Assembly (NCBI GenBank): GCA_016841045.1
Contig: JAENZX010000008.1
Span: 1-64,000, forward strand
Reading direction: 5' to 3'
DNA: 64,000 nucleotides
Source: Thermincola carboxydiphila
GTDB taxonomy: Bacteria > Bacillota > Thermincolia > Thermincolales > UBA2595
In this document: one piece after another, positions 1-64,000 of the stretch
How positions within the stretch are numbered: the first letter of the stretch is position 1
How the letters are laid out: the number at the start of each line of letters is the position of its first letter
The notes under the pieces: generated by a model
Seen by the model: the letters and a program-made list of their open reading frames with translations, nothing else
Told to the model about the DNA's origin: nothing
Databases searched by the model: none
Position numbers and translations under genes: made by a program

Positions 1-159
1 AACCCCGGCCTCAGGTTGAAACATTGAAGCAAAAAGTTACCCAAATAATCTTGACTCTAATCTTGACACTATCGGTTTGGCATTATTTATTGCTAAATTG
101 GACAAATTATGTTAAAATGTAATTTGCAAGTTTTGCAATATTCCGGGAGGTGAAAAGTT

Positions 160-384
160 TTGAAAGTTGTTATTATAATCGTCCATATTTTATTGGCTCT
201 TGGAGTCATTGCAACAGTACTGCTGCAGTCAGGTAAAAGTGCCGGTTTGTCCGGATCCATCACAGGTGGAGCTGAACAAGTATTTGGCAAAAAGAAAGGT
301 ATGGATGAGACCTTAAGTAAAATATCAGCAGTTCTTGCGATGGGATTTCTTGTTACTTCGTTATTACTTAGTGTAGTTAAATAA
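160..384 (+). CDS. secG: SecG, preprotein translocase subunit
   Basis: A 74-residue protein with two hydrophobic segments (about residues 2-20 and 55-72). The loop between them is glycine/serine rich and carries the SecG-type stretch LLQSGKSAGLSGSI. The length is normal for Firmicute SecG. SecG is the small accessory subunit of the SecYEG channel and aids protein export across the cytoplasmic membrane. The start is a TTG placed 6 nt after a strong GGGAGGTGA ribosome binding site (144-153). It is followed by an HD-domain gene, rnr, smpB and ssrA; secG-rnr-smpB-ssrA is a common Firmicute gene order, which supports the call. Confidence 0.93.
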   Translation: MKVVIIIVHILLALGVIATVLLQSGKSAGLSGSITGGAEQVFGKKKGMDETLSKISAVLAMGFLVTSLLLSVVK

Positions 385-394
385 GCAAACTTAT

Positions 395-424
395 CATAGT
401 GCCGGGCTCCGGCGCTATGTTTTA
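395..424 (+). terminator. Intrinsic terminator after secG
   Basis: A GC-rich hairpin (arms atagtgccgg and ccggcgctat around a short loop) followed by a T-rich run, directly after the secG stop. Confidence 0.6.
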
Positions 425-479
425 TTATACGGTATTGTTACAAATACTAGTCTATTAAGATTTGGGGCGGAGGTCAAAA

Positions 480-1031
480 TTGGACAGAGAAATGGCTCTA
501 AAAGAACTAAAAAAACATGTTAAAAACAAAAACTTACTTAAACATATGTATGCTTGTGAAGCTGTAATGAGAAAGCTGGCCTGTCATTTTGGTGAGGATG
601 AGGACAAGTGGGGGCTGGCAGGGCTGGTGCATGATATTGATTATGATACAACAAAAGATGACCCTGTCAGACATAGTATTGTAGGTTCTCAGATGTTGGC
701 AGATTTGGGTGCGCCTGAAGATGTAGTGTACGCCGTTAAAGTACATAACAATGCACATGGTTTGCCGAGAAACACTCTTATGGATAAGGCTCTTTATGCT
801 ACAGACCCGGTTACCGGGTTGATTGTTGCAGGTGTTTTGATAAGACCGGAAAAAAAGATAGATTATATAGATGTGATGTTTTTGGTTAACCGGTTCAACG
901 AAAAGTCTTTTGCCCGTGGAGCCAACCGCAATCAGATGGCAAGCTGTTCTGATTTTGGTATGAGCCTGGAACAATTTCTTGAGATATCCCTTGAAGCCAT
1001 GAAGGAGGCCAAGGGTGAGCTTGGTTTGTAA
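480..1031 (+). CDS. HD-domain phosphohydrolase family protein
   Basis: About 183 residues. A single HD fold is indicated by a first histidine in the helix HMYACEAVM, then LVHDIDYD (the HD doublet) and the later HSIVG and VKVHNN histidines. HD proteins of this size are usually metal-dependent nucleotide or phosphate-ester hydrolases, but the substrate cannot be told. The reading frame is open from 462, yet the GGCGGAGGT ribosome binding site at 466-474 fits a TTG start at 480, which is used here. It lies between secG and rnr, all in the same direction. Confidence 0.8.
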   Translation: MDREMALKELKKHVKNKNLLKHMYACEAVMRKLACHFGEDEDKWGLAGLVHDIDYDTTKDDPVRHSIVGSQMLADLGAPEDVVYAVKVHNNAHGLPRNTLMDKALYATDPVTGLIVAGVLIRPEKKIDYIDVMFLVNRFNEKSFARGANRNQMASCSDFGMSLEQFLEISLEAMKEAKGELGL

Positions 1032-1116
1032 AAAGGTTAAATTCGTTAAATTTTAAGCTATTCTGATTAAAATGTAGTTTATGGGTAAAAATATTCCTTA
1101 GAAGGTAGGTGTTAGA

Positions 1117-3231
1117 ATGAATAATCAAATTATAGAATTTATGAAGCAGGAAGTTTATAGACCTCTGTCTGCTGAGGAACTTTTTTCAGCTTTGCAGATG
1201 GAAGACATGACAAGTTTTGTCAATATTCTAAACGATATGGAAATAGAAGGACAGATTATCAGGACCAGAAAGCAAAGATATGGGCTTCCTGAAAAAATGA
1301 ATTTGGCGGTCGGCAAGCTTCAAGGCCATCCCCGGGGATTTGCTTTTCTGATACAGGACCAACCTGGGCTTCAAGATGTATTTATTAGCGTTGATAATTT
1401 AAATGGCGCCATGCATAATGATAGAGTCGTGGTACGACTTAACAGTAAAGGCTGGAATGGACCGAAACAGGAAGGGGAGGTTATCCGCATTCTTAAGCGG
1501 GCTAACCTTCAGGTGGTAGGAACCTTTGAAAAGGGCAAGAAATTCAGTTTTATGACTCCTGATGAGAACAGAATAAGTTTCGATATTTATATTCCTAAAG
1601 ATAAGGAAAAGGGGGCTTCGACTGGGGACAAAGTTGTTGTTGAGATAACAACATGGCCTGAGCGCCGCCGAAATCCAGAAGGTAAAGTAGTAAATATTAT
1701 CGGGAACAAAAACGACCCAGGGACGGACATAATGTCTATTATGTGGAAGTATGGACTTCCCCAGGAATTCCCCAAAAATGTTTTAAAGGAAGTCAACAAA
1801 ATATCAAAGGAAGTCACCGAAGAGCAAATTAAGGGACGGGCTGACCTCAGGGGACTCCAGATGGTAACTATAGATGGGGAAGACGCAAAAGACCTGGATG
1901 ATGCTGTGTCAATGCAAATTCTTTCTAATGGTAACTATTACTTGGGAGTCCATATCGCTGACGTTGGGAGCTATGTTCCTTTGGGCAGTGCGTTGGACAA
2001 AGAGGCCTTTAAGCGGGGAACCAGTGTATATCTGGTCGACAGGGTTATACCGATGCTGCCCCCTGAATTGTCTAACGGTATCTGCAGCCTCAATCCCCAG
2101 GTGGATAGGCTGGCCTTATCTGTCTTCATGGAGATAGATATAAAGGGTAATGTATTACGACATGAAATATTTGAATCCGTTATCAATATAAATGAACGGA
2201 TGACCTACAAAAAAGTAAAGCAAATTTTGGTCGACAGGGATCCTGCACTGCTCGAACAATATGTAGACCTTGCAGGTATGTTTGAGAATATGCAGAAACT
2301 GTGCCTTATTTTAAGGGAGCGGAGGATGCAGCGGGGCGCTATAGATTTTGTCTTTCCTGAGGTCAAGGTTAAGCTTGATGATGCGGGACGTCCCAAAGAA
2401 ATCGTTAAATATGACAGATCAATAGCTGACCAGATTATTGAAGAGTTCATGCTGGTTACTAATGAAACAGTCGCCGAACACTTCTACGAAGCCCAGATTC
2501 CGTTCGTTTACCGGATTCATGAGGATCCTGACGGTGAAAAGCTGACTCACCTCAATAGATTTCTTTTCACTTTTGGCATGAGCATACGTGGGTTTTCGTC
2601 AATTCACCCCGGAGCGTTCCAGGAAGTGCTAAATAAAGTTGCCGGGCGTCCGGAAGAGCGTGTTATCAGTACTGTCATGCTGCGAACAATGAAACTGGCA
2701 AGATACAGTGAACAGAATGCAGGCCATTTTGGACTTTCTGCTAAGTATTATAGTCACTTTACTTCTCCTATACGGAGATACCCTGACCTAGTAATTCATA
2801 GGATTATTAAAGCTGTTATAACAGGGAAGACACAGCAAAACTACGGTAATCTTGCTGCTTTTACAGCTCAAGCAGCGGCACAGTCTTCCGAAAGAGAAAA
2901 GATAGCCACAGAGGCTGAACGAGAAAGTGTTGACCTTAAGAAGGTTGAGTTCATGAAAGACAGGGTTGGGGAAGAGTTTGACGCTGTTATCTCCGGAGTT
3001 ACTTCTTTTGGAATGTTTGTCGAACTGGAAAATATGGTTGAAGGTTTAGTTCATGTTACTACAATGACTGATGACTTTTATGAGTTCGATGAAAACAGGA
3101 TGTCACTCTTAGGACGTCACACACGAAAAACTTTCCGCATCGGCGACCTGGTACGAGTCAGACTGGAAAATGTCAACATCGACGAAAGACAGCTGGACTT
3201 TGAACTGGTCCCTGCAGCTGTTACAGTATAA
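1117..3231 (+). CDS. rnr: Ribonuclease R (RNase II family 3'-5' exoribonuclease)
   Basis: 704 residues with the full RNase R layout: an N-terminal winged-helix segment (about 1-60), cold-shock/OB domains (about 65-220), and the RNB catalytic domain. The RNB domain starts at the GEDAKDLDDAVS motif (about 250-262), whose aspartates bind the catalytic Mg2+. A C-terminal S1 RNA-binding domain follows (about 618-695, VISGVTSFGMFVEL). The enzyme degrades structured RNA processively and in many bacteria acts with SmpB and tmRNA to remove faulty mRNA. Its position just upstream of smpB and ssrA fits that role. ATG start with a GAAGGTAGGTG ribosome binding site. Confidence 0.97.
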   Translation: MNNQIIEFMKQEVYRPLSAEELFSALQMEDMTSFVNILNDMEIEGQIIRTRKQRYGLPEKMNLAVGKLQGHPRGFAFLIQDQPGLQDVFISVDNLNGAMHNDRVVVRLNSKGWNGPKQEGEVIRILKRANLQVVGTFEKGKKFSFMTPDENRISFDIYIPKDKEKGASTGDKVVVEITTWPERRRNPEGKVVNIIGNKNDPGTDIMSIMWKYGLPQEFPKNVLKEVNKISKEVTEEQIKGRADLRGLQMVTIDGEDAKDLDDAVSMQILSNGNYYLGVHIADVGSYVPLGSALDKEAFKRGTSVYLVDRVIPMLPPELSNGICSLNPQVDRLALSVFMEIDIKGNVLRHEIFESVININERMTYKKVKQILVDRDPALLEQYVDLAGMFENMQKLCLILRERRMQRGAIDFVFPEVKVKLDDAGRPKEIVKYDRSIADQIIEEFMLVTNETVAEHFYEAQIPFVYRIHEDPDGEKLTHLNRFLFTFGMSIRGFSSIHPGAFQEVLNKVAGRPEERVISTVMLRTMKLARYSEQNAGHFGLSAKYYSHFTSPIRRYPDLVIHRIIKAVITGKTQQNYGNLAAFTAQAAAQSSEREKIATEAERESVDLKKVEFMKDRVGEEFDAVISGVTSFGMFVELENMVEGLVHVTTMTDDFYEFDENRMSLLGRHTRKTFRIGDLVRVRLENVNIDERQLDFELVPAAVTV

Positions 3232-3245
3232 TAAGAACTTTAACG

Positions 3246-3272
3246 GGCTGCAGTTCTTCGCAGCCCTTTTTT
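3246..3272 (+). terminator. Intrinsic terminator after rnr
   Basis: Hairpin with arms gggctgcag and ctgcgaagaac/gcagccc followed by six T residues, 15 nt after the rnr stop. Confidence 0.8.
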
Positions 3273-3334
3273 CAACTTTTTATAGTATGGGAATTTCTGG
3301 GCACTCATTGTTTTTTTGTACTTTTAGCTTATTA

Positions 3335-3602
3335 GTACGGGTTACTCCGGCTTAAAGTTAGGGTATGATTATTTACTCCGGTTTTCATTGGGGTTACCAT
3401 CGTTTGTCAACTTACCGAATCAATTGTCAAATCCGCCGGGCGGAGGCCACGGATGGCCGGAGCCGCCCCAGCGCCACGGATGGCGCTTGGGCGGGGACCC
3501 AAGGATTTGACAATTGAGGCGGTTTAGTTGACCAGATGGGAACCTATGAAAACCGGAGTAAATAATCATACCCTTACCAGAGTAGGAGTAACCCCGGCCT
3601 AC
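3335..3602. repeat. Long imperfect inverted repeat, MITE-like
   Basis: About 100-nt arms (3335-3435 and 3503-3602) are near reverse complements. They share ggttactcc, gggtatgattatttactcc, ggttttcat and caattgtcaaatcc. The 67-nt centre (3436-3502) is GC-rich and holds two smaller hairpins, each built on ccacggatgg (for example agcgccacggatggcgct). There is no ORF. The outer end ...aaccccggcct also occurs at positions 1-11 of the window, so a second copy may end just upstream of secG. This looks like a non-autonomous dispersed element rather than a regulatory leader. Confidence 0.7.
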
Positions 3603-3683
3603 AGCGTTCCCCTTTTTGCTCCTTGACAGAAAGTTTTAATATGCTATAATGTTATGTACGTCACTAGGGCTAGGTGGTTTTTT

Positions 3684-4142
3684 ATGGCTGGTGTAAAAGA
3701 AATTGAAAACCGTAAAGCCCGGCATGATTACCACATCGAAGAGGTATTTGAAGCCGGGATCGAATTACAGGGAACAGAAGTAAAATCCCTGCGGGCCGGT
3801 AAGGCTAACTTGAAAGACAGTTTTGCCACTATTAGAAACGGCGAGGTTTTTGTGCATAATATGCATATAAGCCCTTATGAGCAGGGAAACCGGTTTAACC
3901 ACGAACCAACTAGAGTTCGCAGACTTCTTTTACACAAACATGAAATAAACAAGCTAATTGGGGCCACCCAGCAAAAAGGACTTACACTGGTACCACTTAA
4001 GATTTACTTCAAAAATGGCCGGGCCAAGATTGCTCTGGCGCTGGCAAAAGGTAAAAAGCTCTACGACAAGAGAGATGACATGGCCGCCCGGGACGCTAAG
4101 AGGGAAATGGAGAAGGCGTTTAGGGAAAGACAAAAGGGATAA
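3684..4142 (+). CDS. smpB: SsrA-binding protein SmpB
   Basis: 152 residues. The family signature is clear: [34 protein letters not shown] and a basic C-terminal tail ending KAFRERQKG. SmpB binds the tRNA-like domain of tmRNA and brings it to stalled ribosomes for trans-translation. The frame is open from 3654, but the AGGTGG site just before the ATG at 3684 and the usual family length favour 3684. It ends 9 nt before the 5' end of its RNA partner ssrA. Confidence 0.96.
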
Positions 4143-4151
4143 TTGAATTTT

Positions 4152-4743
4152 GGGGGTGTATTGGTTTCGACGGGGGAAGAATTGGCATAGGTAGCGAGCC
4201 GGGGTCCCACAGGCCCGTTAAACAGTGGAACTTAAAATTAATCGACAACGATTTAGCTTACGCAGCTTAATTGCTGCTAAACCCCTCTCTCCTGCTAAGT
4301 TCCGGGTGCGGGGGAAGAGGTCATTTACCGGAGCTGGCCAATCTCCAATTCTCGGAGGGGAGCGGCGAGATTTATCGAGATAGCAAGCAGATAGCCTGTC
4401 GGTAGGCGATTTGTAAGCGAAATTTAAAGTACTTGACTACGCTCGTAGAAGCTTATGTAGGTTCTCTTTCGGACAGGGGTTCGATCAAAATGGTCGCCCT
4501 ATCCAGTGATGGATAGGTGAAAACCCGGCTTTATCGGTGAAGGCTCAGCACGTAATGGTGGTGCTAATACCGAGTGGTATGTGGGGCAACCCAACAGCCG
4601 CGTATCGACTTATAGGCCGCCTACTGGGTGGTACTAGGATGCAGCTTGCTGCATAATACGCCGGGGGACTTGGCTAATCAAGTTCATGATATAGTCAGTG
4701 CCTATACGAAAGTATAGGATAACACGTCCCCTCACCTCCACCA
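4152..4743 (+). ncRNA. ssrA: tmRNA (ssrA), interrupted by a group I intron
   Basis: The 5' acceptor strand GGGGGUG (4152-4158) pairs with CACCUCC (4733-4739), followed by ACCA. The 5' signature ggtttcgacgggg is present. The tag-coding segment ends GAC AAC GAT TTA GCT TAC GCA GCT TAA (4236-4262), giving ...DNDLAYAA; the resume codon was not fixed with confidence. Pseudoknot-forming GC-rich segments follow, then the T-arm agggGTTCGAt, which is broken after position 59 by a 241-nt intron (4486-4726). Removing the intron restores a normal T-loop and acceptor stem. tmRNA rescues stalled ribosomes together with SmpB encoded just upstream. Confidence 0.95.
4486..4726 (+). mobile_element. Group I intron in the tmRNA T-loop
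   Basis: This 241-nt insertion splits the T-loop between positions 59 and 60. The 5' exon ends in U and the intron ends in G, as group I introns require. The conserved core is visible near the 3' end: cttggctaatcaag followed by ttcatgatatagtcagtgcc, the typical P3-P7 strand with its guanosine-binding segment. There is no ORF inside. Group I introns at this tmRNA site are known from other bacteria. A second copy at 6688-6928 reads the same at every position compared. Splice sites are inferred by comparison with intronless ssrA fragments nearby. Confidence 0.9.
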
Positions 4744-4753
4744 AAAATATTCA

Positions 4754-4781
4754 ACTACCTAAATGTTTAGGTAGTTTTCTT
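4754..4781 (+). terminator. ssrA terminator (family a)
   Basis: Hairpin actacctaaa/gtttaggtagt followed by tttt and cttgctttc. The same hairpin with one change follows the ssrA fragment at 12861-13098. Confidence 0.8.
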
Positions 4782-4837
4782 GCTTTCCGGAAGGAATTTG
4801 TTGTTCCGGGGAGAATAAATTATATAGGAACATATGT

Positions 4838-5923
4838 TTGGAGGTGTTTATCATTAGTTTCGTAGAAAACACCTGTTTATATTGTGGTAAGGTATTTTTG
4901 GTACCTGCGAAAGAAATTAATAGAGGAAATGGCAAATATTGTTCCCGAAGTTGTGGGACTAGTGCAAGAAACCATCGTGATAATCGTTTCTTCTATCATA
5001 AGTTGTCAAATAACGATTACTTTTTTCATGATATTAACTTAAGGGATGGGAATTATATTGCAGGTCTTGCTGATGGCGAGGGAAGTTTTCTTATATGCCT
5101 TGATAGATTAACTCAACGGTTAAGGGCAAGTTTTAAAGTAGAACTGACGTTAGGAGATAAAGACATTTTAGAGTGGATATGGTCAGTTTTTGGCGTTGGT
5201 CATAAATATTTTTTACCTCAAAGAGATGAAAAATCCAAACCCGCATTTAGATTTATTATTAATGATTTGGGAAATATCGTTTCCAGAGTAATACCATTTT
5301 TTGAGAAGTTTCCGCTGCAGGGTAAGAAGGCTCAGGATTTTATCAGGTTTAAAACAATAATTAATAACTTTATAAAAGAAGCTACAAGTGGACAAAGAGA
5401 TGTTGCACGTTTTGCCAAGGAAGTAGCAAAATTAAATAAAGAATATATCAGTTGGGACAGGACTGGGATTAAGATTTTAGATGGTAATTATCTGGCAGGG
5501 TTAACTGATGGAGAAGGAAGTTTCGCTATTAGAATCTCAAAAGATGAAAAAATGAAGACCGGATTTAGAATTAAACCTGTTTTTTCCATTCAGCTATCTG
5601 AAGTTGACGAGGCACTTTTACAAAGTGTTTGTAAAACTTTGAATTGTGGTACAGTTAGAATAGATAAATCACGAAAAATTGCTGATTTTTCAGTGCAGTC
5701 GCTAGATGATATTCAAAAGTATGTTGTTCCGTTTTTTAACCGGAATAAGCTGAGGGCAAAGAAAAAACATGATTTTAGATATTTCAAAAAAATTATTAAA
5801 ATGTGTAGAGAAAAAGAACATTTGACTAAAAAAGGGGTTCGTAAAATATACGAAATTAGAGAACAAATGAATAGTGGTGGAGTTCCAAATAGAATAAAAC
5901 CGGAATTTTTTAAAGGAAGTTAG
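4838..5923 (+). CDS. LAGLIDADG homing endonuclease with N-terminal zinc finger
   Basis: 361 residues. An N-terminal Cys4 cluster (CLYC about 13-16, CSRSC about 35-39) precedes two LAGLIDADG helices, GNYIAGLADGEGSF (about 70-83) and GNYLAGLTDGEGSF (about 216-229). The two copies indicate a single-chain enzyme that cuts a long asymmetric DNA site and so spreads its host intron or itself. It lies outside the ssrA intron, about 95 nt after the ssrA 3' end. Its stop codon is followed within 5 nt by an ssrA 3'-end remnant. Start uncertain: TTG at 4838 lacks a good site, while GGAGGTG (4840-4846) would fit an unusual ATT start at 4853. Confidence 0.88.
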   Translation: MEVFIISFVENTCLYCGKVFLVPAKEINRGNGKYCSRSCGTSARNHRDNRFFYHKLSNNDYFFHDINLRDGNYIAGLADGEGSFLICLDRLTQRLRASFKVELTLGDKDILEWIWSVFGVGHKYFLPQRDEKSKPAFRFIINDLGNIVSRVIPFFEKFPLQGKKAQDFIRFKTIINNFIKEATSGQRDVARFAKEVAKLNKEYISWDRTGIKILDGNYLAGLTDGEGSFAIRISKDEKMKTGFRIKPVFSIQLSEVDEALLQSVCKTLNCGTVRIDKSRKIADFSVQSLDDIQKYVVPFFNRNKLRAKKKHDFRYFKKIIKMCREKEHLTKKGVRKIYEIREQMNSGGVPNRIKPEFFKGS

Positions 5924-5926
5924 TTA

Positions 5927-5950
5927 CGGCGACTCTTCTCACCTCTACCA
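5927..5950 (+). pseudogene. ssrA 3'-end remnant 1 (T-arm and acceptor)
   Basis: The sequence gcgactcttctcacctctac plus CA matches the ssrA end (cgactcccctcacctccacca) with a few changes. It starts 4-5 nt after the endonuclease stop codon and has no intron. Confidence 0.7.
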
Positions 5951-5959
5951 TAATCAAAA

Positions 5960-6431
5960 CTAATCCCAAGTCAAAAAAGACCTGGGTTTTCTCATCACAG
6001 ATATATCAAGTTTCTTAAGTACTGATCCTAGCACAATTCCCCATAGAATCACCGCCAGCAAGTTTGACACAGCCCCGGGAAAAGGTTGTACGCCTGATAA
6101 AACCGGTACCCGGTAGAGATTAACGATAATTTTAAAAGAGAACAATAACAGTAGACTATAAGTAGTCGATTTGATAATCAACCCTCTTGAGGATATTGAG
6201 ACAAGTAAGTGGGCGAACATAATCCCAAGAAAACCGTCCCATAATAAATGTATTAGTAGATGAATAACCGTCTTGATAGCAGTTGGCGGTTTAGACCATG
6301 TTAGTAAAACTGGAGCCCAATCCAGATACCTGATTTGTGTGATATGAAAAAAAATAATCCGATAGATTCCAGACGTTTATAGCGATTCCGGCGATTATTC
6401 CAGCCAATAGTCCGCGAAGTGTTCTGTCCAT
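5960..6431 (-). pseudogene. Frameshifted copy 1 of the small membrane-protein gene
   Basis: On the minus strand this matches the intact gene at 21783-22229 over its whole length. A 2-nt deletion near the 5' end (around 6343-6348, in the run of A residues) breaks the frame, leaving an 86-codon open 3' part. The C-terminus also differs in the last residues. It and its upstream region (6432-6530) also resemble the copies near 20.9 and 22.0 kb, each of which adjoins an ssrA fragment. Function of the family is unknown; it has several hydrophobic segments. Confidence 0.75.
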
Positions 6432-6530
6432 ATAATCATCCTTCCAACTAAAAAATGCCAATTATCATTTTCCATAGCATTTTTAAATATTGTCGCTGGA
6501 ACTTAGTTTTTTCATAAGTTGTAATCTTAA

Positions 6531-6945
6531 TACCCTTTGCTGCTTAATAGCAGGATAACCCCTCTCTCATGTGCTATGCTCTGGGTTCGGGGGAAAAGAT
6601 TGGGCACCGGCGCTGGGCCAATCTTCAATTACCTGACTGCTCTCGTAGAAGTTTGTGTGGGTTCTCTTATCACAACAGGGGTTCGATCAAAATGGTCGCC
6701 CTATCCAGTGATGGATAGGTGAAAACCCGGCTTTATCGGTGAAGGCTCAGCACGTAATGGTGGTGCTAATACCGAGTGGTATGTGGGGCAACCCAACAGC
6801 CGCGTATCGACTTATAGGCCGCCTACTGGGTGGTACTAGGATGCAGCTTGCTGCATAATACGCCGGGGGACTTGGCTAATCAAGTTCATGATATAGTCAG
6901 TGCCTATACGAAAGTATAGGATAACACGTCCCCTCACCTTCACCA
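6531..6945 (+). pseudogene. ssrA 3' fragment 2 with its own group I intron copy
   Basis: Homology to ssrA starts at the end of the tag frame (tttgctgcttaatagcagg) and runs through the GC-rich pseudoknot segment (gggttcgggggaaaag, caccggcgctgggccaatct). It then jumps over one pseudoknot to cctgactgctctcgtagaag and continues through the T-arm and intron to caccttcacca. The exons differ clearly from ssrA at many positions, while the intron does not. It has no 5' half, so it cannot be a full tmRNA. Confidence 0.85.
6688..6928 (+). mobile_element. Second copy of the tmRNA group I intron
   Basis: 241 nt, in the same T-loop position of ssrA fragment 2, with the same U before and G at the end. I compared it by eye with 4486-4726 and found no difference. 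It has no ORF. Identity inside diverged exons points to recent homing or gene conversion. Confidence 0.88.
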
Positions 6946-6960
6946 AATATGTTGATTGGG

Positions 6961-6991
6961 CAGACTCTCTTCTTCTTGAGAGTCTGTTTTT
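6961..6991 (+). terminator. Terminator after ssrA fragment 2 (family d)
   Basis: Hairpin cagactctc/gagagtctg followed by ttttt and gctttc. A related hairpin (gcagactc.../gagtctgc) occurs at 46007-46034. The stretch 6992-7183 before the next gene shows nothing else recognisable. Confidence 0.75.
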
Positions 6992-7183
6992 GCTTTCGGA
7001 TTAGTTACCCGGTGGAATATCCAAAGAACGCTTTTTCTGTACTATCCAATGATAAATAAGGAAGATATTGATTAACAGGTCGTGTCACTTTATAATAAAG
7101 TAGTGTGATTTTTTTGAAGTACGGATTTTATTGTAAAATACCAATTTTTTTGTTGTATTGGTAGAACGGGGAGGAAAGAAAAA

Positions 7184-8818
7184 ATGCCTATCACGGAAAT
7201 ACTTTCGAGTAATTCGGAGCTTTACGGACAGGAAACATGCCTGACGGAGATTAATTTGGATCTCCAGGAAAGCCATAATGTCACTTGGCGAGATTATGAA
7301 CTGATTGAAAACAACCCGGCTGGTGAATATAGAAGGGAAATGACCTGGCGTGTCTTTGACGAGAAAGCAAATCGCATGGCTAATCTTCTTCATAAGAGGG
7401 GAATTACAAAAGGGGACAAGGTAGCTATTTTGCTAATGAATTGCCTGGAGTGGCTGCCCATATATTTTGGGATATTAAAAGCCGGTGCTATCGCAGTACC
7501 TTTAAACTTTCGCTTCACGGCTGAGGAAATAAAATATTGTTTAGATTTATCTGATAGCATTGCACTGGTTTTTGGGCCAGAATTTATTGGCCGTGTGGAA
7601 ACGATTTACGATCAGATACCTAAAATAAAAACACTTTTATTTGCAGGTGAAAACCGCCCCAGTTTTGCTGAAAACTATGATCGCCTTACTGCCAATTGTT
7701 CCTCTGAACCCCCTCAGGTTAAACTTACAGACGAAGATGATGCGGCTATCTATTTCTCCTCAGGGACAACAGGATTTCCAAAAGCAATTTTACATACGCA
7801 TAAGAGTTTGGTTTCCGCATGTTATACCGAAAATAAGCACCACGGTCAAAATCGTGAGGATAATTTTCTGTGCATCCCTCCGCTGTACCATACTGGTGCC
7901 AAGATGCATTGGTTCGGTAGTTTGTTGTCAGGGAGCAAAGCTGTACTGCTTCGCGGAGTTAAACCCGAATGGATACTCAAAACAGTGTCTGAAGAACATA
8001 TCACCATTGTTTGGCTTTTGGTTCCCTGGGCACAGGACATTCTGGATGCCATTGAAAGCGGAGCTGTTAAGCTGGAAGATTATAATCTTTCCCAGTGGAG
8101 GCTGATGCATATTGGTGCGCAGCCAGTCCCTCCCAGCCTAATTCAGCGCTGGAAAAAGGTTTTTCCCGACCATCTTTATGATACCAATTATGGTTTGAGC
8201 GAATCTATTGGTCCCGGATGTGTCCATTTAGGTACTGAGAATATTCATAAAGTAGGCGCTATCGGAATACCTGGCCACGGTTGGGAAGTCATGATTACCG
8301 ACAATAATGGGTGTCCGGTATCTCAGGGACAGGTCGGTGAATTGGTTGTCAGGGGTCCGGGCGTGATGAAATGCTACTACAACGACCGGAAAGCGACTGA
8401 AGAAGTACTCAAGGATGGCTGGTTATTCACAGGTGATATGGCCCGGATGGATGAAGACGGTTTTATTTATTTGGTCGATCGAAAAAAAGATGTGATAATA
8501 AGCGGCGGTGAAAACTTATATCCTGTTCAAATCGAAGATTTTCTCCGCGCACATAATGCAATCAAAGATGTAGCAGTTATTGGAATGCCTGATAAGCGTC
8601 TGGGTGAAATCGCGGCTGCTATCATAGAATTAAAACCCGATTGCGAATGTACCGAAGAAGAAATAGTTAGATTCTGCTCCCCAATGCCCCGTTACAAACG
8701 TCCGCGAAAAATTATTTTTGATGAAATTCCGCGTAATCCTACCGGCAAGATTGAAAAACCGCTTTTACGAGAAAGATATGGGACAATAAGTTTAGTAGCT
8801 GCTCAAACGGAAAGATAA
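7184..8818 (+). CDS. AMP-forming acyl-CoA synthetase (long-chain fatty-acid-CoA ligase-like)
   Basis: 544 residues of the ANL superfamily. The ATP/AMP-binding loop YFSSGTTGFPKA lies near 190-201 and the A5-type motif YGLSES near 345. GWLFTGDMA and DRKKDVIISGGENLYP mark the hinge and C-terminal lid, and PRNPTGKIEKPLLRERY near the C-terminus holds the catalytic lysine. The enzyme activates a carboxylic acid with ATP and transfers it to CoA; the sequence does not fix the acid. It stands alone, with a GGGGAGG ribosome binding site before the ATG. Its stop codon is followed at once by ssrA fragment 3, so it is one of the gene-plus-ssrA-end units. Confidence 0.92.
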   Translation: MPITEILSSNSELYGQETCLTEINLDLQESHNVTWRDYELIENNPAGEYRREMTWRVFDEKANRMANLLHKRGITKGDKVAILLMNCLEWLPIYFGILKAGAIAVPLNFRFTAEEIKYCLDLSDSIALVFGPEFIGRVETIYDQIPKIKTLLFAGENRPSFAENYDRLTANCSSEPPQVKLTDEDDAAIYFSSGTTGFPKAILHTHKSLVSACYTENKHHGQNREDNFLCIPPLYHTGAKMHWFGSLLSGSKAVLLRGVKPEWILKTVSEEHITIVWLLVPWAQDILDAIESGAVKLEDYNLSQWRLMHIGAQPVPPSLIQRWKKVFPDHLYDTNYGLSESIGPGCVHLGTENIHKVGAIGIPGHGWEVMITDNNGCPVSQGQVGELVVRGPGVMKCYYNDRKATEEVLKDGWLFTGDMARMDEDGFIYLVDRKKDVIISGGENLYPVQIEDFLRAHNAIKDVAVIGMPDKRLGEIAAAIIELKPDCECTEEEIVRFCSPMPRYKRPRKIIFDEIPRNPTGKIEKPLLRERYGTISLVAAQTER

Positions 8819-8820
8819 AC

Positions 8821-8954
8821 AACAACGATTTAGTGAATCGATAGCCTGTCGGTAGGCGATTGGTAAGCGAAATCTAAAGTACCTGACTACGCTCGTAGAA
8901 GCTTATGTGGGTTCTCTTATCACGACAGGGGTTCGACTCCCCTCACCTTCACCA
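8821..8954 (+). pseudogene. ssrA 3' fragment 3, intronless
   Basis: Begins with aacaacgatttag from the ssrA tag region, jumps to gatagcctgtcggtaggcga, and runs through cctgactacgctcgtagaag, ttatcacgacagggg, an uninterrupted TTCGACT T-loop and CACCTTC-ACCA. It starts 2 nt after the stop of the acyl-CoA synthetase. Confidence 0.88.
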
Positions 8955-8968
8955 TAACCGTTAAAGAT

Positions 8969-8997
8969 GCCGAGGTCATTGTAGCCTCGGCTTTTTG
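8969..8997 (+). terminator. Terminator after ssrA fragment 3 (family b)
   Basis: Hairpin gccgaggtca/(t)gcctcggc followed by tttttgc, preceded by accgttaaagat. The same module recurs at 35685, 36223, 41853, 42113, 46885 and 62273, mostly just after genes. Confidence 0.85.
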
Positions 8998-9143
8998 CTT
9001 TCTTAAAACAGGGGTTCAACGTTGGGTGAAATGCTTGATTTTAGTGGTTTTGAGTGTTATTTAGCTTCGGCCACTGAGCTGAATGGAACATTCGCTTTAG
9101 CCTACGTATATTATATATTACATAAAACAATGAGGTGATGAAT

Positions 9144-9719
9144 GTGTATTACAATCAATATTTTTGTGATACGACTGTCATTTTCACTAAGCCACAAGTA
9201 AATTTAATGAATTATATTCGTATGTTATGGGAACAGCACGGTGTTTGGACAAGATCAACTATAACAAGCCTGGTATTTGGTCTGCCAGATGAAGAGTTTG
9301 TCATTGCCAGATTACTTCGTAATCCCGTGGATTTTGAACATGCGCTGAAGCCCTACTATGGAACAAGGATTGCTGCACGATTTCGGGATTTGCTGACTGA
9401 ACATCTTGTTGTTGCTGCAGATCTTGTAAGAGCAGCAAAAGCCGGAGACAATATTGTGGCAGCAGAAGCGGAAAGGCGATGGTATGCTAATGCTGATGCA
9501 ATTGCTGCCCTTTTGGGTAGTATCAATCCTTATTGGTCGGAACAGCAATGGAGGATGATGCTGTACCAACACCTGGCATTAGTTAAAGCAGAAGCAGTTG
9601 AAATGCTTGCCGGACGGTATGAGGCCAGTATTGCAGTGTATGATCAAATTGAAATTCAAGCTTTAGGTATGGCTGATATAATGGCGGCAGGTATAATTAA
9701 GCAGTTTCGTATAAGATAA
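9144..9719 (+). CDS. Conserved Firmicute protein of unknown function (sometimes labelled acetylglutamate kinase)
   Basis: About 191 residues, alpha-helical in appearance, with motifs LLTEHLVVAADLVRAA, ERRWYANADAIAALLGSINPYW and YDQIEIQALGMADIMAAGII. I recognise this as a family frequent in spore-forming Firmicutes and often carried in databases as acetylglutamate kinase, but it has no nucleotide-binding kinase motifs, so that name is not adopted. There is no signal peptide or membrane segment. The frame is open from GTG 9135; the GAGGTGAT site better fits GTG at 9144. An ssrA fragment begins about 20 nt after the stop. Confidence 0.7.
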   Translation: MYYNQYFCDTTVIFTKPQVNLMNYIRMLWEQHGVWTRSTITSLVFGLPDEEFVIARLLRNPVDFEHALKPYYGTRIAARFRDLLTEHLVVAADLVRAAKAGDNIVAAEAERRWYANADAIAALLGSINPYWSEQQWRMMLYQHLALVKAEAVEMLAGRYEASIAVYDQIEIQALGMADIMAAGIIKQFRIR

Positions 9720-9739
9720 TCAGAGTTTGTATGGAGCCA

Positions 9740-9855
9740 GTTAACAACAGTCACGCTTTAGCTGCTTAATTGCAGCCTAACCTCTAACCTTCTATGCTCT
9801 GGGTGAGGGATTAGGGGTCAACTTTTTATTTTGAGGAAGTAGGATTCGACGGCGG
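9740..9855 (+). pseudogene. ssrA fragment 4 (tag end and pseudoknot segment)
   Basis: Contains AAC AAC AGT CAC GCT TTA GCT GCT TAA, a tmRNA tag end reading NNSHALAA-stop. Then come ttgcagcctaacc and a degenerate version of the ctctgggtg...aggggtc pseudoknot segment, and after a gap aggattcgac, which may be T-loop. The tag differs from the resident ssrA tag (LAYAA). Confidence 0.7.
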
Positions 9856-9987
9856 TTATAAAGTCCTTATTTTAAGCATAGTTTATTTTTGTCTAATTAG
9901 AGGAAAAAGCAATAATAAGGTCGAAAAAGAAGAAAAAATCGACACGATTAATTCATCTGAGTGGAGAAAGAGAGAGGTGAGGATAGT

Positions 9988-11994
9988 ATGACTGATAGAA
10001 TACGAAATGTGGCAGCTCAGTTATCAAAAAAACTTTGTACAGACCATAATGAAGAGGTTTTTACAATTGTGGCTGACGCATTCAGGGATGTTACATGTGC
10101 TTCAAGAGTAATAGTGTACCTTGTAAACAGTCACCTTGATAGCATTGTTATTATGGAGGACACTAGCGAATGTCATCTTGGTGCTTCTTTCTCCTTAACC
10201 TCTGATGAATATCCTTGCCGCATTTTAAGACAATACTCCACAATCTATTCTGAAGCCGGTAAAATACTTGGACATCCCTTGCAAGATGAGAGTGAAGGGT
10301 ATCTGGGGATACCATTATTGTTCAAGAATCAGAGTTTTGGAATCATTGAGGTTTTTGAACCAGAAGATACTTATTTGAAGAATTCTGATACCTTAGAAGC
10401 TTTATCTTTCCCGGTAAGTATGGCTTTACGAAGTATACAGATAACAACCGAACTCCGTAAACAATCTGAAGTTGTTGATGCTATTAATAAAATTGCTAAA
10501 ATTGTCAGTTCAAGTTTACGGATTGAAGCTTTTTATGAAGATTTTGCCAACGAGGTCAAAAAGCTAGTGGATTTTGACCGTATTAGTATTGCTCTTGCTG
10601 ATACAGAAAAGGAAAACCTAAAGATTTACGCTGTCTCTGCCACTAATCTTAACACAAAGCTTGGTAGAGGAGTGATTCTCCCCTTAGCCGGTACAGCACC
10701 AGGTTGGGTAATTAAAAATAAAAAGCCTATAATCGTTAAAGACCTCCAGCAAGAAAAGGTTTTTATTGAAGATGAGCGGCTAGTATCAGAAGGGATAAGG
10801 TCTGCAATTCGGCTGCCATTAGTAATAAACGCCAGTGTTCTGGCCACTTTACAGCTCAACAGTTGCAAGGTTGGATTATATGGGGAGCGGGAGCTTGGCA
10901 TATTGAGAAAAGTAGCTGACCGAATTGCAGAGGCCATTGAAAATACCATTTTGTTTAACCGAATCGAAACAGTGAATCAGCAACTAAAGCAGCAGAATAT
11001 CAGGTTGGAAACGATTAATGCTGTAACCTTGGCTATAAATGAGAGCCTGGAACCTGAGGTGGTACTTCAAAAAGCACTAAGCACAGTTTTGGAGGTAACA
11101 GGTTGGGACTGTGGTGATATTCTTATATGGGATGATATGAATAAATTTTTATCCATGGTCGTCCATCAGGGCTTATCTGAGAACTTTGTCTCCCAATGGA
11201 AGATACAAAAAAGGGGGACTCTTGCTTATAAAACTGCGGTTACAGGTGAGACCATCTCTATTTCCAGACTTAATGATTCGCCGGAACAGGATTATCTACG
11301 AAGAGAAGGAATAGTTTCTGCAACTCATATTCCCCTCTACAGTAAGCATAAACTAGTAGGTGTTATGCCTATAGCTACGAGAAAAGTGGTCTCTCAGCCG
11401 CCCGACCAGGAGCTCTTAAATTCAATTGGTAACCAAATCGGAGTTGCAATTGAAAACGCTAAGCTTTACCAGCAGATTAGGGAATTAGCTGAAAAAGACA
11501 GTTTAACGGGGTTATGGAACCGACGCAAGTTTTTTGAATTTATGGAACTGGAGGCTATACGCAGCCGCCGGTATAATAAAGGCTTTGCGCTGCTTATGAT
11601 TGATGTGGATAACTTCAAAAAATTTAACGATACATTTGGTCACTTAAAAGGTGACGAAGTTTTGGCAGAAACAGCACGGGTCATACAGAAGACCATAAGA
11701 GAAAGTGATTATGCCGGAAGATTGGGAGGAGAAGAGTTTGCTGTAATTGCACTTCAATCTTCTGACGGTGCTTGGAATTTAGCTGAGAGGATTCGAAGCC
11801 ACATGGAAAACGAAGGTCTTAGTAAACCATTTCCCACTGTGAGTATCGGTTTAAGTATTTTCCCGGAAGACGGAACTTCCATACGTGAATTATTTACGGC
11901 AGCAGATTCTGCTCTTTATGCGGCAAAGAACGCAGGGCGTAATAAAACCTTAATGTTTGAGGAAGTTAACAGTAATAGGCAAAATTCAGTTTAA
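9988..11994 (+). CDS. GAF-GAF-GAF diguanylate cyclase
   Basis: 668 residues with three GAF-like sensory segments (about 10-150, 165-315, 340-500), a short helical linker (IRELAEKDSLTGLWNRRKF) and a C-terminal GGDEF domain. The active-site loop reads GGEEF (about 580), a functional variant. It is expected to make c-di-GMP from GTP under control of small ligands or redox state; no membrane segments, so cytosolic. The frame is open from GTG 9961, but GAGAGGTGAGGA before ATG 9988 sets the start. An ssrA T-arm fragment begins about 12 nt after the stop. Confidence 0.9.
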   Translation: MTDRIRNVAAQLSKKLCTDHNEEVFTIVADAFRDVTCASRVIVYLVNSHLDSIVIMEDTSECHLGASFSLTSDEYPCRILRQYSTIYSEAGKILGHPLQDESEGYLGIPLLFKNQSFGIIEVFEPEDTYLKNSDTLEALSFPVSMALRSIQITTELRKQSEVVDAINKIAKIVSSSLRIEAFYEDFANEVKKLVDFDRISIALADTEKENLKIYAVSATNLNTKLGRGVILPLAGTAPGWVIKNKKPIIVKDLQQEKVFIEDERLVSEGIRSAIRLPLVINASVLATLQLNSCKVGLYGERELGILRKVADRIAEAIENTILFNRIETVNQQLKQQNIRLETINAVTLAINESLEPEVVLQKALSTVLEVTGWDCGDILIWDDMNKFLSMVVHQGLSENFVSQWKIQKRGTLAYKTAVTGETISISRLNDSPEQDYLRREGIVSATHIPLYSKHKLVGVMPIATRKVVSQPPDQELLNSIGNQIGVAIENAKLYQQIRELAEKDSLTGLWNRRKFFEFMELEAIRSRRYNKGFALLMIDVDNFKKFNDTFGHLKGDEVLAETARVIQKTIRESDYAGRLGGEEFAVIALQSSDGAWNLAERIRSHMENEGLSKPFPTVSIGLSIFPEDGTSIRELFTAADSALYAAKNAGRNKTLMFEEVNSNRQNSV

Positions 11995-12005
11995 ATAGGC
12001 GTTCC

Positions 12006-12034
12006 CAGGGGTTCGACTCCCCTCATCTCCACCA
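12006..12034 (+). pseudogene. ssrA 3'-end fragment 5 (T-arm and acceptor only)
   Basis: The complete T-arm caggggTTCGACTcccct is followed by catctcc-ACCA, with no intron. Only the last 29 nt of ssrA are left, about 12 nt after the GGDEF gene stop. Confidence 0.88.
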
Positions 12035-12046
12035 TATCCATTAAAC

Positions 12047-12071
12047 TCAGGCTAATTGGCCTGATTTTTTG
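12047..12071 (+). terminator. Terminator after ssrA fragment 5
   Basis: Hairpin tcaggc/taatt/gcctga followed by seven T residues. Confidence 0.75.
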
Positions 12072-12212
12072 TTTTTCTGTGTGGGAGGTCGGGGTGTGGT
12101 TAAGGAGTTAGATATTAGACTTTAAATACCTTAGATGGTACACTAAACGTACGTATGGGAAGGGTCACCCTAAATTGTTATCCATGTTCGAGAAAAGTTT
12201 TATTAAACTGAC

Positions 12213-12240
12213 TTGACAATAAATTTATTAGTGGTAAACT
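12213..12240 (+). promoter_or_regulatory. Candidate sigma-A promoter of a gene-less transcript
   Basis: TTGACA (12213-12218), a 16-nt spacer, then TAAACT (12235-12240). Just downstream is the inverted repeat ttaattaatgg/ccattaattaa (12245-12274), which may be an operator or 5' stem, then AAAGGAGG (12284-12291) without a convincing ORF behind it. The only in-frame candidate is a 15-codon TTG reading frame at 12307-12354 with poor spacing. Confidence 0.5.
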
Positions 12241-12454
12241 GATATTAATTAATGGAACAAATGCCATTAATTAAATGAGAAAGAAAGGAGGATTAGTAAG
12301 GTTCGGTTGTTGATACCTGTTTTACTACTTGGGGATAATAGGAAAATTTTTTGAGTTTTGTTTGAGAGCCCAATGTGGGTAGCTTTTTAAAAAGTTGGTT
12401 CTTGTAAGTATCCAATGGTTGTAAATTTAGTATCCGATTAAGTCCAATATCACG

Positions 12455-12750
12455 ATTAGTCTCTTGATTCGTTGAGTAACATTGTGGTAGGTTTGTGTTA
12501 GTAAATTAATATTAGTGGATTAATGTTCAATACCGCAATTTAGTGTTGAGACTCAGTAAATAAGTTTTGTAGTAATTCAGTTTGAGAAGATTAACATCTC
12601 TTGTATTACAGTTAGTGTTGAGACTCATTGAATTGGCTTTGTGGTAGTTAAGTGTTAGTAGATTAATATTAGTGGATTAATGTTCAGTGTCACAATTTAG
12701 TATTGAGGCTTTAGTGAAAGGTTTTATGGTGTTTAGTGCTAGTGAGTCTG
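12455..12750 (+). repeat. Degenerate tandem direct repeats, about 70-85 nt units
   Basis: About four units share tttagtgttgagactca, ttgtggtagtt, gtgttagta, and gattaatattagtggattaa followed by tgttcag. The best pair is 12513-12560 versus 12653-12710. Units are imperfect, differ in length, and have no regular spacers, so this is not a CRISPR array. Confidence 0.65.
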
Positions 12751-12810
12751 GTGTTAAATATCCTATCCCAAGTAGGAAGAGATTTTGATATTTTTGAATA
12801 CCGAATTGAT

Positions 12811-12842
12811 AAAGGGTATGCTAAATCAAGCATACCCTTTAT
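12811..12842 (+). terminator. Intrinsic terminator of the gene-less transcript
   Basis: Near-perfect hairpin aaagggtatgct/aaatca/agcataccctttat; 12 paired bases, with A residues before and T residues after, so it may work in both directions. Confidence 0.75.
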
Positions 12843-12860
12843 CCTGCCGGCAAAAACATA

Positions 12861-13098
12861 AATCTTACGCTGCTTAATTGCAGCATAACCCTTTCTCCTG
12901 CCATGCTCTTGGTGCGGGGGAAGAGGTCCGGCACCGGAGCTGGCCAATCTCCAATTCTCGGAGGGAAGCGGCGAGATTTGCCCGATAGCCTGTCGGCAGG
13001 CGATTGGTAAGCGAAATCTAAAGTACCTGACTACGCTCGTAGAAGCTTATGTGGGTTCTCTTATCACGACAGGAGTTCGAATCCCCTCACCTCCACCA
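12861..13098 (+). pseudogene. ssrA 3' fragment 6, longest intronless copy
   Basis: Runs from the tag end (tcttacgctgcttaattgca) through all the 3' pseudoknot segments (ctcttggtgcgggggaagag, ccaattctcggaggg, gatagcctgtcggcaggcga) to cctgactacgctcgtagaag. It ends with a T-arm gagTTCGAATcccc and CACCTCC-ACCA. Position 59 of the T-loop is A, not C or T. It is closer to the resident ssrA than the other fragments are and shares its terminator. Confidence 0.9.
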
Positions 13099-13109
13099 AA
13101 AAATATTCA

Positions 13110-13136
13110 ACTACCTAAAAGTTTAGGTAGTTTTCT
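13110..13136 (+). terminator. Terminator after ssrA fragment 6 (family a)
   Basis: Hairpin actacctaaa/gtttaggtagt plus ttttcttgctttc, the same as the one after the resident ssrA (4754-4781) with one change. Confidence 0.8.
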
Positions 13137-13156
13137 TGCTTTCTGGAAGAAATTTC

Positions 13157-13192
13157 GAGGGTGCTTATCATTAGTTCCGTAGAAACACGTGG
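13157..13192 (+). pseudogene. Remnant of the homing-endonuclease gene start
   Basis: gagggtgcttatcattagtt followed by ccgtagaaacacgtgg matches the start of the endonuclease gene at 4840-4877, after a deletion of roughly 45 nt in the leader. The rest of the gene is absent. Together with fragment 6 and its terminator it shows that an ssrA-3'-end-plus-endonuclease segment was once duplicated here. The 140 nt from here to the kinase gene show nothing else. Confidence 0.6.
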
Positions 13193-13338
13193 AAAAATAA
13201 CAAAGTTGGCATAAAAGGAGGAATCTGTCAGCAAATAAAGAAATAGCTAATAAATTGTGACAAGATTGCTAACTTTGCAAATAAATCATATGACAATGTC
13301 GAATGTAATAAATATATTTGACTGAGTGAGGTAACTTA

Positions 13339-14850
13339 ATGCAACCATTGTATGATTTAATCGAAAATAACGAGGCACAATTAACCGAAAAAGTTATCAG
13401 CTATTTGGAAAACGCCGGATATCTTCAATATACTGCTACATTAATGGAAGCATGGAGGATATCAATTTCAGGCATATCAAATATAATTTTATCTAGTTTG
13501 AAATTATCAGAAAGGGTACCCGAATTAAGCCCAGATACAAACTATGCTGAGGACGAAATATACTCGTTTGGAATTTTGGAAGCAAAACTTCACCGAGTTA
13601 GAGGAATAAGTTATACTATGTTTGCAGGCAGCTTTAAGTATTACCGCCAGGCATACTGTGACCTTATTATTGAAAGCTGTTTAAAAAAAGAAATTGAATA
13701 TTATTGCCTTGCATTTGTTAACAGGTGTTTTGATAGAATTGAGCTGGGCTTTTCGTCAGAATGGCTTAACCTTAAAGACGACGAATACATAAGAGACTTA
13801 CAAAAAATGAATATAGCTCTGACTAATGAAAAAAATAAATACCTTACCATTTTTGAGAGTTATTCGATTCCAATAGTAATATTAGAATATGACTGTCATA
13901 TTGATAACCTAAACTTTGAGGCAGCACAATTGTTTAATGATTCGATTAAACCAGGGGTTGGTTATTATGGAGGGGAATTTCGTGGTGCTTATTTCTCGTG
14001 GTTTAGTGATGAGCTTCGGCATTTTATTAATAATGATCTAAAAAAATTCTGGTTTGAAACAAGTTTAGATACGAAAAAGGGAACTAGGCATTTTCACGTA
14101 ATGTTTGCCCAAATGCTTGATGTAGGCAACACGTCTAAAAAGACGATTATTACTCTCAACGATATAACAGAGCGAAAGATAATAGAAAAAGAAATGGCTC
14201 GGATGGGAAACTTGGAGTTAATAGGTCAAATGGCTGCCGGTATTGGTCACGAAATTAGAAATCCAATGACAACTGTGAGAGGCTTTCTTCAAATGCTTTC
14301 GTCTAAAGAACAGCATGTCCGACACAGAGAATCCTTTGATTTGATGATACAGGAACTTGACAGATGTAATTCAATTATTAGTGAGTATCTCTCCTTAGCA
14401 AAAAACAAAAAAGTAAACCTTGAGAATTGTTGTTTAAATTCAATAATTGAAGCGATATTACCGCTTATAATAAGTGAAGCCAATAGTCGGGAAATTACAA
14501 TAGTTTTTAAGAAAGAAACTATTCCGGAACTGCTCCTAGACCAAAAGGAAATTAGACAATTGATATTTAATTTGGTAAATAATGGCTTACAGGCAATGGA
14601 TAACAAAGGGACACTTACAATAAGTACTTATTCAAATCAAAATGAAGTTGCTTTATCTATAGAGGATCAGGGAACAGGTATATCATCGGAATTGATTGAT
14701 AAGATAGGCACCCCTTTTGTTACAACAAAAACTAATGGAGTTGGGCTGGGTTTGGCAATTTGTCATAGTATTGTAGCAAGGCACCGGGCTTCGTTAAACT
14801 TTTCTACAGGAGCTAACGGTACAACTTTTTTTGTAAGATTCAAGATATAA
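13339..14850 (+). CDS. PAS-type sensor histidine kinase
   Basis: 503 residues. There is an N-terminal all-helical region (1-165), a PAS-like segment (about 170-285, ending TLNDITERK), then a HisKA domain with GIGHEIRNPMTTVRGF (phospho-acceptor His about 304). The HATPase domain has LVNNGLQAM (N box), IEDQGTGI (G1) and GVGLGLAI (G2). There are no membrane segments, so it is a soluble kinase resembling the sporulation kinases that feed Spo0A. No response regulator is adjacent (orphan). The stop codon is followed after 2 nt by an ssrA 3' end. Confidence 0.9.
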   Translation: MQPLYDLIENNEAQLTEKVISYLENAGYLQYTATLMEAWRISISGISNIILSSLKLSERVPELSPDTNYAEDEIYSFGILEAKLHRVRGISYTMFAGSFKYYRQAYCDLIIESCLKKEIEYYCLAFVNRCFDRIELGFSSEWLNLKDDEYIRDLQKMNIALTNEKNKYLTIFESYSIPIVILEYDCHIDNLNFEAAQLFNDSIKPGVGYYGGEFRGAYFSWFSDELRHFINNDLKKFWFETSLDTKKGTRHFHVMFAQMLDVGNTSKKTIITLNDITERKIIEKEMARMGNLELIGQMAAGIGHEIRNPMTTVRGFLQMLSSKEQHVRHRESFDLMIQELDRCNSIISEYLSLAKNKKVNLENCCLNSIIEAILPLIISEANSREITIVFKKETIPELLLDQKEIRQLIFNLVNNGLQAMDNKGTLTISTYSNQNEVALSIEDQGTGISSELIDKIGTPFVTTKTNGVGLGLAICHSIVARHRASLNFSTGANGTTFFVRFKI

Positions 14851-14852
14851 AT

Positions 14853-14887
14853 TCACGACAGGGGTTCGACTCCCCTCACCTCCACCA
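14853..14887 (+). pseudogene. ssrA 3'-end fragment 7
   Basis: tcacgacaggggTTCGACTc continues to cccctCACCTCC-ACCA, the intact last 35 nt of an intronless ssrA, beginning 2 nt after the histidine kinase stop codon. Confidence 0.9.
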
Positions 14888-14937
14888 AATAATAACACGA
14901 AAAGTAATTTTCGTCGTAAATAGAAACTTAAGAGACA

Positions 14938-14978
14938 AAGACGGTATTCGATTAGGCATAGTCGGGTGGCGTCTTTTT
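14938..14978 (+). terminator. Terminator after ssrA fragment 7 (family c)
   Basis: gacggtattcgattagg pairs, with several G-U pairs, with tagtcgggtggcgtc, then ttttt. Related hairpins follow at 20791, 21212, 21683 and 43458. The sequence after it (to about 15040) resembles that after the 20791 and 21683 copies. Otherwise nothing is seen in 14979-15217. Confidence 0.65.
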
Positions 14979-15217
14979 ATTGTTTGCGGGAACTAATTTA
15001 TACCTACAGAATTTTCGGGTGACTATAGTTTGGGTTTAACCTTCGCAAAACGTGTAAGTACTTGGGACGGCACTGGCTGCCATCCATTTTAAGTCAAAAA
15101 ACCAGAATATATAAGTTTAATATGCAGGATTGCAGCCATGTATGTAGAAATATGACATAATACTACTTTTTGGAAGTAAAGACGAAAAATAAAAAAATAA
15201 AAAAATATGTGTCCATT

Positions 15218-15300
15218 GAAAAAAGGCAAACCCGTTGAAAATCGGGGACGCAAAACCAAGGGTCTAAAAGCACATAGTGCCAAGACAGCCGGTTGCCAAG
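15218..15300 (+). promoter_or_regulatory. c-di-GMP-I riboswitch (GEMM)
   Basis: Class I aptamer: aaaaaggcaaac starts P1, then the conserved GNRA-type loop region gacgcaaaaccaagggtcta, and gacagccggttgcc closes the second arm and P1. It senses c-di-GMP. A hairpin with a T-rich tail at 15321-15345 stands between the aptamer and the downstream lipoprotein-GGDEF/EAL operon and probably is the expression platform. Confidence 0.92.
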
Positions 15301-15320
15301 ATGTTGATACTTACAAGGCC

Positions 15321-15345
15321 GCCTGCTGCTTTTAGCAGGTTTTCA
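15321..15345 (+). terminator. Riboswitch-controlled terminator hairpin
   Basis: cctgct/gctttt/agcagg followed by ttttcatttt, between aptamer and start codon. Whether c-di-GMP turns transcription on or off was not determined. Confidence 0.65.
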
Positions 15346-15364
15346 TTTTGATTGAGGTGAATAA

Positions 15365-16222
15365 ATGAAACGTCTTTTTATTAAATTTGTAGCCCTTAAC
15401 CTTTTATTTAGTTTATTGTTCGCAATTGGTTGTAAGACACGAACTTTAGAGACTTCCATTGAAAAAGAGAAAATTGGTGAATTTATTATTGCTGGGTCCG
15501 GAAGTAATCTGCCAATTACAAGCAGGTTGGTAGAACAGTATAACCAGTTAGAGGGGAAAGATGCAAAAGTACCAAAAAGTATTGGGTCATCCGGTGCAAT
15601 TAAAGCTGCATCTGAAGGAGTTATAAGTTTGGGATTAATATCAAGACCCTTGAAACAGGAAGAATTGAACCAGGGCTTAAAACAAATTCCCTATGCGCGA
15701 GTCGGTATTATTATTGGAACTAATTCTGATGTACTAGACAACAACATTACCAGCCAGGATTTGGTGGACATTTTTTGGGGTAAAAAGAATAGGTGGCAGA
15801 ACGGTCAAATGATTATTGTTCTCTCTAGAGAAAAAGGCGATAGTACTAATAAGGTTCTTGAAGATTTAATTCCCGGATTTAAAAATGCTTTGCATGATTC
15901 GCTTAAGAAAAAAAGATGGCAAGTGTATTACACTGATCTTGAAGAAAGTGAAGCTATCGTTAATACCCCCTCATCCATTGGATTTACCGATACAGGAGCT
16001 CTTACGGCATTAAATCTGAGAATAAAACCTCTCCAGGTCAATGGAATAGAACCTACCATTGCCAACCTGAAGAATGGTTCTTATCCGTTGTACAAAGATC
16101 TTTTCTTCGTGTACAAGGAATCCGCTTCAGAAGAAACGACAAAGTTTCTTGACTTTGTTAGGTCTGATGAAGGTCAACGTATTATTTCTGCAAATGGTGG
16201 TATTCCTTTGAAAGGAAATTGA
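15365..16222 (+). CDS. PstS-like phosphate-binding family lipoprotein
   Basis: 285 residues. The N-terminus is a lipoprotein signal with lipobox FAIGC (Cys about 23). The mature part is a PBP-like domain: AGSGSNLPITSRLVEQY, SIGSSGAIKAASEG, a VDIFWGKKNRW motif and STNKVLEDLIPG, as in the PstS family that binds phosphate or related anions. No ABC permease or ATPase genes are near, so transport is unlikely. It lies behind a c-di-GMP riboswitch and 4 nt before a membrane GGDEF/EAL gene, so an inferred role is ligand sensing for that protein. Start has GATTGAGGTG before ATG. Confidence 0.88.
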   Translation: MKRLFIKFVALNLLFSLLFAIGCKTRTLETSIEKEKIGEFIIAGSGSNLPITSRLVEQYNQLEGKDAKVPKSIGSSGAIKAASEGVISLGLISRPLKQEELNQGLKQIPYARVGIIIGTNSDVLDNNITSQDLVDIFWGKKNRWQNGQMIIVLSREKGDSTNKVLEDLIPGFKNALHDSLKKKRWQVYYTDLEESEAIVNTPSSIGFTDTGALTALNLRIKPLQVNGIEPTIANLKNGSYPLYKDLFFVYKESASEETTKFLDFVRSDEGQRIISANGGIPLKGN

Positions 16223-16226
16223 TATT

Positions 16227-18077
16227 ATGTTTAGTAAGCATCACTTTGCCAAACGATTTTCAAAAAAGATGTTATTTCTTGCTGTTTTCTCAGGATTAGT
16301 AATTATGACGACAATGCCATTAACTTACTACTATTTTACTTATATAGGAGAAAGAAATCACGCGGTTTCAGAGAGTGACGAAATTGCTTCATTGCTTGCT
16401 CAATCAATTATGGATAATCCCCAATTGTGGCAGTTCAATGCTCAAAAATTTATTCAAGTATTCGAAACTACGGATTTAAAGCAGGTTAATAGTGTCCTGA
16501 TATATGATGCGGACGGAAGTTTGATTAGAAAAGAAGTTTTGTCAAAACCATCTTTATTCGAAATACTCGGACGGTCAGCAATACGTTACAATAATCGTAT
16601 TTATGGCTATGTTGAAGTTAATCACACAGGATACAATCTTGTTTATCAGTCAGGAATTTTATTTTTAATGTTCGGTGCTCTTGGTATAACGATGGGTTGG
16701 GTTCTTTACCGACTTCCCACAAAGATAATTTTCAAGGCTGAGAAGGACATAATAAAAGCTGTAGACACTTTGAATCATATGTCATACCATGACCCGTTAA
16801 CTGGCTTACCTAATAGAAAAAAGCTGGAACACGAGTTGGAAGGAATAATCAATCAAGCCCGGGAAAAGAATCTTAGGGCAGCAGTACTATTCATAGATTT
16901 GGATCGGTTTAAGATAGTAAATGATAACTTTGGGCACATCAAGGGAGATATTTTGCTGAAAGTTATAGCAGACAGGTTAATGAGCTTAACAGAACAAGGA
17001 CAAGTACTTGCCCGCTTCGGAGGAGATGAATTTATCCTGGTAATCCCGGGAGTTACCCAATTAGGGGAGGTACAATTAAAGGCTCGGGAAATTATTGATG
17101 AAATGCAGAAAAGTATATTAGTAGGTAGTGATGAACTATATGTATCTGCCAGTATCGGGATAAGCACTTTTCCGGATGATGGAGAGGATGTGTCTACACT
17201 GGTTAAGTACGCAGATCAGGCTATGTACTCTGCCAAAGAACAGGGAAAAAACAGATACGTAAATTTCTCGCCTGGTTTGGGTCAATCACTGACAGAACAT
17301 TATTTACTGGAAAACTCTTTAAGGAAGGCCATCGAACGCAATGAGCTATTGGTTTTCTACCAGCCAATAGTTGATATAAGGACACAAAGAATAATTGGTG
17401 CTGAAGCTTTACTTAGGTGGCAACACCCTAACCAGGGGCTGCTTCCACCGGCAAATTTTATACATTTGGCGGAAGATACCGGTCAGATTATTCCTATAGG
17501 TCAGTGGGTTTTATCCACGGCCTGTAAGCAGCTTAGAGACTGGCATGCGGCAGGGTTCCCATCCATATCTATGTCTTTAAACTTATCACCTACCCAGTTC
17601 CGGGATAGAAATCTGGTAAAAGTTATTTCGGACACTTTAAAACAAAATGATATAAATCCCGGACAGCTTATTCTTGAAATCACTGAAAATGTATCAATGA
17701 ATTATGAAGAACAATTCATAATTAAACTGCAGTCCTTAAAAAAGTTAGGTGTTAAGGTTGCAATTGATGATTTTGGTAAAGGATACAGCTCTCTCAATTA
17801 TCTAAAACAATTCTCGGTGGATCTGTTAAAAATTGACAGGTCATTTGTCGACGGTATTCATAACAATATGAAAGACAAGGCAATAGTTAAAGCCATTATT
17901 GAAATGGCTAATCATTTAAATATAGAAGTTATGGCAGAAGGTGTTGAATACAAGGAGCAGAGATTAGCGTTGGAACATAATAGATGTTATTTGATGCAAG
18001 GGTATTTATTTAGGGGACCAATTCCACAGGAACAGTTTCAAGAAATCTTATTAAGTTATAGTAAATTGGTTTGTTAA
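16227..18077 (+). CDS. Membrane GGDEF/EAL bifunctional c-di-GMP protein
   Basis: 616 residues. Two hydrophobic segments (about 15-36 and 140-165) enclose an extracellular sensor of roughly 100 residues. The GGDEF domain has RFGGDEF (about 262-268). The EAL domain has AEALLRW (about 390), TENVSM, and DDFGKGYSSL followed by LLKIDRSFV. Both catalytic motifs look intact, so it may make and break c-di-GMP. It is co-transcribed with the anion-binding lipoprotein under a c-di-GMP riboswitch, which suggests feedback control. Unlike most genes in this stretch it is not followed directly by an ssrA fragment. Confidence 0.92.
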   Translation: MFSKHHFAKRFSKKMLFLAVFSGLVIMTTMPLTYYYFTYIGERNHAVSESDEIASLLAQSIMDNPQLWQFNAQKFIQVFETTDLKQVNSVLIYDADGSLIRKEVLSKPSLFEILGRSAIRYNNRIYGYVEVNHTGYNLVYQSGILFLMFGALGITMGWVLYRLPTKIIFKAEKDIIKAVDTLNHMSYHDPLTGLPNRKKLEHELEGIINQAREKNLRAAVLFIDLDRFKIVNDNFGHIKGDILLKVIADRLMSLTEQGQVLARFGGDEFILVIPGVTQLGEVQLKAREIIDEMQKSILVGSDELYVSASIGISTFPDDGEDVSTLVKYADQAMYSAKEQGKNRYVNFSPGLGQSLTEHYLLENSLRKAIERNELLVFYQPIVDIRTQRIIGAEALLRWQHPNQGLLPPANFIHLAEDTGQIIPIGQWVLSTACKQLRDWHAAGFPSISMSLNLSPTQFRDRNLVKVISDTLKQNDINPGQLILEITENVSMNYEEQFIIKLQSLKKLGVKVAIDDFGKGYSSLNYLKQFSVDLLKIDRSFVDGIHNNMKDKAIVKAIIEMANHLNIEVMAEGVEYKEQRLALEHNRCYLMQGYLFRGPIPQEQFQEILLSYSKLVC

Positions 18078-18203
18078 ACTAAACGCAAGAACTTAAGAGT
18101 TAACCGTTTTTAACACGTGGTAAAAGTAGCGTAAAAACTGAGTAACAGCCTAAATATTTGATGAAATAAGCTCTAAAATATGGTGGCTAATTGAAGTATG
18201 CTT

Positions 18204-18258
18204 AAAAACAGCTAATCAGACGGAATGTACACTTTTCGTCTGATTAGCTGTTTTTTAT
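18204..18258 (+). terminator. Strong terminator after the GGDEF/EAL gene
   Basis: aaaacagctaatcagacg pairs perfectly with cgtctgattagctgtttttt around a 17-nt loop. Confidence 0.85.
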
Positions 18259-18307
18259 GTTGTACATAAAAAAGGGTGCCGCTAGCTACTTAAAAAGGGT
18301 TCATTTT

Positions 18308-18343
18308 ACTGGCAGTCATGATGATTCTGCCAGTTTTTTTTTT
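18308..18343 (+). terminator. Second hairpin with T-tract in the 435-nt gap
   Basis: actggcag/tcatgatgatt/ctgccagt followed by nine T residues. It is not next to a gene end and may be a leader attenuator or a leftover of a lost gene. The rest of 18078-18512 holds no gene I can support; a GGGGGG site at 18452 precedes no ORF. Confidence 0.6.
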
Positions 18344-18512
18344 GCAGTTGCAAAATAAAGTAAACAATTCTAATTTACAACAAATCACATAAATTTAGTA
18401 TGGAAATTATTTAACTTTGGGTGGAAGCTAGATAACCACCATATTTAACAAAGGGGGGATTAGAAAAGCACATCATACATTTAATAGATGGATTTTAAAA
18501 AGGAAGGGGAGT

Positions 18513-20639
18513 ATGTTTTTGAGGAAACGGTTTATCAGTAAGTGGGTTTCGGTTTTATTAGCTTTTTTGTTTGTTTTACCTGTTTCACCGGTATTTGCGG
18601 ATGAACAGAGCATTTCGAATGCAGAACTGACTTATGCCGTGGGCACGAGTGATCTAGATGTAGAAAATTTTATTTATGATGTGCAGACGGCCGTTTACCA
18701 AAAATATGGCATCAACAGTGATAAAATCAAAATAACCAAAGCGGGAGCAACAATAGTTGATTCAAAAAATGATTTTAACTGGACCATTTATGATCACTAT
18801 TATTCTCAGGATTATCCTGGAAATGGTGCCGAACCTGTAGACTGGGCGGTCTACCATCCGGCAACCCAGCCATATTTTTACTATGCGGAAGGCTACTATT
18901 ACATTGATAGGTCAAAATATTTTACCGATGTTGACTTTACAGATGGGTCAATGGATCAATGTTATTTGAGATCAAAGCATATTTATCCAAAGGATGATGG
19001 CCTTATTTTTTTGGGCTACAGCCAACCGGCTTTTAAGGATTTTATGCTTTACCCCGACCAAAATACTAGTGAGAAAACCATTGAGTTTACAATCGATGAA
19101 AGTGGTGTCAGCACGCATACTCTTGAAGGAGCAGGTTTCCTTTTTAATGCAGGAATTGATGATAACAAGCTGAATGGCTATCTGGTGTTTTATAACTATA
19201 CTAACAGTACCATTGAGCTATACAAATTGTCCAATGTTGATGCTAGTAACTTCCACAACGAGCAGGGTTATGACATCTCTGATTTAAACATAGAAGGAAT
19301 CGAACTGATTGCTAGAAAGGGTTGGGGTGGCAGCGAAGCGCAGTTTTATTCCTTTGCAGATCCCGTTACGAACCAGAACAGCGAAGAGTATAAGAAACTG
19401 CAGGGATCTAGAGTTCAACTGCTGACTGGGGATGAGAGCAGTGATTCGACTAAAGACATTAAAGTTCAGGTAACTGCCAATTCATTGAAGTTTTATGAAG
19501 ACGATGTGGTCATTTTTGATACGACTGGGGATGATTCCGACATAGTAATAGAAGATACCGGCGTAGGAGGATTTGGACCTCTTGTGAGCTACAGAAGTCA
19601 CTCCTGCGAGCAGTTAAGTTACTTTACTTTTAAAAATCTGACTATGGAAACCTATCGTCCATTGTCATTCATGGATTTAATCAGTCAACAGACCTGGGGA
19701 GAAAATACAAAAAGGTTTATTGTCAATATCGATGACGACGGTGTCCCGGAGTTTTCCAACGACAGAGACTTGAGTCAAATTGCTTCGTACATGAATGAGA
19801 ATGGTGTACATTACATTGGGTGGGGTAGGAATGGCAGATTGGAAGAAGTAGCATCAGCGGTTTACAATAAAGACCAGGCGGCAGGATTGATTAGAAGCAC
19901 TGGCAACAGGGGAATATTCTTCGATATTGACGACTCTGACTATGATACCTACCAAAAAGGAATAGATGCCATTGCTGAATATATCTACAGCCAGCTTGTT
20001 GTCAATGAAGAAGACAACGATAGTCATCATCATCACAGTGGAGGAAGCTCCGGCGGTTCAATCGTACAGCCGCCTGCTGTAACCTTCAGTGATATAAAAG
20101 ACCATTGGGCTCAGAATGATGTAGAAAAGCTCGCAGGACTCAAACTGCTTAACGGGTATCCCGACGGTACATTTGGTCCTGATTATACCGTGACCAGAGC
20201 TGAATTTGCCGCAATGCTGATGAATGTATTTGAATATGCGGATTTGAAGCCTACTGTCAGGTCATCTGTCTATTTTTCTGACGTTTCAGAAGGTCAATGG
20301 TATTATGATTGTGTCAGTCGTATGGCACAGGAAGACGTTTTGTTTGGCTACGGAGATGGCACATTCAGGCCAGAGAAGCAAATTACCCGGGAAGAAGTTG
20401 CAGCCATGATCACCCGAATGTTAACCAGATTTGAAATTACAATGAATGACTCCGAATTGACATTCAAGGATGCTGACTATATTAGCTGGTGGGCCAGAAA
20501 TCCTCTGGGGAAAATTGCTCCAATGGACATTATCAGAGGTATGCCCGATGGTACCTTTAATCCTGCAGACAACGCAACCAGGGCGCAGGCGGCAGTAATG
20601 ATTCTTCGTATGCTGGAAAAGTCGAAATTTTTTAGTTGA
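18513..20639 (+). CDS. Secreted S-layer-homology (SLH) protein
   Basis: 708 residues. A signal peptide (VSVLLAFLFVLPVSPVFA, cleavage about 29) is followed by a large region of unknown fold (30-500) rich in Asp, Tyr and Asn. Then comes a linker with HHHH and GGSSGGS, then three SLH repeats (about 525-705) with the usual FSDIKDHWAQNDVEKL, GYPDGTFGP, GYGDGTFRP and GMPDGTFNP motifs. SLH domains bind pyruvylated cell-wall polymer, so it is anchored on the cell surface. The N-terminal part may bind or cleave sugars, but no catalytic motif was recognised. An ssrA fragment begins 3 nt after the stop. Confidence 0.9.
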   Translation: MFLRKRFISKWVSVLLAFLFVLPVSPVFADEQSISNAELTYAVGTSDLDVENFIYDVQTAVYQKYGINSDKIKITKAGATIVDSKNDFNWTIYDHYYSQDYPGNGAEPVDWAVYHPATQPYFYYAEGYYYIDRSKYFTDVDFTDGSMDQCYLRSKHIYPKDDGLIFLGYSQPAFKDFMLYPDQNTSEKTIEFTIDESGVSTHTLEGAGFLFNAGIDDNKLNGYLVFYNYTNSTIELYKLSNVDASNFHNEQGYDISDLNIEGIELIARKGWGGSEAQFYSFADPVTNQNSEEYKKLQGSRVQLLTGDESSDSTKDIKVQVTANSLKFYEDDVVIFDTTGDDSDIVIEDTGVGGFGPLVSYRSHSCEQLSYFTFKNLTMETYRPLSFMDLISQQTWGENTKRFIVNIDDDGVPEFSNDRDLSQIASYMNENGVHYIGWGRNGRLEEVASAVYNKDQAAGLIRSTGNRGIFFDIDDSDYDTYQKGIDAIAEYIYSQLVVNEEDNDSHHHHSGGSSGGSIVQPPAVTFSDIKDHWAQNDVEKLAGLKLLNGYPDGTFGPDYTVTRAEFAAMLMNVFEYADLKPTVRSSVYFSDVSEGQWYYDCVSRMAQEDVLFGYGDGTFRPEKQITREEVAAMITRMLTRFEITMNDSELTFKDADYISWWARNPLGKIAPMDIIRGMPDGTFNPADNATRAQAAVMILRMLEKSKFFS

Positions 20640-20641
20640 TT

Positions 20642-20757
20642 CAGTAGCCTATCGGTAGGCGTTTGCTGAGCGGAATTTTAAATTGCCTGACTGCGGCGGA
20701 GAAGCTTGAGTAAAGTTCTCTTATCACGACAGGGGTTCGACTCCTCACATCCATCAA
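20642..20757 (+). pseudogene. ssrA 3' fragment 8, degenerate
   Basis: agtagcctatcggtaggcg, gcctgactgcggcggagaag and ttctcttatcacgacagggg lead to a TTCGACT T-loop and a damaged acceptor (ctcctcacatccatca). It starts 3 nt after the SLH gene stop and has no intron. Confidence 0.85.
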
Positions 20758-20790
20758 TAATTACGAGTTATAAGGTTTAGGGGAATAAAT

Positions 20791-20827
20791 AGGCGGTATT
20801 CGATTAGTAATCGAGTACCGCCTTTTA
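20791..20827 (+). terminator. Terminator after ssrA fragment 8 (family c)
   Basis: aggcggtattcgatta/g/taatcgagtaccgcct followed by tttta. It lies between convergent genes and can serve both. An almost identical copy is at 21683-21720, and about 80 nt on its right are also duplicated there. Confidence 0.85.
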
Positions 20828-20889
20828 TATGTTAGGAAATTTGAGTTAAGACCTACAAAATGTTTGGTGACCGTGGTTCATAGCAGTTA

Positions 20890-21135
20890 TTAATCCTCAG
20901 ATGGTTCATCAAGTTTTTTAAGTACTAATCCTAGCACGATTCCCCATAGAATCACCGCCAGCAAGTTTGACATTGCCCCGGGAAAAGGTTGTGAATCTGG
21001 TAAAACTGGTACCCGGTTGAGATTAACGATGATTTTAAAAGATAACCATAACAGTAGACTATAAACAGTCGATTTTATAATCAACCCCTTTGAGGATATT
21101 GAGACATGTAAGTGCGCGAAACTAATCCCAAGAAA
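20890..21135 (-). pseudogene. Truncated copy 2 of the small membrane-protein gene
   Basis: Matches the C-terminal half of the intact gene at 21783-22229 (for example SLLLWLSFKIIVNLNRVPVL, FPGAMSNLLAVILWG). The N-terminal half is missing: homology stops at aatcccaagaaaac, and the sequence passes into the gene's upstream region and then ssrA fragment 9. Confidence 0.75.
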
Positions 21136-21183
21136 ACTCTTTAATATTGTTGCTGGAAATTATTTTTTCATAAATTGTAATCT

Positions 21184-21206
21184 TAATACGCTTTAGCTGC
21201 TTAATT
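21184..21206 (+). pseudogene. ssrA fragment 9 (tag end only)
   Basis: aatacgctttagctgcttaa, a tmRNA tag end reading YALAA-stop, then homology is lost. Confidence 0.5.
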
Positions 21207-21211
21207 ATAAG

Positions 21212-21252
21212 TAGGCGGTATTCGATTAAGGGTTAATCGAGTACTGGTTTTT
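21212..21252 (+). terminator. Family c hairpin, imperfect
   Basis: aggcggtattcgattaa/gggttaatcgagtactgg followed by tttttt; related to 20791-20827 but with weaker base pairing at the foot. Confidence 0.5.
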
Positions 21253-21349
21253 TGAACTCCAAATATTTACAGCAGAACAAATGTTTGGTATAATGTAGGT
21301 ACAACTTATGGTAAAATAATATTAGATAAGAGTAAGGGGATGTAAGGAT

Positions 21350-21643
21350 ATGAGTGAGGATAAAGTATTAAATTTACTGGAAAAAATGTACATAGAGTTC
21401 AACGGAAAGTTTGAAAAAATTGACCAACGCTTTGAAAAAATTGATCAACGTTTTGAAAAGATTGACCAACGTTTTGATGGACTTGAGCACAGGATTGAGA
21501 AATTAGAACTTAAAGTTGAAAACGATATTTCTAAGAAAATTGAAGTGCTTTTTGATGGACAAAAACAAATGTTTGCACAGTTGAACCGAATTGAAGAAAA
21601 AGTGGACCAACATGATGAAATAATCATAAAGAGAATTAAATAG
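21350..21643 (+). CDS. Small coiled-coil protein with FEKIDQR repeats
   Basis: 97 residues, highly charged, with three exact heptads FEKIDQR (about 22-42) followed by a variant heptad FDGLEHR and more heptads. It is predicted to be one long coiled coil. The repeat is also seen in the DNA (ttgaaaaaattgaccaacg, three times), so copy number can change by slippage. No known domain is recognised; short proteins of this kind are common in Clostridia and their role is unknown. ATG start with AGGGGATGTAAGGAT before it. Confidence 0.75.
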   Translation: MSEDKVLNLLEKMYIEFNGKFEKIDQRFEKIDQRFEKIDQRFDGLEHRIEKLELKVENDISKKIEVLFDGQKQMFAQLNRIEEKVDQHDEIIIKRIK

Positions 21644-21682
21644 CAAATAAGGTAGCCGGAAAAAGACACGTTAGGGGAATAA

Positions 21683-21720
21683 AAGGCGGTATTCGATTAC
21701 TAATCGAATACCGCCTTTTA
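21683..21720 (+). terminator. Terminator (family c), bidirectional
   Basis: aaggcggtattcgatta/c/taatcgaataccgcctttta, a perfect hairpin lying between convergent genes; nearly the same as 20791-20827. Confidence 0.85.
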
Positions 21721-21782
21721 TATGTTAGGAAATTTGAGTTAAGACCTACAAAATGTTTGGTGACCGTGGTTCATAGCAGTTA

Positions 21783-22229
21783 TTAATCCTCAGCTGGTTC
21801 ATCAAGTTTTTTAAGTACTAATCCTAGCAGAATTCCCCATAGAATCACCGCCAGCAAGTTTGACATAGCCCCAGGAAAAGGTTGTGAACCTGATAAAACC
21901 GGTACCCGGTAGAGATTAACGATGATTTTAAAAGAGAACCATAACATTAGACTATAAATAGTCGATTTTATAATCAACCCTCTTGAGGATATTAAGACAA
22001 GTAAGTGGGCGAACATAATCCCAAGAAAACCGTCCCATAATAAATGTATTAGTAGATGAATAACCGTCTCGATAGCACTTGGCGGCTTAGACCATGTTAG
22101 TAAAATTGCAGCCCAATCCAGAAACCTGATTTGTGTGATATGAAAAAAATGATAATCCAATAGATTCCAGACATTCATAGCGATTCCCGCGATTATTCCA
22201 GCCAATAGTCCGCGAAGTGTTCTGTCCAT
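21783..22229 (-). CDS. Small integral membrane protein, unknown family
   Basis: 148 residues with four probable membrane segments: LLAGIIAGIAMNVWNLL (8-24), LIHLLWDGFLGIMFAHLLVL (60-80), STIYSLMLWFSFKIIVN (90-107) and AMSNLLAVILWGILLGLVL (122-141). It resembles the 47013-47549 protein in layout (IAAG.FAGIIGA start, Trp-rich middle, LLAVIL/TTVYALKLL end). Role unknown. It is the intact one of three copies in this window; the others are at 5960-6431 (frameshifted) and 20890-21135 (truncated). It reads against ssrA, and its upstream side joins an ssrA tag-end fragment. Confidence 0.75.
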   Translation of the reverse strand: MDRTLRGLLAGIIAGIAMNVWNLLDYHFFHITQIRFLDWAAILLTWSKPPSAIETVIHLLIHLLWDGFLGIMFAHLLVLISSRGLIIKSTIYSLMLWFSFKIIVNLYRVPVLSGSQPFPGAMSNLLAVILWGILLGLVLKKLDEPAED

Positions 22230-22324
22230 TTAATCATCCTTCCAACTAAAAAATGCGAATTGTAATTTTCCATAGCGTTTTTAATATTGCCGCTGGGACT
22301 TATTTTTTTCATAAATTGTAATCT

Positions 22325-22365
22325 TAATACGCTTTAGCTGCTTAATTGCAGCATTCACCCTCTTT
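22325..22365 (+). pseudogene. ssrA fragment 10 (tag end)
   Basis: aatacgctttagctgcttaa followed by ttgcagcattcaccctctt: tag end YALAA-stop and the first stem of the following pseudoknot. It marks the right edge of the dense ssrA-fragment area. The 150 nt to the next gene hold nothing else clear. Confidence 0.6.
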
Positions 22366-22516
22366 TCGTGAAAAATAAATTCAAAGGTGATAGAAAATGC
22401 ACGACACCATATTTTGATGAATATACTAAAGCAACTGTTTGTAAATGCCTTTTATCAGATTAAGAGACTGCTATGAATGCAAATAAGAACATATGCGTCA
22501 TACCAAGGGGGCCCGT

Positions 22517-23326
22517 ATGAGTTATTCGACAATAAAGTACGAGATCCACGACGGCAACCTTTTGCTGAAGCTTAACAGGCCTGAAAGAATGAATGCCGTA
22601 AATGAGGAAATGTATTCAGAGATAGCCCATCTTCTTCACAAATACAGTAAAGATGATGCCGTACGAGTAATCATCCTTACCGGTTCCGTCAGAATTAAGG
22701 ACGGCATGGAAAAACAGGCCTTCTGTGCAGGAGCGGATCTGAAAAAACATGCCGCAGGGGAGCGAACCCAAGCCCAGAAAAGAAAATACATCGAGCAGGC
22801 ACATGAAACGACGCGGCTTCTGTATCGTTACCCCAAACCCATCATCGCTGCTGTAAACGGTCCCGCCCGAGGTGCAGGCACCGAGATGGCCCTTGCCTGC
22901 GATTTTATTATCATGTCCGACGAAGCCACCATTGCTTTTCCTGAAACCGGGCTGGGCACTTTCGTGGGCGGAGGTGTTACTCTGCATCTCCCCCGTATCG
23001 TAGGCCTGATGAAGGCCAAAGAGCTCATCTACACGGGCAGGGTCCTGGACGGCGCGGCGGCAGTCAAGCTGGGAATTGCTCTTTCTTCTTACCCCATGGC
23101 AGCCTTCCTGGATAATGTCATAGAATTTGCCGCTGACATTGCCCGCAAAGCTCCCATTTCCCTGGCCATGGCAAAAAAACACTTGCAGCGGTCGGCTGTG
23201 GTTGACCTGGAGACAGTGCTGCAGCTGGAGACCGATGCCATACTTGCCTGCATGGACACCGAAGATTGGCAGGAAGGTGTTAACGCCTTCGGTCAAAAAA
23301 GAAATCCGGTATTTAAGGGGAGATAA
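22517..23326 (+). CDS. Enoyl-CoA hydratase/isomerase family protein
   Basis: 269 residues of the crotonase fold. The first oxyanion-hole segment AFCAGADLKKH lies near 72-82, the second GPARGAGTEMALACDF near 115-130, and ETGLGTFVGGGVTLHLPR matches the family core. The glutamates expected of a true hydratase are only partly clear, so it could also be an isomerase or hydrolase. The frame is open from 22493, but AAGGGGG before ATG 22517 favours that start. It overlaps nothing and is 1 nt upstream of the acyl-CoA synthetase (NDP-forming) gene, so the two form an operon. Base composition is clearly GC-richer than in genes to the left. Confidence 0.9.
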   Translation: MSYSTIKYEIHDGNLLLKLNRPERMNAVNEEMYSEIAHLLHKYSKDDAVRVIILTGSVRIKDGMEKQAFCAGADLKKHAAGERTQAQKRKYIEQAHETTRLLYRYPKPIIAAVNGPARGAGTEMALACDFIIMSDEATIAFPETGLGTFVGGGVTLHLPRIVGLMKAKELIYTGRVLDGAAAVKLGIALSSYPMAAFLDNVIEFAADIARKAPISLAMAKKHLQRSAVVDLETVLQLETDAILACMDTEDWQEGVNAFGQKRNPVFKGR

Positions 23327-23327
23327 T

Positions 23328-25466
23328 ATGAGTCTTGACAGAATATTCAAGGCTGAATCAGTGGCTGTTATCGGGGCCTCAAAAGACGAAACAAAACGGG
23401 GTTATCAGACTATTAAAATCCTACAAGAGGAAAAATATGAAGGCCTTATCTATCCGGTTAACCCCAAGGAAAAGACCATTCTGGGCCTAAAGTGCTACAA
23501 GTCGGTATTGGACATCCTGGAACGAATTGACCTGGCCCTCATCGCAACACCCGCACATACAGTAAAAGAGATACTGGAGGAGTGCGGCAAAAAAGGCATA
23601 GGGGGAGCTGTGGTACTCGCCGGTGGTTTCGGCGAATTGGGAGGAGAAGGGAAACGTTTGGAAGAGGAAATAGTACATACGGCCAGGGAAAAAGGCATAC
23701 GCATGATTGGGCCCAACACTTCCGGGATGATAAGTGTAGCCAATGGCCTCAACCTGGTAGGGCTGCAAAATGTGCCGCATGGTTCCATTGCACTGCTTAC
23801 CCAAAGCGGCAACATTGCCCTTACCTTAATCACGGAAGCCGCCCTCAAAAGCCAGAAAGGTTTTAACTATTATGTGGGCGTGGGCAATGAAGCGGATATT
23901 AAGTTTCACGAATACCTAGAATATTTTACCTCAGATCCCGACACAAAAGCCATTCTGATATATGTGGAAGGACTCAGGGAAGGGCGCCAGTTTCTCCAAC
24001 AGGCAAGCAAAACCTTGCTGACGAAGCCTATTGTGCTTTTGAAAAGCGGGAGGTCTGCCAAGGGCAGCAAGTCCGCAGGCTCACATACGGGCGCTCTGGC
24101 GGGTATTTCGGAGGTGGCAAGCAGCGCCTTCAAAACAGCGGGTATCATCACGGTAGAGCATTCTGACGAGATGTTTCCCATCGCCGAAACCCTGTCTTCC
24201 CTCCCCCTGCTCCACGAAAGCTCCATCGCCATCCTCGCCGACGGAGGGGGGCATGCTACTATTGCGGCAGATTATTTGTCCGAGCTGGGCATTAAACTGC
24301 CGGAGTTTGAAAAGGATACCATAGATAGGCTCGCCGCCATTCTGCCGCATAACGCTTCCCTGGCCAACCCCATCGATGTGGCAGGAGGTACGGACAGCAA
24401 CCCGGCAATTTTCGCTGACTGTGCGGAAATCTTGTTGGAAGATAGCAATATACACGGGCTTCTTATAGTCGGTCTCTTCGGCGGCTACGGCATCCGCTTT
24501 GCCAAAAAGCTGGCCTTCATGGAAGAAGACGCCGCTCACCGCATGGGCAAGTTGGTCAATACGAGCCGTAAACCCATCGTCCTCCACAGCCTCTTCAATT
24601 ACGCCAAGCCCCATTCGCTGGACCTTTTGCGGTATTATAATATTCCGGTATACGATTCTTTGGAGATTGCCTGCAAATGTGTGGAGGCTCTCTTTAACTA
24701 TGGACGTTGTCTGAAGGAAGCTAATAATAATACAGGCCATTTTCAGCTCAACTGGGGAGCAAAAGCCATTCGGGAGGGACAGGAAATCATTGATGGCGCC
24801 CTTGCTGAAGGCAGAAAAGTTCTGCTGGAGCATGAAGCCAAGGAGCTTTTAAGACTGCATGGAGTATCTGTTTCAGTGGACCATTTGGCGCGCAATGAAG
24901 AGGAGGCAGTAAAAATGGCCGAAGAACTCGGCGGCGAAGTGGTCATGAAAATAGTATCACCCGATATCCTGCACAAGTCCGATGCCGGCGGAGTGAGGCT
25001 TAAGCTGAAAAACGAACAGGAGGTACGCACAGCCTTTAAGGAGATAGTTAACAGCGCAGTCGAATATCGGCCCGGAGCTGATATCAAGGGATGCCTCGTA
25101 TCGCGCATGGCCGGCGAAGGTGTGGAGGTCATCGTTGGCACCAAAATAGACGAACAGTTTGGACCCGTCGTAATGTTCGGTTTGGGAGGAATTCTGGTGG
25201 AAGTATTGAAGGATGTTTCCTTTCGAGTAATTCCGGTCTCCGAACGTGAGGCAGCCTCCATGATCAAGGAGATTAAAGCGTCGGCGGTGCTCGACGGAGT
25301 GCGCGGAAAGCCGCCCTGTGACAAACACGCTATAGCTCAACTTATCGAAAAAATCTCGGAGGTTATCGAGGCCTATCCAGCAATTTACGAAATGGATCTT
25401 AACCCGGTCATCGTCCATGAAGAAGGCTTGACTATTGTGGATGCCAGGATAATTCTTAGCAAATGA
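23328..25466 (+). CDS. Acyl-CoA/acetyl-CoA synthetase, NDP-forming (ACD-type, alpha-beta fusion)
   Basis: 712 residues. A CoA-binding Rossmann domain (about 5-130, VAVIGASKDETKRG) is followed by the succinyl-CoA ligase-like domains with SGSHTGALAG (active-site His about 251), and a C-terminal ATP-grasp domain (about 480-710, KIVSPDILHKSDAGGV and GLGGILVEVLKDV). Such enzymes interconvert acyl-CoA, ADP and phosphate with the free acid and ATP, and so conserve energy in anaerobes. The acyl group is not known. GGGGAG before ATG 23328; directly behind the enoyl-CoA hydratase gene. Confidence 0.93.
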   Translation: MSLDRIFKAESVAVIGASKDETKRGYQTIKILQEEKYEGLIYPVNPKEKTILGLKCYKSVLDILERIDLALIATPAHTVKEILEECGKKGIGGAVVLAGGFGELGGEGKRLEEEIVHTAREKGIRMIGPNTSGMISVANGLNLVGLQNVPHGSIALLTQSGNIALTLITEAALKSQKGFNYYVGVGNEADIKFHEYLEYFTSDPDTKAILIYVEGLREGRQFLQQASKTLLTKPIVLLKSGRSAKGSKSAGSHTGALAGISEVASSAFKTAGIITVEHSDEMFPIAETLSSLPLLHESSIAILADGGGHATIAADYLSELGIKLPEFEKDTIDRLAAILPHNASLANPIDVAGGTDSNPAIFADCAEILLEDSNIHGLLIVGLFGGYGIRFAKKLAFMEEDAAHRMGKLVNTSRKPIVLHSLFNYAKPHSLDLLRYYNIPVYDSLEIACKCVEALFNYGRCLKEANNNTGHFQLNWGAKAIREGQEIIDGALAEGRKVLLEHEAKELLRLHGVSVSVDHLARNEEEAVKMAEELGGEVVMKIVSPDILHKSDAGGVRLKLKNEQEVRTAFKEIVNSAVEYRPGADIKGCLVSRMAGEGVEVIVGTKIDEQFGPVVMFGLGGILVEVLKDVSFRVIPVSEREAASMIKEIKASAVLDGVRGKPPCDKHAIAQLIEKISEVIEAYPAIYEMDLNPVIVHEEGLTIVDARIILSK

Positions 25467-25491
25467 AATAGAAATAAGGGATTGATGATTT

Positions 25492-26259
25492 GTGACACCT
25501 AAAATTGACATTCTCATACCTGTTATCGAAAAAGATTTACCTGTTCTTCCCCATGCCATAGATTCAGTACGGAAACATGTCAAACACCCCATAGCTGATA
25601 TAGTGATTGTTGCACCTGATAGTGGAAAAGTAAAACAAGTATGTTCTCAAAAAGGATGCAGGTTTATTGACGAAAACACGGTCTTACCCATTACGAAAAA
25701 AAATATTAATTACAGGACCTCGGAATGGGATAGAGCCGGATGGCTGTTTCAGCAGTTATTAAAGCTCAGCGGAGATAGAATTTGTTCCCAGGACCATTAC
25801 TTAACTTTGGATGCAGATACACTGCTGATCAGGCCCCATATATTTAAGAACAACGATAAGACTGTTTTTTACTGCAGGAATACCAAGCTGTTAGAATATT
25901 TCAGGACTTACAGGAAGCTGCTGGGAGAAAAACCAACAGCACCCTTGTCTTTTGTTGCTCATTATATGTTATTTGAAAAAGCAAAAGTAAAGGAACTAAA
26001 AAGGAAAATTGAACTTCGAAATAAAGACACATGGTTCACCTCAATTATTCAAAGTATTAATAAAGCGTGCAAAGTTACCTTCTCGGAATTCGAAACCTAT
26101 GGGAACTATTTTTATTTAAGGTACCCTGAACAAATAATGCTTAAGAGAGCATTAAATTTAAATCTCAAGAGGACTGACATTCATAAAATAATGTCTTTGG
26201 ATTTTAAGGCTTTGGCAAAAAATTACCGGTCGGTTTCCTTCCATAGTTGGAACCCCTAA
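25492..26259 (+). CDS. DUF6492-type glycosyltransferase-like protein
   Basis: 255 residues, GTG start. It begins KIDILIPVIEKDLPVLPHAI as GT-A fold enzymes do, and has LTLDADTLLIRP (about 101-112) with the acidic metal-binding triad expected of a sugar-nucleotide transferase. Other motifs are GWLFQQLLKLSGD and FSEFETYGNY. It is paralogous to the 30746-31537 gene (same motifs, same length). It opens a surface-sugar cluster that includes GT8 and GT4 enzymes, an epimerase and a GDP-mannose enzyme. The acceptor and donor are unknown. Confidence 0.75.
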   Translation: MTPKIDILIPVIEKDLPVLPHAIDSVRKHVKHPIADIVIVAPDSGKVKQVCSQKGCRFIDENTVLPITKKNINYRTSEWDRAGWLFQQLLKLSGDRICSQDHYLTLDADTLLIRPHIFKNNDKTVFYCRNTKLLEYFRTYRKLLGEKPTAPLSFVAHYMLFEKAKVKELKRKIELRNKDTWFTSIIQSINKACKVTFSEFETYGNYFYLRYPEQIMLKRALNLNLKRTDIHKIMSLDFKALAKNYRSVSFHSWNP

Positions 26260-26279
26260 GACAGTATAAGTTGGTGAAT

Positions 26280-27431
26280 ATGAAAATGATTTTGGAGGCT
26301 TCCAAAAAATTTAAACCATGGGAGGACCCCCAAAGCGGGGTTTCCAGTTATATTCTTGTAGAACGTGTCGCTCCCTTGCAACAGTCATTTTATTTTGTAA
26401 ATCCTTCAATGACTAACGATGGCAGATATTTATGGTTCTACTGTGCATTTCCACCGGCAGGTGATGCCAACTATGGACGTACCCTGGGCGTAGTGGATTT
26501 TTATAAAGATAAAATACATCATTATCCGGAAACGCAGTTTCTGGATGCTTCCCCAATGGTGGATCTGGATACCGGGGACGTATACTGGTGTAACAAATCA
26601 GATGTTTGGAAAAGAGGGCCGGGAAAAGAAGACCGCCTCCAACATATTGCCAAATTTCCTGACGGCCTCAAAAAAGGAGCTATTCATAGAATAGCTACCC
26701 ATTTGACTTATTCTGCAGATAAAACAGAACTGTGTTTTGATGCGGAGGTCGGGAACCGGTCCTATGTAGGTTCCATTTCGTTAAAGACAGGTAATTTTTT
26801 GTTATGGCAGCAATTCCACCGTTGCTATAATCATGCTCAGTTCAACCCTTGTGACCCCAATTTAATGCTCTTGGCACAGGATTATTTTTTTGATAAGGTT
26901 GCAGGAAGGCGGTATGGAATTGAACGTGATAAAGAAGGAAGACTTAAACGAATGTGGGTGCTTCAGAGGGGTAAACCGGCAGTTTCTATAATGCCCAAAT
27001 GGAAATCTGCATCCCACGAATGGTGGAGTGCAGATGGGAAGTTTATTTACTATATTGATTCAAAAAGGGGTACAGTCAGAGTTAATATGAAAACAGGCGA
27101 AAAAATTCTGGTTAACCCCTATGGACGCTGGCATGGGCATTCCAGCAGAGATAATCACTACTTTGTTGCGGACAACATTGCTGACGAAAACGGGTTTTTC
27201 CGGGGATGTGCAGCAAATGTAAATTTCTTTAACAGGCGTACCCGGCGTAAGGTGAACATTGTGACAAAGGCTCCGGCTTTGAGTTCGCGAGGGAATCGGT
27301 CCGTTTATCATGTGGATCCTCACCCACAATTTGTCTGTAATGATAAGTATATAGTTTATACGACATCGGTGTTGGGGCGCATAGATGTTGCTGTTGTGAA
27401 GACCAAAGAATTAATTGCGGCAACAAGCTAA
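26280..27431 (+). CDS. Beta-propeller (TolB/oligogalacturonate-lyase-like) protein
   Basis: About 383 residues with repeated beta-propeller-type strands (for example SMTNDGRYLWFYCAFPP, THLTYSADKTELCFDAEVG, WWSADGKFIYYIDSKRGT). There is a cluster of His residues around YNHAQFNPCDP, HEWWSADG and GRWHGHSSRDNHY, a layout seen in oligogalacturonate lyase-related proteins. No signal peptide. The frame is open upstream to 26247, overlapping the previous gene; GTTGGTGA before ATG 26280 gives the chosen start. The cluster suggests a role in carbohydrate metabolism or surface-polymer handling, but this is inference. Confidence 0.65.
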   Translation: MKMILEASKKFKPWEDPQSGVSSYILVERVAPLQQSFYFVNPSMTNDGRYLWFYCAFPPAGDANYGRTLGVVDFYKDKIHHYPETQFLDASPMVDLDTGDVYWCNKSDVWKRGPGKEDRLQHIAKFPDGLKKGAIHRIATHLTYSADKTELCFDAEVGNRSYVGSISLKTGNFLLWQQFHRCYNHAQFNPCDPNLMLLAQDYFFDKVAGRRYGIERDKEGRLKRMWVLQRGKPAVSIMPKWKSASHEWWSADGKFIYYIDSKRGTVRVNMKTGEKILVNPYGRWHGHSSRDNHYFVADNIADENGFFRGCAANVNFFNRRTRRKVNIVTKAPALSSRGNRSVYHVDPHPQFVCNDKYIVYTTSVLGRIDVAVVKTKELIAATS

Positions 27432-27490
27432 ATTCGAGACGCCTTCATCTAGTTGTAATTGTTTAAATTTTTTAATCTGGAGGTGTACCT

Positions 27491-28306
27491 TTGTCTAAAG
27501 ATACAGTCAAAAGTGCTGAAAAAACAATAATTCACATCGTTACTGTTACTAATAACACTTATGCTGGGCCGGCAGCCGTAATGCTAAATTCACTGTTAGA
27601 AAATAAGGTCTCACAGAATCCCATACAAATATATGTCATTGCCAGCGAGCTGGCCGAAAACAATAAAGCTCTATTGGCCAAAACAGTTGCAAAATTTAAT
27701 TTGAAGATTAATTTCATTCTGATAGATCCATCAATATATGAGGACTTTAAGACGGTTAAATATCTAACTAAGGAAACTTATTACCGTATATCTATACCTG
27801 ATCTTTTAAGCGAAAACGTACAGAAAGCGGTTTATTTAGATTGTGATATCATCGTTAAAACCGACATAACGAAGTTCTGGAGTATCAATATTGATAAGTA
27901 TTTCTTAGGCGCAGTTGAGGATTTCTGTGTTAAGGATTCAAGAAACAGTCATCTCCCAATGTCAAAGGATTCGAAATATTTTAATGCGGGTGTGCTATTA
28001 ATTAACCTAAGAAAGTGGCGGGAAGATTATATAAAAAGCAAAGTTATTAACTTCATAAAAACCAACTCATCAAGAATCAAATTTTGTAGTCAGGATCCTC
28101 TAAATGCCATCCTTCATGATAAATGGCTCCAGTTAGACCCAAAATGGAATTTCTTTCCCCGTTATCTGACTATCCCTGGTCTTAAGACAATAAAACCAGC
28201 TTTTATTCATTACGCAGGACCCAAAAAACCATGGAAGGACAATGTTCGGCTGAAAAGTGAGTATCTAAAATATGCAAAAAATGTTTTTGCCTCGAGCCCT
28301 CGTTAA
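27491..28306 (+). CDS. Glycosyltransferase family 8 protein
   Basis: 271 residues. It has the GT8 pattern: HIVTVTNNTYAGPAAVMLNSLL at the start, TYYRISIPDLL, the DxD metal site in AVYLDCDIIV (about 114-123), FNAGVLLINLRKWRE, and SQDPLNAILHDKW plus HYAGPKKPW near the end. Retaining GT8 enzymes transfer glucose or galactose from UDP-sugars, often in lipopolysaccharide or spore/cell-surface glycan synthesis. TTG start after GGAGGTG. It converges with the epimerase gene, overlapping it by 4 nt at the 3' ends. Confidence 0.9.
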   Translation: MSKDTVKSAEKTIIHIVTVTNNTYAGPAAVMLNSLLENKVSQNPIQIYVIASELAENNKALLAKTVAKFNLKINFILIDPSIYEDFKTVKYLTKETYYRISIPDLLSENVQKAVYLDCDIIVKTDITKFWSINIDKYFLGAVEDFCVKDSRNSHLPMSKDSKYFNAGVLLINLRKWREDYIKSKVINFIKTNSSRIKFCSQDPLNAILHDKWLQLDPKWNFFPRYLTIPGLKTIKPAFIHYAGPKKPWKDNVRLKSEYLKYAKNVFASSPR

Positions 28307-29298
28307 TACCTGGGCTGTTTTTTTGCCATGATGCTGGATACATACTTCTTAATTCCGGCTTTAAATTCAGTCTTTGTTTGATACCCCAGTATCTCTTTAG
28401 CTTTGCTTATATCTGCAAGAGTACGCATTACATCCCCTGGCTGCATTGGCAGCATTTTCAATTTTGCTTTTTTCCCCAAAGTTTCTTCTAGGGTCTTAAT
28501 GACTCTATTTAGGTTGATACTATTACCTGACCCCAGATTAAACACTTCATATTTGCCAATTCCGCTGCTAACCCACTCTATAGACTTTTTAACTCCGTTA
28601 ATAATATCCTCTATAAAGGTATAGTCCCTTTCTGTAGTTCCATCTCCATAAAAGGGGACCTCTTTATCTTCCATAATTAAGTATGTAAACTTATTTATAG
28701 CCAAATCCGGTCTTTGTCGTGGTCCAAAAACTGTAAAAAACCTTAAACAGGCTGTATTTATATTATATAAACTGTGATATGTATGGCATAAAAGTTCTCC
28801 GGCTTTTTTGGTAGCTGCATAAGGTGAAATAGGAAAATCCACTATATCTGCCTCTGAGAACGGGAATTTTTCATTATTTCCATAAACCGAAGATGAAGAA
28901 GCGAAAATAAACCTCTTAATATTATGTTTTCGGCATAGTTCCAGCAAATTCAAAGTACCGTTTATATTTACATCGGCATAAAGCAGGGGCTTCTCAATAG
29001 ACGGTCTGACCCCTGCATATGAAGCAATGTGAATTACAACTTCTATTTTCTCGCTAGAAAAAACTTTATCCAAAAAATTAAAATCTCTTATATCCCCTTC
29101 ATATAGAACATAATTATTTTCCGGTATATTTTCTTCATTTAGAGTCTTTATAGTGTCGGAAACATTTTCTCTTTTTATCTGAGGGTTATAAAAATCATTG
29201 AATGAATCAATATTTAAAACTTTATGTCCTTCCTTTAGAAGAACTTCACATAAATGTGAACCTATAAACCCGGCACCGCCTGTGACTAGAACAGTCAT
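28303..29298 (-). CDS. NAD-dependent epimerase (UDP-glucuronate/UDP-glucose 4-epimerase-like)
   Basis: 331 residues of the extended SDR family: NAD-binding TGGAGFIGSHL (6-16), SSSVYG (about 126-131), the catalytic Tyr-Lys pair in SPYAATKKAGE, and RFFTVFGPRQRPD. NSFNDFYNP-type text near residue 32 resembles UDP-glucuronate 4-epimerases (CapI/LspL). It would supply an epimerised sugar nucleotide, such as UDP-galacturonate, to the neighbouring glycosyltransferases. It reads opposite to its left neighbour and may be transcribed with or after the GT4 gene at 29395-30561. Confidence 0.88.
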   Translation of the reverse strand: MTVLVTGGAGFIGSHLCEVLLKEGHKVLNIDSFNDFYNPQIKRENVSDTIKTLNEENIPENNYVLYEGDIRDFNFLDKVFSSEKIEVVIHIASYAGVRPSIEKPLLYADVNINGTLNLLELCRKHNIKRFIFASSSSVYGNNEKFPFSEADIVDFPISPYAATKKAGELLCHTYHSLYNINTACLRFFTVFGPRQRPDLAINKFTYLIMEDKEVPFYGDGTTERDYTFIEDIINGVKKSIEWVSSGIGKYEVFNLGSGNSINLNRVIKTLEETLGKKAKLKMLPMQPGDVMRTLADISKAKEILGYQTKTEFKAGIKKYVSSIMAKKQPRY

Positions 29299-29394
29299 CA
29301 GAAATCCCCCTTGCCACTTGTTTGCGGTTTTTAGTTTGTTATTTTAATAAAACGCACCCATTCTGTTTAGGTACGTTTTTGAATGTATGCCTTG

Positions 29395-30561
29395 CTAAAT
29401 AATGCTTCTTTTTATTGTATTTTCAATAGCTTCTTTTAATGCTATTCCGGCAGCATCCCAGGACATTTTGATCATATCGTCTCTCCCTTGGCTTCCTTTT
29501 TGTTTGCATATTGCCGGGTTTTCAAATGCTAATCTCATTTTTCTTCTTAAGTCAGGAATACTTGGTTCAGCCCAAAGCTGTTCTTTATCATCAAATAAGT
29601 GCGCAAATTTCCGCGATATGGCGGTGTTCATGCTTTTTGAAGGATTAACAAGGTTGTAATCCACCAGAATGGCATTATCCTTATGTAAGAAATCCATATG
29701 GCCTCCCCAGCCGGTGGCTATGACCGGCAAACCGCTTGACAGGGCTTCAATAAAAGGCAGACCAACACCCTCTCCTCTTGTTGGAAGTACAAATGCATTG
29801 CCCAACGTATAAAGGCCTGGCAATTCTTTTTTTTCAAGTATTTTGGTGATTAATTTTAGGGGTGCTGTATTTATGTCGGAAAACCCAAGTCTTTTTTTGT
29901 AGTTATTAATAATTTGTGGAATGGAATTACCCATTTTCTCATTTCCGCTCCAATGGGTTTTAACTATTAATAGTACGTTTTCATCAGGCTTGAACTCTTC
30001 CCAGTAGGCTTTAAATAATCCTTCGGGATTTTTGCGGTGCTGGAAATCGAAGACTGAGAAAAAAATAAACTTTCCCTGTGCTCCATCAACCTGTAGTTTC
30101 TTAATTGCAGGGTTGAAGAAAGCGGTATCTGCCCCATGTGGCACATGAAAAATTGGTACCTTTACACCGCTAAATTTGAGAGCTTCCATATTCTGTTTGG
30201 ATGGAACGCAAACAGCATCAAATTCATTAATAGTCGGAAACCAGTCTTTTGGTATTTTCGTAGTCTCCCAAACAGTATTTAAAATAATGTGTTTATAATC
30301 TTTTCTTGCTTTTTTCAGATCGATGTTGTAGGGGTGGTTATGGTAGACCAATACTTTGGGTTTAGTCTTAGACATAGGCTTCTTAATTAAATGACTCAAG
30401 TTCCTTATTTCACTGTCTATCTCCGGTAAATAGGCGGCGGAAGTTCCAATTTTCACGTCTACCCCCAGCTTATCTAAACTATAAATATACTCTCTGCAGG
30501 CCGTGCCGAAACCACCTGTATGAAATACCCGACCCCGAAACACAACTTGATATTCTGACAT
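29395..30561 (-). CDS. Glycosyltransferase (GT4, GT-B fold)
   Basis: 388 residues. The N-terminal half begins VVFRGRVFHTGGFGTACREYI. The C-terminal half holds the donor-binding pattern FIEALSSGLPVIATGWGGH, with the Glu of the E-x7-E motif preceded by PTRGEGVGLP, as in GT4 enzymes. It likely transfers a sugar from a nucleotide donor to a growing surface glycan. No signal or membrane segment, so cytosolic face. It lies upstream of the epimerase gene in the same direction with a gap of about 95 nt. Confidence 0.88.
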   Translation of the reverse strand: MSEYQVVFRGRVFHTGGFGTACREYIYSLDKLGVDVKIGTSAAYLPEIDSEIRNLSHLIKKPMSKTKPKVLVYHNHPYNIDLKKARKDYKHIILNTVWETTKIPKDWFPTINEFDAVCVPSKQNMEALKFSGVKVPIFHVPHGADTAFFNPAIKKLQVDGAQGKFIFFSVFDFQHRKNPEGLFKAYWEEFKPDENVLLIVKTHWSGNEKMGNSIPQIINNYKKRLGFSDINTAPLKLITKILEKKELPGLYTLGNAFVLPTRGEGVGLPFIEALSSGLPVIATGWGGHMDFLHKDNAILVDYNLVNPSKSMNTAISRKFAHLFDDKEQLWAEPSIPDLRRKMRLAFENPAICKQKGSQGRDDMIKMSWDAAGIALKEAIENTIKRSII

Positions 30562-30745
30562 TGTCTTTCCCTCTATTCTGAGTGCATCTTACTTATCGTT
30601 TTTTATGTAAATGAAGTTATTACATAATAGTTTAAAACTGCAAAAATGGTGAACCTGATATAGCTGTCATCGCTGGTGCAATAGAGCCTGGAAGATTCAC
30701 CAGTTAATTTCCGAATCATATGATATTGGGAAAGGAGATGTTAAA

Positions 30746-31537
30746 ATGAACAAGATAGATGTTCTTATACCAGCTATTGAAAAGGATCTGGATGTTCTGC
30801 CTCATGCAATAGAATCGGCAAGAAAACAGGTAAGGCATCCTATAGGAAAAATTTTTATTGTCGCCCCGGAAAGCAAAAAAATTATAGATTTATGTACTTC
30901 AAAGGACTGCAAATTTATTGACGAAAATTCTGTGCTGCCAATAACAAAAAGAGATATCAACTACTCTCCAACTAAAAGAAAAATTTCTGTGGACCGTTCG
31001 GGTTGGTTATTTCAACAGTTTTTAAAACTAAGCGGTGATAATTTAGGCAGCAATGACAGTTTTTTGGTTCTTGATGCTGATACGGTGTTAATTCGCCCAC
31101 ACATTTTTGAGCATAACGGTAAATCAATCTTTTTTTGCAGATCGTTGTACTACAAACCCTATTTCTCAACTTATAAAAGATTAATGGGAGAAGAGGCGCC
31201 CGGTCCTTCTCAACGTATCTTTTTTGTTAGTCACTACATGTATTTTAAGAAGAGCCATCTTCGGGAGCTCAAAAAGATAATTGAGTCAAGGCATAATACA
31301 GATTGGTATACGGCTATATTAAAAAGCATTAATAAAAATCAGTGGGATAGCTTTTCGGAATACGAGACTTATGGGAATTTTATGCTGAAAAACCACCCGC
31401 AAGAAACTATTTTGAAGCCACGCCGGAATTTAAGTTTAAAAAGAAACAGCATAGAAAATATCTCTAAGATAGATATGAAGCAGCTGGTAAAAAAACATAA
31501 TATCCGTTCAGTCTCATTTCATAGCTGGAATAAGTAG
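30746..31537 (+). CDS. DUF6492-type glycosyltransferase-like protein, paralog 2
   Basis: 263 residues, ATG start with GGAAAGGAGATG before it. It has the same framework as the 25492-26259 protein: KIDVLIPAIEKDLDVLPHAI, IVAPESKKI, FIDENSVLPITKRDINY, GWLFQQFLKLSGD, LVLDADTVLIRP, FSEYETYGNF and a final SVSFHSWNK. The shared acidic triad in LDADT is the probable metal site. The two copies flank the GT8/epimerase/GT4 genes, so they likely arose by duplication and use related acceptors. Confidence 0.75.
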   Translation: MNKIDVLIPAIEKDLDVLPHAIESARKQVRHPIGKIFIVAPESKKIIDLCTSKDCKFIDENSVLPITKRDINYSPTKRKISVDRSGWLFQQFLKLSGDNLGSNDSFLVLDADTVLIRPHIFEHNGKSIFFCRSLYYKPYFSTYKRLMGEEAPGPSQRIFFVSHYMYFKKSHLRELKKIIESRHNTDWYTAILKSINKNQWDSFSEYETYGNFMLKNHPQETILKPRRNLSLKRNSIENISKIDMKQLVKKHNIRSVSFHSWNK

Positions 31538-31549
31538 AATTGCCTGTGA

Positions 31550-32920
31550 CTATAGGGACTGGTATTCAAAACCAGCAAGGTGCACTGCGTAGGATATAGG
31601 AAGGCTGAAAACCTGGGATGCCCAATCGGGGAAGTCAACCATATGGCTTCTTGGAACCATTCCCGGGTTTCCGTTTGCTTCCAGAAGACAGGGCTTTCCA
31701 GATTGGTCCACTACGACATCAAGTCCGAGTTCTCCAAGAGGCCCATATTTCTTGTCAAGGGCGGCTGCTGTCCTGATACCTAACTCAACCAGTGAATTGA
31801 TAAAATTATCTTTAGTAGTTCCAAGCTTATATTCGATATCATTGAAAAGCTTCTTCAAAGGGACGAATTCACTGGCGCCTGCGGCATGATTGGTTAAAAA
31901 GGAACTGCCGGTTGCTGCATTAGTGAAAATTGCGGGTACCAGCCATTTTCCGTTACCGCTTTTACATAACATGATTCGGAAACAAAAAGGTTGACTTTTG
32001 TATCCCAATACAGAGATAGCCTCTTGGATAATATACCATCTCCGCGGGTGCCTAGATGCCTGTAACTTGTTGAAAACCTGCTGAGGGCTAGTCAGCTTTT
32101 CTTCTAACACCTGGCCCTTTGCCATATACAGACATTTTACCCCGTTTGGCTCCAATGAGGCCGTAACAATTCCCCGGCCCTTCATGCCTGTAAGCGGTTT
32201 AATGAAAATTTTGCCGTGTTTTTTCAATAGGCTTTCAATATCAAGAGCAGAAGTACAGAGTCGTGTTTCAGGCAAATGGTTTTTTAGAAGATTGTCTTTA
32301 TATAAGGCAATATAAAAATTCAGCTTATTAATCATGGTATTTTTATTAAAGATTTTTCCCTTACCTATATGTTTTTCAAGCTTTTTGTGGGTCCGGTAGG
32401 CACTTGGGTAACACCTGTCGATCACTGCATCGGGGTAAGGCAGATCAGCGAGGAGCCAGGTCCTTGTAGAAGAATCGAAATAGTAGCCCTTGATAGTATT
32501 GTTTTTGCTATTAACTCCCTGACTGCTGAAAACATACAGGAGGCCACTTTTTAACATTGCATGGTAATTTATATAAAAACGGAATCTTTTCTTTGCATAA
32601 GTGTAGGGGAATGTAAGGATTCCAATGATTGGTCCAAGGCGCAGCTTTTGTTTACCTGTACGTTTAAAAACTAATTTCACGTCTGGCGGTATATGGAGTT
32701 CCTGTAAAACTTTTTCGGATATTTTTATATCAGCTTCGGTTTGTAGGTCGTTAGGATTCGACTGAATGACATTTACTAAAATTGTTAAATTACCAAATTG
32801 GAGTTCTACTGGGTTTCTCGGGTCTAATTTCAATTGGTTAATAACATTAGGACAAAACTTTATCACCAGTTCATCAGTTTCCAATCTCAAAACCTTACAG
32901 ATTATGGTTTCATCGGCCAA
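31550..32920 (-). CDS. YheC/YheD-type spore-coat-associated ATP-grasp protein (paralog 1)
   Basis: 456 residues. The N-terminal part is beta-rich (LRLGPIIGILT, then YYFDSSTRTWLLADLPYPDAVIDRCYP). The C-terminal ATP-grasp domain has IFIKPLTGMKGRGI, LEEKLTSP and GELGLDVVVDQSGKPCLLEANGNPG, the Mg-ATP site. The family is tied to spore coat or exosporium in Bacillus; the reaction is unproved but ATP-grasp enzymes usually ligate carboxylates to amines. TTG start after GCAGGAGATGAA. Paralogs are at 51390-52703 and 55156-56514. Confidence 0.9.
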   Translation of the reverse strand: MADETIICKVLRLETDELVIKFCPNVINQLKLDPRNPVELQFGNLTILVNVIQSNPNDLQTEADIKISEKVLQELHIPPDVKLVFKRTGKQKLRLGPIIGILTFPYTYAKKRFRFYINYHAMLKSGLLYVFSSQGVNSKNNTIKGYYFDSSTRTWLLADLPYPDAVIDRCYPSAYRTHKKLEKHIGKGKIFNKNTMINKLNFYIALYKDNLLKNHLPETRLCTSALDIESLLKKHGKIFIKPLTGMKGRGIVTASLEPNGVKCLYMAKGQVLEEKLTSPQQVFNKLQASRHPRRWYIIQEAISVLGYKSQPFCFRIMLCKSGNGKWLVPAIFTNAATGSSFLTNHAAGASEFVPLKKLFNDIEYKLGTTKDNFINSLVELGIRTAAALDKKYGPLGELGLDVVVDQSGKPCLLEANGNPGMVPRSHMVDFPDWASQVFSLPISYAVHLAGFEYQSL

Positions 32921-33087
32921 TCAAATTCATCTCCTGCATTTTCTTGATTTTTTCCTACATTATATGTGGATTTTAAAAATCAGGGAACTGATCTTTATGG
33001 AGGATTACAATTTACGCAGGATTGAAGCCAATAACTGCAGTTAAAACATAGAATAAAATGAAATTAGTTTTAAGGAGGTTACATTAA

Positions 33088-35493
33088 ATGGCAGTGGCTT
33101 TAATATTGGCCGGAGGAGCAGGAGAAAGGCTTTGGCCGGTCAGTACAGCTCAAAGGGCGAAGCAATTTGTACCTCTAACCGGGAAAATGCCTCTTATTCA
33201 GGAAACTTTCAACCGGGTTAAAGGTCTCGTCGATATTTCAAAAATTTATGTTTTAACAACCATCAATCAAGAATCACTTGTTCGTAATATGCTTTATGAA
33301 TTAAACCCTGATAACATAATCGTCGAACCTGCCCGTCGAAATACGGGGCCCAGTCTGGTTTTAGGGGCAGCCTGTATCAAACGAAAACTGGGATTGGATG
33401 AAGTTGTTGTTGTATTACCTTCAGACCACTTTGTTAGTGACGACATGAAATTTCAGGAAAATTTAAAGAGAGCTTTTGAATTTGCAACTGTTAAAAAACA
33501 TATTGTTACAATTGGAGTTAAACCTGATCGCCCGGAAACAGAATATGGCTATATATCAGTTGGCGACGAATTGGAAACTGATGTTTTTAAAGGGATAAAG
33601 TTTCATGAAAAGCCCAGTCGTCAGAGAGCCCGGGAATATATAAATAATGGAGGGTACCTCTGGAACAGTGGGATATTGGTTTTCCAGCTAAGGGTGTTTA
33701 TCGAAAAACTTAAGAAATTTTCTCCTGAACTTTATCAAGAATATTTAGCCATAAAGAATGCCAAAGACGATAATGCGATCAAAGATATTTTCAAGCAACT
33801 GCCCCAAATATCGATAGACTACGCCTTGATGGAGAAACTTCCTTCGTTTGCTGTGATTCTAAGTAGATTCGAATGGGATGATCTGGGGACATGGAGATCG
33901 TTGGAGACAATTCACACACAGGACCAACTTGGGAATATAACTGTTGGTAACAGTGAAATTTTAGATATTGCCAACTGTGTGGTCTACTCAGAGGGTATAT
34001 CGGTGGCTGCAATTGGAGTAAAAGATTTGGTGATTGCTGCAACTCAAGAGGGTGTCTTAATCTGTCCCAAAAATCAACTCAGAGACGTTAAGCAAATAGT
34101 AGAGCGATTAAAGAACAGGGTAAAGCCAAATATTTTCAGGGAATATGATATACGAGGGATGGCCGATACTGAGCTTAATCCTCAGGTGGTTATTAGGATA
34201 GGCCGGGCCTTTGGCAGGCTTATGCACGCGAAGGGTGCCACTAGGGCTTTGATAGGCGGAGACATTCGTCTGTCAACACCGGTAATACGAAGGCATTTAA
34301 TTGATGGTTTAACCTCTGTTGGAATTGATGTTATAGATATTGGAACAGTAACTACGCCCTTATTTTATTTTGGTCTTCATCACCTCGAAGTGGATGGCGG
34401 TATAATGATCACCGGTAGTCATAATCCTAAAGACTTTAACGGATTGAAGATGGCCCTAGGTAAGACAACAATTTATGGTGATGAAATACAAAAAATTCGA
34501 AAAATGATTGATGAAGAACCAATTATTGAAATATCTAAGAAAGGAGATGTCACTAATATTGACATCTCAGAGGATTACCTTAACATGCTGACAAACAAAA
34601 TTCAACTGGGCACCCGTAAATTAAAAGTTGTTGTAGACGCTGGAAACGGGGGGGCAGCCCTTTACGTGGTAGAGTTTTTACAACGATTGGGTGTTGAGGT
34701 TATCCCCTTATTTTGTGAAGCAGATGGAAACTTTCCCAACCACCATCCTGACCCGGTCAAAAGAGAGAACCTGACATACTTAATCGATTGGGTACAGAAG
34801 TACGAGGCCGATGCAGGATTTGCATATGACGGGGATGCAGACCGCTTGGGTGTTATAGATGAAGCTGGGCAAATAATCTGGGGTGACAAACTAATGATTC
34901 TTTTTTGGCGGGAAATATTAGCGAAACATCCTGGAGAAACAGCTCTGGTGGAAGTTAAATGTTCTCAGGCACTCATAGACGAAATTGTAAAATTGGGCGG
35001 TCACCCCGTTTTTTATAAAACCGGTCATTCACTGATAAAGGCAAAGATGAAAGAAATTAAATCACTATTTGCCGGGGAAATGTCCGGACACATGTTTTTT
35101 GCTGATGAATTCTATGGTTTTGATGATGCTTTTTACGCTGCCGGTAGGTTATTGAGAATTCTGTCAAATACTAATAAAAAACTATCTGAACTATTAAGCG
35201 ACATTCCCATGTATTATAGTACAGATGAAACCAGAATTGATTGCCCGGATAAGGAAAAGTTTGAAGTGATAGTAAAGATCCGGGATGAAGCGTTAAAGAT
35301 GTATACTGTAGAAACAATTGACGGGGTTAGAATAAATTACCCTGAGGGTTGGGGGCTGGTGAGGGCTTCCAACACTCAGCCGGTTTTAGTCGCAAGATGC
35401 GAATCCAAAAGTAGTACTGGACTGCAGTTTATAACCCGGGACCTTAAAGAACGGATTATCAGAGCAGGCGTTAAAGATTTCACCTGGGATTAA
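33088..35493 (+). CDS. Fused mannose-1-phosphate guanylyltransferase / phosphomannomutase
   Basis: 801 residues. Residues 1-350 form a nucleotidyltransferase with LILAGGAGERLWPVS, EPARRNTGPSLVLGA, FHEKPSRQRAREYI and GGYLWNSGI, as in ManC/RfbM but without the C-terminal cupin. Residues 350-801 form a phosphohexomutase with FREYDIRGMAD, the active-site serine in GIMITGSHNPKDFNG, the Mg site DGDADRLGV and GEMSGHMFF. One chain would therefore turn mannose-6-phosphate into mannose-1-phosphate and then GDP-mannose. It would feed the surrounding surface-sugar genes. GGAGGTT before ATG. Confidence 0.93.
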   Translation: MAVALILAGGAGERLWPVSTAQRAKQFVPLTGKMPLIQETFNRVKGLVDISKIYVLTTINQESLVRNMLYELNPDNIIVEPARRNTGPSLVLGAACIKRKLGLDEVVVVLPSDHFVSDDMKFQENLKRAFEFATVKKHIVTIGVKPDRPETEYGYISVGDELETDVFKGIKFHEKPSRQRAREYINNGGYLWNSGILVFQLRVFIEKLKKFSPELYQEYLAIKNAKDDNAIKDIFKQLPQISIDYALMEKLPSFAVILSRFEWDDLGTWRSLETIHTQDQLGNITVGNSEILDIANCVVYSEGISVAAIGVKDLVIAATQEGVLICPKNQLRDVKQIVERLKNRVKPNIFREYDIRGMADTELNPQVVIRIGRAFGRLMHAKGATRALIGGDIRLSTPVIRRHLIDGLTSVGIDVIDIGTVTTPLFYFGLHHLEVDGGIMITGSHNPKDFNGLKMALGKTTIYGDEIQKIRKMIDEEPIIEISKKGDVTNIDISEDYLNMLTNKIQLGTRKLKVVVDAGNGGAALYVVEFLQRLGVEVIPLFCEADGNFPNHHPDPVKRENLTYLIDWVQKYEADAGFAYDGDADRLGVIDEAGQIIWGDKLMILFWREILAKHPGETALVEVKCSQALIDEIVKLGGHPVFYKTGHSLIKAKMKEIKSLFAGEMSGHMFFADEFYGFDDAFYAAGRLLRILSNTNKKLSELLSDIPMYYSTDETRIDCPDKEKFEVIVKIRDEALKMYTVETIDGVRINYPEGWGLVRASNTQPVLVARCESKSSTGLQFITRDLKERIIRAGVKDFTWD

Positions 35494-35684
35494 TGAACGA
35501 CTGCAACTGGGCAGAAATTACAGACCCTTTAGATACTGAGTTTTTAGGCAGCTTTGTGACAATTTTCGATATAAGTGACCCCGCTCAACCAACGCATTTC
35601 GGGGAATTAATTCAGGGAATTTGAGTAGTCCTTTCGGGTTGATTATCGTTCCATTCTATGGCTGTTTCAGCCGGTTTAAAACTA

Positions 35685-35713
35685 AGCCGAGGTCATTGTG
35701 ACCTCGGCTTTTT
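35685..35713 (+). terminator. Terminator (ssrA family b), bidirectional
   Basis: agccgaggtca/ttg/tgacctcggct followed by tttt. It ends the GDP-mannose region and faces the DUF3243 gene. The 190 nt between 35494 and here hold no gene. Confidence 0.85.
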
Positions 35714-35727
35714 GCTGTCTATTGATG

Positions 35728-35997
35728 TTATGCATTTTTTTTTGCTAATTTTACCATACAGCTTGCAATTGACTTTTGTTCCTCAGGTGAAGCAACGTCC
35801 CATAGTTCTTTGATTGCTTTGTTTTCTGATACTTCTGCGGGAACATTGTTGTTTAAGTAATTTCCGAATTGTGTAGCAAAATTAGTGATGGTTTCTTGGG
35901 AGATTCCGAGTTCTTCAGCAAATTCCACGGCTATTCCCAGGGAATGTTTCCAACCTTTCCAACTAGATAAGTCTAAGCGTTGCAGTACTTCATGCAA
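35728..35997 (-). CDS. DUF3243 family protein
   Basis: About 89 residues. Motifs WKGWKHSLGIAVEFAEELG, FGNYLNNNVPAEVSENKAIKELW and ASPEEQKSIASCMVKL fit DUF3243, a small helical family of spore-forming Firmicutes (Bacillus YmfJ type). Function unknown. The frame is open from GTG 36006, but AAAGGAGTGA fits TTG at 35997. Confidence 0.8.
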   Translation of the reverse strand: MHEVLQRLDLSSWKGWKHSLGIAVEFAEELGISQETITNFATQFGNYLNNNVPAEVSENKAIKELWDVASPEEQKSIASCMVKLAKKNA

Positions 35998-36144
35998 AAA
36001 AATCACTCCTTTAATTTATAATCCGATAGTATTATTTACATTTAACCTAATTATTCTCTTGAGAAATTTTGTAAAAAATTCTTAATTTAATGTTCTTCTG
36101 GGTAGCTTGGTTCATTTTTAGCAGGTCAGTTAATAATTAACTAA

Positions 36145-36216
36145 CAAAATGATTATCCTAAAGAAGGTGGAAGCTTTGACGCCTGCCCCGTCTGTGGCAG
36201 AGAAGGAAAGGAATAA
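36145..36216 (+). pseudogene. Gene tail with CPVCG zinc/iron ribbon
   Basis: An open stretch without a start reads DYPKEGGSFDACPVCGREGKE-stop. CPVCG is typical of rubredoxin-like or zinc-ribbon C-termini. It has no upstream partner: a stop codon lies just before it at 36142. The family b terminator follows within 7 nt. It looks like the 3' end of a lost gene, the same pattern as at 41894-42058. Confidence 0.4.
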
Positions 36217-36222
36217 AACAAA

Positions 36223-36251
36223 ACCGAGGTTATTTTAACCTCGGCTTTGCG
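36223..36251 (+). terminator. Terminator (ssrA family b)
   Basis: accgaggtta/tttt/aacctcggct followed by ttgcgttttt; ends the gene tail and faces the molybdenum hydroxylase genes. Confidence 0.8.
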
Positions 36252-36292
36252 TTTTTAAGTCAGTTTTGTAATTTAGATTTTAAAATTGTTGG

Positions 36293-38584
36293 TTAACTAT
36301 TTGTTTTTTCAAGTTCCAGCATTCCCATGACGATCTTTTCACTGGTAATCGGTAAGGTCCTAATACGAACTTTAGTTGCGTTGTAGACAGCGTTTGCAAT
36401 AGCTGGTGCAGGTGTATTAATTACGACTTCACCGAGGGATTTCGCCCCAAAGGGTCCTGTTGGCTCAAAGCTGCTCTCGAATTCGACTCTAATATTGCCC
36501 ACATCTTGCCTGGTCGGTATTTTGTACTGCAGGAACGAAGCATTGAGCATGCGTCCTTTATTATCATAGTTGACGTCCTCATAGAGCGCCATGCCGATGC
36601 CCTGGGCAATACCGCCCTCTGTTTGAATTCGGGCCAGGTTTGGATTGATAACCGTGCCGCAGTCAACCATTGCCACATAGTCAATGAGGTCAATTTTTCC
36701 GGTTTGTAAGTCAAGTTCAATCTCTGCTGCGCCTACAATGAAAGGCGGTGGAGATACAGGGGACGAATGAGATTCGCTGGCTGTTAGTGAATAATCTGAA
36801 CCATCCATGTTTTTGTTGGCTAGATCATGCAACGACAGCCTTTTTCCTTCTTTCACACAATAGACTGATTTGCCATCAAAGGAGGCATCCTCCAATGGAC
36901 AGCCTAAAATTCGGGCACCCTCAATTATGATTTTCTTCTTAAGTGCCTCACAGGTTTTTGCCACGGCCATGCCCGTAATATAGGTAGTGCTGGAAGCATA
37001 AGAACCTGAGTCGTACGGCGACTGATCGGTGTCAACGCCATGGACTATGATGTTATCAATATCGCATTCCAAACTCTCCGCAGCGATTTGGGCAAGCACC
37101 GTATCAGCACCTGTACCCATATCGGCCGCGCCAATCATTAGGGTGTAGAAACCGCCGTCGGACAGCCTGACTGTTGCTGATCCAACATCTACTCCGGAGA
37201 TACCGGAACCTTGCATGGCCATGGCAATGCCGACGGAACGAACTTTGTGTTCTCCAGACTTGATGAATGGATATTTCTGATCCCATCCAATCAGTTCCTT
37301 TGCCCGTGCCAGGCAGCGGTCAAGGGCACAGCTGGACGCGGTTTCGTTGTAGTAAGCGGGCATCACTTGGCCTTCCTGAACCATATTTTTTTCTCTAATA
37401 ATCGTAGGATCTATATTCAGTTTAGCTGCTAGTTCATCCACTGCAGATTCCAATGCGAAAAAGCCTTGGGGTGCCCCGTAACCGCGGAATGCGCCGGCAC
37501 CGACGGTGTTGGTGTAAACAACGTCGTAATGGAACTGAAATGCCTTGGCAGCATTGTATATCGGCATGGGTTTATGTCCTGACAGGCCAACTGTTGTAGG
37601 CCCGTGGGAGCCGTAGGCCCCTGTGTTGGACAGTGTGTAGATTGAAATCGCTTTGATGTTGCCCTCTTGGTCAGAACCCAGGCGGACCTTAATTTCATTT
37701 TCATGACGGGGGCAGCCGCTGGTAAATGTTTCCTTTCGCGTGAAGACGATTTTGGCAGGTTTTCCGGTTTTTAACGTTACGATGGCAGGGTAGATTTCGC
37801 TGACGACCGTTTGCTTAGCTCCGAAGCCGCCGCCGATACGGGGCTTGATAACACGAATCATTGATTTTGGGATCTGGAGCGCGTTAGAGAGAATGCGCCG
37901 TACGTGAAATGGGATCTGTGTTGAGCTGATGACATTTAGCCTGCCGTAGACATCTAACTCTGTATAGGTACGGAAAGTTTCCATAGTCACCTGGTGATTT
38001 GATTTGGTATGGTAGGTCGACTCTACTGTGACGGCACATCGGCCGAATTCGTTGTCAAAGCTGCCATGTTCAAAGCGGCTTGTCGCGCAAAGGTTTCTCT
38101 TGTTATCCGCTCCGACATCATTGAGGCTGATAAAGTCATCCTCAGGATGAACTAGGATTGGATTGTCTTTCGCCTGTCTGAAATCCAGGAGCGGCTCTAA
38201 AACTTTGTACTGTACATCAATCAGTTTGATAGCCTGGTCTACAGTCTTTTCATCAACACCGGCCACAATGGCAACTGCATCTCCAACATAGCGAAGATGG
38301 GCGTCTAGAATCAAACAATCGTATGGACTTGGTTCGGGGTACGTCTGACCGGCTGTTGTAAATCTTGAGGTCGGAACATCGTGATATGTAAGGACACACT
38401 CAATGCCCGGAATTTTTTCTGCGGCAGCCTTATCGATACTCGAAATTATAGCGTGAGCATGAGGGCTTCTCAGCAGCTTTACAATCAGACAGTCCTTTGG
38501 GGCAATATCGGCTGTGTATACCGGTTTTCCGGTTACAAGCGCCATTGCGTCTTTTTTTCTAATTCCTTGATTTACAGTTTTCAT
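36293..38584 (-). CDS. Molybdenum hydroxylase, large (molybdopterin) subunit
   Basis: 763 residues of the xanthine dehydrogenase family. Key motifs: GDAVAIVAGVDEKTVDQA, KPRIGGGFGAKQ (Moco contact), GAGAFRGYGAPQG, QGSGISGVDVGSATVRL, and GPFGAKSLGEVVINTPAPAI with the catalytic glutamate near 730. The substrate may be a purine, aldehyde, nicotinate or aromatic acyl-CoA; the sequence does not decide. It forms the third gene of a minus-strand operon FAD - 2Fe2S - Mo subunit and begins 1 nt after the 2Fe2S gene ends. An accessory MocA/XdhC factor is not seen nearby. Confidence 0.93.
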   Translation of the reverse strand: MKTVNQGIRKKDAMALVTGKPVYTADIAPKDCLIVKLLRSPHAHAIISSIDKAAAEKIPGIECVLTYHDVPTSRFTTAGQTYPEPSPYDCLILDAHLRYVGDAVAIVAGVDEKTVDQAIKLIDVQYKVLEPLLDFRQAKDNPILVHPEDDFISLNDVGADNKRNLCATSRFEHGSFDNEFGRCAVTVESTYHTKSNHQVTMETFRTYTELDVYGRLNVISSTQIPFHVRRILSNALQIPKSMIRVIKPRIGGGFGAKQTVVSEIYPAIVTLKTGKPAKIVFTRKETFTSGCPRHENEIKVRLGSDQEGNIKAISIYTLSNTGAYGSHGPTTVGLSGHKPMPIYNAAKAFQFHYDVVYTNTVGAGAFRGYGAPQGFFALESAVDELAAKLNIDPTIIREKNMVQEGQVMPAYYNETASSCALDRCLARAKELIGWDQKYPFIKSGEHKVRSVGIAMAMQGSGISGVDVGSATVRLSDGGFYTLMIGAADMGTGADTVLAQIAAESLECDIDNIIVHGVDTDQSPYDSGSYASSTTYITGMAVAKTCEALKKKIIIEGARILGCPLEDASFDGKSVYCVKEGKRLSLHDLANKNMDGSDYSLTASESHSSPVSPPPFIVGAAEIELDLQTGKIDLIDYVAMVDCGTVINPNLARIQTEGGIAQGIGMALYEDVNYDNKGRMLNASFLQYKIPTRQDVGNIRVEFESSFEPTGPFGAKSLGEVVINTPAPAIANAVYNATKVRIRTLPITSEKIVMGMLELEKTNS

Positions 38585-38585
38585 A

Positions 38586-39044
38586 CTACACCTCCGAAGA
38601 GCGCTGCATAAACTTTTTTATCGCTCTTAGATGCCCCATATAACCGGTACATCTACACAGGTTGCCTACGAGGTAGCTATTGATTTCGTCATCGGTAGGA
38701 TTCTTTAGTTCCTGTATCATGGCAAGCACAGTCATTACAAAGCCGGGGCTGCAGAAGCCGCATTGCTCTACCCCCTCTTCAGCAAGGAAGGCGCCAAACT
38801 GGCTGGCTTCTTGCTGCATGCCTTCCAGAGTCGTAACGTGAAGTCCGTTAGCGCGGACGGCCAGTGTTGAACATGAAAGTACCGGTTTCCCTTCAAGATG
38901 AACGGTGCATAAGCCGCAGTTTGAAGTGTCGCAGCCGCGCTTGACGCTGTAAAAGCCTTTTTCCCTTAGATAATCAAGCAGAACCGTGGTAGGTTCAACT
39001 TCATCGATAAATTCCTCATTATTAATCCATAGTTTAATTTTCAT
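38586..39044 (-). CDS. Molybdenum hydroxylase, [2Fe-2S] small subunit
   Basis: 152 residues. The plant-type ferredoxin cluster GCDTSNCGLCTV...SC (about 39-66) and the second cluster QCGFCSPG...NLCRCTGY (about 95-140) are complete, so eight Cys are present. It carries electrons from the Mo site to the FAD subunit. The frame is open up to 39068, but AGGAGGGTCC before ATG 39044 gives the start, which overlaps the FAD gene by 11 nt. Confidence 0.95.
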   Translation of the reverse strand: MKIKLWINNEEFIDEVEPTTVLLDYLREKGFYSVKRGCDTSNCGLCTVHLEGKPVLSCSTLAVRANGLHVTTLEGMQQEASQFGAFLAEEGVEQCGFCSPGFVMTVLAMIQELKNPTDDEINSYLVGNLCRCTGYMGHLRAIKKFMQRSSEV

Positions 39045-39825
39045 TGGACCCTCCTGATAAAACTTCAAAAATGCATCTTTCCATCATAACTCCTGCAAGG
39101 TGTTGGCGATAAGCATCGCTCCCGCGGGCGTTTGTGCCAAACTCTACAGTATCATGGACATGCTTAATCCACCGTTTAATATCTGCTTTGCCAGGCTTTC
39201 CACATACGAATTCTGTTAGCACTGCGCGACTTGGACGCGCGCCCAGCACAATTTTCCAGTGGCTATTATAATTAGAAACCGCACATGTGAGGATTGGAAG
39301 GTCAGTAGCACTCATTCGTTGAGAAAGAAAAGCAGCCTGGTGGCGTTGCTTTCGGACTATGATATTAACCACGATGTCCCGGTTTGGAGGCATCTTCACA
39401 TACTGAGCCAGCGGTATGATTCCGCCTTGATATAGTTCGACTTCGGTATCCAGAGCCAGGAACACTGTCAGGATGTCAGAAAACGGAAAACGTGAGTAGA
39501 TACTGCCGCCGATAGTTGCACCGTTGCGAAACTGGACACCGACTATGTGCTTTAATGCGCTGGGAAGGAACTCGTTGAAGCAGCTCTTTAAGCCTGGGTT
39601 AATCTCAATATCTCGAAGAGTGGTCATGCAGCCGATCCTAAAGATATCGGGGGTTTCCTCGATTTTGTTTAAGCCCAGCCCACATAAGTCAATGGCTGTG
39701 TTAATTCCCCGGCCGCCCATTTTGAGCCATAGGGCTCCGCCCAGAATGGCATTGGCCTTATTTTGATTCAGTTCGTAAGCCTGTTCCAGGCTTTCAGCTA
39801 AAATGTACTGATTAACTGTAAACAT
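39034..39825 (-). CDS. Molybdenum hydroxylase, FAD-binding subunit
   Basis: 263 residues. FAD-binding PCMH fold: AILGGALWLKMGG near 27-39 and GNA-type contact FRNGATIGGSIYSRFPFSDIL near 100-120. The C-terminal part matches the CO dehydrogenase flavoprotein-type domain (RPSRAVLTEF). First gene of the three-gene operon; ATG start with GGGAGAGAG before it. The length is a little short of the usual 280-290. Confidence 0.92.
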   Translation of the reverse strand: MFTVNQYILAESLEQAYELNQNKANAILGGALWLKMGGRGINTAIDLCGLGLNKIEETPDIFRIGCMTTLRDIEINPGLKSCFNEFLPSALKHIVGVQFRNGATIGGSIYSRFPFSDILTVFLALDTEVELYQGGIIPLAQYVKMPPNRDIVVNIIVRKQRHQAAFLSQRMSATDLPILTCAVSNYNSHWKIVLGARPSRAVLTEFVCGKPGKADIKRWIKHVHDTVEFGTNARGSDAYRQHLAGVMMERCIFEVLSGGSNEN

Positions 39826-40011
39826 TGTCTCTCTCCCTTTGAAACTTATGAATAGTACCTTCAGACAAATGTTACATTATACAGCCTTACACATCAACCC
39901 TTGTTTCGTAAATCAATAAGCTAAGTTTTTTATTTGTGATTTGAATCAATCATTGAAGAGCAATTTTGTGGTATGATTAGTTAAAACGAGTTATGTTAAG
40001 GGGGTATTATA

Positions 40012-41844
40012 ATGTCATTTAAAGTCAGTGAGCATGTTACATGGGTAGGAAAGATTGACTGGGAACTGAGAAAGTTCCATGGTGAAGAGTTATCAACACA
40101 TCGTGGGTCCTCTTATAATTCCTATTTGATAAAAGACGAAAAAATAGTGTTAATTGATACTGTCTGGGGACCTTTTGCCAAAGAATTTGTGGATAATCTC
40201 AAAAAAGAAATCGATTTATCCAAAATAGATTATATTATCGCCAATCATGGTGAAACAGACCATAGCGGAGCGCTTCCGGAACTGCTTAAAGAGATACCCG
40301 GCACACCGATCTACTGTACAGCCAATGCGGTAAAATCCTTAAAAGGACATTACCACCAAGACTGGAATTTCCAAATAGTTAAAACTGGAGATAAGATTAA
40401 TTTGGGCTCTACAGATATCATTTTCGTGGAAGCTCCAATGCTGCACTGGCCTGACAGCATGTTTTGCTACCTGACCGGAGACAACATACTTTTTAGTAAC
40501 GATGCCTTCGGGCAGCATTATGCTGCTGAGCATATGTTTAATGATCTGGTAGACCAGGATGAGCTTTATTATGAGGCTATCAAATATTACGGAAATATCC
40601 TGACACCCTTCAGTAAGCTAGTTGAAAATAAGATTAATGAAGTAGTTTCATTTAAACTGCCGGTCAATATGATTTGTCCGAGTCACGGCATAATCTGGCG
40701 TAAAGACCCTTTGCAAATTGTAAATAAATATATGCAGTGGGCTCAAGATTATCAGGAAAACCAGATTACAATTGTTTATGATACTATGTGGTATGGCACC
40801 CGAAGAATGGCTGAAGCAATTGCCGAAGGAATAAAATCTGTAGATAGCCAAGTCACAGTGAAATTGTTTAATTCGGCCCGCTCTGACAGAAATGATATTA
40901 TTACCGAAATCTTTAAATCGAAGGCCATATTAATGGGTTCCCCCACAATTAATAAAGGTGTGCTCTCATCAATAGCCGGGATAATGGAAGAAATCAAGGG
41001 ACTGGGCTTTAAAAATAAGAAGGCTGCGGCTTTTGGGGCCTATGGCTGGAGCGGTGAATCTGTAAATATTCTAACTACTGGACTGTCAGAAGCTGGATTT
41101 AATGTTTTAAATGATGGATTAAAGGAACTATGGAATCCCGATAATGAGGCCAGGGAAAATTGCTTCAGATTTGGTAAAACATTTGTATCGGGGTTAGAAT
41201 CGGCATCCACAGTTAAGAATGAGGAAACACCTATCGGAAGACAATGGAAATGCACAGTTTGCGGCTACATTCATTTCGGCGATACTCCTCCTGATGTGTG
41301 CCCTCTTTGTGGTGTAGATTCCAGCAAATTTGAACCTGTTGACGGATCAGCGACGGTAAAAGAAACCCACACAGAGAAACAGGAAAGAGTGAAGCCTGCT
41401 CTATTTAAAATGTCTTATGGGCTTTATATCATTACTTCGGCTAAAGGTGATAAAATAAATGGTCAATGTGCTAATACCGCTTTTCAGATAACCTCTGATC
41501 CTGCCACAGTGGCAATCGGTATCAACAAAAACAACTACACTCATGAATTTATCGAATCCAGTGGAATTATCGGTATATCTATTCTTGGAAAACAAGGGCA
41601 TGATCTTGTTCGCAAGTTTGGATACAGTTCCGGTCGGAACACTGAGAAGTTCACCGGTGTTTCCTACAAAATTGGGAACGGTGGTGCACCAATTTTAGAG
41701 GATTGTGTGGCATATCTGGAGGGAAAGGTTATAAATAAAATGGACTGCGGAACTCATACTTTATTTTTGATCGAAGTAACTAACGGGGATATAAAGTCTG
41801 ATTCCGAACCTATGACTTACGATTATTTTAGAGCAACTAAATAG
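40012..41844 (+). CDS. Flavodiiron protein fused to rubredoxin and flavin reductase
   Basis: 610 residues in four parts. A beta-lactamase-like diiron domain (1-250) carries NHGETDHSG (His79, Glu81, Asp83, His84) and CPSHG. A flavodoxin domain (255-400) has YDTMWYGTRRMAEAI. A rubredoxin (413-446) has CTVCGYI and CPLCGVD, and a C-terminal flavin reductase domain (465-608) has GLYIITSAKGDKINGQCANTA. It should take electrons from NAD(P)H to FMN, rubredoxin and the diiron site and reduce O2 to water, or NO to N2O, protecting an anaerobe. AAGGGGGTA before ATG. A family b terminator begins within 10 nt of the stop. Confidence 0.95.
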   Translation: MSFKVSEHVTWVGKIDWELRKFHGEELSTHRGSSYNSYLIKDEKIVLIDTVWGPFAKEFVDNLKKEIDLSKIDYIIANHGETDHSGALPELLKEIPGTPIYCTANAVKSLKGHYHQDWNFQIVKTGDKINLGSTDIIFVEAPMLHWPDSMFCYLTGDNILFSNDAFGQHYAAEHMFNDLVDQDELYYEAIKYYGNILTPFSKLVENKINEVVSFKLPVNMICPSHGIIWRKDPLQIVNKYMQWAQDYQENQITIVYDTMWYGTRRMAEAIAEGIKSVDSQVTVKLFNSARSDRNDIITEIFKSKAILMGSPTINKGVLSSIAGIMEEIKGLGFKNKKAAAFGAYGWSGESVNILTTGLSEAGFNVLNDGLKELWNPDNEARENCFRFGKTFVSGLESASTVKNEETPIGRQWKCTVCGYIHFGDTPPDVCPLCGVDSSKFEPVDGSATVKETHTEKQERVKPALFKMSYGLYIITSAKGDKINGQCANTAFQITSDPATVAIGINKNNYTHEFIESSGIIGISILGKQGHDLVRKFGYSSGRNTEKFTGVSYKIGNGGAPILEDCVAYLEGKVINKMDCGTHTLFLIEVTNGDIKSDSEPMTYDYFRATK

Positions 41845-41852
41845 ATAAAGAT

Positions 41853-41880
41853 GCCGAGGTCACAATGACCTCGGTTTTTT
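41853..41880 (+). terminator. Terminator (ssrA family b) after the flavodiiron gene
   Basis: gccgaggtca/caa/tgacctcgg followed by tttttt, preceded by ataaagat as in the copy after ssrA fragment 3. Confidence 0.88.
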
Positions 41881-41893
41881 GCATGTCTTTCCG

Positions 41894-42058
41894 ATGATAA
41901 TATTAATAAAATATGTCGTTGCAGAAGGTGTGGAAATGGAAGAGCAGTATAGTTACTTGGAACAGAATAATTGTGACAGAGTACAGGGCTTTTTAGTGGG
42001 CAAACCTGTTTGTGAAGCAAAGGCAGTTGCGTTACTAGACAAAGATATTTTATTTTAA
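41894..42058 (+). pseudogene. C-terminal remnant of an EAL phosphodiesterase gene
   Basis: 54 open codons that contain VVAEGVEMEEQ, then CDRVQGFLVGKP, the last conserved block of EAL domains (compare MAEGVEYKEQ...CYLMQGYLFRGP at 17930-18020). The catalytic part of the domain is absent, so the fragment cannot work as a phosphodiesterase. Its stop codon is followed directly by an ssrA-like remnant and a family b terminator. It thus preserves the 3' half of one more gene-plus-ssrA-end unit. Confidence 0.75.
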
Positions 42059-42059
42059 C

Positions 42060-42093
42060 GATCGTAGAAGTTTGTATGGGCTTTCTAACAAGA
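42060..42093 (+). pseudogene. ssrA 3' fragment 11, degenerate
   Basis: gatcgtagaagtttgtatgg then gctttctaaca matches ssrA gctcgtagaagcttatgtgg gttctctta. The T-arm is no longer recognisable. It begins 1-2 nt after the EAL remnant stop, and its flank runs into ttgttaaagat and a family b terminator as in fragment 3. Confidence 0.6.
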
Positions 42094-42112
42094 ATACTAT
42101 AATTGTTAAAGA

Positions 42113-42140
42113 TGCCGGGGTCATTATACCTCGGCTTTTT
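42113..42140 (+). terminator. Terminator after ssrA fragment 11 (family b)
   Basis: gccggggtca/tta/tacctcggc followed by tttt. Confidence 0.8.
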
Positions 42141-42235
42141 GCGATTTAGAGTAAATTTGTGTAAACAATACCCTCTTAAATAAACCAACATGTAAGTATT
42201 AATTTATGAAGACATACATTGGGGAGGAATAAGTA

Positions 42236-43339
42236 ATGAAGAAGAGGTTTGCTGCAATGGCATTAGCAATTTACTTAACGGGGGTTTCCGGAACTGCTTA
42301 TGCAAATATCGGTGGTACTTCAAATACAAATCAAAGTGAAGCAACATCTCCAACTTATACAATACAAGATGCAAGGGTTGTAGAAGCTCAAGATCAAGCT
42401 ATAGTATCTATTGAGGTAATTGAGGATTCAGCAGGTGTATTGCCAAACTCACTTTTTTACAGTATAGAACGTAAAATAGAGATTCTTCAGCTTGCAATTA
42501 CAGAAAGTGAGGAGAAACTGGCAGCGCTTAAGGCGCAATATGCCACTGAAAGGGCTGCAGAAGCAGCTATTATGCTCAATGAAGGTGAAGGCGAACTTGC
42601 AAGTGAAGCAACAGATGAATATGTTAAGATGTTGGATTCAGCTGCAGAGCATATAAATAACGCAATTCAAGCTAAGAATGAGACTGTACAGACTCTTGAA
42701 ACTCTTAATGAAGCATACAAGAGAAGTGAGCAGATATTAAAGACTATACTTGAGAAGGCTCCAGAAGATGCCAGGGTGAATATTGAGAGTGCATTAAATG
42801 AGCAAGATAAAGCAATTTCAGTTATTAATGGTTTCCATGCAGCGAAGGAAGCTTTCTTCGCTGCAAAGGACCAATTTGAGGAGGCAAAGAAAGAGCTTAA
42901 AGCTGCAAAGAGAAGTGGTGACGCAGAGGCAGCTAGAGTTGCCGAAGAAAAGGTAAAGGAAGCTGAGGCTTTAAAGGACGAGCTTGAGGCAATAAAGGAT
43001 TCTGCTGACTCAGCAAAGGAAGAAGTAAAGAGTCTTATTAAAATAGCTGAAAAAAGAATTGATTTAGGTATGCATCAGATTGAAAAGGCCGATGAGAAGA
43101 TGGAAAAGCTAGAAGAAAAGGCTCGTAAGAAGGCAAGGAAGAGTGAGGAAAAGGCAAAGAAGTTAGAAGAGAAAGAAACAGAAAAGACTAATAAGGAAGA
43201 AGGAAAGGCAAGGGAAGCATTGAAGAAGGCTGAAGAAAAAGCACGAGAAGAAGCTAAAAAGGCTGTAGAAAAAGCAAGAGAAGAAGCCAAGAAGGCTGAA
43301 GAAAAAGCTAAAAAAGCTGAAGAAAAAGATAGAGACTAA
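42236..43339 (+). CDS. Secreted coiled-coil protein, DUF5667-like
   Basis: 367 residues. Signal peptide to about residue 23 (AMALAIYLTGVSGTAYA). Residues 60-270 hold helical DUF5667-type text (LPNSLFYSIERKIEILQLAIT). The last 100 residues are a Lys/Glu/Ala-rich tail of AEEKAREEAKK-type heptads, able to form a long charged coiled coil and to bind polyanions. It is probably exported and cell-wall or spore-surface associated. The DNA of the tail is repetitive and may vary in length. ATG start with GGGGAGG before it. Confidence 0.78.
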   Translation: MKKRFAAMALAIYLTGVSGTAYANIGGTSNTNQSEATSPTYTIQDARVVEAQDQAIVSIEVIEDSAGVLPNSLFYSIERKIEILQLAITESEEKLAALKAQYATERAAEAAIMLNEGEGELASEATDEYVKMLDSAAEHINNAIQAKNETVQTLETLNEAYKRSEQILKTILEKAPEDARVNIESALNEQDKAISVINGFHAAKEAFFAAKDQFEEAKKELKAAKRSGDAEAARVAEEKVKEAEALKDELEAIKDSADSAKEEVKSLIKIAEKRIDLGMHQIEKADEKMEKLEEKARKKARKSEEKAKKLEEKETEKTNKEEGKAREALKKAEEKAREEAKKAVEKAREEAKKAEEKAKKAEEKDRD

Positions 43340-43364
43340 TTACACAAAATTTTCCGCATTACCA

Positions 43365-43410
43365 ATGGAAGCAAAGTTTGCCGTTTTGGCAAACTTATGC
43401 TTCCATTTTT
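43365..43410 (+). terminator. Terminator after the coiled-coil gene
   Basis: atggaagcaaagtttgcc pairs with ggcaaacttatgcttccat, followed by tttt. Confidence 0.85.
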
Positions 43411-43457
43411 ATGCCGCATTTAAGCATACCAACGTTTGTACGAGCCCATCAAAGATA

Positions 43458-43500
43458 GAGACGGTATTCGGCTAGGCTTTAGCTGGGTGGCGTCTTTTTT
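43458..43500 (+). terminator. Family c hairpin (ssrA-flank type)
   Basis: agacggtattcggctagg/cttt/agctgggtggcgtct followed by tttt, very like 14938-14978 after ssrA fragment 7. No tmRNA T-arm remains in front of it. The stretch from here to 43652 holds no gene. Confidence 0.65.
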
Positions 43501-43652
43501 ATGTAAAACCCATGTCAACTAGCTTTAGTTAGTGAACTTGGTTCCAAATTTGTATTGACAAACGTAATGCGCTACAGTACTATTTTAATAATCAAAAAAG
43601 GGGAAGAAATTAGAAAGCATTAGATGCACAAAATCTACGGAGGATGGATAAT

Positions 43653-44948
43653 TTGTCAACTGAAATATTGGTACTGATTGCTTTGATTGTTCTGAATGCG
43701 TTTTTTGCTGCTTCGGAGATTGCTTTGATTTCTATAAATGATAACAAGATAAGACTAATGGCTGAATCGGGAAATAGAAAGGCCAAGATATTATTTAAGC
43801 TTCTAAGTGAGCCGAGCCGATTTTTAGCTACTATTCAAATAGGCATTACACTTGCGGGGTTTCTGGCAAGTGCCTTTGCAGCAGAAAATTTCGCTGACAA
43901 ACTTGCATATTTTATGAATAAAATAGGAGTCCCTCTTTCTGAGAAGTGGTTAGATAGTATTTCCGTTATTTTGATTACTTTAATTCTATCCTACTTTACC
44001 TTAGTATTAGGTGAGTTGGTTCCAAAACGCTTAGCTATGCACAAAGCTGAGGCTATTTCTATGTTTGTTGCCGTCCCCTTAAATTTACTGTCAAAAGCAT
44101 CATCCCCCTTTGTAAAATTATTAACTTTTTCGACCAATCTAATCGTCAAGCTTTTTGGTGTAAATCCTCATGCAGATGATGATGAAGTTACGGAGGAAGA
44201 AATCAGGATGATGGTTGATGTCGGAGAAGAAAGAGGTACGATTCAAGAAGACGAGAAATTTATGATTAATAATATTTTTGAATTAGATAACACAATCGTT
44301 TCCGAGATTATGACCCATCGTACCGGAATTGTTGGAATTCCAATGGACTATAGTTTAAAAGAAGTTGCCGCTGTGTTAAATGAAAGTAAACATACACGGG
44401 TACCTGTGTTTGAGGACACTATAGATAATATCGTGGGTATCCTGCATGTCAAGGACTTAATTCAACTTATTGTTGAAAAAGGTGATGACAGCTTCAAACT
44501 AAGAAATATTATTCGAAAACCATATATGATTCCAACTTTCAAACGAGCTGACGAGTTATTAAAAGAAATGCAGAAGAATAGGGTTCATATGGCAGTTGTA
44601 ATTGATGAGTATGGTGGAACTGCAGGGATAATAACAATTGAGGATTTGCTTGAGGAGATTGTAGGTAATATTTCTGATGAGCACGACGAGGAATCAAATG
44701 AAATTGAAAAGGTTGATGAAACTACCTATATAGTGAAGGGTGTCACCAATCTTAGTGACGTTGAAGATTTTCTACAAGTTAAATTACCAACGGATGATTA
44801 TGAAACCTTAAATGGTTTTATTATAGGGCAACTGGGAAGGATTCCTAAATCAGGAGAACATCAAACAGTGGAATTTAACGGGGTTATTTTTAAGGTTGAG
44901 GAAGTTGACGTTAAAAGAATTTCCAAGGTGAAAGTCTGTAGAGCTTAA
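43653..44948 (+). CDS. CNNM/CorC-type (hemolysin-family) membrane protein
   Basis: 431 residues. DUF21/CNNM domain with three to four membrane segments (1-190, LIALIVLNAFFAASEIALI, FLATIQIGITLAGFLASAFA), a CBS pair (about 205-330, IMTHRTGIVGIP) and a C-terminal CorC/HlyC domain (about 345-425, TLNGFIIGQLGRIP). These proteins export Mg2+ or Co2+, or regulate their flux. ATG 43644 lies too close to the GGAGG; TTG at 43653 fits it better and is used. Confidence 0.9.
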   Translation: MSTEILVLIALIVLNAFFAASEIALISINDNKIRLMAESGNRKAKILFKLLSEPSRFLATIQIGITLAGFLASAFAAENFADKLAYFMNKIGVPLSEKWLDSISVILITLILSYFTLVLGELVPKRLAMHKAEAISMFVAVPLNLLSKASSPFVKLLTFSTNLIVKLFGVNPHADDDEVTEEEIRMMVDVGEERGTIQEDEKFMINNIFELDNTIVSEIMTHRTGIVGIPMDYSLKEVAAVLNESKHTRVPVFEDTIDNIVGILHVKDLIQLIVEKGDDSFKLRNIIRKPYMIPTFKRADELLKEMQKNRVHMAVVIDEYGGTAGIITIEDLLEEIVGNISDEHDEESNEIEKVDETTYIVKGVTNLSDVEDFLQVKLPTDDYETLNGFIIGQLGRIPKSGEHQTVEFNGVIFKVEEVDVKRISKVKVCRA

Positions 44949-44986
44949 CTTCAGAAATAAGTTGCAACACTAAATTATGTTTTGAT

Positions 44987-45019
44987 TTCCCTTTAGGCCA
45001 ATGGCTTGAGGGGATTTTT
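44987..45019 (+). terminator. Terminator after the CNNM gene
   Basis: tccctttaggcc/aat/ggcttgagggga followed by ttttt. Confidence 0.75.
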
Positions 45020-45122
45020 GCTTTGGGAGTCTGATAAATACGCACAACTGGTAGCTGGTTTTAGTATAATATTGTAGACAAAGTTAGCCAGTACAGTGAA
45101 TAATTTATTGGATGTGATATGC

Positions 45123-45935
45123 ATGCTTAGAAGATTTAAAATGATTGAAAAACCTATATTAGAATATTTAGAAGTTGAAATTTATGAAAAGTGTAATTTG
45201 AATTGCAAAGGATGCTCACATTTTGCACCGTTAATACAAGATGAGAAAAAATTTGACTTTACAGGATATAAAAATGATTTCATTCGGCTAAGTAATATAT
45301 TTTCAAATATTAAGGTTTTACGGTTAATGGGTGGGGAACCCTTATTAAATGAGAAAATAACAGAGATATTAAAGTTTACACGCAGGATATTTCCAAATTC
45401 GAATATTAGAGTTGTTACTAATGGTATTAAGCTTAAGAGTATGAGTGACAAATTTATAGAATGCCTATTGAAAGAAAACATTCAATTAGACATATCGCTA
45501 TATCCAATGATGAAAGATTCCAAACAAACTATTATTGAACTTTTAAAAAGCAAAGGTATTGGATATAAGCTGAGGGAGGTAAGTAAATTTGCAGCAAGGT
45601 TAAACCTGCAGGGTGATTTTGATGGAATTGAAAATTCTAAAAGATGTGTACTTAAGAAGTGTGTGACATTGAAAAATGGAAAAATATATATGTGTTCAAT
45701 CCTGCCAAATATAACTAAATTTCAAAATTATTTTGGAGAAAATATCGTGGAAAGTGATGATGGAGGAAAAGTAGATTTATATAAAAGTGATGGTATTGAA
45801 ATAATTAATAGGCTCACAGAAGTGAATAAATTATGTTCATACTGTTCGGGAAATTATGAAACAGAATTTGATTGGACTTTATCAGAGAAAAAAATTGAAG
45901 AATGGTGTATTGGAACCTATCAGACAACCTTATAA
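45123..45935 (+). CDS. Radical SAM/4Fe-4S protein of unknown substrate
   Basis: 270 residues. Radical SAM motif CNLNCKGC (Cys24, 28, 31) for the [4Fe-4S]-SAM site, then RLMGGEPLLN (GGE contact). C-terminal Cys residues in RCVLKKCVTLKNGKIYMC and LCSYCSG suggest an auxiliary cluster as in SPASM/Twitch proteins. It probably modifies a peptide or sugar; no precursor peptide or partner is recognised beside it. Start unsure: GTG 45096, ATG 45123 and ATG 45141 are possible, 45123 having GGATGTGAT in front. It is clearly AT-richer than its neighbours, which suggests transfer. Confidence 0.85.
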   Translation: MLRRFKMIEKPILEYLEVEIYEKCNLNCKGCSHFAPLIQDEKKFDFTGYKNDFIRLSNIFSNIKVLRLMGGEPLLNEKITEILKFTRRIFPNSNIRVVTNGIKLKSMSDKFIECLLKENIQLDISLYPMMKDSKQTIIELLKSKGIGYKLREVSKFAARLNLQGDFDGIENSKRCVLKKCVTLKNGKIYMCSILPNITKFQNYFGENIVESDDGGKVDLYKSDGIEIINRLTEVNKLCSYCSGNYETEFDWTLSEKKIEEWCIGTYQTTL

Positions 45936-45943
45936 CCAGGCGT

Positions 45944-46006
45944 GTGAATATAAAAGAAGCCGTGGAGAAGGTTATGGAAGAAGTAGACTTGTTAACAATG
46001 GACTAA
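45944..46006 (+). pseudogene. Short gene tail before a family d terminator
   Basis: Open codons without a proper start read VNIKEAVEKVMEEVDLLTMD-stop. A terminator follows at once. It looks like the end of a lost gene, like 36145-36216 and 41894-42058, but is too short to name. Confidence 0.3.
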
Positions 46007-46034
46007 AGCAGACTCTTAAGTGAGTCTGCTTTTG
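46007..46034 (+). terminator. Terminator (family d)
   Basis: agcagactc/ttaagt/gagtctgct followed by tttgct; resembles the hairpin after ssrA fragment 2 (6961-6991). Confidence 0.75.
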
Positions 46035-46194
46035 CTATGAGAAGAGCGATTTGACGGAGATTTCAAATAATACAACCTAAAAAAATTGATCTGGCCAGTC
46101 CTATGGAACCTTTCAATTTGTATTTACATAATCTTTATTATAGAGCTTCACTGGGGGTTGTGCAGTGAAGAAATAAAAGAAAGGGGAAATCCAA

Positions 46195-46758
46195 ATGTCT
46201 GTTGGTATCGATATTGAAAATTATTTAGGACAAAATTGTGAGAATAGGTTAATTGCGGTTGAATATGTTGGTGGAGACTGCTGTAAAAAGGCGGTTGGTA
46301 TTCTGGGTTCTGTTGCTCCAAACTACATAGAACTAATCAGTAATACTGATACTTGCCCTTATGTAGGAATAACAGTATATAACAGGAACAGCCAAACTAT
46401 CCAAGAGCGCGCCGAAAATATGATAATTATGAAAAATAACATAATTTCTATAGAGAGTGAGCCTTACGTTAATTATCGTTTGCGTCGGGACTCGGAAGTT
46501 GACACAAATAAGAACTTAGTACACACTCCAGAAGTGGACGTACTAGGTGAATATTTGCTACAGGAGAGTGAACAAAAAAGTGAAATAATAAGGGATTGCG
46601 AAGAAGAGAAACAGGAAATAGACAAATTAGCCATTTTAGGGACCAAACAGAATGAACTGGTTTTCAAAACACTATCCGAGGACTCTAGCTGGAATTATGT
46701 AACAGAGAATGAGAGTTTTATTGAAGAGCCAGAAGATAGTTGGGATGAAGAAGAGTAA
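46195..46758 (+). CDS. Hypothetical acidic protein, possible spore-coat type
   Basis: 187 residues. An N-terminal beta-rich part (1-85, with GGDCCKKAVGILGSVAPNYIELI) is followed by a highly acidic helical tail ending EEPEDSWDEEE. No family was recognised. The N-terminal text about restoring or tolerating a surface (AVGILGSV...ISNTDTCPYVGITVYN) resembles small coat/LSM-like beta-barrel proteins of spore formers, but that is only an impression. Strong AAAGGGGAAA site before ATG. A family b terminator lies about 125 nt after the stop. Confidence 0.65.
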   Translation: MSVGIDIENYLGQNCENRLIAVEYVGGDCCKKAVGILGSVAPNYIELISNTDTCPYVGITVYNRNSQTIQERAENMIIMKNNIISIESEPYVNYRLRRDSEVDTNKNLVHTPEVDVLGEYLLQESEQKSEIIRDCEEEKQEIDKLAILGTKQNELVFKTLSEDSSWNYVTENESFIEEPEDSWDEEE

Positions 46759-46884
46759 ATTAATATACCTCTTTTGTATACATAGAATGAGGGAGGGCTT
46801 TCTTGTTACATAATATGTAATAATTGCTTATTATGTTAACACCAAAAATAATTCATATATTACATCTCAATAATCGTTAAAGAT

Positions 46885-46912
46885 GCCGAGGTCAATTTGG
46901 CCTTGGCTTTTT
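46885..46912 (+). terminator. Terminator (ssrA family b)
   Basis: gccgaggtca/att/tggccttggc followed by tttt; the preceding acatctcaataatcgttaaa resembles ssrA ...cacctccaccataaccgttaaa, so a decayed ssrA end may lie at about 46862-46882. Confidence 0.75.
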
Positions 46913-47012
46913 GCTATCTCTAAATAGAGGTTCGGTCATCAACTCTAAAGTACATAAGTTAAATTAAAACTGGAGAAAATAGCTACAAATTTTCTGAAAA
47001 TAGGTGTATGGA

Positions 47013-47549
47013 TTGAAAGATAAAATTGCTGCCGGAGCATTTGCCGGTATCATCGGCGCATTGGTTGTAACGATTTATGACTTGCTTTTCATAACTTTAT
47101 TTCTTCATCAAAAACAAGGATTTATCTACTTTAATAAGCGTTTAATAATGTATGATGAGTTTTATGGTCCAATTGCTTATATAGTAGGGCTTGTTTGCCA
47201 TACGTCCCTGGGTGCAATGTATGGTATTATACTATCCTACCTTATTTCTAAATCTTCAGAAAGCTACTACCTTTTTAAAGGATGGGGTATTGGTATGGGA
47301 GTGTGGATATACAACATTGCCTTTACTACTTTTTTTAGAATGCCTGGTTTTGTTCATATTAAGCCTTTACCTGCTCTAACACATATCATAGGAACCAGCA
47401 TCTTTGGTATCACAACAGTGTATGCATTAAAGCTGCTAACACATAATTTTGAAGGTATTACCGAAAAGCCTCCTGTAAAAAAAGAAGTGGTGAATTTGGA
47501 GGTTGAGAAACCGTCCTTGTGGCAGCGTATTTTTAAGAAGGTTAGGTAG
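47013..47549 (+). CDS. Integral membrane protein, unknown family
   Basis: About 178 residues with four likely membrane segments (KIAAGAFAGIIGALVVTIYDLLF; YIVGLVCHTSLGAMYGIILSYLI; GWGIGMGVWIYNIAFTTFF; LTHIIGTSIFGITTVYALKLL) and a basic cytosolic tail. It is similar in layout to the 21783-22229 protein and probably a distant member of the same family. No transport or enzyme motif was recognised. TTG at 47013 after AGGTGTA is preferred to GTG 47004. Confidence 0.7.
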   Translation: MKDKIAAGAFAGIIGALVVTIYDLLFITLFLHQKQGFIYFNKRLIMYDEFYGPIAYIVGLVCHTSLGAMYGIILSYLISKSSESYYLFKGWGIGMGVWIYNIAFTTFFRMPGFVHIKPLPALTHIIGTSIFGITTVYALKLLTHNFEGITEKPPVKKEVVNLEVEKPSLWQRIFKKVR

Positions 47550-47705
47550 CTGATTTTGTGTTTTACTTTTTGGATAAAAAAGTGTCCATAATCTCAGACT
47601 AAAAAAACTTAAGTGGTGAATGCTTAAATACGGAAAGGTTAAAGGTTGGCTGCAGGCTTCTCCTAAATATAAAATAGGTACGTAGAAACGGCGACTTTGT
47701 ACTTA

Positions 47706-48743
47706 TTATAAATCTTTACTATATTCTTTTATTCTTTGCAAAACTCGTATTTTCTCTTTGCCTTCTAAAGGAGTGGGCTGAAAATTGTTTCTGTCCTTTA
47801 CGGAGGACACTGAACAAGGAATAATTTCATTGTCTTCATCTATTAAGTTACCGTTTTTGAACGTGAAACTGTGCTGGTATATAAAGGTGTCTTTGTCTTT
47901 GGGATTCAGAAGTCCGCCGAAACAGAAATTACCTAAACTGTAGATTATTTTTTTGTTCTTATAAGTTTCAATTCCCTGAATTACATGAGGGTGATGTCCG
48001 AGTACTAAATTAGCTCCATTATCAATTACAAAATGAGCTAATTTTTTTTGTGATAACAACGGATAGTGTGTAAATTCTTTTCCCCAATGGAAAGATACTA
48101 TTACTAAGTCGGCATGTTTTTTCATATATTCTAAATCATCTTTTATCTTTTGTTTTTTCACATTGCCGGAATTGCGCCAAACCTTATAACCAAGTAATCC
48201 AATTCTTATTTCTTTTACAACCACAATTGGTCTATACTCATAGTTCAAAAAACCAACCTCGGGGTTTGTACTTTCAAAAATATCACTGCCATAAAACTTA
48301 ATGCCTGCTGTTTTTAGAGATTTAATAGTATCTTCATAACCCGCTCTCAAATAATCATGCATATGATTATTTGCAATGTTTATTATCTCTACATTTCCAT
48401 GTTTCAGAATATTGACATATGAAGGATCTCCCTTAAATCTAAACCTTTTTTGTTCTTTTTCCGTGGCGTTCGTTAACGGGTTTTCCAGGTTTACAATTGT
48501 TAAATCATCTTTTGCGAAAATAGGCTGTACATTCTTAAAAAAATATGAATAATCATTGTTTGCTTTTTTTAGTTCATAAGTAAAGGAATTATGATAAGGA
48601 TATCTTTCGGAGGAGCCTAGAGTACAATCGCCAGCGGCACTTATTGTTATGTTTTGAACTTCAGAGCCAAGTATATCCGGATTTTTTAGGTGGTATGCAT
48701 GACCAGAAAAACTTGAGCCGGATTGAGTTTTATTTCCCCCCAT
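47706..48743 (-). CDS. CapA-type metallophosphatase (PGA_cap family)
   Basis: 345 residues. CapA/PgsA core: ISAAGDCTLGSSERYPYHNS (metal-binding Asp), VNLENPLTN, NIANNHMHDYLRAGYEDT, VSFHWGKEFTHYP and LGHHPHVIQGIE, all typical of the poly-gamma-glutamate capsule family related to calcineurin-like phosphatases. In capsule systems CapA acts outside the membrane, but here no signal peptide or membrane anchor is seen. The N-terminus reads MGGNKTQSGSSFSG. It may work inside the cell or mother cell, for instance on spore layers. No capB or capC is nearby. GAGAGGAGA before ATG. Confidence 0.88.
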   Translation of the reverse strand: MGGNKTQSGSSFSGHAYHLKNPDILGSEVQNITISAAGDCTLGSSERYPYHNSFTYELKKANNDYSYFFKNVQPIFAKDDLTIVNLENPLTNATEKEQKRFRFKGDPSYVNILKHGNVEIINIANNHMHDYLRAGYEDTIKSLKTAGIKFYGSDIFESTNPEVGFLNYEYRPIVVVKEIRIGLLGYKVWRNSGNVKKQKIKDDLEYMKKHADLVIVSFHWGKEFTHYPLLSQKKLAHFVIDNGANLVLGHHPHVIQGIETYKNKKIIYSLGNFCFGGLLNPKDKDTFIYQHSFTFKNGNLIDEDNEIIPCSVSSVKDRNNFQPTPLEGKEKIRVLQRIKEYSKDL

Positions 48744-48841
48744 AAGTAGTCTCCTCTCTTAAATACGTTTTTGGTTCGTTATTTTATGTATTTATGTAAT
48801 TCAAAAGCCAGCAGAGATGCTGGCTTTTTTATGTCAGAAGG

Positions 48842-49654
48842 TCAAAGATTATTTTGCATGTGTTCTACTTCAATACCATTGATAAAGATTTTTTCCTGTT
48901 CATCAGAATGTATTTCTAAAATTTCATTATTATAAACTATTTTGATTCTAAGGTCACTGACGTTGTTGGGATTATTTAATATAGCTTTTTGTTTAATTTT
49001 TTCAAAATTTTGGAGAGCATTTTCGATTCCATTTAATTTCACTTCTCCTGTCTCATCGGCTTTCATTTCTAAAATATTACCATTTTTATTTAGAGTTAGT
49101 GTTACTTTAAATGGCTTTTTTAACTTGCCTTTTGTGTTTCTGATATCTTTGCTTACCTTTATATTCTCTTCCGGTTTAACACCATCTTTATTGGTTTCTG
49201 GTTCAACTGACGTAGAATTGCTATATACCGTATTATTGCCGTTTTCAGAAGACGACTCTGCCTTCTGCTCATTCATGCTGCTCTGTTTGTTATCTTGTTT
49301 TGCTGTTGCTTCTGAGCCTTCATTAAGGGCTACTGCTACAACCGCACTTTGGTAGTTATATTGTGTTTGATCAGTTACCTGAGCTTGATTTATCTCGGCT
49401 TCAGAATTTTGACAAACATCTATTTTACAGTTGCAAGTCATGTTGGTGTTTTGAGCACTTGAATTTCCTTTCTGACAATTAGAATTCTCCTGATAGGAAT
49501 TTTGTTCAGCAACTGCAGTCCCTCCGCCTTCTGCAATTGCAACTGCAGTTAATTGAAGGCTGGAGTTAGATTGATTCGCATTTTGCTCTTGTATGCTGAC
49601 TGCACTGGCCAGCTGATTAATTTGGTTTTTATATAGCCCGTTACTCATCATCAT
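48842..49654 (-). CDS. N/Q-rich AVAIA-repeat protein 3
   Basis: About 270 residues. Two repeat segments (about 15-60 and 85-125) follow Q.QN.NQSN...Q..AVAIAEGGGTA.A.QN..Q.NSN. A Ser/Asn/Gln linker with several Cys (CNCKIDVC) comes next, and a C-terminal domain (about 165-270) is made of strands ending KIFINGIE. No signal peptide. Start: ATG 49654 with GAGGAGA in front (49651 or 49648 also fit). It overlaps the end of protein 2 by 14 nt, so the genes are translationally coupled. Longer upstream reading in the frame is not supported. Family not recognised. Confidence 0.72.
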   Translation of the reverse strand: MMMSNGLYKNQINQLASAVSIQEQNANQSNSSLQLTAVAIAEGGGTAVAEQNSYQENSNCQKGNSSAQNTNMTCNCKIDVCQNSEAEINQAQVTDQTQYNYQSAVVAVALNEGSEATAKQDNKQSSMNEQKAESSSENGNNTVYSNSTSVEPETNKDGVKPEENIKVSKDIRNTKGKLKKPFKVTLTLNKNGNILEMKADETGEVKLNGIENALQNFEKIKQKAILNNPNNVSDLRIKIVYNNEILEIHSDEQEKIFINGIEVEHMQNNL

Positions 49655-50345
49655 GTCTCTCCTCATTGCCCGAAGAAATGAATCGGTTATCGTCAATTTT
49701 CTGCAGTTGAACATCCACCTTCCGGTCATTTACGAGAATGTCACCATTTGAGAGGACTTTTACCTTGAACTTTTGACTCCCTTTAACAATATCTACTATT
49801 ACTTTGGTATCTTTTTCCGGACTAGCTTGTGCTTTTATAATTGAGCTGCAGGATTTCTTATTTTCCATCTCTTTTTTTTCTTTACCTTTCTCAGCGTCTG
49901 TAGATAAACCGGAGGATTCACACTCATTCTCATTATCAGCTAAAGTAAAGGTAATCTGAGCATTGTTGTTATTTTGAAAGCTGCTTTGGGTTGCTTCAGC
50001 ATCTCCACCGTCGATTGCAATTGCGACTGCATTCTCTTGAAAATTTACATTAATTTGGTCAACATCTTGATTTTGATTGACACTACTATTAGCATCTTCA
50101 AAGCAGTTATAACAACTGGTGGTGTCTACGTTTATAGCGGTTACTTCGGTATCTTGGCTGTTTTGGTTGCTTTGAACTGAATTTTGCATAGCTCTTGCGA
50201 TGGAATCTTCACCTACTGCAATTGCAACGGCTATTCCCTGCTCATTTATATTTATCTGGGCAACATCCTGGTTTTGAGTGGCTAGGGCTTCAGCTTGCTG
50301 GCTAATTAGCGATCCTGCAGTTTTGATTTTATGAGAGTTAGACAT
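49641..50345 (-). CDS. N/Q-rich AVAIA-repeat protein 2
   Basis: 234 residues. N-terminal repeats (about 18-60 and 75-118) follow QNQDVAQININEQGIAVAIA...GED.A.A.Q...Q.N.NSQ, with alternating Asn/Gln and small hydrophobic residues suggestive of stacked beta strands. The C-terminal part (about 160-210) has VIVDIVKGSQKFKVKVL then NGDILVNDRKVD. No signal peptide and no membrane segment. ATG start with GAGGTGAAC; 32 nt after protein 1, and it overlaps protein 3. Function unknown; the beta-solenoid or amyloid-like look is inference. Confidence 0.72.
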   Translation of the reverse strand: MSNSHKIKTAGSLISQQAEALATQNQDVAQININEQGIAVAIAVGEDSIARAMQNSVQSNQNSQDTEVTAINVDTTSCYNCFEDANSSVNQNQDVDQINVNFQENAVAIAIDGGDAEATQSSFQNNNNAQITFTLADNENECESSGLSTDAEKGKEKKEMENKKSCSSIIKAQASPEKDTKVIVDIVKGSQKFKVKVLSNGDILVNDRKVDVQLQKIDDNRFISSGNEERHDDE

Positions 50346-50377
50346 ATCATGTTCACCTCATTTGATGATATAGATTC

Positions 50378-51154
50378 CTATACTGCAGAAATTTTTTCAC
50401 CATTCACAAATATTTCTCCCGTTTTTGTTAATTCAATTTCTAAGCAAATTTTATCTTCCTCGGTTGCAATTACAATCTTGTTTGCAGTAGGTGTTGATTC
50501 CGTTTTTAGACCTTTTACTTTAGAGCTTACTTGTTTGAATTCGTTTAAAGCAATCATTCCATTTTTCTCCACTTGTATATTCAGCTTTCGTTTATCTTCA
50601 TCTACGGATACGGTTACCTTAATACCATTAAGAGATATAACTGCCTCATCATTAAATACATGCCCTTTCTCAGTTTTCATTTGATTAAAGACAGCGTCCT
50701 GCTTTGGCACATCTTTGCAGTTTGTAATTCCAACAGTATCACCACAAATATTTTCTGCTTCCGCAGTTCCTATCTGTAGATTATTGTTAGTCTGATAATT
50801 TAGTTGAGTAGCTGTTGCCTCAGGTTCTTCGCCGCTAGCTTCGGCATTTGCTTCACTTTGCTGGGACACATTGAGTTGTTCTACAATTTGATTTTGTTCT
50901 ACTTCAGCTTCTGCAATCTGATCTATGTTATTTTCGCTGCAAGAGGGTTCAATTCTATTAGCTGCTGTTGCAGTACCAACTTGTGAATTACTATTGGACT
51001 GTTCGCTAAACTGATATGCAGTTGCGGTGCCTCCGTCTGACGCATAAGCCACAGCCGACAACTGTTCGTTATTGTTTGACTGAGTGACATTTTGTGTTTG
51101 TGTTACGGTAGATTTAGCATGCTGACTCACCATACCACCGGGCCTAATTCCCAT
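50378..51154 (-). CDS. N/Q-rich AVAIA-repeat protein 1
   Basis: 258 residues, first gene of the three-gene operon. Repeat 1 (about 10-52) reads QTQNVTQSNNNEQLSAVAYA with GGTATAYQFSEQSNSNSQ. Repeat 2 (about 78-120) reads EQNQIVEQLNVSQQSEANAE with ATATQLNYQTNNNLQ. A longer C-terminal domain (about 150-258) has two similar strand groups, VISLNGIKVTVSVD and LEIELTKTGEIFVNGEKI. No signal peptide. GGAGGTATTT before ATG. The genes lie between CapA-like and YheC/D-type proteins, so a spore-surface or matrix role is plausible. Confidence 0.75.
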   Translation of the reverse strand: MGIRPGGMVSQHAKSTVTQTQNVTQSNNNEQLSAVAYASDGGTATAYQFSEQSNSNSQVGTATAANRIEPSCSENNIDQIAEAEVEQNQIVEQLNVSQQSEANAEASGEEPEATATQLNYQTNNNLQIGTAEAENICGDTVGITNCKDVPKQDAVFNQMKTEKGHVFNDEAVISLNGIKVTVSVDEDKRKLNIQVEKNGMIALNEFKQVSSKVKGLKTESTPTANKIVIATEEDKICLEIELTKTGEIFVNGEKISAV

Positions 51155-51389
51155 TTTAAATACCTCCAGACAATAGATTTCTATATATTATATTGTATTC
51201 TACTTTACATAAAATGGTTCAAAAATAGAGACTACTAACGATTAAGCTGCTCAAACAAACTCAGACAAAGAGATGGTCTGAGTTAAATATGTCACTAAGC
51301 TTTTGTATCAGTTACCTTCCTGAGGACATAAATTGAACTAACAGATATGTAGATGCTTTTTTGACAATAAGAGAGGGGAGGCGGCTTCA

Positions 51390-52703
51390 TTGTATATCCG
51401 GTGGATTAATGACCAGGAACAGGACAGTATATGCGTATCTCAGAAGACTCTTCAGAAATTTAATATAAACTGCAAAAAAATCACGCTTCATTTGGGAACG
51501 TGGAAGGAAAGATTGCACGTTAAGCTTCATGACGAGTTAGACGAAAATACCATTGGATTAGTCAGCCGCCTCCTACAGATTTTTACAGTTCCCGATACCC
51601 TTCATTATGAGATATATCTGGAAGGTGATGATTTATATGTTGGGCCGGTTATTGCTGTCGTTGTGCGGAAAGGAAATCTATCACAGAAACGTTTGGGTTT
51701 TTGGACGGATTACTGCCAGAATTATTCGGAGATAAGGGGATTAATATATTTTTGTATGGTGGATGGAATTGACATAAATACTATGACCATTAAGGGATAT
51801 TATTACGACCCGAATGTGGAAGGACCAGAACAATGGAAATCAGGGGTTTTTCCTTATCCAGGAGTAGTATTTCAGCGAACTGAGATAGGGCAGGATATTT
51901 TACAAAATTTGTCGACGCATGTGGATGGTAAAGTATTCAATGCCAAGCTGTTTAATAAATGGGAGATGTGGGAAGTGTTGTCTGAAACAGGGTTTACCTA
52001 TATGCCTCATACAGTCCTGCTAGACGGGCCCGAACGCCTAGAACAGATGCTTGGTCTTTACGAGTCGGTTTATCTGAAGCCTATACAGGGGCGATTAGGG
52101 ATTGGTATTCAAAAAGTGGAGAAGTTACCAGAGGGGTTCTTGTTTGGAGATGAATCGGGTTTTAAAAAAAGGGTAGATGATGTGGCTCAGGTGTGGCGAT
52201 TGGTCAACAAATATAAGAGAAAAAGAAAATATCTTATCCAACAGGGTGTACCATTAATACATGAGGGCAAACCGGTGGATTTCCGGGTAATTTTGCAGAA
52301 GGATGGTACCAAGGAGTGGACCTGCTCGGGAATCATTGCGAAGTTGGGCTATTGGGGGCGGATATATACAAATACTCCATCGGCTATTTGTTTATTTCGT
52401 GATGCTTTACAGATGATTTTTGGTTTAACTCCTGAACAGGCATTGGAAGTAGAATTTAAAATAGAAGATAAAATCATTAAGATTTGTATAGAAGCCTGTC
52501 AAATCATGGAGCGTGCTTTTGGAATTTATGCTGATGTAGGTATCGATTTGGTGTTGGATAAGGACCTTAACATTTGGATTCTGGAAATCAACAAGATTCA
52601 CCAGCATACGATGGTAAAATACGTTCAAGATGCCCCGGAAATGTATCACCGGGTGGTATCCAAGCCTTTGGCTTATGCAAAAGCACTGGCAGGATTTAAA
52701 TAA
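51390..52703 (+). CDS. YheC/YheD-type ATP-grasp protein (paralog 2)
   Basis: 437 residues, TTG start with GGGAGGCGG before it. Motifs: VGPVIAVVVRKG, GYYYDPNVEGPEQWKSGVFPYP, VYLKPIQGRLGIGIQKV, YLIQQGVPLIHEGKPVDFRV, ADVGIDLVLDKDLNIWILEIN (the Mg-ATP site ends in EINKIHQH where the other two copies have EANGNPG). This is the more divergent of the three paralogs. It is divergent from the N/Q-rich operon, with about 235 nt between the starts that must hold both promoters. Confidence 0.88.
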   Translation: MYIRWINDQEQDSICVSQKTLQKFNINCKKITLHLGTWKERLHVKLHDELDENTIGLVSRLLQIFTVPDTLHYEIYLEGDDLYVGPVIAVVVRKGNLSQKRLGFWTDYCQNYSEIRGLIYFCMVDGIDINTMTIKGYYYDPNVEGPEQWKSGVFPYPGVVFQRTEIGQDILQNLSTHVDGKVFNAKLFNKWEMWEVLSETGFTYMPHTVLLDGPERLEQMLGLYESVYLKPIQGRLGIGIQKVEKLPEGFLFGDESGFKKRVDDVAQVWRLVNKYKRKRKYLIQQGVPLIHEGKPVDFRVILQKDGTKEWTCSGIIAKLGYWGRIYTNTPSAICLFRDALQMIFGLTPEQALEVEFKIEDKIIKICIEACQIMERAFGIYADVGIDLVLDKDLNIWILEINKIHQHTMVKYVQDAPEMYHRVVSKPLAYAKALAGFK

Positions 52704-52846
52704 TGTTCAAAAAGCTTTTGCTCAACTGAAGCTCAACCTCTCTGCTTCTATGTGAGAACGCCAATATCTTTGCTATTATTGTATAATACTATTTTCACCA
52801 GCAAAGAATAGAGTCTGTAAAAAAGATTACAAGCCTATTATAAGGT

Positions 52847-53353
52847 TTGAACGAAAGATTGGTGGATAAGTATATCGTGATATCAACCATTCTAAATCAT
52901 TACGACTTTTATTTAAGGCTGACCTTATCGGTAGTTTTTGGTTTTTTTATCGGTTTAGAAAGGACTGCTAAGAGAAAACCTGCGGGGATAAGGACTCACA
53001 TATTAGTTTGTTTAGGATCATGTCTAATAATGATTCTTTCAATATTAAATCAAGGGCCATATAGAGACCAGATGAGGTTGGCAGCCCAGGTTGTCAGCGG
53101 AATCGGTTTTATTGGTGCGGGGGTTATATGGAAAGATAATAGTCATATTAACCGGGGACTCACAACTGCAGCAAACTTATGGATAACTTCTGGTGTAGGT
53201 TTGACGATTGGTTACGGGCAATACGATATAGCTCTGTTTACAGCTGCTTTGATGTTTGTAGCAATGAACTTACCGAAGTACGCAAGGAAGTTGGGGTTAT
53301 TGCCGACATACGAACATGATGATGATGACGGTGAAAATGAGACAGACTCCTAA
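52847..53353 (+). CDS. MgtC/SapB family membrane protein
   Basis: About 168 residues. Membrane segments at about 23-40 (LRLTLSVVFGFFIGLERT), 50-68, 80-97 (VVSGIGFIGAGVIWKD) and 110-145. The family signature GLERTAKRKPAGIRTH is present. MgtC proteins are linked to Mg2+ homeostasis and to control of the F-type ATPase. The C-terminal ACT-like domain of longer members is missing, as in many Firmicutes. Start not certain: TTG 52847 has no clear site; GTG 52876 has GGTGGA in front. Confidence 0.85.
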   Translation: MNERLVDKYIVISTILNHYDFYLRLTLSVVFGFFIGLERTAKRKPAGIRTHILVCLGSCLIMILSILNQGPYRDQMRLAAQVVSGIGFIGAGVIWKDNSHINRGLTTAANLWITSGVGLTIGYGQYDIALFTAALMFVAMNLPKYARKLGLLPTYEHDDDDGENETDS

Positions 53354-53521
53354 GAGGGGTTTGTTTTTTGTTTGAGTTTTTCTAGAACGGCATTTTGTTG
53401 TAAAATTACTTATTACTCGACATTGTTCGACAATCTTCTTAAGACAACATTAATGATAATTAATATAATTAATGTGTTAATATATTCCATGGAAGTTATT
53501 AGGAAGACGGTGGAGAAATTT

Positions 53522-54595
53522 ATGAGGTTGGTTTCAGTTGAACAAGTTAAACCTGGCACTTGTTTAGCAAAATCTATTTATGATTCGTTTGGTAGAGTAC
53601 TTCTTCAAAAGGGGACTTTACTTTCTTCGCCTTATATTAAACGATTGCAAGAATTACAGTATAGATCTATCTATATTGTTAATGAAAATTCGGATTCTAT
53701 TGAAATTGATGATGTGGTTTCTGCAGAGACCCGTGCTCAAGTTTTTAAAATAACAAAAGAAGCATTAGACAGTGTTAAAACGGGAGACTCAATTCAGGAG
53801 CGAAAAATAAAACAGGCTGTTGACAATGTGATTGATGAAATACTACGAAATAGGGAGACTATCATTCATCTTACCGATATCAGGTCATTGCAGGACCATA
53901 CTTTTAGCCATTCAGTTAATGTTTGTATTTTATCTGTATTAACGGGTTTTTCCATGGGATATAATCAGTTGAAAGTAAAAGATTTGGGTGTTGGTGCACT
54001 GTTGCACGATATTGGAAAAGCAAAGATATTAGAACAGGTAAACAGTGAAAGTAGATTAACAAAAGATAATTACCTCTTAATACAAAAACATTGCGAATAT
54101 GGATGGGAGGTACTTAAAAAGACTAATAACATTAGTGTTCTGGCAGCTCATGTGGCTTGGCAGCATCACGAACGATATGATGGTACAGGTTACCCAAGGA
54201 AATTGGCTGGAAAGGGTATCTTAGAATTTGCCAGAATTGTAGCAGTTGCCGACGTCTACGACGCTTTGGCAAATGACCGGCCTTATCGGGACCGAATGTT
54301 ACCCCATGAAGTGATAGAATTTATTAGAAAAAATCAGGGTGCCCATTTTGACCCTGACATAGTAGAAGCCTTTACTCCAAATATAGCTCCGTTCCCTATA
54401 GGCAGTATCGTATTGTTGAACAGCGGTTTCAAATGCGTGGTGGTTAGTGTTAACAAAAAAAACCCAACTCGGCCTAAAGTGAAGCTCTTATATGACAAAA
54501 GTGGCAGGCAGCTTGAGAACTCATATTTTTTCGATTTAATGACAGAGACATCTCACTATATTACTGAGATAGTAAGGAGTAACGATACTTTTTAA
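53522..54595 (+). CDS. HD-GYP domain c-di-GMP phosphodiesterase
   Basis: 357 residues. The N-terminal segment (1-110, VEQVKPGTCLAKSIYDSFGRVLL) precedes the HD-GYP domain (about 125-300) with DHTFSHSVNV, LLHDIGK, HCEYGWEVL, HHERYDGTGYP and ADVYDALANDRPYRD. All metal ligands and the GYP loop appear present, so hydrolysis of c-di-GMP to pGpG or GMP is likely. The frame is open from 53372, but GGTGGAG sits before ATG 53522. The 3' end overlaps the convergent small gene by 4 nt. Confidence 0.92.
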   Translation: MRLVSVEQVKPGTCLAKSIYDSFGRVLLQKGTLLSSPYIKRLQELQYRSIYIVNENSDSIEIDDVVSAETRAQVFKITKEALDSVKTGDSIQERKIKQAVDNVIDEILRNRETIIHLTDIRSLQDHTFSHSVNVCILSVLTGFSMGYNQLKVKDLGVGALLHDIGKAKILEQVNSESRLTKDNYLLIQKHCEYGWEVLKKTNNISVLAAHVAWQHHERYDGTGYPRKLAGKGILEFARIVAVADVYDALANDRPYRDRMLPHEVIEFIRKNQGAHFDPDIVEAFTPNIAPFPIGSIVLLNSGFKCVVVSVNKKNPTRPKVKLLYDKSGRQLENSYFFDLMTETSHYITEIVRSNDTF

Positions 54596-54783
54596 AATAC
54601 GTTACCACCATATTTAATAATAATTTCCGATGCTGCTCTACTTTCCACTAAGACCATTTTTGTGAGTTTTCTGAACTCCTCTTCTAGTTTATCATCTTTT
54701 ATACGTGAAGAAACAGTTGCATATGCGCCAGCGGCTAAGTTAACGTCTTTATAATAATCATAAAGCATATCTAAGTCATTCAT
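54592..54783 (-). CDS. Small helical protein, unknown function (pair member B)
   Basis: 63 residues, two likely helices (LDMLYDYYKDVNLAAGAYATVSSRI; LEEEFRKLTKMVLVESRAASEIIIKYGG). No domain recognised. GGAGGAAACTAAA before ATG 54783. It begins 1 nt after the 72-aa gene ends, so the two are co-translated. Confidence 0.6.
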   Translation of the reverse strand: MNDLDMLYDYYKDVNLAAGAYATVSSRIKDDKLEEEFRKLTKMVLVESRAASEIIIKYGGNVF

Positions 54784-54784
54784 T

Positions 54785-55003
54785 TTAGTTTCCTCCAAGT
54801 CTGTCCAGGTGTTTGCGTAATTGGTCTGTTACTTTTTTCATAAGAATACTTCGTTTCTTAAAAAAGACTCGTACATCATTTTCTGTAGCTAAACCAGAGT
54901 ACAAATCCATTTTCTTCGCGATTACCTCAGTTGTAGATATTGCGCTTATCACTATAATTTGGTCGTTTGCAGTAAAAAGTGTGTGCATGTCCGACGTAGT
55001 CAC
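54785..55003 (-). CDS. Small protein, unknown function (pair member A)
   Basis: 72 residues. NDQIIVISAISTTEVIAKKMDLYSGLATENDVRVFF and a basic helical tail (LMKKVTDQLRKHLDRLGG). Not recognised; it may be a small partner of the gene that follows. GTG 55003 with GGCGGTGA in front is preferred; ATG 54988 is the alternative. Confidence 0.6.
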   Translation of the reverse strand: MTTSDMHTLFTANDQIIVISAISTTEVIAKKMDLYSGLATENDVRVFFKKRSILMKKVTDQLRKHLDRLGGN

Positions 55004-55155
55004 TTTGAATTATCACCGCCTTTCAACAAAAGTATGTGTAGAACAGCTCAAATTATGTATTGGTGGGGAAAACCTAAATTTTAGCCAAGATAAATTAAAA
55101 CACACCATTTATGGTGTGTTTTCACATTATCGAAAAATGAGTGTTAGGTATGCTG

Positions 55156-56514
55156 TTAATTATGTGTTTGAAAACCGGCTAAGTGACAAGCATAATCAAG
55201 TGGGTATTGATAAACCTGAGTTCGCCAGGAAGGATAATCAGACTGGAGGAATGCGGCAATTTTTGCAGGATTACCGTTAGCTTCGAGGAGCCACGGTTTT
55301 CCCTTTTTATCTATAACAAAATCTACTCCCAGCTCTCCAAGCGGTCCGAATTTTTCATCAAGAGCCATTGCTGTCTTGACTGCAAGATCTTCGAGAAGTT
55401 TTAAGAAGTCATTTTTTGTATGAGAGATATGATTACTAATTACAGTAAATAATTTTGACAGCGGGATTGCTGCTCCCCCTGAAGAAAAATTAGTGACATG
55501 TCTCGCACCTAAAGAACCAAGGACTAATATTCCTATTACCTTCCATTGGCCTTTACCGTTTTTTACGGGAGAAACACGCAAAGAGAATGGCCCTCCCTCG
55601 TACTGCATACAGTCTACGGCCTGCTGAATGATATATTTCACTTTATGTTTGGTGATTTTTTTTAAGATGTCGGAAACCTCACTCAGGGAGTCAACTGACT
55701 TGGTAACATCTTTGTTCTCTGATGTATACCTGCATTCATATTTTCCTTTTGGAGTTTTTTGTATACTTATTATGCCTTTGCCTTTCATAGCGTTTGAGGG
55801 TTTAAGATAAATATGGCGATATTTATCAAAGAAATTATCTAAATCTGAAATTGTCTTCATAACCTTTGTTTCAGGGATATAGGTTCTGAGATATTTATTT
55901 GCTGCTAACACCTTTGCGAAGTCAATCTTGGTAATCATTGTTTTTTTGTTAAAAATCCTTCCAGGACCTATGACTTTAGCCAGCATAGCATGACTTGAAT
56001 AGTTGTTTGGATAACAGCGGTCTATTACCGCATCTGGAAAAGGGAATTCACCTTTAGTCCAGGTTTTTTTATTGATGTCATAGGTGTAGCCGCTAATTGT
56101 TCTTTGTTTTTGGTTAAGCCCCTTACTGCCAAAAATATAAAGTAAGGTGCCATTGGTATTCATGTAAAAGTATGTTTTGTAGTAGTCAAGTCTTTTGGGA
56201 ATGTGACTGGAAAAAGTGAGAATGCCGATAATCGGACCAAAGCGGAAACTTTTGTTTCCTTCCTGCTTGATATGAAGCTTGGTATCATATGAAAGTCCAA
56301 GAGCTGATTTAATATCGGGAGAAATTCCTATGTCCTTTTCTCTCTGCGGTCTCTGTTCAGATTGAAATGATTTGACAATGGCAGCTGCGGATTTTGAGCC
56401 ATAATTTAATGTGACAGTGTCATTGTCCTGCAGCTTAAATATAGACATTAGTTTTGCGGGAAGCTTCCAGATCTTCATTTTATCTTCGGCTTTAAATATT
56501 TGATATACATTCAT
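55156..56514 (-). CDS. YheC/YheD-type ATP-grasp protein (paralog 3)
   Basis: 452 residues, close to the 31550-32920 protein: FRFGPIIGILTF, YTYDINKKTWTKGEFPFPDAVIDRCYP, IYLKPSNAMKGKGI, GELGVDFVIDKKGKPWLLEANGNP and a final DYACHLAGFQ. The shared ending with paralog 1 (Y.CHLAGF/YAVHLAGF) and the equal spacing indicate a common origin. ATG start; no good GGAGG site is visible, only a weak AAGGATAAT. Expected to act in coat or exosporium formation. Confidence 0.9.
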   Translation of the reverse strand: MNVYQIFKAEDKMKIWKLPAKLMSIFKLQDNDTVTLNYGSKSAAAIVKSFQSEQRPQREKDIGISPDIKSALGLSYDTKLHIKQEGNKSFRFGPIIGILTFSSHIPKRLDYYKTYFYMNTNGTLLYIFGSKGLNQKQRTISGYTYDINKKTWTKGEFPFPDAVIDRCYPNNYSSHAMLAKVIGPGRIFNKKTMITKIDFAKVLAANKYLRTYIPETKVMKTISDLDNFFDKYRHIYLKPSNAMKGKGIISIQKTPKGKYECRYTSENKDVTKSVDSLSEVSDILKKITKHKVKYIIQQAVDCMQYEGGPFSLRVSPVKNGKGQWKVIGILVLGSLGARHVTNFSSGGAAIPLSKLFTVISNHISHTKNDFLKLLEDLAVKTAMALDEKFGPLGELGVDFVIDKKGKPWLLEANGNPAKIAAFLQSDYPSWRTQVYQYPLDYACHLAGFQTHN

Positions 56515-56693
56515 TAGTCATTATCCTTTTTAATTGTTTTTACTATTAATATATGTTTTATGAATTGATACGTGATTCTTGTATTATCAGAAGCTGCTCC
56601 GTTTTTCCGTTAACTATAAAGAGTTTTGTAACACAGAGAAACCGGCAAAAGAATATACTATTAACATAAGTGTCTAAAATTTAGAGGTGCTTT

Positions 56694-57527
56694 ATGAAAG
56701 CAAATTATAGGTTATGGCCTTGTTGGCCTTATGCAGGGGAAACGAAACCGCCCATAAATCCGGTGGAGTCGCTTGCCGGATTGTGGCCAATGTCTTATCT
56801 AAGAAGAAGTAAAGGGGTAAGACTTACTGATTTATGGGGCAATCCTATTAAACTATATATCAGAAATCCCAATTATGTTGATTGGTATCATCAGTTAAAT
56901 AAAGTCCTTAGGGCAGCGGCAGCACTTACGCCGCGGCAAATTGCCATTGCCAAATATTGGGGAACAGGTGTTCCATCCAAGCAATGGACTCCGATTATTG
57001 ACCGTCTTATTGATACTTATAACCTCTCCCCGCCTAAAGCCGCCCGTGTATTAGCAGCTGTTCATGCAGGAATTAATGATGCACTGGTGGCAGCCTGGTA
57101 CTTTAAATATAAATGGCTGGTAGCGAGGCCTAATCAGTATGACCATAGTTTTGCTTCTGTTTTATGTACCCCACGTTTCCCGACTTATCCATCAGGGCAC
57201 GCAGCAATGGCCGGCTCTGCCGAAATTATATTAAGCTACTTTTTCCCACCCGAAAAAACCAGATTAAGGGAATTGGCTGAGGAATGTGCTGTTTCACGCC
57301 TATACGCAGGTGTACATTTTCCGGTGGATAACCATGAAGGATTAAGGCTTGGACGACAGATCGGTTACTTAGCTGTATATGTTCTAGAAAACCAAAAGAA
57401 TGCTTTGAACAAGCCGGTAGATTTACCAATACTAAAAAATTTTTACGCTGACCTACAGCCGCCACCTTATAAACAGGCTATACCTTTTGAATTCAGTCAA
57501 GAATGTCTGTCCAAGGTTAGAAGATGA
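56694..57527 (+). CDS. Vanadium haloperoxidase-like PAP2 superfamily protein
   Basis: 277 residues. Phosphate/vanadate-binding motifs appear in order: KYKWLVARPNQY (about 141-152), YPSGHAAMAGSAEII (about 164-178) and SRLYAGVHFPVDNHEGLRLG (about 201-220). The family covers acid phosphatases and vanadium-dependent haloperoxidases; the spacing and the soluble, non-membrane nature fit the haloperoxidase-like branch. No signal peptide. GAGGTGCTTT before ATG. Activity on phosphate esters is as likely as halide oxidation in an anaerobe. Confidence 0.87.
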   Translation: MKANYRLWPCWPYAGETKPPINPVESLAGLWPMSYLRRSKGVRLTDLWGNPIKLYIRNPNYVDWYHQLNKVLRAAAALTPRQIAIAKYWGTGVPSKQWTPIIDRLIDTYNLSPPKAARVLAAVHAGINDALVAAWYFKYKWLVARPNQYDHSFASVLCTPRFPTYPSGHAAMAGSAEIILSYFFPPEKTRLRELAEECAVSRLYAGVHFPVDNHEGLRLGRQIGYLAVYVLENQKNALNKPVDLPILKNFYADLQPPPYKQAIPFEFSQECLSKVRR

Positions 57528-57577
57528 GCCAAGGTCCTTTTACCCCACTCCCCTAATCTTGCTAATAAACCTGATTT

Positions 57578-57607
57578 AGCAGGCCTTTCTTTCGGGTCTG
57601 CTTTTTT
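57578..57607 (+). terminator. Terminator after the PAP2 gene
   Basis: agcaggcc/tttcttt/cgggtctgct followed by ttttt. Confidence 0.7.
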
Positions 57608-57717
57608 ATTTGTGATATGGGGAAAATTCTACAAATCAAGAGGAATTTTACCTTTTTTGTCGTAAAATGTTGTTATGCTGTGTGTATGAAATAAGTTAAG
57701 AAGAGGAGTTAAGAAAT

Positions 57718-58827
57718 ATGAAAAATAATGTGCAACTGCCCAAGTTACCACCTGCTTTTATAATGAGAGCCGTTGAAAAGTTTAGGACTTTTTTAAGTAA
57801 TTTAAGAAAAAAGCTGGTTCCTCCGGAGATAGCCATGCTTGAACAAATCACCACTTTTTGGTTAGGTCATGCAATTCACACTGCTGCGTATTTTAATATT
57901 GCTGATAAGCTTGTTGAAAAACCTAAAACTGTTAAAGAACTTGCTGATGAAATTCAGTGCCATGAGGATACGTTATATAGAATTATGCGGCTTTTAGCCA
58001 GCAATGGAATATTCAAAGAAACTGAATACCGAAAGTTTGGATTGACACCGATGGGTAAGACTTTAGTGAGTGGTGATCAGTCAATAAAAAATATGGTTAT
58101 GTTTCAATACTCAGAATACTATCAGAAAGCTTGGTCGAATATAATTCATAGTGTTAAGACCGGGCAGCCTTCCTTTGAGAGTATATACGGAGTCGATATT
58201 TTTAAATATTTTGTAGAACATCCCGACCAAGGTGAATATTTTAATAAAGCGATGATATTCGACTCTGTACAATCCGGTGCTGCAGTGGTATCAGGTTATA
58301 GTTTCGCTGGATGTAAAAGCATCGTAGATTTTGGAGGGGGACACGGTTTTCTACTGGGCTGCATTCTTCAAAGTAATCCTTCAATGACAGGCATCCTATT
58401 CGATTTACCTCATGTCGTAGAAGGTGCACCTGAAACATTGAGAACATTTGGGGTAGAAGATAGAGTTCAACTGGTTGGAGGAGATTTCTTTAAAGAGTTA
58501 CCAGAGGGGGCTGATGCTTACATCGCAAGAAATATTATTCACGATTGGGATGATAAAGCCTGTATAGTAATATTGAAAAATATCTCTAGAGCAATGGCCG
58601 ATAAAAGTAAGGTCATTATTGTTGATACTGTAATTTCAGAGGATAATGAGCCATCTTTTGGGAAAATGCTTGATATTAACATGCTAGTGGGATCAAGCGG
58701 GGGAAGGGAAAGAACTAAAAAGGAGTATGATAGTATATTTATGAAGTCAGGATTAAAATTGACTAAGATTACCCCATTGGCTTCACCTTATTCTATAATC
58801 GAGGGAATTAAAGATATATGTTTATAA
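57718..58827 (+). CDS. SAM-dependent O-methyltransferase (plant OMT/acetylserotonin type)
   Basis: 369 residues. An N-terminal dimerisation winged helix (about 45-130, TVKELADEIQCHEDTLYRIMRLLASNGIFKE) precedes the methyltransferase domain: IVDFGGGHGFLLG (about 202-214), GVEDRVQLVGGDFFKELPEGADAY, and NIIHDWDDKACIVILKNI with the catalytic His. Such enzymes methylate small phenolic or polyketide molecules; no partner biosynthesis genes are close. GAGGAGTTAAGAA before ATG. Overlaps the VWA gene by 10 nt. Confidence 0.9.
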   Translation: MKNNVQLPKLPPAFIMRAVEKFRTFLSNLRKKLVPPEIAMLEQITTFWLGHAIHTAAYFNIADKLVEKPKTVKELADEIQCHEDTLYRIMRLLASNGIFKETEYRKFGLTPMGKTLVSGDQSIKNMVMFQYSEYYQKAWSNIIHSVKTGQPSFESIYGVDIFKYFVEHPDQGEYFNKAMIFDSVQSGAAVVSGYSFAGCKSIVDFGGGHGFLLGCILQSNPSMTGILFDLPHVVEGAPETLRTFGVEDRVQLVGGDFFKELPEGADAYIARNIIHDWDDKACIVILKNISRAMADKSKVIIVDTVISEDNEPSFGKMLDINMLVGSSGGRERTKKEYDSIFMKSGLKLTKITPLASPYSIIEGIKDICL

Positions 58828-60017
58828 ACCTTTTCTACCTGCTGAAAAAAGAAGGTGTACCCGTAAGTGTTACCGAATGGATGACATTAATGAAAGCTCT
58901 CGAGAAAGGATTGGCAGCATCAAGTCTGACAAGCTTCTATTACCTTTCTAGGTCCATTCTGGTAAAAAGGGAAACTAATTTTGACAAATTCGATATCGCT
59001 TTTCAAAAATATTTCGAAGGCATTGAAACTTCGGATAAAATAAGTGAGCGGGTTTATAAATGGCTTGAAAAGTCTCTTCCTCCTCGGGATATTGAAATAG
59101 ATATAGAGGCTCAGTTGAATTATCAGAAGGAATTGGACCTGGAACAATTGAAAGAGCAGTTTGAAGAACGCCTCCTTGAACAAAAGGATCCTCACCATGG
59201 TGGGTCGAAATGGATAGGAACGGGGGGCACTGCGCCTTTTGGGCATTCGGGCTATCACCCTGGCGGTATTAGGGTAGGTGGGGAATCACAAAATCATTCG
59301 GCAGTAAAAGTGGCAGGAGAAAGAAAATACAAGGAATTCAGAGGGGATGTAATTTTGGGGGTTCGGCAGTTTGAAGTTGCCCTGAGGAAGCTTCGCTTAT
59401 TAACTACCCGAATGGAAGGGCCTTTGGATGAACTTGATTTGAATGGTACGGTTTCGACCACTAGTAAGAATGCCGGAATGTTGAAGTTGGTCTGGACTCG
59501 GCCACCTAAAAATGCCTTTAAAATTATCCTTCTCATGGATTCAGGTGGTTCCATGATGCCCTATTACGAGCTTTGTAACAAGCTTTTTACCGCTGTAAAC
59601 AAGTCTAATCATTTTAAAACACTAGAAATTTTTTATTTTCATAACTGCGTTTATCACCGCGTCTTTAAAGATGCATATTTACAAGATCCCATAACAACTG
59701 ACGAATTGATTCGAACTCGCACTGCCGACTGTAAGCTCATCTTTGTAGGCGATGCCAGTATGGCCCCCTCTGAGCTTACCCAACCGAATGGGATTATTGA
59801 CTGGGGTATGACCAATGATGACCCAGGTATAGAGTGGCTAAAAAGGTTGGCACACCGCTTTCCACATAACGCCTGGATGAATCCTATTTCTGAGTCTGAC
59901 TGGAATCACACCTCCGGTTCATATACTATTAATTTAATTAGAGAAGTATTTCCTATGTTTGAATTGACTGTTGACGGGTTGGAAAAAGCAGTTAAGAAGT
60001 TAAAAGTTCGTCACTAG
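58818..60017 (+). CDS. VWA-domain protein of the CoxE-like family
   Basis: 399 residues. N-terminal helical part beginning FINLFYLLKKEGVPVSVTEW, a linker with GTGGTAPFGHSGYHPGGIRVGG, then a von Willebrand A domain (about 225-380) with the MIDAS motif DSGGSMMPY (about 242-250) and a later acidic site GDASM. The family usually pairs with a MoxR-type AAA+ ATPase to insert metals or remodel enzymes. No such ATPase is in this window. It overlaps the methyltransferase gene by 10 nt, so translation is coupled. Confidence 0.87.
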   Translation: MFINLFYLLKKEGVPVSVTEWMTLMKALEKGLAASSLTSFYYLSRSILVKRETNFDKFDIAFQKYFEGIETSDKISERVYKWLEKSLPPRDIEIDIEAQLNYQKELDLEQLKEQFEERLLEQKDPHHGGSKWIGTGGTAPFGHSGYHPGGIRVGGESQNHSAVKVAGERKYKEFRGDVILGVRQFEVALRKLRLLTTRMEGPLDELDLNGTVSTTSKNAGMLKLVWTRPPKNAFKIILLMDSGGSMMPYYELCNKLFTAVNKSNHFKTLEIFYFHNCVYHRVFKDAYLQDPITTDELIRTRTADCKLIFVGDASMAPSELTQPNGIIDWGMTNDDPGIEWLKRLAHRFPHNAWMNPISESDWNHTSGSYTINLIREVFPMFELTVDGLEKAVKKLKVRH

Positions 60018-60107
60018 TCATTCTAATGGTTTCACAAAAATGTATAAAAATGGAAATTTAATGGGACAATATAAAGAGATTACTGAAGTCCCGGAGGCGT
60101 TGTTGTA

Positions 60108-60629
60108 GTGAAAATAATAGAGCAAATAGAAAAAATTGGAGACATGGGTAAATCTAAGCATAATAAGCAAGACGACTTAACGGTTGCAGAAGTTTTTCAT
60201 TTATGGAATCATCTTGTGATGAGGTACGAAATATTAGAAACAACAAACATTTTATCCAATTTTGCAAAAGATGAAGATCTAAAAGAGATATTAGATAAAG
60301 GAATAAATATTCTTAATGAACAGATAAATAGGCTGGAGAATGTAATGAAAGAATTCGGCATACCTTTTCCTGAACGAGGGGCAAAGGAATTAGACAGTAC
60401 CATAAATCTGGATATAATTAATGATAAATTTATTTACAAGCATATTCGAGGTGGTATTAGAACAATGATACCTTCACACGTTAGCGGTTTTCTTCATAGT
60501 CAATCTTCAAAAATAAGAGATATATTCAAGGAATTTTTAGTAAAAGAGCTTGATGTTTTTGATAAGTTTACGGAATATGGAAAGCTAAAAAGTTACACAC
60601 CGCAAGCTCCAGTATATAAACCTAGTTAA
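60108..60629 (+). CDS. DUF3231 family protein
   Basis: 173 residues, GTG start with CCCGGAGGCG before it. Helical bundle text: LTVAEVFHLWNHLVMRYEILETT, ILNEQINRLENVMKEFGIPFPERG and SSKIRDIFKEFLVKELDVFDKFTEYG. This fits one unit of the DUF3231 family (ferritin-like bundle; spore-former specific, often near coat genes); most members have two units, so this one is a half-length form. Confidence 0.75.
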   Translation: MKIIEQIEKIGDMGKSKHNKQDDLTVAEVFHLWNHLVMRYEILETTNILSNFAKDEDLKEILDKGINILNEQINRLENVMKEFGIPFPERGAKELDSTINLDIINDKFIYKHIRGGIRTMIPSHVSGFLHSQSSKIRDIFKEFLVKELDVFDKFTEYGKLKSYTPQAPVYKPS

Positions 60630-60750
60630 TTGTTACATCATTGCGTAAAGGATAGAAAATATTCGAAAAGCTTTAAAAAATTAATATAATTAGAGAAATT
60701 TGTTGACAAGACAACCATTTTGTGATAATTTTTATGTTACAAAATAATAT

Positions 60751-60829
60751 TGAAAAAGGCAAACCTTCCGAAAGGCGGGGGCGCAAAGCTAAAGGGCCTA
60801 AAACGAAAGTAATGGCAGCCAGTTACCAA
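60751..60829 (+). promoter_or_regulatory. c-di-GMP-I riboswitch (GEMM) 2
   Basis: aaaaaggcaaacc opens P1, cgcaaagctaaagggccta is the conserved core, and atggcagccagttacc closes. Its layout is the same as 15218-15300. A promoter-like TTGACA (60701-60706) with TGTGATAATTTT downstream stands in front. It controls the alpha-oxoamine synthase gene. Confidence 0.93.
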
Positions 60830-60873
60830 TATGACATAAATCTATCAAGCATAATTTTAAAGTTGGTTATCGG

Positions 60874-60899
60874 AATCCTGCCATAAGGCAGGATTTTTT
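60874..60899 (+). terminator. Riboswitch-controlled terminator
   Basis: aatcctgcc/ataa/ggcaggatt followed by ttttg, between aptamer and start codon; the probable expression platform. Confidence 0.85.
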
Positions 60900-60944
60900 G
60901 TTTATCAAATATAAACATTAAGATTTTGAAAGGAATGATTTATT

Positions 60945-62246
60945 ATGAATAGTAATTTTTCTTCTATGGGGGAAGTTTTAGCCCATTTGCAAAAGGAAAA
61001 TATAAATAATCTTGAATCAAGAGCCGGTTATATACAAGGTTTCATCGATAAAGAAAATAAGGAACATGGTTATGAGTATGATCGTTACATGGAGTTTGGA
61101 GCAGCTAATTTCACAAATGTAGTTACGGAACATTCCGGAAGTAAAAAAGAATGTATTCTCTGGTGTGTTAATCACTATCTAAGTCTAAACAGAAATAAAA
61201 ATGTTATAGAAAAGGCCTGTAACGCTTTACGTGATTTTGGAACAGGCTGCGGCACTTCTGCAGCATCGTGCGGCATGAGTTCTCTTCATAAAGAAGTTGA
61301 AAAGAATGTGGCAAAACTTGTAGGAAAAGAAAAGGCGGTTCTTTTTCCCACCGGTTTTACTGCTAATGTTGCTGCGATTTCGTATTTAGCAGGCAGACAA
61401 GATTTAATTATCTTTGATAGAGAATGTCACTCTTCTATAGTAAATGGTCTTAAGCTCTCAGAAGCAAAGTGGATATCATTTAAGCATAATAATGTTTCAG
61501 ACTTAAAGATGAAACTAAGAAAATATCAGAATTCATACCAAAATATTTTTGTAGTTGTAGAATCGGCCTATTCAATGAGTGGAGATTTAGCGCCCTTAAA
61601 AGATATTGTTGCATTAAAAAAATTAAATAAATTTTATTTATACGTTGATGAAGCACATACATTTGGGATTTACGGAGACAAAGGTCAAGGATATTGCCAT
61701 GAACAGGGAGTAACCCAAGATGTAGACTTTATTATGTCAACTCTATCTAAAGCTACTGCATCCATAGGTGGATTTATTGCAGCTAAACAAGAATTTTGTT
61801 CACTGCTTAAATGGTCCCATCCTTATGTTTTTCAGGCATGTTTGACACCGGCAGATGCTGCAGTCGTTCTTGCCTGTCTTGAAGAAATTGAAAATAATCC
61901 AGGAATGATAACAGAACTTCACGAGAAGAATCGATACATGAGAAAATTATTAGAATCAAAAGGCTTTAACCTTGGGCTTAGTCAAAGTCCCGTTATCCCA
62001 ATATTTATTGAAAACCATAATAAATTAAGAACGGTTGTTAGTGAGCTGTACCAGGAAGGCATCTATTCAACACCTATTTGCTTTCCAGCCGTCAAGCTGC
62101 ATGAAGGAAGAATTAGACTAATCTTAAACGTTGGGCACTCAAAAGAACAGATAGACCGTACTGTTAATGCCTTAGAGAGAATATGCATAAAACATGGAAT
62201 CATAAGGAGCTGCGATGAGGAGATGGTAATGCGAAAGGTTGTATAG
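60945..62246 (+). CDS. Alpha-oxoamine synthase (PLP-dependent acyl-CoA:amino acid transferase)
   Basis: 433 residues of the fold-type I family that includes KBL, 8-amino-7-oxononanoate synthase, ALA synthase, serine palmitoyltransferase and the autoinducer synthase CqsA. Motifs: GTGCGTSAASCGMSSLHKEVE, PTGFTANVAAIS, DRECHSSIVNGL, VDEAHTFGIYGDKGQGYCHE, MSTLSKATASIGGF (PLP lysine about 269) and RLILNVGHSKEQID. Residues 1-95 extend before the usual core start. A single gene behind a c-di-GMP riboswitch, with no biotin or heme genes near, so a signal or lipid precursor is more likely than biotin. AAAGGAATGA before ATG. Confidence 0.9.
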   Translation: MNSNFSSMGEVLAHLQKENINNLESRAGYIQGFIDKENKEHGYEYDRYMEFGAANFTNVVTEHSGSKKECILWCVNHYLSLNRNKNVIEKACNALRDFGTGCGTSAASCGMSSLHKEVEKNVAKLVGKEKAVLFPTGFTANVAAISYLAGRQDLIIFDRECHSSIVNGLKLSEAKWISFKHNNVSDLKMKLRKYQNSYQNIFVVVESAYSMSGDLAPLKDIVALKKLNKFYLYVDEAHTFGIYGDKGQGYCHEQGVTQDVDFIMSTLSKATASIGGFIAAKQEFCSLLKWSHPYVFQACLTPADAAVVLACLEEIENNPGMITELHEKNRYMRKLLESKGFNLGLSQSPVIPIFIENHNKLRTVVSELYQEGIYSTPICFPAVKLHEGRIRLILNVGHSKEQIDRTVNALERICIKHGIIRSCDEEMVMRKVV

Positions 62247-62300
62247 CCGCATCTACGAAAACCGCTAAAGACGCCGGGGTCAATTTGACCTCGGCTTTTT
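62247..62300 (+). terminator. Terminator (ssrA family b) with possible decayed ssrA end
   Basis: gccggggtca/att/tgacctcggc plus ttttt (62273-62300). The bases just after the stop codon, gcatctacgaaaaccgctaa, resemble ssrA ...cacctccaccataaccgttaa, so this may be the last scar of the array. Confidence 0.7.
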
Positions 62301-62357
62301 ATATTCTGACTAAGATTAAACCGGATTAATTCTAATTATTAGTGGTTTCGAATTCCT

Positions 62358-63257
62358 TCACGAAAAAGAGCAGACCTTTATAGCTGCCTGTATGTCTGAT
62401 GCCAATGGAACATCTAGAATTACTTCTTTTCTACTGCGGGGGTGAATGAAGCGAAGCCTGTTAGCGTGCAGAGCTTGTCGATTTATAAATGGTGAAGCAC
62501 ACCCGTATAAGAGGTCTCCGCATATCGGATGACCAATAAAACTTAAATGCACTCTTATCTGGTGGGTTCGACCGGTTTCCAATTTTAACGCTAGAAGAGT
62601 ATGTTCAGGATATTTCTCAAGCACCTTATAATGAGTTACTGCTGGTTGACCATCTGAATGGACTATTCTCCGGCGAATTTTATCATCTGGCCGGGCGATT
62701 GGTTGGTTGATGCAATCGCCGTCTTTTGATACTGCTCCTTCTACCAAAGCAACATATCTTCTCTCTATGCTGCGGCCCTTTATCTGATTAAATACGCCTT
62801 GGTGTGCAAACTGGCTTTTCCCAATCAGGATTAAACCCGAAGTGTCTTTATCCAGGCGGTTTATCGGGCGAAAAAGGGTATTTCTGCCAGAACTCTGCCA
62901 ATAATAAGTTACTGCGTTGGCAAGAGTACCGGTGCCTCCCGGTCGGGATGGATGAGTTGATAGACCTGCGGGCTTGTTTACCACCAGGAAGTCCATGTCT
63001 TCGTAAACTATATCCAGAGGAATCGATTCCGGTATGATGTTATTCTCTTCGGTGAAGTCCATATCAATGGTGATAATATCTCCTGCACTGATACGGTAGT
63101 TGGTATGAGCTTTGTACCCGTTCACTTTTATTTTGTTCTCCTGCTTAAGCCGTATTATCAGAGAATGGGACAATAATAATTTAGTGGATAGTACGTCCCG
63201 TAGAAACGTATCCTGATCCAGAATACTTGCTGTGTATGTTAGCTGTGTATTGTTCAA
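62358..63257 (-). CDS. RluA-family pseudouridine synthase
   Basis: 299 residues. An N-terminal S4-like RNA-binding part (about 20-75) precedes the catalytic domain with VNKPAGLSTHPS, the active-site motif NRLDKDTSGLILIGKS (Asp about 135; the family motif is HRLDxxTSG) and TGRTHQIRVHLSFIGHPICGDLLYG. It converts uridines in rRNA or tRNA to pseudouridine. TTG start with AAAGCGAGGTAAAG before it. Its usual surroundings are core genes, so the accessory stretch appears to end before it. Confidence 0.93.
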   Translation of the reverse strand: MNNTQLTYTASILDQDTFLRDVLSTKLLLSHSLIIRLKQENKIKVNGYKAHTNYRISAGDIITIDMDFTEENNIIPESIPLDIVYEDMDFLVVNKPAGLSTHPSRPGGTGTLANAVTYYWQSSGRNTLFRPINRLDKDTSGLILIGKSQFAHQGVFNQIKGRSIERRYVALVEGAVSKDGDCINQPIARPDDKIRRRIVHSDGQPAVTHYKVLEKYPEHTLLALKLETGRTHQIRVHLSFIGHPICGDLLYGCASPFINRQALHANRLRFIHPRSRKEVILDVPLASDIQAAIKVCSFS

Positions 63258-63381
63258 ACTTTACCTCGCTTTTTTTAGTGTATTATTATTACAATACTAA
63301 CATAAAAACTATTGGTATTGTAGCTAAGGCTTTGTGCAAGTAGAAGAAGCACCTCCCGGAGGATTTGGCCATTTACATTGA

Positions 63382-63426
63382 AAAAAGCGAACAGCCGCTA
63401 CATATTGTAGTGTGCTTGTTCGCTTT
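63382..63426 (-). terminator. Bidirectional hairpin
   Basis: aaaagcgaacagccgctaca/tatt/gtagtgtgcttgttcgcttt, a long imperfect hairpin with A and T runs outside; serves the small minus-strand gene at 63459-63617. Confidence 0.7.
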
Positions 63427-63458
63427 TGCTTTTGAGTAAGCCCTGTTTGGCTTTTAAG

Positions 63459-63617
63459 TTAGTCTAATCTTTTATCCGCCATTTTGGCTGCTTGGGCAAT
63501 TTCTTTACCGGATGTTAGGCTGCGTTCCTTAAAGCCAATTCCTGGACCGATATGTGGACGGTTGTTTAGTGTAATATTTGATTTTCCCACTATTCCCTTG
63601 TGCGTTTTACGTACCAA
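63459..63617 (-). CDS. Small conserved-looking protein, unknown
   Basis: 52 residues, basic, Gly-rich: VRKTHKGIVGKSNITLNNRP then HIGPGIGFKERSLTSGKEIA. AAGGAGGAATTATA before a TTG at 63617 is a very good start. No family recognised, and no signal or membrane segment. Confidence 0.55.
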   Translation of the reverse strand: MVRKTHKGIVGKSNITLNNRPHIGPGIGFKERSLTSGKEIAQAAKMADKRLD

Positions 63618-63770
63618 TATAATTCCTCCTTTTTGTTTTTTAGTGTATCCCAAAAGACAATAGACAATGTCATAGAGACTTGCATAAATAGCACAAAGAA
63701 ATATTTTTCTTAGTCTTTGTCCACCAAATCGTATACAATAGATATAAAAAAGCTGATTAGGAGTGTCAGA

Positions 63771-64000
63771 ATGAAGGAAGATAAAAAAACCAACCGACCA
63801 GTTGTGCTGGCCACGATCATGATGGCCATGTTTATTGGTGCCATCGAAGCAACTATTGTTGCTACAGCTATGCCTAGTATAGTCGGCGACCTGGGTGGGT
63901 TTTCGCTTTTTACCTGGGTATTTTCTGCTTTTTTACTCACTCAGGCTGTAACTGTGCCTCTATATGGAAAATTGGCAGACTTGTTTGGTCGAAAACCGGT
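63771..64000 (+). CDS. MFS drug-efflux transporter (DHA2 type), 5' part
   Basis: The first 76 residues of a gene that runs off the window. There is a first membrane helix (VVLATIMMAMFIGAIEATIVATAMPSI), a second (WVFSAFLLTQAVTVPLYGKLADLFGRK) and the MFS motif A GKLADLFGRKP. It probably exports small toxic molecules using the proton gradient. TTAGGAGTGTC before ATG. Confidence 0.88.
   Translation, partial: MKEDKKTNRPVVLATIMMAMFIGAIEATIVATAMPSIVGDLGGFSLFTWVFSAFLLTQAVTVPLYGKLADLFGRKP

Follow-up and report, generated by a model that had tools for sequence, protein, structure and literature searches.

A 54–55 residue Gln/Asn-ladder repeat in three tandem genes of Thermincola carboxydiphila matches haloarchaeal exported proteins and may define a new family of surface structural proteins

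In this study, we asked what kind of proteins are encoded by three tandem minus-strand genes, here called A, B and C, which an open reading frame check placed at 48842–51154 of the window (the whole 64,000-nt stretch of Thermincola carboxydiphila DNA analysed; Table 1). A sequence-only reading of this DNA had described them as coupled genes for repeat proteins without a signal peptide, of no recognised family and possibly forming a surface fibre on spores. The tandem arrangement was confirmed, with 32 bp between A and B. The start of gene C overlaps the stop of gene B and a GGAGG-type ribosome site precedes each of the three genes, indicating that the coupling is real; an alternative longer start for gene C, at 49729, falls within gene B and is unlikely to be used. 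Searches against the genome's own proteins gave 38% identity of B to A (residues 5–207 of A) and 30% identity of C to A. The GC content is 38–39% for A and B and 39% for the window, and is lower (35%) for C. All three proteins are enriched in Gln and Asn and contain four cysteines each, of which residue 72 in A, residues 78 and 81 in B, and residues 74, 76 and 81 in C lie within or close to the linker that joins the repeats. Direct reading of the three N-termini revealed no hydrophobic or twin-arginine segment, which upholds the described absence of a signal peptide. We judge A, B and C to be tandemly duplicated structural proteins, with moderate confidence in the structural role.

Table 1. 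Features of the A/B/C locus and of the related loci discussed in the text. Positions refer to the window unless a contig label is given; repeat E-values are those obtained with profile A3.
Feature	Positions	Strand	Description	Evidence
Gene A	50378..51154	-	258 aa; two repeats, then C-terminal beta domain with two motifs	ORF with GGAGG ribosome site; own-genome match
Gene B	49641..50345	-	234 aa; two repeats and shorter C-terminal domain with one motif	ORF
Gene C	48842..49654	-	270 aa from MMMSNG start; two repeats and C-terminal domain with two motifs	ORF, overlap
Repeat A1	50957..51118	-	54 aa	E = 1.2e-19
Repeat A2	50750..50914	-	55 aa	E = 2.4e-18
Repeat B1	50130..50294	-	55 aa	E = 1.2e-17
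Repeat B2	49932..50093	-	54 aa; modelled as hairpin, pLDDT 57	E = 3e-19
Repeat C1	49448..49609	-	54 aa	E = 3.3e-16
Repeat C2	49241..49405	-	55 aa	E = 4.5e-16
C-terminal motif A, first copy	50528..50626	-
C-terminal motif A, second copy	50381..50485	-	GEIFVNG
C-terminal motif B, sole copy	49710..49811	-
C-terminal motif C, first copy	49013..49114	-
C-terminal motif C, second copy	48857..48955	-	EKIFING
CapA-like gene (PGA_cap), downstream of C	47706..48743	-	signal peptide not visible	PF09587, E = 1.2e-59
YheC/D-type ATP-grasp gene, divergent from A	51390..52703	+		PF14398 at 51930-52688
YheC/D matches in the window	31577-32356, 51930-52688, 55180-55959		among the 15 of the genome
BclB-type exosporium gene, relative G007	L069:5669-6202	+		TIGR03721 full-length, E = 5.8e-64
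Single-repeat genes, Haladaptatus	L015: 2747-3079, 3992-4324	-	annotated hypothetical	Sec-type N-termini
Single-repeat genes, Natronorubrum	L018: 4213-4569, 4578-4928	-	annotated hypothetical	Sec-type N-termini

The N-terminal half of each protein consists of two copies of a repeat of 54–55 residues, so the two copies first described stand and their proposed length of about 40 residues does not. The N-terminal halves of A, B and C align with one another at z = 12–17 against shuffles, and within each protein the match of repeat 1 to repeat 2 exceeded all 300 shuffles. The repeat is genuine. Alignment of 21 units, drawn from two domains of life (this bacterium and haloarchaea), gave the consensus A.A.V.Q.Q.V.Q.N.N.Q..A.A.A...S.A.A.Q.S.Q.N.N.Q.A.A.A.N, with eight of the 54 positions invariant and five near-invariant. 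Nearly every second residue is fixed, as Ala, Val, Gln or Asn that would line a single side of an extended strand, with a single change of parity between positions 19 and 22, in keeping with the regular beta-type alternation that had been proposed. The element QxNxNxQ occurs twice, at positions 13–19 and 40–46, as mirror images about a DGG/GGS turn at 28–30, the two ladders being joined by AVAIA-DGG-ATA. Two antiparallel strands that pair their ladders would be expected to show such mirroring, and the repeat would be a long beta-hairpin whose Gln/Asn ladders pair and whose tip is lined with alanine. Structure prediction, which had been suggested as a check, gave models too poor to decide: the AlphaFold2 model of whole protein A was unusable (pLDDT 35), and that of one repeat, built on the alignment of the six window copies, placed strands at 7–21 and 40–54, compatible with a paired-strand hairpin at low confidence (pLDDT 57). 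A Foldseek search with the single-repeat model returned generic long hairpins only, none below E = 0.27.

The C-terminal parts of the three proteins are of beta type and have low similarity to one another. They share a second, weaker repeat of about 33 residues, K[VI].[VI]...K..L.I.....G.I..NG, of which B lacks the terminal copy. The sum-of-pairs score of the five-copy set was 320, against a shuffle mean of 138 and maximum of 193, and exceeded all 1000 shuffles. The GEI.VNG-type element first noticed here therefore holds as a motif, which is itself repeated, and not as an ending common to all three proteins.

No protein of the trio gave a match above threshold in Pfam, NCBIfam or PHROGs, in agreement with the earlier statement that no family was recognised; matches to TDP-43_N, CopZ and similar Pfam or NCBIfam models (E 0.001–0.04) were far below the cut-offs and were set aside as chance. 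The spread among spore formers, another suggested check, was followed within the same phylum with a single protein, the three-protein profile and the 21-repeat profile as queries. The sets comprised 61 genomes, 398 genomes (searched again with an extended profile), 399 of another class and 83 of a third; they overlap, and the number of distinct genomes is estimated at about 870, including eight of the same family. The repeat was detected in none of these outside its own genome. Viral contigs and phages contained nothing matching. A collection of 84,980 genomes, scanned with narrow patterns from protein A and from the three-protein alignment, yielded no confirmed relatives; the scans missed the haloarchaeal homologues described below, so their sensitivity was low and their result is not proof of absence.

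When plasmid records were searched at the protein level with gene A, ten records were returned, all of them haloarchaeal (best E = 4e-5). Full-length reading of three matched proteins showed each to be long and to begin with a Sec-type or twin-arginine segment; a PGF-CTERM anchor is present in two of them. A profile made from the six window repeats only detected exactly five copies, all of them full-length, in every one of nine haloarchaeal proteins of about 500–650 aa, at 33–65 bits per copy, and one copy in each of four short proteins that are about 110 aa long and have an N-terminus of Sec type. The single-repeat proteins scored 29–51 bits with the window profile and 44–65 bits with a haloarchaeal one. 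Their genes, a pair in Haladaptatus and a pair in Natronorubrum, lie no more than a few kb from a five-repeat gene and encode candidate fibre subunits; further single-repeat proteins of this size were found elsewhere. In the opposite direction, a haloarchaea-only profile recovered all six window copies at 34–61 bits (E = 5e-15 to 9e-7 at Z = 1e6). On these comparisons we hold the archaeal match of the window repeat with very high confidence. Since the haloarchaeal proteins made up of the repeat carry export signals or surface anchors, its general role is probably in extracellular structure, which supports the surface role proposed for the trio. A, B and C have the full-length repeat of this haloarchaeal AVAIA/QN family and not its export signal or anchor.

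The genome encodes SpoIVA (SpoIVA_ATPase, E = 5.5e-119) and thus belongs, by gene content, to an endospore former. The neighbours had been named as CapA-like and YheC/D proteins, and both identities hold. The YheC/D ATP-grasp model has 15 matches in the genome, 13 of them strong, which is unusually many for one genome. The YheC-type gene divergent from gene A has orthologues in two related genomes (57% identity). In one of them (G007) the orthologue is divergent from a gene for a 177-aa BclB-type exosporium protein, which occupies the slot of gene A here; in the other (G008, contig L068) no exosporium gene adjoins it. The arrangement in G007, together with SpoIVA, supports the spore context that had been suggested. 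Between gene C and the CapA-like gene, a self-complementary AGCCAGCA/TGCTGGCT inverted repeat was read from the sequence at about 48802–48831, and a terminator scan did not report this element. Upstream of gene A no consensus sporulation promoter pattern (sigma-E/K) was matched; by eye, AC-N17-AATACAATA is one mismatch from a sigma-K-like pattern, a resemblance that may be due to chance. A strict pattern match precedes another YheC gene, at 56514.

Several other features of the window were recorded. A sigma-K-like pattern lies upstream of 46195–46758 (+), whose product of 187 aa has an acidic tail at its C-terminus and no family above cut-off. The product of 18513–20639 (+) looks secreted and has an SLH domain and a His-rich linker. 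Two c-di-GMP-I riboswitches were found: one, at 15215–15300 (+), lies upstream of a gene for a phosphate-binding-like lipoprotein, and the other, at 60748–60830 (+), upstream of a gene for a BioF-like aminotransferase. An ORF for a LAGLIDADG-like homing endonuclease (4838–5923, +) follows shortly after an uninterrupted tmRNA gene (4160–4487), and Rfam at its gathering threshold reported no group I intron.

Taking these data together, the explanation that we prefer, at roughly even chances for the whole, is that A, B and C represent a new beta-hairpin repeat family of structural proteins that are made in the mother cell, placed on the spore surface and held partly by cysteine cross-links. Stacking of the hairpins along their edges would yield a fibre or sheet; the proteins would be synthesised in the mother cell and assembled on the spore surface, where the cysteine-rich linkers may cross-link them. 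The mother-cell and spore-surface part rests on the lack of an export signal, the cysteine-rich linkers, the presence of SpoIVA and the divergent YheC-type gene, and we consider the spore-surface location itself about evenly balanced. Against the preferred explanation stand the origin of the haloarchaeal homologues in non-spore formers, the low AlphaFold2 confidence, the lack of a significant Foldseek match, the lack of a strong sporulation promoter and the neighbourhood in G008.

A plausible though less likely alternative is that the proteins assemble into genuine cross-beta amyloid fibres, with a function like that of curli but a repeat unrelated to theirs, either on the spore or within a biofilm matrix. 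The Gln/Asn ladders, the imperfect tandem repeats and the alternating strands are consistent with this, and staining of Haloferax biofilms with Congo red and thioflavin T has been reported, with the responsible protein only guessed (PMC4180959). However, each protein has only two repeats and a separate C-terminal domain, and neither the three-protein profile nor the 21-repeat profile gave a significant match among solved structures. Membership in the curlin family, which the sequence-only reading had brought to mind, was rejected: the Pfam model Curlin_rpt (PF07012) had no match in any of the three proteins, even at E up to 1, and was absent from the genome and from 12 relatives, with a positive control in E. 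coli.

It is quite improbable that A, B and C belong to the surface or matrix of vegetative cells, leave the cell by non-classical export and have no tie to sporulation. The haloarchaeal relatives are indeed surface proteins of non-sporulating cells, but a signal peptide is present in every haloarchaeal relative examined and is not visible in A, B or C, and the divergence of the neighbour's orthologue from a BclB gene in a relative also argues against a purely vegetative role.

We think it similarly doubtful that the likeness between bacterium and archaea reflects convergence on one beta lattice rather than ancestry. Such convergence would fit the extreme patchiness of the repeat (one in about 870 bacterial genomes and otherwise haloarchaea), the dominance of lattice residues in the match and the fact that the flanking domains are not common to both groups. 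Nevertheless, the match is colinear over the full length, both groups have the parity change between 19 and 22 and a common order of ladders, and the profile is silent in hundreds of other genomes. When the odd and even positions of haloarchaeal repeats were shuffled separately, so that alternation was preserved, the highest score in 1400 trials was 14.6 bits, against at least 48 bits for 14 real copies; the likeness therefore lies in the order of residues and goes beyond composition and alternation. From these comparisons, the simplest reading is that the bacterial and archaeal repeats share ancestry, and we hold it with high confidence.

That A, B and C are mostly disordered, low-complexity Gln/Asn-rich cytosolic proteins (prion-like or hydration-related) is very improbable: their composition and the low AlphaFold2 confidence would suit this, but 13 of 54 sites are conserved position by position across two domains of life, in order and not just in composition.

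Returning to the beta-hairpin repeat family, its sharing with archaea is the main new fact: the repeat is a structural unit, defined by sequence and present in two domains of life, that has no entry in Pfam, NCBIfam or PHROGs. The haloarchaeal repeat genes are testable candidates for matrix proteins, and A, B and C are candidates for a spore-surface layer in poorly sampled spore formers. As a tentative extension, less probable than not, the repeat may be a self-assembling beta-hairpin module with mirrored Gln/Asn ladders that serves on archaeal surfaces and on bacterial spores, possibly a new functional-amyloid family with single- and multi-repeat forms in haloarchaea and a cysteine-linked form on spores. 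Its regular lattice makes it attractive for structure determination and fibre design.

Among known systems, the exosporium proteins BclA and BclB and the Ena appendage proteins are beta-rich, cysteine-containing subunits without a signal peptide. A, B and C resemble them in their proposed spore-surface location, the absence of a signal peptide and the presence of cysteines, and BclB itself adjoins the YheC orthologue in a relative; they differ in matching no Pfam or NCBIfam model and in lacking the collagen-like GXX repeat. Like the curli proteins CsgA and CsgB (PF07012), they have imperfect tandem Gln/Asn-bearing beta repeats and a proposed structural role at the surface, but the Pfam model spans 34 positions and the present repeat 54–55 residues; the analogy, of tandem Gln/Asn beta repeats that might stack, is kept as a working hypothesis. 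The short haloarchaeal proteins of about 110 aa have the repeat in common with A, B and C and differ by their signal peptide, their very short length and the lack of a C-terminal domain. The five-repeat and PGF-CTERM proteins from plasmids of Haladaptatus, Natronorubrum, Haloterrigena, Halomicrococcus and Natrononativus differ in having five repeats, a Sec- or Tat-type N-terminus and, in some, a PGF-CTERM anchor; they are encoded by single genes, in them cysteines are rare among the sequences read, and they do not share the C-terminal domain of A, B and C. What they do share is the 54–55 residue repeat itself, which matches over its entire length with the profile from either side.
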